Part shown: piece by piece, positions 1 through 64,000 of the stretch
How positions within the stretch are numbered: position 1 is the stretch's first letter
Layout of the letters: each line of letters begins with the position of its first letter
Assembly (NCBI GenBank): GCA_949825025.1
Contig: OX463778.1
Span: 17,886,196 to 17,950,195, forward strand
Source: Siphlonurus alternatus
Taxonomy: Eukaryota > Arthropoda > Insecta > Ephemeroptera > Siphlonuridae
Reading direction: 5' to 3'
DNA length: 64,000 nt
Notes under the pieces: generated by a model
What the model saw: the letters and a program-made list of their open reading frames with translations, nothing else
Databases searched by the model: none
Told to the model about the DNA's origin: nothing
Program-made: the position numbers and the translations under genes

Positions 1-946
1 TGTGGTTTGAAGAAGCTGACATAATGCCAGCCATACTAAAGGTATAATATTAATTAGCGCTCCTCGACTCTGGGTCGTCAGTGGATCTCTACAATTTCTT
101 TGTTTGACTTTGACTTGCAATTCAAAGATAACCACGAACCACATCCCTCGACTGGCATGGGCATGCACGCCCCCCCCCCTTTCATTTGCACGCTCTAAGA
201 ACAAAGTAGTAGCACTAGAAAACTCATTCTTTGTGCATCCCCTTTATAAATTTACGATTTTAATTGTATTTTCTCGTAGGGAGGGTTGTAATTAATTCCC
301 CCTTTGTTGTTATTAGCAAGAAGAAGGAACGAAAAGGCTCATTAAAGTTGCCAATTTAAAGGTATGGGAGAGTGAAATTCCTGGGCGTTATTTTCTCTCC
401 AAATTTCACCCTATACTTGACGGTAGAGGCGCTCAAATACAAAACACCATTCCTGCAGCAGCTTGGTGATGTGCAGTTTAGATCACTCGTATTGAAAGGC
501 AGTTAGGTAGAAAACGACCCTTCTTATGGGCAAAGATAAGCAGTTGACTCCAGTGTTGTATTTTTTTTTTCCTTGCTAAGGGGAGTCTGACACGCGTTAG
601 CTTCTCTATAAAGTAATGAAGGCCAACGAACAAGAAAGATTATTGGCCAAGAAGTATTCTCATTGTAAAAGTGCTGCTCCCTTAGCCCAAACAACCCCTC
701 TAAGAGATATTAGGTTATCGTTATTAGATATTGCCAGACATTAAAAGCAGGATATGTAAGGGAAACGAGAGTACTTGCTGGCAGCTGCTCGGTCTGCTCT
801 TTGGTGGGGTTGTGAGAGTTCATCCATGCAGCAGAGAAAAATCCATATGGTGAGACATAAGTGAGACATAATTATTTGTTTTGCAATTTTTATTTGTCTG
901 TGGGTTATTTTCAAAAAAATTAAAGGTTATATCTAAAGCAAACATT

Positions 947-948
<2 letters not shown>

Positions 949-1011
<63 letters not shown>
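949..1011. repeat. (CT)n microsatellite
   Basis: An essentially uninterrupted CT dinucleotide array of about 60 bases, followed by a short T run. A second, similar array lies at 6784-6854. Confidence 0.95.
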
Positions 1012-1016
<5 letters not shown>

Positions 1017-4000
1017 GTGAATTTTAATTAATAGATATCACGTTTGTAAATTGGTCAATGCATACATTGTATGTATTGCATTTTGTTGTTAAATATATTA
1101 CAAGTAACAGTCATTCCATAATTATAGCTGAGCTGGCATTGCACTCGTGCATCGGGTGTTTGTATCGCAGACAAAAGATCATGATATGAATGAATTCCAA
1201 TCGAATTTTCTAATTCGAGTCCAATCTTTTGATTTCGAGTCAATATTTTTAGTGTCTTAGCAAAACAATTTCAGTTATTGCATCAAATATTTATTACAGC
1301 AGCAGACCAACTTTCTGCATGTCCCATTCTTCCTGCATTAAATTTGGCAGCAACATTCGTTTTGTGGTGCCGCCCACAACTCACGAGGTGACCTGAAGGT
1401 GGAGAACATTCCTGTCTGACATTTCCGTGTTAGTGACTTGGCATCGACCGAGGGGACACACCCACGTGCAGAGTCGAGACAGGCAGATCGCGCTGTGTCA
1501 TTCGCTTTAACCACGTCAGGAGAACAGCTGACGATTATATAAAGCAAATTTATTTATTGAGGCGTTATAATTTTGTTGTTCAATTTATATGCTAATAGCT
1601 GGTGAATACAATGTAACTATACTGCTTGTCGTATAAAAAGGACTTTGGCAGTACGCCAGGAAAATGGAGAGAAAAATGTGCTAGATTTAAACGAAGACGA
1701 GTGTGAAATATGACAATACAAAACGTTTGTGTGCCAGAGTGTCACAGAATAGTGGTAATGTTTCTGACGTTTTAATTAATGTAAACCAGGAATGCTTTTG
1801 GATCATAAAGAACTTGTCTGACTTGTCATTTTAATATTAATTTTAGCTGATATATAGAAATTTCTTCTATTATATCAAGTTTTTATATCAAATTTTGGTA
1901 CTAATTCAAGAATAAATCTACGCCCTGCATATTAACTATTTTTTTTTTCCTATCCTCCTTTTGCATTGCAAAATGTTACCATATTATAAAATTTCAACAG
2001 CATTTTGCCACCGTGCGGCACGTCAATAGTAAAACATTTTATATTATTTATCAGCTTCTGGTCCAGACAGAAAATATTGAAGGAGCTACAGCACCTAAAA
2101 TCATGCCGTTTTGGTAAAGGTCATCATTGGGTTCCTGCTCGTGTCTCTTAGGATTTTTTTCTCCAGCTCCACGACGGAGGCTGCGTGATAACATGATCTA
2201 TTTATATCGCCTAGTGACTGCATGCAGCAGCTACAGCTCGTGCATGCGGGACACGCAAATCTGCAGAATGTCCAAGGCTGCAGTAAAGTGACTTTGTGCA
2301 AAGATTTAAATTCATGTGATATAGTGGTGCATAATTACAGGTTGCATGTGATCTTATCTATCGATTACTTACAAAGAGGGGAGGAGGGTAGAGGTGCAAT
2401 AAAAATCTCAAGTGTTACACGTGTGCAATCCATAGCAGCAACAACAAACAACTCTCAAACACTAACCAAAGTGTCATGCACGCGGAAGCGAAATGTGCTT
2501 AATTTTTGTCAACAACTCAGCAGATTTTGCCTAGCTTGCTGTATATTTTTAAACTGTGACGTCACCGTGACAAAGATTTTTGTTCACACATGGACGTTAT
2601 AAACGGAGGAGAAGATGCATCTAATGCAGTGAGTTAATCCGAGTGTGTGAGTTCCGTCCAGGTAGCATGCGCTCTGATATAATGGAGCATTGTATTGGGA
2701 TTCTCTCACGTAACTCGATTTGCCAATGCACCGGCTCAATAAACACACGGGACTGGCTGGAAACGAAATATTTCCCCTTCTTTCTCGTACTTCGTCAAAA
2801 ACCTCTTACTGCCCTGAAACTTTTTAATATTACCAAAAACCCACTTGTGGCTATACTTTTGCAATGAATATCAAAATTGTTGTCTGACTGTCGGTTTGAT
2901 ACTTTGTAACCTTCTCTTGTTCCCAGCAAAGTCCCGCTATCATACTAGCTATAGAAGTTGAGCAGATAAAGTGTGTTATTATGTGCGTACATCCTGCAGT
3001 AAATGAAAGAGATATTAATATAAAGAGTCTTTTTTTTTGTCACCTAAAAATAAAATACGGATTCTACGCTCATAAGTCTGTTATAGTACCCACATTTTTG
3101 TCTGATGTATATAATTTTATACCCTATATACCATAGTTTCATTTTTCATCACAATTTTTTTAATTATATCTAGAGATAGGATATTTTATTAGAAAATACA
3201 TGAAAAATTGTTGTACACCTCGAAACAGCTCGAACGTTACTCCTTCTTGACTTGTTGTGGAGCTAAAGATCAAAGAGACAAAGTGATGACTTTAATATGA
3301 GGGGTGGGGGTAAGAGGAACACCCACCACTTGTCTAGCTCTCGTCCTTTCAAGTTGACCACGCCTCAATTAATGAACTGCATGGAAATGCGGTAAAAAGT
3401 TCGGTAATAGCAGCAGTATTTTAATAAATTTGAAAAAAATAATTAAATATTTATTTCTTGTTATTATAAACTTTATAGTGAATTCACAATAATTATAACC
3501 AATTATATAATCTCCTTGATTTTAACAATTAGTAGTGAACGGTCGGCGCAGCGTTGCTGAAACTCTCACGACGCTTTGCCTAACCTCCAGGCGCAAAGTG
3601 CCCATCGTCCTAACGGTCAGCAAGCCTAATGAGCAGCACGGGGGATGATTGTTAATGCAATTAAATTATAAGCAAATCACAACCGAGGGATTTCAGTATA
3701 ATTTACCAGACATTGCATGCATGGTATAAATTATATATTTCTTAATTATGTAAAAACTTTGAAGTAAAATTGACATAACTTAATTTCTCTCTTCCTCTAT
3801 TATATAAAGTAACTTAAATATAATTTACCAACTTTTCTTTTTTTTTTTATGCTTGAAGAAATTTACAAAAAATAATGTTATAAAAATATATTTTTTTTTT
3901 TACTTAAATTTTTGTTGGAAACTAATTTACATTTTCATCGGCTGTAAGTTTTGAGATGTTATATTAACTTAATGTTAGTACCACGTAGTTAAGGCACGAC

Positions 4001-5136
4001 CCCATGAATGTCTCTGCAATAAAGTTTGCTAGGCGGGCGTACATTTCCATCAAGTCCCGAGGCAATGTGCGGTGAGTCACCCCGCGAATCGATCGTCAGT
4101 GGCGGCGGCCCCACTGCATCCCCATTGCACTGTACTGCCGTGTGCAAGGAATGTGTCAAAACACATAATATAATAACAAATTTAGCTTGTATCCTCATCT
4201 CATCCTCAGTACGTCTTATATCTTTTGACGTATTTTTACCTGGAAAAAAAGAACATAATTCAATTAAGACCTCATTAAAAATTCAGGATAAATAATATAT
4301 ATAATTATATTAATTATACTAAATGAAGATGAAATCTCTTATATTATTTGATAATAATGTAGAACTGGTTGCATACCCACATGGAGTGGAGCCTAACAAA
4401 GCTGCATGCAGGCAGGCACTTTTTTTAAGTGCTACAATTTTATTAATAAATGCCATGGTATATATATATATATATATTTGTAAACAACATAATTAATTTT
4501 ATTATTAAATTAATTAAAAAATAAGAGATTTCATATATATATATAGTGAGCATATATTTATTTTCATCGTCATACTTTTTTATCGAGATTGAAATTGTGT
4601 TTTTTTCAGGTAAAAAATACGTATTGGTCGTATTGAGGATGAAATGAGGACGCAAACAAACATTATAATATATTTTATTCCCATCTATCATATAATATCA
4701 TATCGACGATACTATACATGCAATATAATATATTTTATACACGATGTATCTTTTGCATGTTGAAACCATCCTACTATAATATCTTCATTGCATAATGCAA
4801 TTATTGTTCTTTGCCGACTTCAAAGTTTGCATAATGATGAGATAAATAGGTTTAGACTAAACTCGTGTGTGCTAATAGTAGATTCTATCTAATTTTGAAA
4901 TGAGATTTAAAACTTGCTATTAAATTACTTCAGTTACATGAATATTTGTCGGCTTTAAGATTTGCTGGCTAATTAAGTCCCTTCATGAATAATTAGAATG
5001 GCGTTCAAAATAATGAATATAATTGTATTATCATCCAGAAAAATGTCTGAAGATGTCTGCATGAATTATCTTTGCTGACAACAAGAAATGTTTTCGTTTT
5101 CAAACACATAATAACTAGAATCACTCCTAACATAAC

Positions 5137-5469
5137 GGACAACCTGCATGAAAAATTTTTATTGCAGAAATGAATAGAGGGTACAAAATTATGCTTCTCT
5201 GATTTTTTCCAGATTTTTTTAAGACCCAGAACTATTTTTAAATAATTATTGAAAGTGCGATCACGCCCCCTGGAGGCGACAATAGGCGTCTAGTCTTAGT
5301 CCCCATCCTTTTTATTAATGATTCAGGGGTGCCAACTTAACTTACAGAACTTTCAACAATTATTTAAAAATAGTTCTGGTTCTAAAAAAAAATCTGAAAA
5401 AAATCAGAGTAGTATAATTTGGTACCCTCTGTTCATTTCTGCAATAAAAAAATTTCATACAGGTTGTCC
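5137..5469. repeat. Fold-back palindromic element, family B copy 1
   Basis: A 333-bp imperfect palindrome. The left end, starting GGACAACCTGCATG, is mirrored at the right end, and both arms carry the block ATTGCAGAAATGAATAGAGG or its reverse complement. The centre (about 5260-5330) is unpaired. A second copy of the family, with the same internal blocks, lies at 50198-50539 in a uricase intron. No coding capacity; a non-autonomous fold-back or MITE-like element is the likely identity. Confidence 0.8.
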
Positions 5470-6780
5470 ATTCACAAGATTGAGAATACTGTATGCAGGT
5501 TGCAGTTTTTAATTCACAATATATTTTTAACAAATGATGCATGGGTTGGTAACCTGCATTGGTAGTTCACTAAAGCTTTATTATCATGCAAGAAAGTTGG
5601 ATAGACCATTGTATTAGAGCAGTATAAAACTAGGTGAGCTTTATATACGCGTACTTGCTGTAAACTCATTTAAAAAATTTACAACTCGACTTTTTATTAT
5701 TTTACGTTGAACTTTATATTATACAATATATAAAAACTGAGAGTGTTTACCAACTTTTCTTTCATTACATGTTGAAAGCAGCAGTAGCAGCTTGTACAAC
5801 ACAGTGATACATGGTTGTAAGCTAGAGGTACGGTGGTACGGTGTGATATATACATGTTGTATAAGGCTATAGAGGTACGACGGTGGCTGGGCAAGATCGA
5901 TGAGAGTTGCTCCTCTTTCGCTTTATGGCGGCAGCCAGAATTACTTTACTTGCAGCATATAATAGCAGCACTGCAGTTTACACAAGGGGATGAGTCATGA
6001 CAAGAAGTCTCATCCCTGCTGCAGAGGGGGAGGGGGGGGGGTGAATTTACACTTTGTTGACGGGCTCTCAGTACGTCGTTTGCATTCCTTTGTGCAACAA
6101 GATAAATCGCTCAATGTTACTTAACGTTTTCGATCGTTGTAACAAAAAATGACACCCCAGCCCCTTTAAGTTTATGATGAGTTTGGCGCTAAAGAAAAAG
6201 AAACACACAGTAAATATGCAATGTCAATACGGACAGTGCTTTGACTAATTGTTATTGGGTAGAGCCACGCCCCCTTCCCCCCGTGATGGATGCTCTCACT
6301 ACTGAACTATGCTCTCACAGCCAACGATCGATTTTGTCGATTTTGTCCACTGAATTGCAATACGCTTTTGTGGACGTGTTGATGAATGGCTCGCACGAAT
6401 TAACAAATTACCTTCGATTACAATAATAATTATATTATTTATATTGCATTCTAAATGTCAACTTATTGTCACGTTTATTCTTTTAGTAAAATTAATAATA
6501 CTGCATATATTATTTTTTCATTCACTAAGTCTTTTTGTGGTCAAATCAATACGACGATGTTTCCATTATATAATATGTCAATCTATGTTAGCAATTGTGA
6601 CACGATACAAGAAGTTTCGCAGACGTGAGAAGAGGTGAAGCAAAGGGAATCCATCCACTCATGCCTCGTGTGTATTTTTATTATTTTTATCTATATAATG
6701 GGATTCTCTAGGTTCGGGGAGGGGATTCAAACTCCGAAACTCTCCCTTGCTGTTCCTTCATCCTTCACATGTTAGATAGC

Positions 6781-6783
<3 letters not shown>

Positions 6784-6854
<71 letters not shown>
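6784..6854. repeat. (TC)n microsatellite
   Basis: A continuous TC dinucleotide array of about 70 bases in intergenic DNA. Confidence 0.95.
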
Positions 6855-6857
<3 letters not shown>

Positions 6858-9076
6858 AATTAATAATTAAATTTCCTCTAAGATACAAGTTAGAACCTGT
6901 TCCCTGCTACTTTCTGCGGCTGGCTTCAGAGTTGAGAGAGGAACATCTCCTCGCAGCTGCTGGGCTCCTCCCACGCACCAAAGTTGCGAGCTGTGGTCCA
7001 CATGACGTCACAGTCTAATGGAGGTGGCGAACACTTTGAGGGGCCGTGCAGGGAAGGCTGAGGCTATATTAATGTTCTCCGTATGGGCGGGGGTAAAGTA
7101 TGGTCAAAATGCAGCAACGCGGTGAACACATAGCCTTGTCATAAGGCATACAGGTGGCAACTACCTCCTATTTACATCCGTTTTACTCCATATAAATGAC
7201 TTTAAACATTCCTATATACAATGCCGTTTCTATGCATAATTTATACAGATTTATAAGATGGTTATAAAGGCTATACTGCATGCATGGGGGTCGGAAAGCA
7301 ATATTGTTGTAAAGTAAACAAATTATTTATTTTTGATTTATGTGAGAAGCATAATATAATAATAAATCTTCTTGTCATCACTAATAATTTATTAGAAACC
7401 TTTTGAAATTTATAATTACATATTTGAGGAGTGGTACTTTAATATTCTATTATATATTACATCCTCTATGCTCTAATGCACCTATTATTAATATATGCGC
7501 CTGCAGCAACCTTGGTAACAAAACTAACAAAGCTGACTATACATGGTCTTCTACAAACTGCATGTTAGTCTTGCATGCAATTGTTAGAATACTATCAGTC
7601 ACGTCAAGAGGCAGCAGGAATGGCAGCTGAGGAATATACAATATCGATTTGTGCATGGAGAATGTCTTAGAATAGACTGACTTCAATACGTCACGATGAG
7701 CAAATACTTATAATATACCGACGGGGGCTCAAGACATGCCCACACATGGAAACAATTCAAATAAAAATATCCGATTCAGCCATGTTTTTTTTTAATATGG
7801 TGTACATAATTATAATGTAGGCATTATTTTCCTGAGCCCCCGCTGGTATACACCTCGACACAGTCGGAACGTTATCGTTTGTCTCATTCCTAATAGCGCT
7901 CCAAAGAGCAAAGATATATGCAAGAAAATTTTAAGAATAGTTCTTACCTTATATAGTGAGTTCAATTTTTTTTACTAGTTCACCACTCTTACATAAAAAC
8001 TGAGCATATATTAATTATATAAGTGTGCCTGATCTACAAATGTGACGTTTTGAATTTTGTATATAAAATAATTTACTGCTTGAAGTTTTGTGTCTGGTGG
8101 AAGGGAAGAAGAAGTAATTGTAGGGTTGACACAACAGCTCACAGCTCTCAATTACTCGGCAGCAGTAAATCAATAGCGGCGGGCAGTGAGTCTAACTGCC
8201 AGGCGTAATGTGCGGCCCTCAGTCGCTTGACAGTAAAAAAAAAAAACGCTGGTTGGCTTGCCCTTTCAATTACTCAAAGACGTTGATAGTACGAGCTCGC
8301 TATAAAAGCTTAAAAACTTGACTACTTGGCAACAATTCAAGATTTAATTAATTTAATGGAAAATGGGCCAAAAAGTTTTCTTGCATCAAAATGTTGATAT
8401 TTATTTTCTTGAAGTGTTATATTTTACATTTGATTGCACAGTATTTTACAAGTAAAGTCAGTTGTAATTTGATTTTAATTTTTTAACTTGAAAGTTTTAG
8501 ATATTTTAATTAATTAACAGTAAATTATTTAGGAAATAAGTTATTTTCGCACAACATGCACCAAAACTATAATGTCGTCTATATGGCAACGTCCATACCA
8601 CCCACGACTATAACACTGCATGAAAGTGCCTTTCTTCGTAAATAGTATATATCATATAGTAATAGCGTAGGAGGCCGACGTATAAGTGTAGTGGGACGCT
8701 ACCATGCTAAATTGGCAGGTACTACCCCAGTATTAATTTACATGCCATCTTCTGCCATACCATGTTAAATTCAAAATGGAGGGAAGAGAAGGCTCCCCTG
8801 CCGAAAAACATGAAAATACTGTTGGTATATAATTTAGAATTCTATTAATTCTAATTCTACATATTCAAAACTAACATGCATTCAAAAATTTTATATATAA
8901 AATTTGTTTTGTTGAACAATTTCTTGCTGAGATTCTTGAGTGAACATAACGATTTTTGCCGAAATGAGAAGCTTACACTTGTAATTGTTGCTGCTTGATC
9001 GGCCACGGGGGCTGCCGGTGCGTGACTCTGCAGCACGCAGGTGGTGCTCTCCACGTACCGGCGGCGCACTGACTGT

Positions 9077-9200
9077 GACGTCAGCGGTCCCAGGAGCCGC
9101 GGGAAAAGACGATAACGGCACCGCGGGCACAATATATACTCCTTCATTCACTCGGAACTGAATCTCAGAAACGAAAAGTTCGTAAAAGAAATTCCTGGAA
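9077..9200 (+). promoter_or_regulatory. Predicted core promoter and 5' UTR exon of the FE65 gene
   Basis: A GC-rich island contains a full CRE (TGACGTCA, 9077-9084). A TATA-like AATATATA follows at 9131-9138, then a TCAG initiator-like motif with its A at 9167. A 5' splice site (CTGGAA|GTAAGA) ends a short non-coding exon at 9200. The next acceptor is at 9896, just upstream of the FE65 start codon. The order and spacing fit a CRE/TATA/Inr promoter, but the TSS and the splice to 9897 are inferred. Confidence 0.5.
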
Positions 9201-9924
9201 GTAAGAAAACTCATTGTTTTATTTAAGACAAAAATAAGAAGTTAATGTAAGCTTCTTGTTGTATTGTCTTCGAAGTAATATAATGGAGTCATGAGAGACT
9301 TTAAAAAAAACAATTAACGTTTACTGTCTGTTTAAATGTTATTGTCAATGCAGCCTGCAAAGTGCCAAGTGCCGCACTGCATATTGTGACAAAAATAATT
9401 ACTGTAATTATTAGAGACATACGAACACAAAACAGCTGTACTATATTAAGAATATATTACTAAAGACTATTGTTGGCTATTTGCGTTTCAAACGTTAGTC
9501 TGAGTAAGATTTGTTCACAAATCTTGAGTCTGAGGAGATAAACTTGTGTATATAAATGATACATAAAAGTGAAAATGAGGTAAGAGAACTGAAAAGTCTC
9601 AGTGACCGAGGTTTTTGTTATAGTCAACTTTTATATATAATAAAGCTAATATAAATGTAATGTTATATTATACATTTCTCTGTCATTGCGCCCTGCAATA
9701 TTCTGTTTGACCTCTTATTGCTATACATTTTAATTTATTATCAAGGCATATAATACATGTATAAATTTTTATGTAAATTTGGAAACATGTTATACATTTT
9801 AGCTGATTTTCCCTCGGATTTTCCTTATATTGAGACTTCTTTTACATTAGGATATATTTTGTTAGCATTTTGTAACGAGTGCTGTGTATGTTGCAGGACA
9901 AGTAACGAGGGATCGCTGGACAAC

Positions 9925-12900
9925 ATGGGTCGCCGGCCCCTTCAGTACTCGAGCCCGGGGGAGGACAAGCGTCGCTCTAGCCCCCGGCCGGACCTCATCG
10001 AGAACGCGCTCGAGTCCTCCAAGGTGCACCGCGCCAGGGACAGGTAAGCTCTAGAAATACTCTCGGAACTTCTCGCACGTGGAAATATTTCACTGCTCGC
10101 TTTTTATGTTACACCCCATTCAAATAAAATTGTCCATCCGGTCATGTTAAAGTATATAAATATATATATAGCCAGATTGGACATTTTTATTTACATAGAG
10201 TGTGCTATACATATTTTATGTGCTCAAATGATTATCATAAAGCACGTGCGTGCTAAAAAAAACCCATATAATTTGACAGAAGTAAATAAAAAATCGATTG
10301 CATTCCGATATTCTATAATATACTGTGGCGGCTTTAAACTTTTTTTTTTTTTTTTTTTTTTATTTTACAGTAACACTGCAGGTATTGATCAGTAGAAAAG
10401 CTTTCCATATGCAGAAAGTTTTGACGTTAATTCTCTTAGAAAATATGTTGACAGCGATGATTTGGGTCGCTAAAATTTACTTCATGCTGATGGCTCGAAT
10501 GACATTTCACGTGTTCTATGGTGACAAAGATTCAAGAACAGTCCCGCAAGTCCATTGCTGATACAGTCGTGTTCTTACAGTGTATCGGAGAAGTCGATGG
10601 ACCTGAGCTCCCCCGAGGAGGGGGGTGGTGGCGAGATCCCGCACGTGCCGGGCCAACTGAACGCCGAGGAGCTGTACGCCGTGCCGGTCAAGCGGCGGAG
10701 CGCGGCGCGCCGAGGGAACAGTCCAGTTGCTGGGGGCGACGAGGAACGGCCGCTGCTGGGAGGTCGTGGGGACGAGGATGACGAGGCGGACGAGGATGAG
10801 AACGGAGAGTCGCTGCCTCAGGGCTGGGAGCGGCACGAGGGTGAGTCGGCCACGTCTCTCCTTTGGACTTCCAACAGTTTATAAAGAATGCCATGACTGC
10901 AAGGAATCTTGATTGCGTTTTACATCGATGATGGCTTATTTGATGACCACAGGTATAACAAAAATATTCAAAGGAACTTGCTATAATGGGGGGGGGGGGG
11001 GGGGGCACCTACTCACTATTCTAAAGCTGATGCTTTGTGCCTTTTTAATTATTTTGGATCTCTCATGCAGGGGAGTTTTTCCAACTCATTGTTTTCGCTT
11101 GCACTTATTAAAAATCCTTTAAATTTTTTTAGTTATTCGATATTCTGAGGTTCTGAGGGAGATAAGCTTTATATTATTTCAATTATTTTGACGTTGAATT
11201 TAATTTAAATTCTATCTACATTCGAACCAAATGTTGTACTGTTTTGTACGACAATAACACTAACTAGCTCATCGTTGTAATAACGCGTGGCTCCCGTGGT
11301 TGTAGATAACGACGGTCCGTACTTTTGGCACATAAAGAGCGGCACGATCCAGCGCGAGCCGCCGCTGTGCGACAAGAAGGACGCCAAGCGAGTACCGATG
11401 AGGGACACGGAGAACGTAAGTCACTCCTCGGTGAGGTTCGTGAGAAGTGCTGACGTGTTTGGTGCTCAGATGGTGCCCAGCTTCCCGACCGGCGTGACAC
11501 GCAGCAGCACCAGCTCGGCTCTCGAGGAGCTCCAAGATGGCGGCAAGCGCAAGGAGGAACGGCGGGAGGAGATGGCTTACAAGTAAGTTATTTTGTTCTC
11601 CAAGTATCAATAGAGGTGCAATCTGTGTGGGAATTAAATTTGATAAACTTGAATAATATTACCAAATTGAAAAATATTTATTTCCACAGTAAAACAATTC
11701 CTTAATTAAATTCTTGGATTATAATGCCATCCGAAGTATAAGTATTTTTAGCCCAAAAATACACTTTGATATTCCGGAAACTACATAACTCGATCGTGAC
11801 TTTTTATTTTATATTATAGCTTATTTAAAGTAAAACAAAAATATTCCTTTGTCTCGTTTACAACAAAGAAATTTAAGGCTGTATATTTATATAAAAATTG
11901 CCACGTACTTGTACAGTTTTACATATAATTGTGCTTTACACCTTGTATCTGACATTGTATCATGTATTACCCTGCTCGCAGGCGTCGCAGTTACCCTGCT
12001 CGCGCCGAGCCTGAGTCTAAGGAGCGCGCCATTCGGTTCGCCGTGCGCTCGCTGGGGTGGGTGGAGATCGCAGAGGATGACCTCACGCCCGAGCGCAGTA
12101 GCCGCGCAGTCAACAAATGCATCGTGGACCTCTCGCTGGGCCGCAACGACCTGCTGGACGTGGTGGGCCGCTGGGGAGACGTGAGTATTGTAATCAGCTG
12201 GGAAATTTACCTTCTCTTCTTTTAAATTGGCACTTTTTTTTTACTGTCTAATTAATTTTATATCTCATAAAAATAATTATATATTACATAAAATAATAAC
12301 AAGAATTTATAAAAATCCAAGTGGAATTTTGTTCAAAACGTAAATTGACTTAAGTTGAGTGTAGTTAATTTATTTATGTTTTTGTTAAATAATTGATGCA
12401 GAGAAATATTATAATTCAAGTCAATTAGAAAAACGTGAAAGTTATTTGTTAGGTAGTTATTCATTTATTTGTTTATTATTTATTAAAATTATTTTTATGT
12501 ACTGAATTTTAAAGAATTGAGAATTGAGTTGAAAATTTAAAACCAAATTTTCTATTTAATTTGATGTCACGCCCCCTGACTCGTCTGTCTGTTTTTCAGG
12601 GCAAGGACCTGTTCATGGATCTGGATGAGGGTGCCCTGAAGTTAATTGACCCTGAGAACCTGACGGTGCTCAACACACAGCCCATCCACACCATTCGGGT
12701 GTGGGGCGTAGGCAGGGACAACGGACGGTGAGTGATAAAAGTGACCAGCGTTGTACACTTGGTGTCTCTTCTATGCTCTTCAAGAGTCAAATTAGTTTCT
12801 AAATGCAAGGGAAAAAAATCCCAATCAATGAAATTAGCGAAAAGAATGAGTTTAATTTAAAAAAAAATATATTGTTCTATGACCTCTCTGAATACACTAA

Positions 12901-15900
12901 TTATCCATCTCCTTAATCAAATAATTAATTTTAATTAAGGATAACTTAATTAATTTTAATTAATTAATTTATTAGTTTTTATTAGATTTTAGTTGTTAGT
13001 ATAAAAACAATATAGACAAATAATCCATGTAGACTGAAAAATTAATGCATTTTATACATTGGGTACAACAATTTTGAGTAATGTTTAGCTGTACTTATGT
13101 ACTCCTTTTTATTATTAATTCTAATCTTCTTGTTATAGTCAATGAATTTAGTGACAAAATAATTGTTTTAATACCTTATTATATTTGAATGTGAAATTAA
13201 ATACACTAAAAAAAAAAAAAAAAAAAATGAATTCAACACACATACTTTTAAATATATTTTTATATGTAATAAAATATAAACATTGAAAGATATTTGATAA
13301 CTTAAAATCATAAATTAAAAAACATATTAAACCATTCTTCGAGCAACATCTTAATTAACTTGGTTAGCTGTTACTATGTGGTTGTAGCTAATTTGGGCTT
13401 TTTCTCTTTTCGTCCTGGTGCTGGTGGTGTGGTTCTTCAGAGAGAGGTAATCACCGTCTGTTTGTGCCTGCTCTCTCCTCGCTCTTGGCTGCATGGCTTG
13501 TCCCCCTGCATGGTGTGACCCCTAGCTCCGAGACTTGACGCTAACCTTCTTCTTTATTGCAGGGACTTTGCTTACGTGGCAAGGGACCGGGCGACTCGCA
13601 AACACATGTGCCACGTCTTCAGATGTGACATTCCTGCTCGAACCATCGCAAACACTCTCAGAGATATTTGCAAGAAGATCATGATCGAGAGATCGCTGCA
13701 ACAAAACCTCGCCAAACCAATTGACATTAGTAAGTACAGTAGTCTAAAGGTCAAACTTTATTATGCTACACTCTAGAAATAAAATAATATTGATTTTTTT
13801 TATTATTTAATTACTATAGTCTTTAAATAAAAGTCAATGTCCTATTTCTTGGTAAGAAAATAATGCACCTTGCATTATTTGGGGAGGAACTGTTTTCATT
13901 GAAAACTAAGAAAGTCTTTGTTTTATTTTATCATTATATATTTCACTGTTAAATGATATTCCCCTTATTGAACTGCTTTTTAATTGTTTGATACATGCTC
14001 GTACATGTCTCTAATTCCATGTTCCTCCCACAGGTGGGGTTGGTATCTCCGGACGTGCTGGCCTCGCAGCTCGACCTACCAACTTGCCAACGGAGCACCG
14101 TAGATTCCACACTCGCAACGGCCAGGCCCTAGTCAGTAAGTTTCTCAATCCCCAAGTAGACAAACATATTGGTACTTCAGAAGAAGGCTGCTGTAGAGTG
14201 TAGAGTGGGCACAAATAGGGCTAAAATTTTAACAAATTTAATTCAAATATTCCCATCTCAAATTGGGTAGAAAAAAAACAGATGAGATTATGTTATGTTC
14301 CAGTAGTTTTTTTGTATCAAAATCCAGTCAAAATGAAACAGAAAACAAGCTGGAATTAAATTTACTCACTTGGATTAAAAACAGAATATTTCAAAGTTCT
14401 CCTATATTTGGTCGGTGATTTGACTCTTTCTTTGCTCACAGCCCAGTCGTTCCCGACACCCATGGAGGAACCGAAGAAGGTGCTGCGAGCCTTCTACCTG
14501 GGCTCCATGCAGGTAACCAGGGCCACGGGCATGGACATCCTCAATGATGCCATCGAGCACATGATGAACACCAACCCAAGAGATCAGTGGAAGTCGGTCA
14601 ACGTGGCTGTTGCCCCCTCCATGATCTCCATCATGCTACCAGGGGTATGTCAGTCATTTGTTTCAGCAGCAAAACTATAATATACCGTCACTCACCTGCA
14701 AAATTTACCATTTATATGTTTTGGATGTTGCTAATAAAGCCAATAAATAAGTTTCTAGTTTTGGGAGATGTTGATTGAAATATAGAATGATTTTTTTTTT
14801 TTTTTTTTTTTTGCTGTGTAGTATTAAAATAGAACAAGAAAATTAAAACAATCGCATAAAGTAATAATAATATACAGTAATATATATTCTGTAAGTATCA
14901 AATAATTTTTTAAATATTATAAGATGTTGTGACTAACTTTTTAAATTTCAAATTTTTTTTTTTTAATATAAATAATTAAATACTATGTAATTTCTATCAA
15001 CTTATACTTTATTTTATTGAATTTATTGTGTTTATTAACAATATTAAATAAGATAAGGTAGCTAATCTCATTTCTTATAAGAAGGCCTGCAACTAACATT
15101 TCAACTCCACGGCACAGTTGGGCACAGTTAGGTGCCAAGTTCAATCTTGTGTTCTATTAACATTGTAATTTGAACTTGGCAGCCCGGTTGTTAATCCCCT
15201 TGTGCTTCGGCGCAATTGTGAAATTCACAGAGGTACCTAGTCAAAGACACTTGGCTGAACTGTGATTCTCACAAAATGGCCGAACTGTGAAAATCACAGT
15301 TCGACCAATGGTTTAGACTTGGTAGCTCTCCCCCGCCCCTTCTCCTTATTAATTTTTTATTTTTTCATTTCATTAAAGCTAATTAAGTTAACGTATTACT
15401 AAAAAAATGTAGTTTTTTAAATATTTTTATTTTATCATGGTAATTAACAGAGTACTCTAGCATAAAAAATTAAAACATTGATGCTAGCAGCTGCAACTCT
15501 TTTGTCTCTATCCCGCATATTGGCGGCCATGATGTCTGGTGATAGAATCCACTAATCAGCATTTCATGCAGCAGAGTTGAATTCATTGCCTGTAAAATTA
15601 TGAAAATGAGATTATAACACACATATGAAAAGATTTTGTAAATATTTAACTCACCACATAAGTAGCTAGCCTGGGCATAACTTCCTCAGTGTTGAAAGAA
15701 AAGAGAGAATTCAAGGGGGCGGGCTGGGCTGGAGAAAGAAAAGCTATGATAGGGCCTCTCATGATGTTAGAATTTGTAATAATCACTGTAAAAAAGAAGC
15801 AATTTATTAGAAAAAAAAGAACTTTGCTATTTCAATATACTTTTTAATATATTTCTTACCTTAATCTTTAAAGACTGCAAAGCAGACTTTTCCAATAAAA

Positions 15901-16778
15901 AAGAGACAGCATCTCTGTTTTTGTTGACAATGACACCCATATCATATGTTGTATGTTGCTTTTTTTTTTCTTACTTCAATTTTTTAGAAACAGATGGCGC
16001 TACCATCCGGGTATAAATTTTTTCAAAGTCCAAAATTAATAAATAAATTTGATAATAATTAGATATATTGCCAATGTAGTTTATTTAATGAAAAAAAATA
16101 TCAGTTGGATATTATATATATCAATTTAAGCATCATTTAAGCCCCTTCTAGTTCATAGTCGATACAACTTCAAAGAGTGTATTCAATGTGCCAAGTTACG
16201 CCAAGTTTAGAAAGCTAGGATGCTCTGGGGTACCTAATATAAACACTGTGCCCTACTGGATACTCATGGGCATTACAGCTTACCTAACTGTGAACCTTAA
16301 CTGTGCCCAATTGTGCCCTACTGTGCCGTGGAGTCAGGGACCATTTAAGTCTTGAGGTCCGCTGATGAGCCGTTTGTCTGTGCAGGAGGAAGAGCAGCTG
16401 GTGGCTGAGTGTCGGGTGCGCTACCTCTCTTTCCTGGGTATCGGCAAGGAGGTCAAGCAGTGCGCCTTCATCATGCACACCGCCCAGGATCTTTTCATCG
16501 CGCACGTGTTCCACTGTGAGCCATCTTCAGGTGCCCTCTGCAAGACCATCGAGGCTGCCTGCAAGGTGGGGGCTCCATCGTCACAGATGATGAACCAGAC
16601 CAAGTTCTGCATTGAGTTATTGCTTCATTATAATATTACTTAACACTGTAGTTTATTATAATGTCACATACATCAATATAATTATAAGACCTGGTGATAA
16701 TTTATCATTTTACCAGGAGCGAGCAACTTGCTCACCATCTCAATTTACATATTCAGTAGAAATTTGCACTTAAGGCAG

Positions 16779-16810
<32 letters not shown>

Positions 16811-17133
16811 ATCAAACTGACTAAAATGACATAACCAGCCAGATAGCTTACTTCTGGTGCAAAAAAATTTGAATACTTTTTCTTAATTTTTTTCTATGCT
16901 GCGAATTCAAATCTACATCTTACGTATCTGGAACTCTTAATAAAGCCTTATCCCCAAACTGACATGATTGTCTTCAGCTGCGGTACCAGAAGTGCCTGGA
17001 CGCTCACCCCACTGGCCTGGGGCGCGGACTGGCAGAGGCACACACCCCTGGCAGGGGCCTCGGAGCAACTCTCAAGTCCCTGGTGGGCTCACTGACCGGA
17101 CGGAAGGCCAAGGGAGCTAGTGCGGAGTCCTGA
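9925..17133 (+). CDS. FE65/APBB-family adaptor protein (WW + PTB1 + PTB2)
   Basis: A cytoplasmic/nuclear adaptor of the FE65 (APBB) family; family members bind the APP cytoplasmic tail through PTB2. Coding exons: 9925-10043, 10581-10840, 11306-11415, 11470-11582, 11982-12180, 12600-12727, (optional 13441-13446), 13563-13729, 14034-14135, 14442-14644, 16386-16565 and 16978-17133. All join in phase to give 578 aa, or 580 with the microexon. The start is the only ATG in the first coding exon (ACAACATGG context); that exon begins at acceptor 9897. An acidic N-terminal region is followed by a WW domain (about 118-146), PTB1 (about 218-362, with FAVRSLGWVE and RVWGVGRDNGR) and PTB2 (about 412-545, with ECRVRYLSFLGIGKEV and LRYQKC). 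The second WW signature Trp is Arg (GTIQREPP). The 54-nt gap 11416-11469 is in frame and could be retained. In vertebrates the gene has three paralogues, so no specific symbol is assigned. Confidence 0.95.
13441..13446 (+). CDS. 6-nt neural-type microexon of FE65 (Arg-Glu)
   Basis: Six bases, AGAGAG, lie between a good acceptor (GGTTCTTCAG) and a donor (GTAATC), inside the intron between exons 12600-12727 and 13563-13729. The upstream exon ends in CG and the downstream one starts GGAC, so inclusion changes Gly-Arg-Asp-Phe to Gly-Arg-Glu-Arg-Asp-Phe without altering the frame. Vertebrate FE65 is known to have a neuron-specific 6-nt exon encoding Arg-Glu at this same point of PTB1. TGC triplets sit just upstream of the acceptor, and TGCATG motifs lie at 13490-13495 and 13507-13512. 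Inclusion in mRNA is inferred. Confidence 0.8.
15104..16334. mobile_element. Non-autonomous TIR DNA element in an FE65 intron
   Basis: The ends form a terminal inverted repeat of about 15 bp (ACTCCACGGCACAGT at 15104 and its complement ending at 16334). Subterminal copies of GGGCACAGTTA follow at both ends. The 1.2-kb interior is AT-rich, without coding capacity, and has CACAGTT/AACTGTG motifs in both orientations around 15215-15305. I could not define a convincing target duplication. The right end is about 50 bp from the acceptor of the exon at 16386. Confidence 0.65.
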
Positions 17134-18219
17134 GATGAGGCCACGGCGCTGCAGGTGAGGCCGTCTTGAAAGTGATTTTGTCAGCTAGAGAAATGACTTG
17201 GATACAGCCTGTAAAACTTGAGTTTTAATTGTAAAAATCCTGTGTGGCACTGACTGCTGATTACATTAGTTTGAAGTGAATAGTATTTTAAATTTCTTCA
17301 TAAAATTTCATTCATTCATTCCTTTTTTTTTTTTTTTTTTTTTTTTTGCTTATTTGTTTTAGTTTTCAATCAAATTCCTTTGATTTTGTCACAATTTTAA
17401 ATAAGCATAAAAGAAGAACAATTAATATTGACTTCAGAAAACTTTTCAATGACAGTATTTAAAAATTATTTAAAAAATTTAATAATAAAGTTAATACCCT
17501 TGACACCATTTTACCCTTTCGGGTGTGGCCAGGCCGATATTTAGCCTTGTCAGTAAGAGTTATCTTGTGACCATGCTGGGGCTTACCAGGCTCCCAGAAC
17601 CCTTTTCCTGCACTTTTCTGGGCTCCTACTACCAGATCTGTGCAGCCTGCAGTGGCAGTGCAATACTGCAGGGCAGCAGAGTATAGACAGCCGTAAGCTG
17701 CCTTCCTCCTACCAACTTCATAATCTATAGTAATTAGTCACACCCATCCCAAGTCACGAAAAGTCTGCCGTGTTCGGGAATTGAACCGGGGACCTCTCGG
17801 ATCAGAGCCAGGGGTACTAACCACTACACTACAGAGTGGATTTAAAAAAAAAAAAAAAAAATTATTTTGCTAATAAAAAAATAATTACATTATATTACCT
17901 ATAATGATGTATACTGTAACTGCTTGCCTGAAGTTTTCTCAATACATCAAAGCTATATTGGCATTTCTTTGTTAGAGAATTTTTCCAAAGCAACGATTGT
18001 ATCGCTGGGTATCAAAATCTTGTCCGCTTCTTTCAGGATGGACCATGGAGTCCTCCCGAGGAGCGCGAGGTGATTCCCCACCGCCACCTGCAGTCCCCGC
18101 TGACGTGCGAGATGTTCAGCGGAGCCGAGTGCCCCTCGCCCCCCGCCTCCGAGGGGGAAGAGGAAGAAGAAGAGGAGGAGGCCCCTGGGACCCCCCCTCC
18201 CCAGCAGCCCTGGCAGTGA
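17134..18219 (+). CDS. Possible FE65 C-terminal extension (stop readthrough or alternative splicing)
   Basis: After the TGA at 17131-17133 the same frame continues for seven codons (DEATALQ) to a donor at 17154 (CTGCAG|GTGAGG). The next acceptor (CTTCTTTCAG) starts an exon at 18037 in the same phase, which stays open for 60 codons to TGA at 18217-18219. The extension is Pro/Glu-rich, with an uninterrupted run of eight Glu, and most codons end in G or C, like the certain FE65 exons; composition turns AT-rich soon after the second stop. Readthrough would add this tail. Alternatively, exon 16565 could splice straight to 18037, also in phase, giving a shorter PTB2 with this tail. It may also simply be 3' UTR with an intron. 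Confidence 0.4.
17510..17839 (-). mobile_element. tRNA-derived SINE
   Basis: Read on the minus strand from 17839, the element starts with a tRNA-like head. It has an RNA polymerase III A box (TAGTGTAGTGGTTAGTACC) and a B box (GGTTCAATTCC), followed by a GC-richer unrelated body running to about 17510. This is the classical layout of a tRNA-derived SINE. It sits in the FE65 3' intron between 17155 and 18036. An A run lies next to the head on the plus strand; the 3' tail is AT-rich and not sharply bounded. Confidence 0.85.
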
Positions 18220-20600
18220 GAGACCCTCCCCTCCCTTAGCGAACACTGAGCAAAAGTGCAGCAAGACATCAATAATCAGTAACTATCAAACATACTGTTA
18301 TCTAGTGAAATTTACTAAATGCATATTTGTTTATTAGAATATATTAATATATATAATAAACTGAATGTCTCTTTGTGGGTCCATATAAGTGAATCAAAGT
18401 TCATAGCTCTTCAAGACTCTGTTACTAAAAAAAAAAAATAATAATAATAATAATAAATAAAAAAATAAAGGCAGATTGCGTGGAAAAGTGATTTTTAGTT
18501 CAATATCGTGAGAAAATGGAAAAGACCAAGAATTTACAAAAAAAGATAAAGGACCGATTTAATTTTTCGGCAAAGTTGTTTTGTGTGTGCAAATATGTGA
18601 AATATGAGATAGAAATGTTAATTATTTAAAAAAACAAACAAATATTTAATAGCTACTGAATATAACTATTTATTTCACATATGTTTGAGAATATATATAA
18701 TACTACAGTAAATATGTCTTGCCCACCTACAGATAATAATAGTTGTTAATAATTAGTACAGTACTACACACACAGGTTAAATAAATTGTTTTTTTGTTTT
18801 TTTCAACCTTTTCCCAAAGATTTCACAGTTAGCACAAAGTGTAATTAGTAAACAAATAATTATCGAGTAAAATAAATAAAAACTTATCTTACATGATTGT
18901 CATGTCCATTGCTGTATAATATTGTGGTTTTGTATCATTGTCTGAACTGTCATTTCTATCCCTGCAATAAACTACTGTGTTAATTGTAACCTCCGCTGAA
19001 CGTATCAAATAATTCAACATCTTTATCTGCTCTTATGAAGATACAAAACCACCAGCCTCATAATTATTTAATAAAAAAAAAATCACACCAAATGAAAAAA
19101 AAAAAAAAAAAAAAAACTTGAAAAATATTATATATACTGTAGCTGATTGGCTTGAATGTTTCATCCTCTGGATTTAAAAAAATTAAAATATTTGTGTATA
19201 TATAGCAAATAGTCCAGACTCAAGAGTAAATGTGACTTAATTGCCTTTGTATTTAAGGGCGAATGTGCCATTAAAATGTGTGAATGTATTGAGAATTACT
19301 ACCCTACTACTTGAAATTACAAAACTAGATGAAGAAAAAAATAATTAAATAAAATTAATGTGAATCTTATTCTAATATGATACAATAAATTATACCTTCT
19401 TTTTTTTATCCTACGTACAGAGTTTTTTTGTTTAAAAAAAAGTTATTAATTCACCATTTTAATGTTAAATCTTGTCAAGTCTGAATACAATACACACGTT
19501 GGTTAAGCTGATTTGACTAGTAGCTGATCTTCTTCTGTATTTATTTTGTATAAAATATCTTCATTATGTAATTAACATGCAGGACTTGAAACAAAAAGGT
19601 TATAATTTAAATGAATGTACCCCTTAAGTTTCTAGAAGTGCACCCAATAGAGGTTATAATTCACAACCTTTATTCTCCCCCAAATTGTTAAATCTGTGAT
19701 TATTTCTTTAATCTTCAATCTCCCCAAAATTGTCATAGTATATTTCATCCCTTCTGTGGGCCTTTTGTGGATCTTTTGGTAGAGCAACTTCTAGAAACTT
19801 CTGAAAGGGTTGAACAGTACATGAATTTATTTTTCAAAATCTTGTAAAACTGTAATTTAAATTATAACTTTTACCATTTAATATCTTTTTGCATGTTATT
19901 TTCATGAATTGAAAAATTTACATTTGAATCTCAGTAAAAAGTCCTTCATATAATTAAGTATGAGGGCTTAATTGCAAAGTGTTTAACTGTGTTGGATTTG
20001 GATATATGTCGTCAATATCCGTGTGCAAAGTATACTGTGCTGCACCCTCGCTGCTACAACAGTAATTATAGTCTTCAGAAATATTGTACAGTAGGAGCTA
20101 ACAGTTTACCATAATAATAACAAGATTATTTTTATTTAATTTTTTTTTAAAGACTCTTAAATAATAAAATATTAAAAAATACATATAATTATATTATGGT
20201 GCAATAATTATTGCTAAGTATACTCTTCAGTGAACAAAGCACTCTGTTTTGAGAAATTATGTAATGATATTCTAATTGTTTTTATCAAAAAGTTTGTATT
20301 GTTTATTATTTTGAAAAAATTCATATATCTAAATAAATAATATTCTCCTGGTATTATAACAAAGCGATATTTTTGTTTGCAGTTCTTGTGACTCTATAAT
20401 ATAATAAATAAATTATAACTCTGTGTGAGGCTGAGCGATGTTCACTCTACAAATAATAATAATAATGATCTGATTGCTTGCACCATATAGACGAGCCATG
20501 TGTAGCCATCAAGCTGAGCTGCAGCTAAATAATTATGCCTTCTGTCAATAAAACATTTATTTCAAATTTTTGTTTTTATTTTTTATAACGTTAATTATAT
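18220..20600 (+). other. FE65 3' UTR and downstream AT-rich DNA
   Basis: No coding exon is visible. Composition becomes strongly AT-rich soon after the second in-frame stop. Candidate polyadenylation signals include AATAAA at 18966-18971, followed by a GT-rich stretch, and another in CAATAAAAC near 20550. Which one is used cannot be told. A/T homopolymers and a TAA repeat near 18440 are present. Confidence 0.5.
18966..18971 (+). terminator. Candidate FE65 polyadenylation signal
   Basis: A canonical AATAAA lies about 750 bases after the distal in-frame stop, with TGTGTTAATTGTAA just downstream as a possible GT-rich element. Several other AATAAA hexamers lie further on, so this is only the first good candidate. 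Confidence 0.35.
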
Positions 20601-21103
20601 TTAATCCTTTTATTTTAAGTTCATTGTAAAATTATGCAGTTTTAACAAAAACCTGAAATCTATAAACTAATTTATAGACATATAAGTCTTGTATAATATA
20701 TGGTTTCAGTTTTTTGTAATAGCAATTTAATTAACAATGTCGAAAGTAATTTAATTCTAATTAATTATGCATTGATCAATCAGATCTCTCTAGCTGATTG
20801 TGAGCCTATATAGCTGAGCTAGGAATTATATTATAGCTATAACACCATGAATTAAGTTTTGCATGGTGCTTAGAATTTTATTTTATTATTACTATTTATT
20901 TATTTTTTCATTATTTTGTTACTTTAATTATAAAATATTTTAATGCTGGAATAATATATTGTATACATTGCAATAATAATCATAAATGTATGCTGCAGAT
21001 GAATAATTAAGACTCATGAAAGTTCGTCATATATATTATAATGACAGAGTCATGCAGTCACAGAGATGATGCGCATGAGGAATTTTGTTTCCATCATGCA
21101 TGC

Positions 21104-21106
<3 letters not shown>

Positions 21107-21140
<34 letters not shown>
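21107..21140. repeat. (AT)n microsatellite
   Basis: An AT dinucleotide array of about 34 bases. Confidence 0.9.
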
Positions 21141-21143
<3 letters not shown>

Positions 21144-21470
21144 CAGACACATATATATATTATATATTTAATAATTTAATTGGGAATATGCATACTACAA
21201 TTAATTTATATTTATAAATCACACATAAATAATTCAAATAATTGCATGTGTATAGGGTATTTAAATATATATTAATTATATATTACATATAATTATAAAG
21301 TATATTTTTAAGTAAATAATATATAATTAGAGTAATATAAAAAGTAGCCGTGCTAAAAAAGTTGCATACTTTGCAGGCGCATGCATGCAAAACTTTATAA
21401 CAGGCAGGGCTATAATTAATTAATCCTCTCTAATTGTAGGTTCAATAGAGGATTAGCCCTGATAACAGGC

Positions 21471-21688
21471 AGGGCTATTACTCTATTGAACCGGGTAAAG
21501 TCACTCACGACCGTTACAAAAAAAATTGGATTGTTGAAATTTGTAAACAACAAGAAAATAACCCCTTTTTAACCAATAGGAAGGCGTTTCAGCAAAACGG
21601 GTTATTTCTAAGCCAATCAGAATTCAGAATTGGGCCTCCATAAGCCGGAAGGGAGTGACTATACCCGGTTCAATAGAGTAATAGCCCT
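21471..21688. mobile_element. Small TIR element (MITE-like), preceded by a related hairpin
   Basis: The ends AGGGCTATTACTCTATTGAA and their reverse complement enclose 218 bp. The inverted repeats run on for about 35 bp, through ACCGGGTA and AGTCACTC. A shorter hairpin at 21406-21460 also starts AGGGCTAT and ends AGCCCT, and ATAACAGGCAGGGCTAT precedes both. No coding capacity. Confidence 0.7.
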
Positions 21689-21715
21689 AAAAATATTTAT
21701 CTAATTTGTATTGCT

Positions 21716-22088
21716 TTAAGGTAGAGATAATATGTATCAGCTGGCCCAATGCTAAAAAAATCCCATTCATAAAAATTATGAAAAAAATTTAAAATGTTCT
21801 CCTCAACATCCCCTATCAGTAGGTAAAATATCAGGTATACAAAAACGAGCTAGTTTTCGAGTTATTAATTTTTAAAGTTGACTAATTTAACATGGAAGTA
21901 CCATTTTTCCATGTTAAATTAGAGAACTTTAAAAATTAATTACTCGAAAACTAGCTCGTTTTTGTATACCTGATATTTTACCTACTGATAGGGGATGTTG
22001 CGGAGAACATTTTAAATTTTTTTCATAATTTTTATGAATGGGATTTTTTTAGCATTGGTCCAGCTGATACATATTATCTCTACCTTAA
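21716..22088. repeat. Long near-perfect palindrome, family A copy 1
   Basis: A 373-bp palindrome with arms of about 185 bp, starting TTAAGGTAGAGATAATATGT and ending in its reverse complement. Arms include GATATTTTACCTACTGATAG and its complement, and the tip is near 21899. Its internal blocks recur in the palindrome at 55817-56174, so this is a repeat family. A transcript would form a long hairpin. Confidence 0.9.
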
Positions 22089-22169
22089 AGAGAGTACAGC
22101 GTAATTATTAATTGTGCAATTAATCATTTCTTTGATGAGTAGGATGACGAAGGCGGGAAACAGCTGATC

Positions 22170-22320
22170 GGAGTCGGTCGGGATGGATCCAATCGGGTCA
22201 AGTGGGATGGATCCAATCGGGTCAAGCTGGATCCAGTTGGATCCAGTCGGGTCAGGAAGTGCTGCCCAAAATTGGTTCCAACTGGATCCAGCAAAATTGG
22301 ATCCAACTGGATCCATCATT
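22170..22320. repeat. Degenerate minisatellite, GGATCC-based
   Basis: Repeated units around GGATCCAATCGGGTCAAG and GGATCCAGTTGGATCCA are arranged head to tail with substitutions. It lies about 400 bp upstream of the ALKBH8 start codon. Confidence 0.8.
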
Positions 22321-22708
22321 TTCATAAGGGCTGATAACAGGTTGTGATCGGCGCAATCTCTTAATATCCCGCCGAACACTACTCAAAACTCTAGGAGCTA
22401 GGAGTGCATTATTATAAGAAACAAAGAAAAGAAAGTTAGGAATAAAATAAATGGGAAAATGCATAATAAAAACTTATAAAAAGCTTTTAGTTCATTTTGC
22501 GTCGATTTTTCAAAATTTAGTAGGAACTTTCAAATGTTGTAGGAATAATTTTTTTCTTTATTGTGGTGGCAGCATTTATTCACATCAGCTGCTGACAACG
22601 CGGGAAAATACAAATGAGGGAAATGCCTGCCAGCTGGACTTGACAACAATTTTCAATTGTGCATGTGCAGCTTTATGGTTCTTTGCATTAATTTCTAGTA
22701 ACTTTTCA

Positions 22709-25700
22709 ATGGAAAGAGAAAATGAGAATGAAGTTAAGTTGTCTTTCAAAACCAAACATTCTCGGCGAGCAAAGAAGTACAGCAATGTGCTGAGCAGAGA
22801 ATACCAAGCAGTGTGCACAAACCACCCCACTTCAGTAAGTATATAAGTATAATATATTATACTGTATATAGTAAGCAAGCAATTAAACATAAAATAGTTT
22901 TGATGCTAGGTTTAACTAGAACAACCACGCATGCATCTATGCCTTTACTTTTCAAATAAATTGTCCTAGATCAGCTTCACTATGAATCGTATGATAATAT
23001 TGAAGTACATACTGTATGATAGCCAAAATAACTCCAAGATTCCAGAATATATGCGGGGGAAAAGAATTCCCTTTAGTTCACCTAAGAACAATACCTTTAT
23101 GTATGCCATAGTATTATAATACTTACATGCATGGTTTTATTATCAATCACATTCATCATTTCTGATTCTCAGACGGTGGCGATATGCAATTCTGGCCTAG
23201 CAACTGGTCTCTCCCGAGAACAACTTCTTCAACTGGCCCTTCCATTTGGACGTGTCAAAGACGTTATCTTGGTACCAGGGAAGTCAAGCTCGTTCATCGA
23301 TTTCTGCAGTGAAGAGGTGGCTTCTCGGGCCTATCATGGTCTGCATGGCAAACCGGCGCCTCACATTAAACAAGGAGAACTTTTCCTGGCCTTCGTGGAG
23401 AAAGGTAGGCCACTCTATCATATTATATGTACACTCCTCGCCTCTGAAAAATTCCCTTCTGCAACCTTGTTAATCACTATGCCCTATGTTATTCTTATGG
23501 GGTATGGTGATTAACAAGGCATCATTAGGGAACTTTTCAGTGACAAGGAGTCCCTCAATGATAGAGAAGGAAGGGGGGAATAAATACTGTAGTGGTTTAG
23601 GGTAATTACTTCTATAAATATATAAACTGCACACAAGGGGCTCAGCAGTGCAGTAATCTCTGCATTTCAATGACTCAGTTACTGTTCTACCTACGTTATT
23701 GTATCCCAAATATCCCGATGGACACAATATATTATCTCCCTTGTTGGAAAGAGTCTTCCATTTAAATTCATTCTAGTATTGGATGTTGCTATATCTAACA
23801 AATACATGTCATAGCCCCTCGGGTGGAGGCGGCCTGGGGAGAGGAGCTGCCCGAGGGACTGCGGCTGGTGCCCAACTTTGTGAGCTGTGAGGAGGAGCAG
23901 GGACTGATGGACTGCATCGACTGGACAACGAGCGATCCTCAAGCAGGTGAGTCCCCTCCTTTGCACTGTTGAGCATCACATCTTTCGGGGAAGAGATAAA
24001 TTTTTGTTTCAATATCTAGTTACTGTGAATATCCCAGAGCAACCTACAAGTACGAGAAGAGGGGGAAAAGAGAGGTGCAATAAAAAAAACTGTATATGTT
24101 TTAATTACTGTATGATCAAAATATTGATAACTTTTTACATACAGGACCAAGGACAAGTTAAGTATTTTAAGGCACTGAATACAATACCTTGTACCAATAT
24201 ACAAAGTACATACACTAGCCATCACATTTAACTTGGTTATGGTCGTGTTTGTAACGTTCTCAGTTATTGGTAGCCAGTTTGTAACGAAGGACATCACTGG
24301 CAGAGCCGAGCCGAATGACTTCCCGAGTGGTTCCCACCTTAACAAAATTAAATGTTAAGGCTAGTGTACTGACACCTCAGAAAGAGACCTTTCATATTCT
24401 TCTTCTTCTAACACTCCTGAATGCATTGCAAGTTAAAAAATATATAAAATGTTTGAAACTTAAGTGTATGTCTAGTTTGGGTACAGAGTTTTCAAACTTT
24501 GGGTATGAGGTTACAATATTTTGTTTGCAGGCCAAGCCCTAAAGCATCGTCGTGTGCGGCACTATGGCTACCAGTTTGACTACGGCACCAACAACGTTGA
24601 CCCAGAATCCCCGCTGGACGATGGAATTCCCCAGGCCTGTGATGTTGTTCTGAATAGACTGTCAAGTGCTGGACTGGTGCCATGGCGACCAGACCAGATG
24701 ACTGTCAACCAGTACCAGCCAGGCCAAGGTGACTACAGCCCGAAGAAAAGTGATTAGTTCCTCATGGTCTAGTAACTACGGAACATATATGCAAAAAAAG
24801 AATATAGTGCAATTATTGTTGAAAAATCAATTCATGAAATTAACTTCCTTTCTTTTCAATGTACTGTATTTATTTATTTATTTTTTTTTTCCAAATTTCA
24901 TACTAAAAATAAGATCAATAAGATGTGATTGCTAAAAAATAAAAAATACTGTAGAAGATTTTTATTGTCTCCATGATTTTTTCGTCATAATTATCCTTAA
25001 GTCCTTCTGTTGAGTTTCAAACAACATGCAGCCAGGCAGCTTGACTTGGTGGTTAGATGACTTACTTGACCAACTCTCTCTGCAGGCATCCCTCCCCACG
25101 TGGACACCCACAGTGCCTTCGAAGACCCCATCCTGTCCCTCTCACTGGGGGCTGCCGTCGTGATGGAGTTCCGCAGGGGGAGCCGGATGGTGCCCGTGCT
25201 GCTACCCAGGAGGTCTCTGCTTGTCATGGCCGGGGAGGCAAGGTGGGTTACTCCTGTCAGTTTTATCAGTAAAATTGGAGTATCATGCTGCCTATATTAA
25301 ATCAATTTTTAAGAAAAATAAACCATAAAGGTTGTGATATGTTATTTAGTGCACTGCTATGTTATAAAATATTAAAGTGTATTTCAAACTGTTCCTTTGT
25401 AACCAAAATAACATATTAATTGGAATAATAATAATAATTTAGTCCCAAAATGTCCTTTCTCTTTCAGGTACTGTTGGAGCCATGGTATCACCCCCCGGAA
25501 GAGTGATATTGTGCCGTGTGTAGAAGGGGGGATGACGCTGCAGCTACGGGAGGTGCGCACCTCCCTCACCCTGCGCCGCCTCCGTCGCGCCCCCTGTGCC
25601 TGCAGCCACCCCCAGCACTGCGACTCTCAGCAAGCTCAGCTAGACACTGGACTGGAGCAGTCAGCAGCTCAGCTGGAAAATCTGCATGTTCACCAGGCAA

Positions 25701-28700
25701 GTCCGAGACAGCAACCTATTGCGGACTGCTCTGTCCCTCTGTAGGTTCTAATCCTGGAATAAGCAAGTCAGACCCTCAGGGAAAGTATAATAACAAATAT
25801 TGAAAAAATGATTTTACAGATAAGTTTCTTGTTTGTCTCTGTGAGAACTTCATAGATTTTATACCAAAATCTTAAGAACAAATAGCTACAGTACATACAG
25901 TGACCAAGAGAGAAAGACAATTTAAAATTTTGGCACCACTTCTTTTTACAAAGGAAAGACAATAATTCGAATAGAAATCTGTTAACGATTAATCTCAGTT
26001 ACTTCGGAATCAAAGAATATTTCCCTGCAAACGAATCGAATGAAATAAATTTAAAAAAATCGAGAATGTTCTAAAACTTAATCGCTTATGGTTTGGGCAA
26101 ATTCAGTCTTGCAGTTTTCTTACAACAGCTCCATTTCCGGTTTCCGTCCATAAGGCCAATGTTAAACTTCTACCTCAGTTTTCACAAAACTGATAACACA
26201 GATTTGCTTCAAAATTTGTATGCCACCTATTGATGGTGAGTTCTAAGTTCCCTGCAAGTCTTGTTGCATTCAGGCGGTACGATTGCGAGATATCAACCTA
26301 CTGAGATTCATCCTTAACACAGCTAATGAAAAATACTGTAATATAAAAATAGTGTGTCTTTTTCTCATGGAACATGGAAGGGATTTAATTAAGTATTTTT
26401 TTTAATTTTTAATGTAATTTACAATATAAGTGCCAATGCACTTTTATTTCACTCTAGCATAATTTTTATTTCAACTCTTCTTTAAGTGTCAATCTTTTAA
26501 TTTATTGGTTTACATTTGTAAAGCAACAGCCTTGTTAATGTGAAATAAGTCACCTGCTTGTCTTTTACTAGCTGTTATAATAAATGTTTATACATTTTTG
26601 GTTATTGATTTGAACCGGCAGGTTTACGAGGAGATTGCCTGCCACTTCAGTGAAACTCGTCACAAGCCGTGGCCCAACGTTTTGTCCTTCGTGCAGTCCC
26701 AGCCAGCAGGCTCGGTGCTTCTTGATGTCGGCTGTGGCAATGGGAAGTACCTCGGCCTGAACTCCTGCGCCTTCCAGGTGAGAGTACCTTCAGCTTAGGT
26801 GAGATAAGTACAGCGTCTCATTATGTTATTTGGAGCAAACATTAAAATATGAAGCCGTTCCGTCAAGTTTTTGAAGTGTCCCAGTACAGTTTTTAGCACT
26901 TCGAGCATGCCCTACCCTCTCCCTCTTTTTACTTTTAAGTCTGGTGTGCAGACTGGTTATTAGGAGTCCCAGAAAGCACTGTGAACAATGTTGAAAAACA
27001 AGTTCAGCTGTTGGTAACCAACCAACCGCTTTTAAGCTAGCCCCTTGAGAACTTCAACCCATATTATTTACTTGCCACTTCGGTTTCTTGCACACTCTGA
27101 TTTGATTTGTTTATGTCAATACAGTCTCTATTGGACCATATTACAATACTTTATTATTTGTTTGTTTATTTGTTTATTTATTTATTCAAATTTTTTTTGA
27201 AATGGACATAAAAGAAGCACACTAACATTGTCAATTCAAACCAATGTTCAGGTGGGATGTGACAGCAGCGTTCAGCTGGCGAAGGTGTGTCGAGAGCGAC
27301 GGCACGAGGCGTTCACCTGCAACTGCCTGCACCTCCCTGTGCGCGACAGTAGCGTGGACTGCTGTCTTAGCATCGCTGTCATCCACCACCTCTCCACCCA
27401 GGTAGGGTCGTCCTGCCATTGGTGAAAATTTGGAATGTGTGCATGAATTTTGATTAATTTTTGTATACAGTACTGTACTTTGTTTAGTTCCATTCGAGCA
27501 GTTGGCATAGTTTATATAAATAAATTTCTCAAAAGATGGAGCAAAAACTTTCATCACTCGTTGCATGCTTGTTTTGGGTACTGATGTACTCTTCTTATTG
27601 CTTAAGTTAAAAAAATGTGGTCCATTAGGGATAAATTATAGTAGGTCAGGAGGTTAGGTGTGTGACTGCAGTATTGTATGATGGTTCGGCATTGGTCCGT
27701 ATATACAGTATAGTTTAGTTTGAGTTATACACTTAAAATATTAATTGTGTGTATCATGCAAATTTTTATATTGTTATTGTTCAGAAATTTACATAAATCT
27801 TAATGCACTTGACTAAAACTTCATGTTTTTACAAAATAATGAATATATTATTCACGCTATAATTAAAAATAATTATTTGAGGTCAAACCAAACTTCATAT
27901 ATAATATATATTAAATGTATTCTATTTCACTTGTTGGACACCTTTGCCGGTGTTCGATGTAATCCTTAGCCCTGTATGTAGTATGTTAATTGTGATGGTC
28001 ACTTAGTGTTTGTGCACGTCACTAACACTTGCATGTACTACACATATCACTACATTTCGAGAGTCAACCGCTTTCTTCCTCAGGTGATCTGAGACTGATA
28101 ATGAGTATGTTGTACCTAGAGTACTTAGAGATACCTGATGTAAGACTTTGAGAAGGGGGGGGGGGAAAGGAGATACTATTTGTGGATGGTGTGTGCGTGT
28201 GTGGAGGAGAAGAGGGAATGAGGAAATGAGGAAGGAGGAGGGGAGAGGGGCGGGGCGGGAGATGACTAACATTAATAGCTATTTTATAGTCCTATTTGCT
28301 TGGCTTGGTATCACCGGGAAGGCGGCGGGAAGAAGCTGATCTCACACTGGGTGGGTGTAAACGTTAAGCTGTTTTGACTTATGACCTTTGGTCGCCTATA
28401 TATTTCTATTGCTTCCTGTACCTAACTTTTTTGTTTATTAATTCTCTTTCCCTATGATTTTAATATCCTCATGAATAATTGAATAATTTTATGATTTTAA
28501 AATTGCTTTTTCTATTTCATTATTCGAGAGAATAAATATGGTTTGCTAATTTTAAATATATATTTTTCTTATTTTCTGTGTTTTCTTCGTTTTCGTTTAT
28601 TCTATGTTTCAACGCTCTGCACGTCTCGTCGATGAACTGTTTTCCACATTTACATGGGATCGAATATACATACAGGTTTTTGTGTCTGGAAAAGGGGAGA

Positions 28701-28838
28701 GGTAAGGAGGGGGAGCGAGTCCACCTAATATAACTCATCCCGGGCAGATCGCATTCTTTGTAATGCAGTACTGTGTAGTAATAATTAAGTCTCTTGTAGT
28801 TCGCGCGGCTGAAATCGGACTGAAAATATATATATACA

Positions 28839-28907
<69 letters not shown>

Positions 28908-30043
28908 CATAATTATTCATAATTATATTCTTTACAAAAACGCGGGACAATTTTTTTCATTTAAAACACGCTTTGTTATGGTTGCGTTGTGACGCAGGAG
29001 CGTCGTGAGCGCGCCGTGCAGGAGATGTGTCGCGTGCTGCGTGTTGGTGGCCAGGCGCTCGTGTACGTGTGGGCTCGCGATCAGGAGCGCGGCCGCGTCA
29101 AATCAAGCTACCTGCGGCAGGCACGCAAGCAGCCCGAGCCAGAACCGGCACCCCCGCCCAGCCCCTTCTCTCTGCCCGTGCACACTAACCGCACGCAGTT
29201 CGCACACCCCGACATGCTGGTGCCCTGGAAGCTACGACCGACTCAGGGTGAGTGTTTTTCAATGTCCGTTTATCTAGCAGAAACTCTTCGTAAATTATGC
29301 TCTTTCACGATAACCATGGCGTGTTTCTCGTGACTTTCCGTGCTCGTCGGGAATATTTTTCAAGGCCATTCATAGCACTGTAAAAACTACATAGGAATAA
29401 CAAAGTAACGTTATTGCAAACATTAATAATATAATTGTAATGTAATAGCTTTTGCTGCATAAGCATGCGATTAAAAATTTATTATTGTTCTTTTAATTTA
29501 AAGGTATTTAAACTTTAAACAAACTGAATAATATAGAATTCTTGTATACATGTATATAATATTGGTGACGATCGTCTTTAATTTTTAAGCGTGTTAATTA
29601 AGCGGATTTTTATTTTCCATTGAAATTATATTGCAAATAAAAAGAAATGAATTTTAAAACAGATTTAATAATAATTTAATTCCTCGATCAACAGATTTAA
29701 ATGCTTGCCAAAGTCAGTGAGGTATTATACACGCGTTCAAAGGCAGCTCTACCACGCGATTTGTAAAGTGGGAGCTGTCCCTTCTCGTCAATGTTACTTT
29801 TAGAGGGACAATATAATAAGACGTGTTCAGAAGTGCGTGTAATAAGGGCCGTCCCTTGTTAAGGTAGTGCTCGTTGCAGGTCAGGGCGGCGAGGAGTCGA
29901 GCGAGGTGTTCTACCGCTACTACCACGTGTTCGACGAGGGCGAGCTCGAGGAGCTGTGTGGGCACGTGGCCGGCCTGCGCCTCGTCAGGGGCTACTACGA
30001 TCAGGGCAACTGGTGCGTCATCGTCCAGAAAACAGGCTGTTGA
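22709..30043 (+). CDS. ALKBH8: ALKBH8, tRNA wobble-uridine hydroxylase/methyltransferase
   Basis: ALKBH8 modifies the wobble uridine of certain tRNAs: its methyltransferase, with TRM112, makes mcm5U and its AlkB dioxygenase hydroxylates it. Exons: 22709-22834, 23173-23404, 23815-23946, 24531-24728, 25086-25242, 25468-25696, 26622-26777, 27252-27401, 28998-29247 and 29880-30043. All join in phase to 597 aa (human about 664). Domains are a basic N-terminus, RRM (about 43-119) and AlkB with Fe(II) ligands H234 and D236 (GIPPHVDTH) and H287 (CWSHG). A Cys/His cluster (CACSHPQHC) follows, then a class I methyltransferase with motif I at 393-399 (DVGCGNG) and a C-terminal [10 protein letters not shown] match. 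The start is the ATG best aligned with the family; the frame is open further upstream to another ATG at 22451. The intron after 25696 has a GC donor. The intron before the ninth exon holds a Penelope-like fragment. Confidence 0.97.
23434..23550. mobile_element. Fold-back element, family C copy 1, in ALKBH8 intron 2
   Basis: An inverted repeat of 117 bp. Both arms contain CCTTGTTAATCAC(C/T)AT(G/A)CC in opposite orientation and extend outward through TTCCC and CTGAAAA blocks. The same hairpin core recurs at about 38360-38490 in a lipoxygenase intron. Confidence 0.8.
28070..28738 (-). pseudogene. Penelope-like retroelement fragment (GIY-YIG end)
   Basis: The minus-strand frame from 28738 to 28520 contains [19 protein letters not shown] followed by a KHRINEN stretch. 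This matches the pattern of GIY-YIG endonuclease domains at the C-terminus of Penelope-like elements (usually IPC..CG..YIGET.R.L..R..EH). YIG has become FID and the frame soon ends. Further along, at 28110-28070, a translated [11 protein letters not shown] stretch resembles the tail of such elements. No reverse transcriptase remains. It is a decayed insertion in an ALKBH8 intron. Confidence 0.65.
28837..28898. repeat. (AT)n microsatellite
   Basis: An uninterrupted AT array of about 60 bases in an ALKBH8 intron, ending in GTATGTATG. Confidence 0.95.
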
Positions 30044-30381
30044 GTCGTTGCAGCTTCATACACAATACGGACAAAGCTTTGCTAATTAGCCTATAATAAC
30101 CACAATATTTTTTTAAGAGCATTATTATTACATAACTCGGCAATTAACGCTTATATAGAAAAGAAAAACGTACGACTTATTAAAACAAGGTATCTCAGCA
30201 ACTTTTATACGCATTTTTTTTTTAATTTTTTGCTTTCCCAAGTAAAATACTGCAAAGAACAATTAAAAATACTTCACATTTTTAAAATTACAATAAGTTA
30301 TTTTTTAGGAAAATTTCGATTTATTAACCTGAGACTACACAGTCTCTTTCAGTTTTTTTGTGCTCTCATGCTCCGCTTTAC

Positions 30382-30387
30382 AATAAA
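30382..30387 (+). terminator. Candidate ALKBH8 polyadenylation signal
   Basis: AATAAA about 340 bases after the ALKBH8 stop codon, within AT-rich sequence. Usage is not shown by the sequence. Confidence 0.35.
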
Positions 30388-30845
30388 CCAAAAAAAAACT
30401 AATCAATATGAAACTGTCGATTTACATTTTTATAATTTGCCTAAACGATCCAGTAACCAAATGTCTGTTATTGCAGCATATTCGCGAGTTCCTGTTAGAA
30501 TATAATCTTGGCTTTATTAGCAAACTGCTTTTTCCGTGAATAAGACGCGTATATTATAGCCATAATGATAAAGTTTTGTAGCTTACTGCATCATGTACTA
30601 TAGGTTATAAACGTGATTATTATCAAGGCATGTGCAACCCCTTATATAGATAATGTAATAATTATGTGAATTAAAAATGACGGCAATTTGATTTTATGAG
30701 CTGCATTTACAAGTAAATTGTATAAGATTGTGATTTATATCAGTTATTTTCTTATTGTTAAATTATAACTTATTGTTTCTCTTTCATAATAAAAAAGAAG
30801 ATGAAAAAGCAAATTTAATATCACATCCTATGTAGTATGTACGTA

Positions 30846-31018
30846 CAGGCGCGGATCCAGGAAAAAAATTCGGAGGGGGCTGCCTCCATAAGGCCAATGT
30901 TAAAAAAAATAATAATAATAATTGGAGTGGGGGAAGTACCTATATTGCCCATGTTAAATCCAAAATTTTGGGGGGGCTGCAACCCCCCTAGCCCCCCCCC
31001 CCCTTGGATCCGTGCCTG
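30846..31018. mobile_element. hAT-like MITE with 8-bp target duplication
   Basis: The element starts CAGGCGCGGATCC and ends GGATCCGTGCCTG, a 13-bp terminal inverted repeat with one mismatch. It is flanked on both sides by TGTACGTA (30838-30845 and 31019-31026), an 8-bp target site duplication as left by hAT transposases. The 173-bp interior has G- and C-runs and no coding capacity. Confidence 0.9.
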
Positions 31019-32660
31019 TGTACGTAATTATGCAATGAAAATAGTACGCGGGAAGCCACAATATCAATATAACTGTGGGTGTCATTGACGCAACTTGAAT
31101 GAATGACGTCACGCCGCGGTAAGTTTGGTCAGTCCCCTTCAGACATTCCCCCAAGCCAGATTAACAAGACTAATAGACACTCCCCCAGACGTAATAAAAG
31201 CTCCGGCCTCGGTGATTCACGCGGTGAAGAATCCGGCCCCTTGTGCAGCTTTCTCTCGAATTTTAAATTCGTGACGTAATCGTGGGGATTCCCAGCATGC
31301 ACTTGAGGCGAGTGCTCCGGGAATGTCCCGTAATCTCGAGACCTCGATGACAGGTGCAGGTGTTAAATCATTGTAAGAGAGAATGAACGTCGTAAATTTC
31401 TATATGAATTACACAACTTTAAAAACAAAATTGTTTGATATTTTAATTTGGTGAAATGATCGAGTATCAATTTATGGTCTTGGATAAGCTGCATGCAGTA
31501 ATATAGTAAATTGATAAGTGCGCGGGTTAATTATGCGATAGGAGTGAATTTAAGTGCTATAGCTGCATGCCCGTGCAGAGATAGATGGAGAAGAGACGTG
31601 GTAAAGTGCGACCTTGGCACCTCGCCAGTCAAGATAATTGACGAGGCTTTTAAATTGCACGTCTAGCTCCCCACTCTCCCTCGGGAGCTCATCCTGCACA
31701 ATTAAAATGACTTCAAAGTCAAAATTAAACGTTTTGATTACATCAAACCAAGATTTTTGTTTGATAAGAAAGTTTAAATTAATAAAGAATTCATAACTGC
31801 GTCTCACAATTTGAAATGAAATATTCTTTATATATTTAGTTTTCGCTAATTAGTACAAATATAATTTATATATTGTTTTAATTAAACAATATAAAACAGT
31901 TGGTTCATAAAATTTATTTGTCAGCATGATGAAAACATTTTAGATTTTATATATATAAGTGAGGTGCGTAGTTTTAATTGACACCACAGTGAGGAGAGTG
32001 ACTTCCGACGACTCCGGCAAGACTCGCAACACCATCGCCAATCTACTAGTAATTTTTTTTCCCTTTAAACATCCCTGTCAATCAAATAAAATATCAAATT
32101 TAATTCAGTTTCTGTTATTAATTTTCGTAATTTTTTATGATAGTAAGAACTCATGACACAATTTTTAATCGATTGTTATAAATTTCATTTCTGTGTAATG
32201 CATATGAGCTGCCATTGGCACTGGCAATAATGCATTTTTATGCAACTGCATAAAAATTGATTAATTGTTCTTATAAACATCTATGAAAAATAATTTTTGT
32301 ACTTTAAGGAAGTTTTCCGTTTCAATCATTGAAAATGACGAAAAGTGATTTTTTATGGAAGTTTTTAAAATTTATGTTTATTTGAGTGACAGGCCAAATT
32401 GCTTTTTTCTGCTCGTCTGACCATAAACTACTGTGTGGTACAAACATGCAATGTCACCTGAAACCACCTGATACCTCACTTGCAACTGTACTTTTTAGCC
32501 TTTGGTCCCTAACTGCAATTCAAATTTGGGGGCACGCACATGCAACAATATTATGAATTGTGATTGCTACCAAATTCTTTTTGGTACGGTGGTTATAGGT
32601 GGTATAAAAAATATGTTTTCTTCTGTTCACCTTTAACAACAAAAAAATCTGGCCGCTGGT

Positions 32661-32727
32661 CACGTGATGTTAAACATTCCATCATCCGGTTTTATAAAGG
32701 AATGGAGGGGAAGTTAAAAAAGTTTTT
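32661..32727 (+). promoter_or_regulatory. Predicted lipoxygenase core promoter
   Basis: An E-box (CACGTG, 32661-32666) is followed by a TATA box (TTTATAAAGG, 32691-32700), predicting a start near 32722. From there the first ATG is the one at 32875, which begins the lipoxygenase frame. No clear initiator was seen; the TSS is inferred. Confidence 0.5.
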
Positions 32728-32874
32728 CTGCTCTAGACGGGTAGAGAGGGGGAACACAAGGTTATACAACGGCAGCACAACAGCACAGTGTTAGCTACAC
32801 AGTATAGGAGGAAAGATAATAAGTTGCGGTTGCTCACAAGAGAGCGCTCACGTCGTGCTTTGATAACATCCAGC

Positions 32875-35800
32875 ATGAGTTCCTCTAGAAAATCCAGTAC
32901 ATCCACTATCATGGGAAACCTTCTAAGCTGGTGGCTCAGCGAGCCGGAGTTCCGAGTGCATGTCACCACGGGAGACAAACGTGGGGCCGGAACGGACGCC
33001 ACGGTTTGGCTGCAGCTCGTGGATGTGGCCGGTGGCATCACGGAGCCCTCGTGCCTTGACAAGCTCCTCGTCAATGACCACGAACGAGGGCAGACCCACA
33101 CGTACGGAGTGACAGCCGAGGGACTCAAGCAGGCAGACGCCCTCGACCATATCGTCGTATGGAGGGACAGTGCTGGACTCGGAGACGCCTGGTTCTTGGA
33201 CAGGATAGAGGTAAGTGTCGTCCGAGCTTTGGACAGCTCGTGGTTTTATACTTAATAGACTTCATTTTGCCTTTTTTTTTAAACGATTCGGTGCAGATTT
33301 AAGCTAAAAATATACATTTGTAGAAAAATAAAAAATATTACAAAATAAATAGTAAAAACGAATATATAAAAAAATCGTCAACCACTGACTTATATTGACG
33401 TTGTTTTAGTTCCATTATTTATTCGAAGTAAATGTAAAAACAACTTGCGCGATGTGCGCTTTACCGGAGGCTATGTATACTTATACAGCTGATGGCTGCT
33501 AATACGATTAACGTTCATAACAATAACATGTTATTCCACAATCCACATTGTTGAGGAAGGTCACAATTAACTCTTTTTCGTTGGTTATTCTTAGTCTAAC
33601 TTACAGAACTGAGAACTCTACTTTACTAGACATACCTAATGCTGTGTAAAGATCCAAATTTGCTGCATGCTGGCCCACTGCCAATGTCCTCGAGCCAATG
33701 TGTTAAAAGCATCTCAATATAGATCTGCTGCGGACCTTTATTAGTCACGTACCTCCGTCGTTGTTTATGGCATTTTTACGTCAATTTTGATACACGGAAA
33801 TCACCTCAATCACTCTCATAAATAATCGTCACTCTCGTGTCAAACGATTTAAGTTTCTCGTAGCCAGAAAGAAAGACGCGTCGTCAATTTGCAAACGGTG
33901 GACGTGGATTAAATCCAGACCGAGAAAAATACTCCTTAAATTATATATTTTGATCGTCAATTTGAGACATTTACATGCCGTTTGTAATGATTTGATAGCA
34001 CTTTAATTAAAAAGTGAATGTGTTTCATAAAATGGAGAGCATGAAAGGAAAAGTTTGGCTGACAATCCCTTTGATCAAATTACCACAAATACTTTCCCAG
34101 TGCCCTCGTGTAATTTCTACCTGTGAGAAGCTTATCAAGTGCATAGAACTATATTACTGTCCAGTCCATTAGAACGTGACTGAAGCTGTTTCTGTACTTT
34201 CTGCCACCCTACGTGACCATCAATAAATGAACAATAAATTAAACAGATTTTTTGTGACTCGGCTGATGCGTCACTGTTTCGCGCTCTTGCAATTAATACG
34301 CGATCGTGACCGAGTTATTATCGTTTATGTAGAGTGTGAGATTTGCACGTTTCTCCGGTAACGTAACCGATATGTCGTCAGAAGATGCCTTCATAAATCC
34401 GGACCAGGTTTAAATATAATAATTTTAGCATCTTCTCGATCGTTTCTTAACTAAATGCCATCGCTGTCACAGAGCCTGAGCTGCAAATCGTCGTGGTAGC
34501 GTGTAAATAGTATTAAAGTGCGTGTCGAAGCAGTGAAACAAAATGTAAACAATGATTGTGAAGTTTGAATGGTAAAAGTTGTTCTCTGCTACTGATGGCA
34601 TCAATTTGTCTCGGTTTTCACGCTATATAAAATTCTTATCTCTATATATATAGAAGTATAGAACCCCCCAAATTGATTAGCCAACAGAGGTCTCTGGATC
34701 TTACATAATGTCATCGCCAAATCTTAATTCTTGTAACTCACCAATGTAATGAAAACCCAACGAATTTTTCTCCACCAAATAAAACAACTATCTTACTACC
34801 TCAGGAGACCTGAGAATGACATGAGTATTTGATACAGGTGGAGGAGCGAGCGGCCAAGCGGCGCTACGTGTATCCCGTGCAACGCTGGATACAAGCGGAC
34901 CGCCGCTACCAGCTGTACCAATACGACGCCTTCCTACCCCAGGATGACCCCCAGCAGAAACGCCGCCTTGCCGAGCTCGAAGAGAAACGTACCACTTACG
35001 AGTACAGACAGAACATAAAGAAGGGACCCAAACAGGTAAAAATACTCCCCTCGTATATTTGAACCAGTCGAGTTATTATTATTATTATTATTATTATTAT
35101 TGTAAGTGATTGCCCAGAGCCTTCTTTGTGTGAACCAATGAAGGTTCTAGTTTGCCGTACGATGATAAACATGCAGCTATAATTTATACAGCAAAAGAAA
35201 CATGCAATAAAAATATATTTTAATTATAAAACTTATTTTTTCCTCGTCCGTTAAAATGTTCAGAGCGATTCACTGTCAATATTTTATTTAAATTTCTCTT
35301 CTTCCTCTTCTCCCCTAAAACTAAATTGATAATAAAGTCTTGTTTAAAAAGGAGCATTTAAGTATACGTGTCTTCAAGTCTCACTCCAAATTGCAGAAAT
35401 AAATGTATCCTGTAAGCAAGTAAAGAATAATATACTGTCACCTTTCCCTTTCTACAAAATATTGATGACTTATTATTCAATACTTCTTTTTCAGATCAAG
35501 GAGTTGCCCTCGGACGAAAAGTTCTCAGAAAAATACATGGTAAGTGCATCGCACCACAGCAGCTTTCTCTCTACTCCCCTCGTCTTGAATATTGTGCATA
35601 ATGGGTGGCGTCACGAGAGGCCTTGGCACTTTAATTAGAGGGCAAACATCGATCAACTTACCTAGAAAATTACTTCTCTGAGACAGATTTTCATTCAGAT
35701 ACTATAATGTAAAACATGGACCCGTAAAGTATCGTAATTATTACAAGTAACCTACATTTTGCTTAACATATATTACAACGTAGTTTTCCACGAAACATGC

Positions 35801-38268
35801 AAATAATTACTTTCGCGTCAAGTAATAATTGTTGTTTCATGCGTTCCAATCGTTTTTATGATATATATCAGTTTCAGGTTACTTGTTAATCTAGCTCTGC
35901 AATCGCTGTAATTATAAGCGTAAGGGAGTGAAGGGTTTTTATAATCGTTTCCCCTTATATGTGCTCAGATTTAAGTTATTCATTTGTTAATCTTAAAATT
36001 AAACATCTCGTTTAATGTTATAATTACGTCTGACTAATTGATGGGATAGCGTGTATAACAATTAGACGATTAATCAATGAAACAATTTCATTAGGCTTGA
36101 ATATTATTACTTAAGTCGCGTGACTTTAGAACGAGCGGAAGGCAAATCGAGGCGACAATTTTTTTTTTATCTGCTTCCCATCGTGATGTCAGCAACTAAA
36201 GTAAAGATGGGTAAATAATAAATATACCGTTACAGCGAGTACCGCTTGCATCAAATCGGTAGTGTTTGCTCAAGAGACACCTTAAAACCATGACTGCATG
36301 CATCGTACTTACTGTTAGTCTGTTAGTACCATAAAATGAATAAATATAATAAAATTATAGTATAGTACTTATATTATATACCATGCTACTTGTTAACTTA
36401 AAGCAAATTATTAGTTTAAGAGTCTCGACTGGCAATTTCACCGTCATATGGAATTAACTCATGCCGCATTCTTAATATTATTCTATGATTATAAAACATG
36501 GGTGGCTTACTGTTAATTAAAATAATCATAATCGGGAAAGAATTTAATGTGGATTACACGTCGGTCTTGGATCTGTACACGCTTAATGTACAGTTGTCAA
36601 ATTCAGTCTAATTTTAGCCTTCCCCGAATTTGTCGAAGTGTAGGAAACAATAAAATGACTCCACGTATCTCCTACTAATTTCTTATACTCTTCCCCATCC
36701 CTCCTTTGTAATGCCATTGAACCACTCTAATTGTGTGCACCCTTCTACCCTTGCCAATTTTCGCCCGATTGTGCTGATTTTCCGAGTGTTGGCAGCTCGA
36801 TTTCCTCAAGCTGAAGGGTAAATTGACGGCCCAGCAGTTGCTCCTCAAGTTCACCACGGAGCGCTGGGAGTCCCTGGAGCACATCAAGAACGTGTACCCT
36901 CCGCAGAGCTCCATGCACCGGCCCGAGGTGAGTCTTTTAAAATTTTCTAGATTCACTACTATGTCTAACAAAATGTGACATTGATTGTTATTTGGTGTAC
37001 CGCACTTTAGATTAACAGCGTTAATGTTCAGCTTCCTTGTTTACTAAATCAAAACCTCAATCGATCTTGGTATTTCCTGAGTCGTTACGGGAGCGGAACT
37101 TGAAACATCGGACGACAGCGTCGGGAAGTGGGAATAAGTGACAACCGCCTTGACAATGTCGAGTTGCGACATAATAATATTTGTGACAAATTGTGTAGCA
37201 AATCCTTATATATACTATCTTATCTGCTGTATTGCGTGCGAGCTTGCTTGATAACCCTGACCAAATAGTGTGTTAAAAAGAGGCTTGGCTCGATTTATTG
37301 CCAAGTATAATAACACGAGTTCTGTACCTTGATACAGTCGAAAGATATTTCAATCCTCAGAGATGTAACAACGTTTCGTAAAGTAAACTTAGCTCAATGT
37401 GGGAGTTTGTTTTCTTTTGTACGATTAAAGCTTCAAGTAATATACGCTGTTTATTTTGCAAACTCGAATTATTTAACGTATATTGCCGGGCGTTGATTTT
37501 TTTAAGGCTGAAATAGTCTTAAGTTGGCCTTGAGCCATCAGCAAAACTGTGCGTTCACGATCAAGGTAATTGCGGGTGGTGGCATCGTTCACTGACCTCA
37601 CGTTGACCTCTCACCGCCCACCTTATCAAGGCAGATGGCGGGTCAGCGGCGGTAGTCGCGCGTTTTCTAAGAATAAATAAAAATATATGGTTGAATATTT
37701 CTTGTGAGCTAAATTTTTGCCTACAAACTTTATCTTCAGTCTTTCCCGTGCGCTCAATTCCGCTCAAATACAAATATACAGCTCAAAGTATAGTGAAATT
37801 TTCAAATTATTTATAATGCACTTGAGTCAACGAAATCTATTAAAAAAAAATAATAAATAAGTATTCACAGGCTACCAAATGTTCATTAACTTATTAGAGT
37901 CCGCAGAAATTGAAGACCAGGAAATAACCCTAGCTAAGGGTTTTCGGGCACCCTCGGACTCAATAGGGTGTATGAGCTTCGGCCTTTCCTGACCGTTCTC
38001 TGTCCTCGATTCTACTCCTCTGGAGTAGGCAGATTAGACGGAGAGGAAAACTCGTTTGTTTCATGCTAGTTCTATAGTTAGTCCTGCTGTTGTGGTCTTA
38101 CTTACAATTATTTTTAAATATTTGTGCTTGGAAAGCCAGAAGCATCAATATTCGTTCGTTCCGTACGTAAATAACGTAACGTGAATGTTTGTATCGATTT
38201 GTTGATACTAACGAAATTTTTTGTACATGCGGATACTTTGTTTAGCCTTACTTCAACTAATTTATTCA

Positions 38269-38311
<43 letters not shown>

Positions 38312-41300
38312 ATTTCAAATTAAGTAATGATATTGGCAGAGGAATGTAGCTTTATTGTATAGTCTTTGTCTCGTAAAATTTCTCTTTGCGGCCTTGTTAA
38401 TCACCATGCCGTAAGATCGAAAAATAAACACAGGGCATGGTGATTAACAAGGCTGCAAGTGGGAAAATTTTCAATGTAACGAGTGTACAATAAATTTAAT
38501 CGTTTATCTCTGACTTAAATAAATGCTGCGCTAAATAATTATTAGTCAAACATTATAATATTTCAAACACTTTTCTCTAAATCATCGCAATCTTATCTGT
38601 ATTTAAAAGTAGAATGACGTTCATGATCGATCTCGAGTTAATCGGCATTTGGACCTTGAAGAAACACGACATAATTAATTCTCATTTCAATACTCGAATA
38701 ATAGAATGTTGCTAAACTCGACGTATTAATGAATTATGAGCTGTATCCTAGAAATCCCCTCCATCCTTTCCGCGCACCATTATAAACATTATTTGTGTTG
38801 CACTTTCCTTGTTGTGAATAACGTAACTGCAATTTCTTTGAATTTCTTCCACAAGATTTCAAGGGGAAGTTCTCCATTCAATACTAATTATCTTGCCTAC
38901 GATAATATAATTAATTTTAGGCTCACATTAAGCCGCAAACTTCCAGGAAAGAGAGGGGAAACAACGTTGCTCCAGATGGTATAGGCTAACCCGTTGATTT
39001 AATGCACATCACGTCTTCGCAGACCAAGTAGGATGTTGCGCCCACTTTAGTAGTCGCATTTTTTGCAGCGCTCCCGGCAGCCTTGACAATATAGCAACAT
39101 TCCCGCGTACCGAGGGTTGTACAGTATAGTCCAGCTACTCCAGCTCATGTCGAGAGATATGATCCTCTAAGTTGGCACCAAGAACAACAACTATACCTAC
39201 ACCGGCCAGTACACCTGGGGATGTTCGTGGTGCCATGTCCCCAACCTGGGGACACTACGAACATTTCCCCTGCCCTGTCTACAGGTGTCATCACGCAGTC
39301 TATAATGGAGGCTTACTGAACTTGAAATTTCTGTGATGTGCAGGCTCAAGAATTGTAGACAAGGATTGTAGACAAGTATATAAAATCGTTGGGGTCAACT
39401 GGCTGTTTTTCTTACATCTTCTTCAAAATTTCAAATCTCTCAGTCCCTTACTTTGAGCTGCAGCTCTAATTACCTAATTACCTAATTAGGTAATGGTTAA
39501 ATTTCGTGCTGTCCCGAGGTATAAGTACACCCGATTTACATGACTGTGTTTTATGAACGTCTCATGAGATAAACATTAAGCGTCGTCAAATTTGCCTGAC
39601 ATGGAACTACAACCAAGATCCCTATACTAGTATAGATCTTGTATATATACTAGTATAGGGATCTTGGCTGCAACTACAAAAGTGATATACTCGTCCTATG
39701 TATATTACAAGGTAACAGTTTGAAGCAAAAAAGCAGCCTCGTCACTGTCAGCATCGGTAATTAACACAATGTTTTAAAGTGCAATTTCACGTTTTTATCG
39801 CTTGGCTGCGCATGAACTACTTCGAAACTAAAATCATGTTCAGGGGTCATCATAACATGGTATTTATACTAACTTAAAACGTAAACATATTCAATATTTA
39901 TTACGGTTTAATCGTTTTATAGGTGAAAATTTTATATGAATATTAATTATATTTACAGTAAGTAATTACTAATTAGTAATTAGAAGTACCCAATTGTGGT
40001 TTGATTAAAAAAATATATATTAAATATTTATTATATTTACAGTCCACATCTGAATAATTGCGAAGATGCATTTCACTTAAAAATAATATAGAGAAATTTT
40101 TGGTTTTGTAATATGGCAAGTTACAAACCACTCGTGTCGCCATGGGATACGAAATACACAAGCTGTGATATATTTGCCGATGTCCGAGCCGCCGTCAAGT
40201 TCAAAGTTACGTGCAACGAGGGGTCTCGGCCCACCGCTCCAAGGTTGCAACCTGCCAGAGGTTACCTTGACGGTTCAATCTCTCATCTCAACTTTGTTTT
40301 CTGCCGCGGTATCGCTATAACATTGCTACCTGATACCGCGACGTACGTGATATTGCTGCAGCACGGTACCGCGATAAGTCCAGTTCACACGGAGGTATCG
40401 CGATACTGCTGCATGATAAGTACAGTTCACACGCGGCTATAGAAATTCAATTTGTTATCGCGTGATCGTTTATGACGACAGTCACCTATTAGTACTTCGT
40501 TCACAACTTTGTTTACATTTTCTCTGTCGGGTCTTGAAGGCAATTTACCACTTTGTGACACAACATCAAAGTTGGGAAAAGTTGAGGTGGACTCTAAGGA
40601 TGAGTGTGTGGGACCAGAGCGAGTAGGTAGGAGACTAATAAGAATCACTTATTATAGAATTGGCTAAGTGTTAAATCGACACACCTAATCGCCCCCTTCA
40701 TTCATCATGAAAGTTTTTATATTTCAATATACAGTCATACACCATGATATATTGCGTCTTTGGGAATCATATATAATCCAAAACTAACCACGTTAGCGGT
40801 TGTAGCCGCTACTTGCAACAAGCGTGATGTAAACATGTAATTATAAATAATTCTCCAAGCGAGATTATTATTTATTATACAATGCGCGCTGGTGTAAATC
40901 ACCAAATTATCAACTGCAAAATTATGCATGAATTACTCCAAAAGTTTCATCATTACGCCGCGAGAGTATATTTTTTATTGGGTTTTGTTATTATCACAAG
41001 CAAGCGACATTTCTATTTTTCCTAGTAAATACCTCAACGTCGTCGGCAAAGAGCAAACAGTGAGTTAACAAGTTATACAACAGGTTTAGCCTGCCTGTTT
41101 TCCTGCCACACAGATAACCGAAGCTCAGTATAATTATTATGACGCGTATTTCCCATGATTTGAGAAAAGCTCACCTTCCTCCGCACTGTCCTTGACCCCT
41201 GACTCGCCATCGCTGCAGGAGGGGAAAGTGGACTTTATGGAGCTGCGAAGATTTTAGCTCAGGGCATTCCCCTCTACTCTGTTTCTCATCTGTTTATTAG

Positions 41301-44132
41301 CGACTCACGGTCTCACCAAGGCTAGAGAGTGAAGAACGGCAATGCGGCCTACGTAATATCCGATCCCTGGGAGTTACTACGTCGTATTCTTTACGCCTGA
41401 AATTTAACATAATTTGGAAAATTCATTCATAAAAAAGGCACACTCAAATCTCATCGTTATACAGAGAAATATATCGTAATTTCATTACAATAATTTAATA
41501 CTTTCCTTTCTTATGATATTCTAGTTAATTAATGCAATTTAAGGAGAAATAATTTTTAAGTGTCACAATTTTTTAATATTCCTGCAAAATCCTTCTCTCA
41601 AAACCCAAAACACAATATACAGCAATTTGCATATATACATCATGTTCTAATTAATTCCAATGTGCTTTTTCCGTCATATCGATAACATCTATAGTCTACG
41701 GACTATAAAAAATCTAAAAAGTATTTGAATATACATGTTCTATAACACACTTATTCTCCATGCTAAAGTAGGCGGGACATTTTTTTTCCCCCCATGTCAG
41801 ACTACGTTAACTTACATGATGCTAATAATGATTGTTCTTTGTTACAGTGCGTGGACCATTGGATGGACGACAAATGGTTCGGTCGACAGCGCACCCAAGG
41901 AGTGAACCCGGTACTAATCTCCCTTTGCACCGAAATACCAGAAAAGTGAGTGCCAGAAGAATGCAGTAAAAATAATTAATTTAGCTTTTAAAACGCTCGA
42001 TTTTATGTTATCAAATAAAATTCCCGTTCTGTTTTTATTATATGTTTTTATCAATCTAATAGTACTTCCGTGGCGTATTAATTTGTTAACTTCTTGTATT
42101 TGATGTGTTTTGCAATGCAATGATATTGCGGTTCAAAATTACCAATGTCGCGTATAACTTTATAAATATTGGAAATTACATCGCGCGATCAGGACAAAAG
42201 TTGCGTCATGGTAATATCATGTTTGTTTTCACGTATATACATACACGTTATTTTCCTTCGATCTTCTATAAATATATAATATATTTTTTAAACTTGTGTG
42301 TTACATAACCTGTTTTTCAGTTCTTGCAAATTATAATAATTGCACGGTTGACGTACAGCGGCGTACGTATAATAATACAGCTCACGTAAATATTATTATA
42401 GACACGTGCAAAACATCAAGGTCACTTTTAGCAAATTTTGGAGAAAAAAATCCCCATTATTAAATGAAATTTGCTTTAAAATATTATATTATTTTTCACC
42501 TTTAAAATAATAAACCAATTATATTTCTTTGCACGTCAGTATACTATTGATCAAACTTGCCTAAAAGTCATTCAAAAAGGATGTTATCTAGAAACCGACC
42601 TTTAGTGAAAAATGAATGTATAAGCTAGTTTGAATCTGATTTTGAATTTTGAGAGGGTCTCTAAATTTATTTCTCTATTATAATATGTATAAATTTATAA
42701 GAATTATTAAAGTTAAAAAATATTTAATTAATACTAAAAACTTAATTGATATTAGAATTAATACGCAACTTTCTCATATTATATTATTTAAAATTGTTTT
42801 TGTATGTACAGTCTTTCGAATTACTTTCGATGAAGCAAAAATTTACGTCTGGAAATTTACGGAACTAACGTAGTTTTTTACTCATTTCCACCTCTCATTG
42901 CGGGCTATACCAGTGCAACTGGAAGTGGAAAATACGCCATTCCCGGCAATTCCACGTACATCACCCTTGAAAAGTCCATTTAATTTTCATCAAATTTAAT
43001 ATCTAATATAAATACAGACTTTACAATTAATGATAAAACAAAACAAAGAAATCAAATAATTATATTAATTAGTAAAATTATGATAGTATAATCAGTGACT
43101 GACTATAATGTAATTAATGTACCCTTGCAGGCAGGACTATTAGTTACATGTTTAAGTGAAATGCAGTTTTGTTTGTTTTTAACTCTTCTTATATACTTAG
43201 TGTTGTGGCCATATTTTCCACTGTATGCTGTAATCTCCCATTTGCACCCCTCCGCCCTGTCCATTCAACCTAAGAACAAGACATCTTGTGACCTTGTGGC
43301 AAGTTCTCACTTCGACATTTTTTTTTTTTTACGTCAGGCTCAACTTTTTGAGAGGTTGCTGACGTTTTATGTCGCCTGTAGGTTCCAGGTGACCTCAGAG
43401 ATGCTGGAGCCATTCCTGGAGGGCGCCACACTGGAGGAGGCGCTCGCGAGGCGCCGGCTCTTCATAATCGACCTGCAGATCCTCAGCAGCATCCACTGCA
43501 AGCACGAACCAGTGGTGGGTACATTGCTTTTTGTAACAGAATGTAGTAGATCTGCAGCTGCTTATGTTATCATATTAAATGGATGTAACGTTAAATAGGT
43601 GTGCTGTTTTTGTTTTTCCTACTTGTTTTATACTGGTGCATCTTATTGCATTTTTTACTGTTTCTATATTCTCTCGTTAAATTCATCATGATTAAATTTG
43701 TTTTTATTTATTACTTAATTCTGATACTTTTTTTTTATATAAATTTATTATTTTGTTTACTTATTTTTAGCTTTATGTAAAGACTCTACAATCTGCTAAA
43801 CTTATCATGGCCTATTGGAAACCATTAAAAAGAGTAAAAACTATTACAATAATTATTTACATGCAACATTTACCGTACTACAACAATTTTTTCTGCAGCT
43901 GGTGAATCCAATTGCGCTGTTCTATCTGGACCGCTCGGACGAGCTGACCCCGGTGGCCATCCAGCTGTACCAGCAGCCGGGCCCCAAGAACCCCGTGTAC
44001 CTGCCGAGCGACCCGCCCCTCACCTGGATCATGGCCAAGATGTTCTACAACATGGCCGACGCACAACACCACCAGTCCTGCACGCATCTTGGTGAGCCTC
44101 GGAAAACCTATTTCTTTAAATTTATTTTAATT

Positions 44133-44231
<99 letters not shown>

Positions 44232-44592
44232 TTTGTTTATTTATTTGTTTATTTGTTTATTTATTTATTTATTTATTTACTCATTTATTCATTTAATCAT
44301 TTGTCCCAACAATGCAGGTCTGACCCACCTGCTGATGGAGAGCATGTGCATCGCGACTCACCGCAACCTCTCCCCGTCACACCCTGTCTTCAGACTGCTG
44401 GCCCCCCACTTCCTCTACCTGCTAGCCATCAACCAGTAAGTATAACACCCTTGGAGGTTCCACGTCTAGCATTCTGTTGTTGAGTCATGTGTTTTTAAGC
44501 AGATTTTTTTCTACTTCTACTGAACAAATTGCTATTGCTATTAAATCTACCTGAAACTCTATCATTTGTCATCATTTTGTCATCTCTCTGCT

Positions 44593-44631
<39 letters not shown>

Positions 44632-47186
44632 CCCCTAGTGGAAAGTTTCTGATATAATTTCATCATCTGAGGATATATTCTGTACAGATTCCTCATCCTG
44701 CTTTGTTTGCTTGCAGACGCGGCCTTGAGAAGCTGATAGCCCCTGGCGGTTGGGTGGACACCGGCATGACGGTTGGTGTGTGTGGCATGTTCCAGTTGAT
44801 AGCCAGGGGGTGAGTTGTCCTACGATTTACATTAAATTACAATCTGTGTTGCTGATGAGATACCTGCAGCCTGGTTGTTTGGAACACAGCAATAATTTTG
44901 TAGACTTCATCATAATACCAGTGGTACTCAACTCAAGCTAACTTGTCCAGCATTCTCAAATAATATCATAACTGCATACAGTACTTAGGCAACATTTTTT
45001 TCACAAGTAAAAATAATATGTATTACTAATATTCATAGAAATTTAAAATTGAGTTGGAATTTAGTAATGATTGCTGCAAAGCTAAAATTGCTTAATTTGA
45101 AAATTCAGCTAGATATTTTCAGAGTCTCCTCCACTGTTCTGACCCCGAGTGTAGTTTCCAGAACTGGCGGCTGAACGTGCACGGCTCGGTGATTCGGGAG
45201 ATTGAGTCCCGTGGGGTGCTTGACCCTGAAGTGCTCCCAAATTATCCTTTCCGCGACGACGCTGTTCCACTTTACCAGGCCATCGAGCGCTACGTCAACA
45301 AGGTCATCCACTACTATTATGGTACGTTAAGTCTGATGACATTCAGAGTTCTTCAATTTTTCATATTGACGGCTATCAAGAAAAAAGTTTGGTGGGGCTT
45401 CTTGTCATTCAAGGGAAAGGGAGGAAATAAGAATTACCTACGGGAATTAAATGAAGGTTGGGCCACCACAACCCATGTGTATTATTTTTCCACTATTAAT
45501 TATTATACCTTGGGAGAGTTAGACTTTTTTAATACATTGTGATTTTATTTAATTCTTAATTTACCTCAAACCTGTAATTTTTGTATACCAAGAATATTTA
45601 ACATTGCATGCAAATCAAACTCTCCTTGATTAATGCTCCACTTCTGAAATAAAGAAATTAGTGCCAATGTTGAGACTTGACCTCTTGTTGACAGACTCCG
45701 TTGAGAAGCTGGAAAAGGACTGGGAGGTGCAGGCTTGGTGTCGCGAGATGTCGCTGCCGCAGAAGGAGAGAGGTCTTGGGGTGGGGGGCCTGCCCGAGCG
45801 TCTGACGACAATTGAAGAGCTGGCTCAACTCTGCACGACCATCGTCTCCACCTGCAGCCAAGGTCACGCAGGAGCCAACTTCCAGCAATACGATGCTTAC
45901 GGCTTCGTGCCAAACTACCCCGGAATCCTCATCGGTCTGCCGCCAGATCAGAAGGTAAATTGAGGCTTCAGTCAAAATTAATAATTAAAAAAAAAAAAAA
46001 AATCTCTGTACTGCTATGAATCTTAATTTGAAAATTACCCTGCAATTTAAGGGGTGCAAGAACTTATTTCTATTATATAATAACAGAACTTGCTTTCTTT
46101 TGATCAAATTCTTTGGATATATACGTGTATACATGTACCTAAAATTCTTTCTACATTTCTTTGAATTTGTATCCTCTATATAAAATAGCTAGATAATTAA
46201 TAATAATAAAAAAAAATATTCCTAATTAAATGTAATGATTATTATTACCATTATTTACATTTGTTTAATGTTGCAGAAAGAGATGAGTGAGAAAGAGCTG
46301 CTTGACTTCCTGCCAGACAAAGGAAACACTTTGGACATCATGGTGAGCATAACTTGACATTTTATCACCACATGAATCACTATGTGTACTTTCAGTGTCC
46401 ATGCAGTCAATCAAGCAAAAGAGTTTATTCATTCATTTAGTTCAGTAATTGATTTTACGAATTTTAAATTTCTCACATGAGCATTAAAGTCACGAATATT
46501 TGACGTTGGTTGCAGGTGATCACTAAGCTGCTGAGCATGAAGGGCACGCAGAGTCTCGGGGACTTCGAAGTGAAGTACCATTATGACCCCAAGGTGGTGC
46601 ACATGGCAGACGAGTAAGTAGACACAAAACAACATAATTGACTTTTAGGGAACTTTGGTAGAGGCAGGATTGATTATTGTCATTCTTCTGTCATCCCCAA
46701 CTTATTTAACTCTTAATGGTTTTCCTTTTGCCATGGGGTGGTGGGTGGGGAGGATCCCAATGAATTCTGTGCTCTGCTGATTGATTGACACAGGCTAACT
46801 TCTGCAGTATGAGGGATGAAGATAAATTAAAGGAGAGGAATGTTCTAAATGTAACGTGTAGTTAGCTCAATTACTTGAACTCTTCTTTTTTTCTTGAACT
46901 TGTGGTTGTGGGATACATATTTTATAATTTAGCATCTAATAAAAATTTATGTAACTTGCTAAACGCTTTAAGCTATACATCAACCTTTTGTTGAGATACA
47001 AGTTACACCAATAAGCAATCTGCTACTGCCTAGATACTATTCCATCTCTGACGTTTGTCTGTGACCCTCAGATTCCGCCTGGAGCTGCGGCAACTCTCCC
47101 GCGAAATTGAGGAGCGCAACAAGACTCGCAAGCACAAGTACGACTGGCTGGACCCGGCCATCGTGCCCAACTCCATCAGCATCTGA
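32875..47186 (+). CDS. PLAT-domain lipoxygenase (animal LOX)
   Basis: A non-heme iron dioxygenase that peroxidises polyunsaturated fatty acids. Exons: 32875-33210, 34838-35035, 35495-35539, 36796-36927, 41848-41945, 43382-43514, 43899-44091, 44318-44435, 44717-44809, 45155-45321, 45695-45954, 46277-46342, 46516-46613 and 47072-47186. All phases agree, giving 683 aa, normal for animal LOX. The N-terminal PLAT domain (about 24-115) binds Ca2+/membranes in relatives. Iron ligands are all present: H372 and H377 (HHQSCTH), H562 and N566 (GHAGAN) and the C-terminal Ile683 (SISI). Gly434 aligns with the residue that is Gly in R- and Ala in S-lipoxygenases. One exon is only 45 nt. An alternative start at 32911 gives an MGNLLS N-terminus. 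The acceptor before 45155 is a weak GTGTAG but the only one keeping phase and alignment. Confidence 0.96.
33211..34837 (+). other. Lipoxygenase intron 1
   Basis: AT-rich with no recognisable gene, repeat or RNA. Confidence 0.6.
38360..38490. mobile_element. Fold-back element, family C copy 2
   Basis: Arms carry GCCTTGTTAATCACCATGCC and its reverse complement, separated by about 30 bases, with weaker complementarity extending outward. It shares its core with the element at 23434-23550. Confidence 0.75.
39604..39677. repeat. Short perfect-arm hairpin
   Basis: CCAAGATCCCTATACTAGTA and its reverse complement face each other across about a dozen bases, with partial extension outward. Origin unknown. 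Confidence 0.8.
44130..44292. repeat. (TTTA)n microsatellite filling a short lipoxygenase intron
   Basis: The intron between exons ending 44091 and starting 44318 is only 226 bp and consists mostly of TTTA units with occasional TTTG. The array keeps a reading frame open (Phe-Ile-Tyr-Leu repeats), which is an artefact of the 4-bp period. Confidence 0.95.
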
Positions 47187-49748
47187 GCATACAAAGGGTG
47201 GGACCGTGGAGGCACAGAATGAAATGTGTACTGTCCGCAGGAGGAGGGGGAGTTTTATCCAATTCTACCAACCAAATATGATAGCATGGATGTTATTCCA
47301 AAAGCTTGAAATCTAATTATGAAATTGCTCTGAATTTCTCTCAAAACTGAGCTGAATTATGATGAAATATTTTAATATTTTATTGGTAATATGGCTAAAT
47401 CGACATGTCACAACATGTCCAGCAACATATGTGCATGGTATATACATAATTGATATCTCTCCATTCCATAGTATTAGCCACTAGATTGGGACCTGCAGCA
47501 CACTCATAAGTTAAATCAGCATTACAATAGTTGAATTATTTGAGGTCATTTTATCTTGTCCAACTGTGCAATAACTCAATAATTTATTTTATTCACCTTA
47601 AAAATTTGTGCCATTTGTACATACCTGTAAAATAATTAAAATTTTGAAGGGTTTGAGATAATTATACCATTTTTCTATCGCCGGAGGTTTATTATTTTAA
47701 GTATTATAAGTGCAATTTACAATGTTCTAATATTAAATATTAATACAGTAGCCAGCCTACATATTATTAATTATTTGTGTGTATCTTGTATTTCTTTCTG
47801 CTACTTTATAGATGATGCTTTGAGACTGTCTGTTTATTTTATATTAATAATGTTTAACATTTTCTAATGCATGTGAAATAAAATCCGGAAAATAATATTC
47901 TCTAAGTAGCATATTTAGAGAACCTTTCTTATAAGCTTTTACATGCCATAAATGCTTCAAGGCTTACATGTTAGTTTTATCTACTTTAAGCAGGAATTGG
48001 TTGTAAATTTTAAAATATTGATAAAATTAATTATCATTTTTTTTAATGATTAAAACATATAATCAAATCAAATATTTCTTTGGTAGAGAATTCACTTGGG
48101 TTCATCTTCTTTGTTTTTTTCCCTTGAAGTTAAAATAAAAATGTATGATGGTTTAAATGGTGTTAAAAAAAATACAAGCCATTTAATAAATTATTTGTTT
48201 AACAAATATAAGAAACTGTCCTCCTATTCAGTAAAAAATTGATTTATTTGTTGGCCCTCTTCAAAATTATACAATACCTACCTGTTGTCATCTGTATTAA
48301 AATGCAATCAAATGTACATATTATTTACAGTATTTTGTTCTATGGTTTAATTATTCTCTCTGTAAAATTTACAAAATCTGAGAAGACTGTCTATTCTAAG
48401 TTTAAGTAAAATAAAGTGCTTTTCATTCTTAATAGTTATTTTATTTGTCAAACATCCACAGTTCATTCAATTATAAAATACGGTAGAGAAAGAGACTTAA
48501 TGGGGAATTCTCCTACATTTATTTTATTTTTTTTTCAGATGCTCTATGCCTTGAAATTAAATGTCCCAAAACAAAAAAGTTTCAATCTTCAAAATTGGAG
48601 ACAAGGGAATTTTTTAAAAATCTTCCTTCTTTTGAATTTAGCGCCAAAACGTGACGTAGAAACTGCCTAGCAGGCGAAATTTTACTGCAATAAATTTATA
48701 TTTTCGATTATCACTCTTAAAATAAACTGATATTGGAGACAAAACTATTGATACTAGGGTAGAAAAACCCGCTGATTTCGATCGTGTTACTAAAATTTAT
48801 AGCCAATCACTCCTTGACGCTCAAATTATGATATCAGGCAGTTGTTGTGTGTTAACTAGGGAGTTTCTACGTCACAATTTTCAGGTTTGCGCGCGGGTTG
48901 CATACTTTGCCCCTATTCTAATAATCCCTTCAGAGTCCCCAAATTTGAGTTTAAAAAGTTGAAACTTAAGTCAAACTTATTTTTAATATGTACCCAATCA
49001 TAATATAGTAGTTAAATTAAAATTTGAGTTGTAAGAGAATTTTTTATTTAATATTTTTAAAAGAATGTAATATTTGGATATTTACAATATAAAACCCACA
49101 CCCATAAAAGGAGCGCGTTCTGCACATGCACCGTGTGATGACATAAGCCCCAAAATCTGTGGCGCTCTATTTGAACATCAACCGGAGAACTGCATGGTCG
49201 GATTAAATAGAAGGCTGAGGGTGATGAATTTTTTGGGGGGTACAATTATTTTTTTAAAATTAAAAATTATAAAAGTTGAAGCCGTTCCCCTCTTTTAACA
49301 ATTTAACAAAACTATAAAACACGTAAACAACGTGAAACACAGAAATTTCACCAAATTTGTGCAGTTTATTGAATCTGTCAAAATACAGAATTTGAAGTAA
49401 TGTTATATTATATTGTATAAAAATTTAATGCTTAACTCGTCAATCAACTATATATCCTGTAACTACTAAAATCTTGAATATCAATAATGTAACAAATTAA
49501 GAGAAAAATATAATAATTATACTTACAGTTTAATTAAAAGATGTTCATTTTATCATGCATAGAAATAGTTTCACTGTGTTTTTAATTAGAAATGTTTAAA
49601 ATATAATATTATTCTGAAATAAAAATAATTCTAACCTTATCTATGAATATTTCATCTAGTATAATTATATTCTTTAATTAAGAAATTATGCGGGCAAAGC
49701 AATTAAGAGATATATATGCTGCAAACAAATTAAATTAAAGTGCGACGA
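47187..49748. other. Convergent intergenic region, lipoxygenase / uricase 3' ends
   Basis: No coding sequence was recognised. Candidate lipoxygenase poly(A) signals are AATAAA at 47877-47882 and 48410-48415. A uricase signal could be the minus-strand AATAAA at 49370-49365. A loose inverted repeat involving AACGTGACGTAGAAACT (from about 48645) and AGTTTCTACGTCAC (from about 48861) may be a decayed transposon. Confidence 0.5.
48410..48415 (+). terminator. Candidate lipoxygenase polyadenylation signal
   Basis: AATAAA followed by GTGCTTTTC. An earlier AATAAA at 47877 is an alternative. Confidence 0.3.
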
Positions 49749-52700
49749 TTACAGCTTGGACTTCGTCTCGGCGTTGGTGCGGTCGAGTCTCGCGTGAATG
49801 TGTCCGGAGGGCATATCCACGGGCATGAGCACCTCACCGGGGCCTTGGCCGACCTTGGCCTTGCCCTTGAAGTGAGACAGGTCAAGGGGTAGGTAGTGCA
49901 GGTTCGGCATGCGCACCGTCACGTTCTTGATCTGCGCACAAAACAATTAGCCCCTGTAATTCACACTTCTCTTCCTACAGTCACGCTCAAGAGGTTGCAT
50001 ATTTTACAGGCGAGGATATAGTTTGTTTATAAAAAAAATTATCACCACAACATTATTTCTGTAGATTTCTATAGCTTTTAGACAAGAAAACTTCATAGCT
50101 TACGCGTCTACTGATTATATGTTTAACGCATAAAATTATTTTATATAATATATGTAATTTTATTTTCAAATAAATGTATGTTCACATATAGAGCAACTTT
50201 TAGCAATGGAGTATCGACCTCAACTTTTTTTTATTGCAGAAATGGATAGAAGGTGAAAAGTTATGCTACCCTGAATTTTTTCAGATTTTTTAGAGCCTAG
50301 GAAGTATTTTTAAAAAAATATTGAAAGTACTTTTTGTGACGTCACGCGGCGACAAGTCCTATCTTTTTTCTTAAGGAGCGGCGTCTCGTGATATCACAAA
50401 AATAACTTTCAGTAATTTTTTAAAAATAGTTCCCGGGCTCTAATAAATCTGAAAAAAAATCAGGGTAATAGCATAACTTTGCTCCCTCTATTCATTTCTG
50501 CAATAAAAAAAATTGAGGTCTATACTCCACTACTAAAATTTCTTAAGAACATTTCATCAAAGAAATCCTGCGTGATTTTTTTATCCTCGCTGGAAGGTAC
50601 TGACCTGCGGCACTGCCTGAAGGACAGCTCGCTGCACGCGGTACATGGTGTGCTGGACACCAAGAGACATGACGCCCGTGTCTGGAGGACCGGCGAACAA
50701 AGTGATGATTGCCGCACGAACAGCCCGCCACGCTGCACTAAAGTCGATGTCAGCCGTCCCATCATACTCCCAGTCCGCGGTAACCTCAGTCGCCAGAATC
50801 CGGTCGTCCGCGTCCGGCAGCGTCCGGAAGTCATCCTAAGAGAGCAAGTCACTTGGTAAAAGATTCCCTCATTAATTTGGTTTCCAATCTCACCCTAGAA
50901 AAGTTGACGAACTTGGTCTGCGTCGTTTTCATGATGGACATCTTTTGAATGCCGGCGTGGATCGTCGGGACGCTGAGCTCGCCTGTACATAAGACGATAA
51001 TCGATAAATAATTTAATGTATAGTACTAGGCCTGTTCGTAAACCCTGCTTGGTGCACACTTTCTGCACCCAATTGACCTTATGCAAAAGGACATAAGGTC
51101 GATTGGGTGTAGAAAGTGTACACCAAGCAGGGTTTACGAACAGACCTATTATACAGTATACTGCCACATTAAGTATAAATCTTCTTTACTAATAAAATTT
51201 CATGATTCCGTCCGCCACAACAGGCAAACGACATGCAAGATCTATTGCTTAACATGCACTACGTTCACATGACGGGGTTTAATACGTATCCGTTGACAAC
51301 GCCTCATAAGAATAACATTAATATCCGTCGTTAACGAATCCGTATTAAACACTGTCATTTACACGTAGCGATGGTCAATTCAACTGAGGAACTAACAAAA
51401 ACCTGTATATATATAATAACACCTTTACAGGCAAAATGTTACTTGGAGTCTATACGAACAAAATGAGATGATGAGAGATGCTCGTAACTCACAATATAAC
51501 GATTATGTATACTGTTTTGATTTCAATTTTTGCGCAACCAGTGCTTATGTATAAATTTATAATATATTATAATAATATATATAATATTATAATATTGTCC
51601 CACAGAGTTCCACATACGAACTTAGAATGTGGAACTCTGTGAAAATTATCAAATTATAGTATAGAGCATGCATATGATAGTTACGGTGTTTTAATTATTT
51701 TCAGATTTTCCTCTGTACTGCACGGGGAATATTAAAAAAAAATGTATTATCAAATCTTTTCAGTATTTATTCCAGTGAATTCAGTAGAATAACTGCTCTG
51801 CTGACGTCATCAGTCATTCATAAACACGTACCTGTGGGCAGACGACGTTGTTGCGTAGAACACACGCGCAGGGCACTGGGACAGCGCAGGAAGGCGTGGT
51901 TGTGAGGCCCTTTGGGCGTTAGGATTCGCCGCCATGGACTCTCCTCGATGCTAATTTGCACCTATCAACACGACCGTTCGAGTAATTAATGGTGCTGTCA
52001 ACATACGTATAATTAACTGTGCCATCAAGCCAAGAAATAAGAGCCTATAAACATTCTGATCTTCGTGTCAGAGAACAGTAACGTTCATTTCCTATATATT
52101 GTTAATATATAATAATATGAAAAATGAACACCAGGAAATTTTAAAATATCACCTACAATGTTTTTTGAAAATGATATAGTTACTTTCATCAGTTCAAGAA
52201 GTTGCATTGCTAAGACAATGTATTGAATATTCGCTCTACTTAAATTTGATTATTTAATTGTGTAACAATTATGCTGGCATTTCAGTTTTTCCTTCCATAG
52301 TAATTTAACTGTCATTTTTTTACATAATTACTTTCTCGGGGAGAATATGATGACATTAAAATAAATTTATAATAATAATTAATAATATAATATATTATTA
52401 ATATAACTTCTCTGTCAAACAAATTATATTAATCGCTACATCAACGATCTTGAATAATTATTAACAATCGTGGTGGTATGTACACATGGAAAAGACAAAA
52501 GAGTACTTGAAGAGAGTGGATCGATCGACTTCATTAACTATAATATGCTGATAATGTTTATATTTTAATAATTTTAAGATACTTGATTGTCTGATCCCCT
52601 AATCAACAACCACAATCGATACAAGTTATACAGGGTAAGGCGTAAAGCCAGCACCTAAGCTTTCTCTGAAAGACTCACTTCGACGACTTGCGGGTAGGTG

Positions 52701-55523
52701 TTGAGGAAATGTCTGCAGAGCAGCAACGCGAAATTCTCGGGGCACTCGACGCCGTGTTGGCGGGCCAGCACGTACACGGTGTTCTTCTGCGTGTCCGTGG
52801 CGATGAGGTCCTCGTTGTTGCCGTCCAAGTAGTCCTTGACCGAGTCCAGCCGCAGCTCCGTGTTCACCTGCATGTAGGACAATCAGTTTTTGTTTAATAA
52901 ATCATTGCTAGGAATCTGTGGCGGGTGTTTTTCTTCTCCTTCTCGTTGGTCTTGCCACGTTTCATATCTTTCTTTCGAGCATCTTTTCAAGCAACGAGAC
53001 GATCGAAACATGACAAGATTGTAATATATTGTTTATATATTGTAATATGTATGTTTTATACATATTACAATATAATGTTTAAATTTAAAACATATTAAAA
53101 CATATTTTAAATGTTTATTACTGAATAAACACGTTTAAAATATCAACGATTCAGTCATGGATTTTCTCATTACATTCATGCCATAAACATTTTAATCATT
53201 ACGATGAATCAAATCACCTCTTGCTGTCTAGCTGATGTTAGTCTAGGAGAAGGGGGAGCGTCTTGAAATAAATAAATATTATATGACTAGGAATATTATG
53301 GATAGCTGAATTAAGATACAGGCTCCTCTTTTATTATAAGGTGATTTTTGTTATTTATAACTGTTAGGATAAAAATTAGCGTAAAAAAACATAATTTATG
53401 TTTAGTCATGCAGTATACCGTTATTATAATGTAAAAAGTGTAAAAACCCGTTTGAGTTTAGCAACAGATTTTTCATAAATTAAATTTTATTCTCGTATGA
53501 CATTTTCGTGGATATTAAATTATATGGAGAGTGCATCCCCGAAATTTCATTTAATTTAAAGCTAATGATGCGTGAATCGCGGAAAAAAAACCCTCGGAAA
53601 AAAAACCCTTGTATTAAAAAACCCTTGAAAAAAAACCCTAGGAAAAAAAAACCTCGGGGATAAAAAACCCACGGAAAAAAAACCCTTCGCTGAAGGAGCA
53701 GCCCCAAGGAGCATTCGTGGCGTAGTAGCGCGGTAGCGAGGTTTCACGGTGTGGGGAGCTCATCAAAATGTAGAAGTCTACGCGGCGATGTTGTGGAAGT
53801 TAACTATTATCTGTATAGTAATTCCAACTGTGTTTTTTGTTAAAAATTATTTTAAAAACATTTTTTCTAACTTCGAATATTATATATTGGATATAAAATA
53901 ATTAAAATAAAAAAGTAATAAAACAAAAAAAGTCGTCGTCCTACTCGTATTATTATTATATAACATATTATAGACATAAAATGAACATTTGAAAATTATA
54001 ATATCTAATAGGTTCAGTGATTCAATAATTATTATTAACATGACTAATGAGACTAATCAGATATATGATATCTTATGTAATATATATTATTGGAACATAT
54101 ATAATGATAATCTGTCAAAATAGGAAAAAAAAAATGAAGATAGGCAAGCTTTAACTTAAAAATGCCGCAGCGCCGCATTCTGACATCGCTTCGTCCGTAA
54201 GGTTTGTTAGGAGAAAAATCTTATTTATTTTTTCATTCAAATTCTATGCTGCACAAAATCTCGAATATTTTTTACTACGCCACGAATGCTCCTTGCAGTC
54301 CTTGCAGCGAAGGGTTTTTTTTCCGTGGGTTTTTTATCCCCGAGGGTTTTTTTTCCTAGGGTTTTTTTTCAAGGGTTTTTTAATACAAGGGTTTTTTTTT
54401 CGAGGGTTTTTTTTCCGCTTACCTGATGCGTACCTTGTACTCGTGGATGTAGTGCACGTTCCCGTCACACCTCTTGTACAGCAGGCGCACGTGGTTCTTG
54501 CCGTAGCCGTGGTGCGTCAGACGGAAGCGCTCGGCCTCGGTAGGAACCTCGTCCAGCCCCGGACCCGTCCACTCGCCCGTCACGTCCAGCTCGCTAGCCC
54601 TGCACGTGAAAAGCTCGTCAACTCTCTTACCCTGTCACGTGCATTTTAATTCACACAATAATATTTGTTAATGGTAGCTATAAAGAATCACGTAGGATTT
54701 GACCTTAAAGGAGTGCCCTTCATGCACTGATAACATTATTTATTTGTTGTCCCCTGCTTCCGTTATCCAGTGACGACCCTCTCGTCCAATACAATACTAG
54801 TCAAATACAATAGCCAGCTATACAGAAATTAGTCACAAATCACACTGCAGATTTATGCTGAAATTTAATAAGTTTTTATTTTTATCGTCAAGAGATCATC
54901 AATCCGATACCAGGCATGCAGTACCATTTTTTTTTTTATTATTATTTTTTAAATTTTATTATACATCATATCAGTAGTATTCATTGTTACTTGTTACCAA
55001 GCAACTTGTTGCTCCTGTGTTCTCTCTTTCTCTTTCTCAACACAGCTCCTTCACATCCATTAACAAGACGCCACTGCCGCCAACAAGGTCATCGTAGCAC
55101 CAGAAATGGCACCAAAACCCGTCCTCTTCAGCATAGCAACCACCTTCCATGATTTATGCAATGATACTATATTCATAAGATGGATATATAAAATGTAAAT
55201 TTATAAAAATAAAAAAATTACCAGCAGCAATTCAAGAGCATTTGAATAAAAAAATGCATATTTTAAAGTTATGGTCAATGATGTTAAACAAAACAACAAC
55301 AACAAAAAACATTTTACTTTACTATACTTATAATAATACTCCAGCCAAAATATAAAAACATAAAATTGAAATGCTGTTCTCCTTGAATTACATATAGTGT
55401 ACGTGATACTGTCATAAAATTGAAAATTCATGGTCACTGTCTTAATTACTTACAAGTTAGTATAAATTAACTGCAGTATGAATCTATAAATAACAAGCAA
55501 TAAGGAACCTTGCAAACTTACAT
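49749..55523 (-). CDS. Urate oxidase (uricase), peroxisomal
   Basis: Oxidises urate to 5-hydroxyisourate in purine catabolism. Minus-strand exons: 55523-55522 (the AT of the start codon), 54599-54434, 52867-52679, 51961-51832, 50982-50894, 50835-50605 and 49931-49749. All are in phase, giving 329 aa. Active-site residues of the family are present: Lys35 (HGYGKNH), Thr80-Asp81 (ATDTQKNT), Phe195 and Arg204 (DDRILAT), Gln253 (GVQHTMY) and His281 (MPNLHY). The C-terminus SKL is a PTS1 peroxisomal signal. The start codon is split: exon 1 ends ...TTGAACAT and exon 2 begins GGCTAGC, making ATG GCT with A at -3 and G at +4. No other in-frame ATG precedes the conserved region, and the upstream frame has a TGA. 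Exon 2's donor is AAG|GTACGC; a transposon sits right behind it. The intact catalytic set suggests an active enzyme. Confidence 0.95.
50198..50539. repeat. Fold-back palindromic element, family B copy 2, in a uricase intron
   Basis: A 342-bp imperfect palindrome. Left-arm GGAGTATCGACCTCAA and the block TATTGCAGAAATGGATAGA have reverse complements in the right arm. The centre includes TGACGTCACG. It shares the ATTGCAGAAATG(A/G)ATAGA block and layout with 5137-5469. The right end is about 65 bp from exon 50605-50835. Confidence 0.85.
51027..51148. repeat. 122-bp hairpin in uricase intron
   Basis: Arms of nearly 60 bp, including CTGTTCGTAAACCCTGCTTG and its complement, around a loop of a few bases (CAAAAGGA). 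Only a few mismatches, so probably a recent fold-back or MITE insertion. Confidence 0.85.
51601..51642. repeat. Small hairpin in uricase intron
   Basis: CACAGAGTTCCACAT and its reverse complement are separated by about 12 bases. Too short to classify. Confidence 0.75.
53574..54423. mobile_element. 850-bp TIR transposon inserted at the uricase intron-2 donor
   Basis: Terminal inverted repeats of about 150 bp run from GCGGAAAAAAAACCCTCG (53579) to GTGGCGTAGTA, and in reverse from 54272 to 54417. The TIRs are themselves built of A-runs alternating with CCCT/CGG blocks. Both sides carry TGATGCGT (53566-53573 and 54424-54431), a plausible 8-bp target duplication. The interior is AT-rich with no transposase. 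The right-hand duplication occupies positions +3 to +10 of the uricase intron-2 donor. The exact termini are uncertain because the outermost 5-6 bases of the two ends do not match. Confidence 0.8.
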
Positions 55524-55633
55524 GTTCAAGTGTCGATGTGTGTGTCGAGGGTGTCTCTGGACAAAAAGGTTGACTGCAGCTCCTCGAAGCTCTCCTGTCC
55601 GTCACTCAAATTAAACTCCTGATGGAGGTCACT
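55522..55633 (-). other. Predicted uricase 5' UTR exon ending inside the start codon
   Basis: On the minus strand a strong acceptor (CCTCCCCCCTTACAG) precedes 112 bases that end at a donor (GAACAT|GTAAGT). The exon contains no ATG of its own. Its last two bases supply AT of the uricase start codon. Another frame is open for 35 codons to a TGA near the end, probably by chance. The exon is supported by splice sites and by the split AUG, not by homology. Confidence 0.65.
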
Positions 55634-55816
55634 CTGTAAGGGGGGAGGGTCCTTATCTGTGACCTTTGACCTCACACTTATTATTGTTGACGCGGTTCCC
55701 CAATCTTTGTCACACTTTCGGATGGAGAAAAGAGCAATATAATTTCTAACGGGAAAAGCAGCAACGGTAAATAAGTGCCATGAGATGGTAAGAAAACAGC
55801 TTAACTACATCCGTTT

Positions 55817-56174
55817 CTTAAGGGTAAGGTAACGCCACCAATGTTAAAAAAAATCCCTCTCACAAAAATTCTGAAAAAAATTTAAAATGTTCTCCTCTAT
55901 ACCCCCTATCAGTACTTAAAATATCAGGTATACAAATACGATCTAGTTTTTGAGTTATACATTTTTAAAGTTGACTACTTTAACATGGAGAAATGAAACT
56001 CCCATGTTAAATTGGTCAACTTTAAAAATTCATAACTCAAAAACTAGATCGTATTTGTATACCTGATATTTTAGCTACTGATAGGGGGTGTAGAGGAGAA
56101 CATTTTAAATTTTTTTCAGAATTTTTGTGAGAGGGATTTTTTTTTAACATTGGTGGCGTTACCTTACCCTTAAG
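55817..56174. repeat. Long near-perfect palindrome, family A copy 2
   Basis: A 358-bp palindrome starting CTTAAGGGTAAGGTAACGCC and ending in its reverse complement, with the tip near 55995. Blocks such as CAGGTATACAAA, GTTCTCCTC and CTATCAGTA are shared in the same order with 21716-22088. A third, unrelated palindrome follows within 10 bp. Confidence 0.9.
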
Positions 56175-56182
56175 AGAAATGA

Positions 56183-56890
56183 GCTTAAAGGCCTTCTGAA
56201 CCTTTTCACAGTATTAAGTGCACGGTTAGCTTTGCTTCAGGGTGATAATTTTTTTGGTTTCAGTAGCACAAATATCAGAGATAATAGCCGATGAAGAAGC
56301 ACCTGTGACGTCATTCACGCTCATTCAGCGGCGACAATATAGGGAAATCCCTGCAAAAGATAGGTTCACTCCCGCTGCAACCACGGCCACAATTTTACTT
56401 CTGGAATTTTGAAACTTTACCAAGGCAGTCTTGATAGTATTTGTCAAATAGACTGAAAGAATTTTTTTGGTGGCGTGTGTACAGATTGAGTTATTGCGGT
56501 TGCAAGATAAGCTAAAAATTTAACATTGTTTTCCTATACAACATTTTTGCTCCTCTTTCTACCGCAATAACTCGGTTTGTATGAATGTCATAAAAAAAAA
56601 CCTTTCAGGCTATTTGACAAATACTATCAAGACTGCCCTGGTAAAGTTTCAAAATTCCAGAAGTAAAATTGTGGCCGTGGTTGCAGCGGGAGTGAACCTA
56701 TCTTTTGCAGGGATTTCCCTATATTATCGCCGCTGAATGAGCGTGAGTGACGTCACAGGTTCCTTTTCATCGGCTATTATCTCTGATATTTGTGCTGCTG
56801 AAACAAAAAAATTTATGCAGCCGAATCACCCTGAAGCAAAGCTAACCGTGCACTTAATACTGTGCAAAGGTTCATAAGGCCTTTAAGTGC
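56183..56890. repeat. 700-bp palindrome directly adjoining the previous one
   Basis: The left arm starts GAGCTTAAAGGCCTTCTGAA and the right arm ends in the complement of GCACTTAAAGGCCTTATGAA. The arms of about 340 bp are highly similar throughout, including GTGACGTCA and CTGCAACCACGGCCACAATT blocks. The centre is near 56535. No coding frame. Probably a large fold-back transposon. Confidence 0.9.
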
Positions 56891-57481
56891 AAGAAAGGAT
56901 ACCAAAACTTAATTAATTATATCAAATCTTTATTAGACGCAATACAAAATAAATTTAATAAAATTAATTTCACATCATCGTACATTATAGTTCTATTATT
57001 TGCAACATTGAAATCCTCAAGCTTTAGAATAAAGTTAAATCTGACTATATTATATGCTATTTAGTGCGATGTTAGCAAAAAGAAGCTTATAGTGACCCTT
57101 CTCCTAAAAAATCATTCTGTCATTTAATGGATACCGCGCGCTATATTGTATTATTTCTATACCAATTTATACAGTATTTTATTTACATCTTTGATTGTAT
57201 TCAGCTCAAATTCAGGCGAATTTTGTGCAATGCATGTATTTCATTTATTTCCCGTTTCATTCTTGTAATATTTTTTAAAAGAAATATAGATGTATTTTTT
57301 AATTCCTGCTTATTCATATTATTTTGTGCATGCCAACTACATTTTGCTTAAATTTTAATTACGTTTGTACTGTGCATTATACATATACTACACATATATA
57401 TATGGACCCATAAAAAGCTATATAATTTCACTATTCTAAATAAGCAATGGCGAGAACTTTCAATTTGTCTAAATATGAAAA

Positions 57482-62896
<5,415 letters not shown>

Positions 62897-64000
62897 CCTT
62901 GCGTCGCCTCAGAACGTCAATTAATGATAAACCATTGAAAAATAGCAAGCAGCAAGCAAAATACTTTCAAAATGATGAAATTGTTGTTAATAAATAATTA
63001 AATACAAGAGGAAGATTAATGCTTAATGTAATTTTGAAATGTATTTCTTTTATTCATATGATATTATCCACTCCATGTAAATAGTAATAATCAATAAAAC
63101 CACTTTGAAGCAAATTTATTTTATGCGTTTTGATACAATGATTTATGAATTTTTTATGTTATTATTTTTTACTTTTTTATTAATACATCAACCATCAACA
63201 ACAAAATCAATAACATAAATTATAAAATGTAAAATATGACCATATAATACAATAATATGAATTTTAAAAGCATCTGATTTGCATTTTCAGATGACTCCTA
63301 TAGATTTTAAACTTTAATTAATGTTTCGGTTTCCTTCCAGTAACTATAGTGCATGGAAATTCTAATACCATGACTTATGACATCTTTACTAAACAAGTTT
63401 TGAGCGTCAACAAAGACAGCTTTTATTTTAAAATAAGAGCTCCATAGTATTCAACAACAGAACTTAAATAAATTATTAAGCTCCCATTTCATTTAACGTT
63501 GATAATTACAATATTTAATTATTATATTGCTCAGTGTTAGTACAATGTTCAATTGCTTGCTCTAATTTAAATATTGTCATTCAACTTTAAAAAAACAAAC
63601 AAATAAGTATTTGAACTCCTTTGTTTTGGAAAAGCTGCATTCCCATACTTCTTGTAATTTTATCAATTATTTAAAAACAATTAAATACTATATTTTATGA
63701 AACAAATAAAAAAAAAAATGAAAAAAATGACTGAAAGAACACAAAAATTTAATTTTGAGTCTCTATATAATATACGAGGCTGCCACTCAAATCATAATTA
63801 TATTAAAGAGCGCTAAAGCCTCTAAACAATCTAAACACAAGACAGATTCCTACTCTCGATCTACTGTAGCTAAAAATGTTATTGTATATTAAAAAAATAA
63901 TAATTACGAGAGAAACATTGTAATAACCGATATTTTATTTAACACACTATTGCTGGTCTTTGACAAAAGCATTAAATAATGACACAATGTTATTAGCATA
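62897..64000. other. Upstream of the gustatory receptor gene
   Basis: Very AT-rich with no coding frame, RNA or repeat I can identify. It should hold the receptor promoter, but no distinct TATA/initiator pair stands out. Confidence 0.6.

Follow-up and report, generated by a model that had tools for sequence, protein, structure and literature searches.

Does the mayfly Siphlonurus alternatus carry, within an intron of its Fe65 (APBB) gene, a counterpart of the six-base neuronal exon of vertebrate FE65? The question is raised by the string AGAGAG at positions 13441–13446 (plus strand) of the 64,000-nucleotide stretch of genomic DNA analysed here, referred to below as the window. In vertebrates APBB1, APBB2 and APBB3 share the place of an alternatively spliced microexon that is more than 400 million years old, according to the excerpted text of Li et al. 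2015 (PMC4317164). We conclude that AGAGAG is very probably a cassette microexon of insect Fe65, predicted to add Arg-Glu to the PTB1 domain at the place of the vertebrate neuronal exon.

The Fe65/APBB gene occupies 10581–17133 on the plus strand, with GT and AG at the splice junctions of its listed exons; our model starts at 10581, and the true 5′ end may lie further upstream. An exon at 10581–10840 lies upstream of the exon (11306–11582) encoding a WW-like stretch, DNDGPYFWHIKSGTIQREPP, which matches Pfam WW with an E-value of 0.0016, under the Pfam cut-off; a similar sub-cut-off WW match is found in the Fe65 proteins of Cloeon and Tribolium. PTB1 starts in the exon at 11982–12180 and continues in those at 12600–12727 and 13563–13729, the exon at 14034–14135 links PTB1 to PTB2, the two parts of PTB2 are encoded at 14442–14644 and 16386–16565, and the last coding exon (16978–17133) reads LRYQKCLDAHP... 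to the stop, all on the plus strand. The joined protein contains two PID/PTB stretches (Pfam, E = 2.8e-40), and its best match among those listed is ‘protein Fe65 homolog isoform X1’ of the mayfly Cloeon dipterum, at 85% identity. In a tree of 39 PTB1–PTB2 regions, from which the insert had been removed beforehand, the window and Cloeon sequences pair with 100/100 support and share 92% identity over 311 columns. A second Fe65 copy was considered and rejected: a profile search of the species’ own genome (456 Mb, 102 contigs) returned nine PID matches, and of the eight loci fetched the window locus is the only one with Fe65-like exons. Another of the PTB loci (L005) resembles Numb by eye. The Fe65 gene has been described as lost in arthropods in a 2021 review (PMC8304848, as excerpted), a statement contradicted by the many insect Fe65 names among the matches listed, where crustaceans, spiders and a millipede are also represented.

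The six bases lie within the 835-nt intron 12728–13562, where they follow ...TTCTTCAG and precede GTAATC; the wider context, read directly from the window, is ...GGTTCTTCAG-AGAGAG-GTAATCACC. With AG before, GT after and the reading phase kept, they would divide the intron into a 713-nt upstream part (12728–13440) and a 116-nt downstream part (13447–13562) with donor GTAATC. The upstream PTB1 exon (12600–12727) ends in ...RVWGVGRDNG plus CG and is followed by the donor GTGAGT (GGACG/GTGAGT at 12727), while the downstream exon (13563–13729) starts with G plus GAC TTT, encoding DFAYVARD, behind the acceptor TTGCAG (TTGCAG/GGACTT at 13563). Translation of the joined exons gives N-G-R-D-F-A-Y on skipping (...VWGVGRDNGRDFAYVARD) and N-G-R-E-R-D-F-A-Y on inclusion (...VWGVGRDNGRERDFAYVARD), so that PTB1 with the insert reads GR-ER-DFAYVARD, and the joined frame from 10582 to the stop at 17131–17133 stays open both ways, with 556 codons when the microexon is skipped and 558 when it is included. 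Two other sources of an insert at this junction were ruled out: an alternative acceptor, as there is no AG six bases ahead of the AG at 13561–13562, and an alternative upstream donor, as six extra bases would give a stop (CGG TGA). The human FE65 counterpart reads GRERDFAYVARD, and PTB1 with the insert aligns to the crystal structure of human FE65 PTB1 (PDB 3d8d) with an E-value of 1.2e-47 and no gap across GRERDFAYVARD. The letters and the open joined frame thus bear out the sequence-only reading of AGAGAG, with its AG and GT borders, as in-frame Arg-Glu between CG and GGAC, and the gap-free alignment, together with the insert found in relatives, upholds its further claim that an arthropod here matches the six-base Arg-Glu microexon of vertebrate FE65.

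Three protein searches (120 proteins, then 119 and 56 new ones) provided 295 distinct proteins among the matches listed, in which the junction could be compared. Arg-Glu is inserted at the same place in 103 of the 295, from arthropods to fish, in agreement with the deep conservation that had been proposed; the forms are NGRER (61), HCRER (28), HGRER (11) and one each of NARER, NSRER and NGREK. A further five of the matches listed show another two-residue change (QGNER twice, and NGRNR, NGRSV and QRLFR once each), 180 have no insert (NGR 162, HGR 10, HCR 4, NNR 2, and NEH and NGS once each) and the junction is unreadable in the remaining seven. Among the matches listed, the insects with the insert include beetles, sawflies, bees, thrips, a planthopper and a damselfly (genera Tribolium, Neodiprion, Thrips, Nilaparvata and Ischnura), the non-insect arthropods the amphipod Hyalella (P0131) and the spider Uloborus (P0292), and the more distant animals the land snail Candidula (P0136), the urchins Lytechinus (P0153) and Strongylocentrotus (P0172) and fish APBB2; lineages were looked up for four species. 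Each row stands for a cluster of proteins at 90% identity among the best 120 matches of each search, so that the counts show both forms to be present in databases and not how frequent either isoform is or how much it is used.

In two insects both forms are annotated as isoforms. Tribolium castaneum X4 and X3 (P0044/P0076) are identical except for the two residues, as are Chelonus insularis X1 and X2 (P0040/P0073), and five further isoform pairs show additional differences elsewhere. The two clean pairs have the same two-residue presence or absence that we predict for the mayfly, with the difference that they are annotated proteins and the window is known from genomic letters alone. The expectation that annotation pipelines would miss the exon finds no general support, since NCBI-named insect models such as Tribolium castaneum X4 contain the insert; on the other hand, the sole mayfly protein among the matches listed, that of Cloeon (P0001), lacks it. 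Forms without the insert are also found in all five named dipterans there (P0126, P0130, P0283, P0288 and P0294) and, again among the matches listed, in the amphioxus protein and in such nematode proteins as could be read at the junction. Loss in flies, as the five dipteran rows might indicate, would fit the small overlap reported between fly and mammal microexons. Two rows of the gall-wasp group, Belonocnema and Leptopilina (P0101 and P0111), read QGNERDFAY where other wasps have HGRER, with the first insert residue changed, possibly an altered microexon. In Sinocyclocheilus (P0199), representing a cluster of 208 members, Asn replaces Glu in the insert (NGRNRDFAY).

The donor consensus is GTRAGT, of which the upstream donor GTGAGT matches six of six positions and the microexon’s donor GTAATC four of six; the latter ties with GTGGGG at 16566, in the last intron, and falls below the other seven listed donors. 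On the acceptor side, the tract is 55% pyrimidine over the 20 nt used, a candidate branch point CTAAT lies at –53 (13388–13392) and 51 AG-free nucleotides precede the acceptor; for the downstream acceptor, CTAAC at –22 (13541–13545) may serve as branch point. The sequence-only reading had several TGC triplets in the 30 nt before the microexon acceptor; there is one, at –22 (13419–13421), which sits between the TTTTTCTCTTTT tract and the microexon, with no further TGC in the 100 nt before the acceptor. It may serve as an SRRM4/eMIC-type UGC, by analogy with the SRRM4-dependent protrudin exon, for which the 3′-most UGC is required (PMC5247714, excerpted), and with the layout described for eMIC targets in the text seen of PMC8797185: a UGC near the 3′ splice site, a long AG-free zone, CUAAY and weak splice sites. 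Fe65’s ordinary acceptors span the same range, with TGC in the last 30 nt of four of the eight others listed (there at –5 or –9), AG-free stretches of 14–117 nt, branch-point matches of comparable quality and a pyrimidine content of 55% in three of the eight, and for this reason we reject the Srrm-type signals as proof. The acceptor layout is compatible with an eMIC target and not telling.

Downstream of the microexon the two TGCATG motifs that had been pointed out are indeed present, at 13490–13495 and 13507–13512 on the plus strand. They are the only plus-strand copies within 9600–18400, lie at most 66 nt from the microexon’s donor and have no counterpart in any of Fe65’s seven other listed introns, so that the pair is the one local feature to set this intron apart from the others listed. 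Their putative role as Rbfox sites follows the over-representation of TGCATG downstream of human alternative microexons (excerpts of PMC4317164), and in these motifs the predicted exon resembles Rbfox-promoted microexons. When the intron was shuffled 4000 times with its dinucleotides kept, a pair of TGCATG within 25 nt arose twice, but the real window has five such plus-strand pairs, and at least two copies of TGCATG are found in 618 of its 63,885 116-nt segments (0.97%).

Granted that the exon is real, its inclusion in this insect might be widespread or constitutive, the neural switch being a property of vertebrates. We consider this unlikely, though it deserves some weight: the Srrm-type signals are not distinctive, and the form with inclusion is the cluster representative in 62 of 120 proteins among the matches listed, many of them insect models. 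Against it, both forms are annotated in Tribolium and Chelonus, the TGCATG pair and the weak donor GTAATC are features of the window itself, and vertebrate Fe65 forms without the exon occur mainly outside neurons, as stated in the excerpts of PMC8304848. The genome also encodes an SRRM_C domain, which we take to be the eMIC region: one match in the species’ own genome stands above the Pfam cut-off (33.3 bits, and 32.4 bits in a second search), so that a candidate eMIC-type factor exists. The match falls in an Arg/Ser-rich frame at 1495–1818 on the minus strand of locus L009 (contig C2), likely the eMIC-coding exon of Srrm234. In the fly, the eMIC domain is encoded by the neurally used last exon of Srrm234, according to the available text of PMC8797185. 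The predicted microexon resembles known members of the eMIC (Srrm3/4, Srrm234) programme in its UGC between pyrimidine tract and exon, its weak donor, the strong donor upstream and the SRRM_C domain in the genome, and differs from them in that its acceptor features are also within the range of Fe65’s ordinary introns.

Convergence, that is, an independent gain by protostomes and vertebrates of a microexon adding two residues to the same loop, is rather improbable in our judgement. In its favour, only four fly eMIC exons are reported to be placed as in mouse, with convergence preferred for the three that were not found across all other insects examined (PMC8797185, in part), and in Tensin, too, microexons fall at this turn of the PTB domain (PMC4317164, in part). 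The included or skipped label is moreover scattered on our tree, with 11 changes against a mean of 11.0 for shuffled labels, a scatter that fits both forms being widespread with one of them annotated; a single origin is not itself shown by the tree. What speaks against convergence is that the length is the same and the residues are the same Arg-Glu in arthropods, a mollusc, echinoderms and fish, as judged from proteins, the codon split being visible in the window alone.

Finally, that AGAGAG, with its AG and GT borders, arose by chance within the intron and goes unused by this insect is scarcely credible: the nearest mayfly protein among the matches listed does lack the insert, and the motif class (AG, six Arg-Glu-coding bases in phase, GT) occurs three times on the plus strand of the whole window, but such a motif appeared anywhere in the intron in 8 of 4000 dinucleotide shuffles (and in none of 4000 with TGCATG at most 75 nt downstream), and both residues and position recur in 103 of the 295 relatives, among them many insects including a damselfly. 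This recurrence of Arg-Glu at one position across so many relatives is the decisive evidence, and it outweighs the chance odds.

The preferred reading is a regulated cassette exon, in which AGAGAG would be spliced by this species mainly in neurons and the common ancestor of protostomes and deuterostomes would already have had the exon, as we infer. Given the tiny size of the exon and the poor quality of its donor GTAATC and of its acceptor tract, skipping would be the default. Inclusion would then likely be switched on in neurons by an eMIC-type Srrm protein acting at the lone UGC that lies after the pyrimidine tract and before the exon, and a candidate Rbfox protein may aid neuronal inclusion from the two downstream UGCAUG sites. 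As to the effect on the protein, structure predictions of the two Tribolium isoforms (mean pLDDT 63.9 and 63.2, and 83–84 in the block with the site) leave the flanking PTB1 strands unchanged. The inclusion model has strands at 378–383 and 392–398 joined by a loop of eight residues (384–391), and the skipping model strands at 378–383 and 390–396 joined by a loop of six, so that with the insert the hairpin loop connecting these PTB1 strands is predicted to grow from six to eight residues. The insert adds charge as well, and likely tunes partner binding, as for mammalian APBB1, where the insert raises binding to Tip60/Kat5 (PMC8911335, excerpted). Deletion of the exon in Neuro2A cells left neuritogenesis unaffected, as stated in the text available of PMC5247714.

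Elsewhere in the window, a 325-residue open frame at 61934–62908 (minus strand) matches the Pfam 7tm_7 chemosensory receptor family with an E-value of 6.2e-19, and a frame at 52658–52882 (minus strand) matches uricase (Pfam PF01014, E = 9.5e-10). An RRM-type frame at 23086–23511 (plus strand; Pfam RRM_1, E = 8.8e-5) and methyltransferase-like frames recognised by eye to about 30000 possibly belong together to ALKBH8. Three large inverted repeats at 56261–56800, 55846–56144 and 53579–54418, with arms of 257, 143 and 114 nt that are 90, 95 and 98% complementary, respectively, are possibly non-autonomous transposons.

In being six nucleotides long and encoding two residues of PTB1, the predicted exon resembles mini-exon 9 of vertebrate APBB1/FE65 and its APBB2 and APBB3 counterparts, from which it differs in that its host gene is that of an insect. 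We predict it to be homologous to the vertebrate APBB microexons and likely to have been present already in the bilaterian ancestor; its match to the optional six-base exon of vertebrates means that the splicing switch likely predates the split between insects and vertebrates. The literature consulted already places the exon before the vertebrate APBB duplications, and what the present comparison adds is its reach into protostomes. The literature searched, which was limited in reach and partly available as excerpts, yielded no description of an Fe65 microexon outside vertebrates, and neither feh-1 nor Fe65 was found in the excerpts of a C. elegans paper (PMC7706725). Some microexons are common to animals from human through arthropods according to an eLife 2025 study (PMC12626424), whose excerpted text does not name the Fe65 exon. 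We thus predict with high confidence a real and very old microexon, with an evolutionary depth that has possibly been overlooked.

A bolder proposal, to which we give about equal credence either way, is that this is one of the oldest neural splicing switches, a regulated neuronal cassette that eMIC and Rbfox proteins already recognised in the ancestor of insect, snail, urchin and vertebrate. The neuronal microexon programme is reported, in the text seen of PMC8797185, to be nearly completely rewired between fly and mouse, and the Fe65 exon would in that case be a retained fossil within it. If inclusion is neural, the exon would be a rare shared test case for neuronal microexon function across animals, and would allow one to ask whether a single exon has remained under the control of Srrm and Rbfox proteins from the bilaterian ancestor onward.
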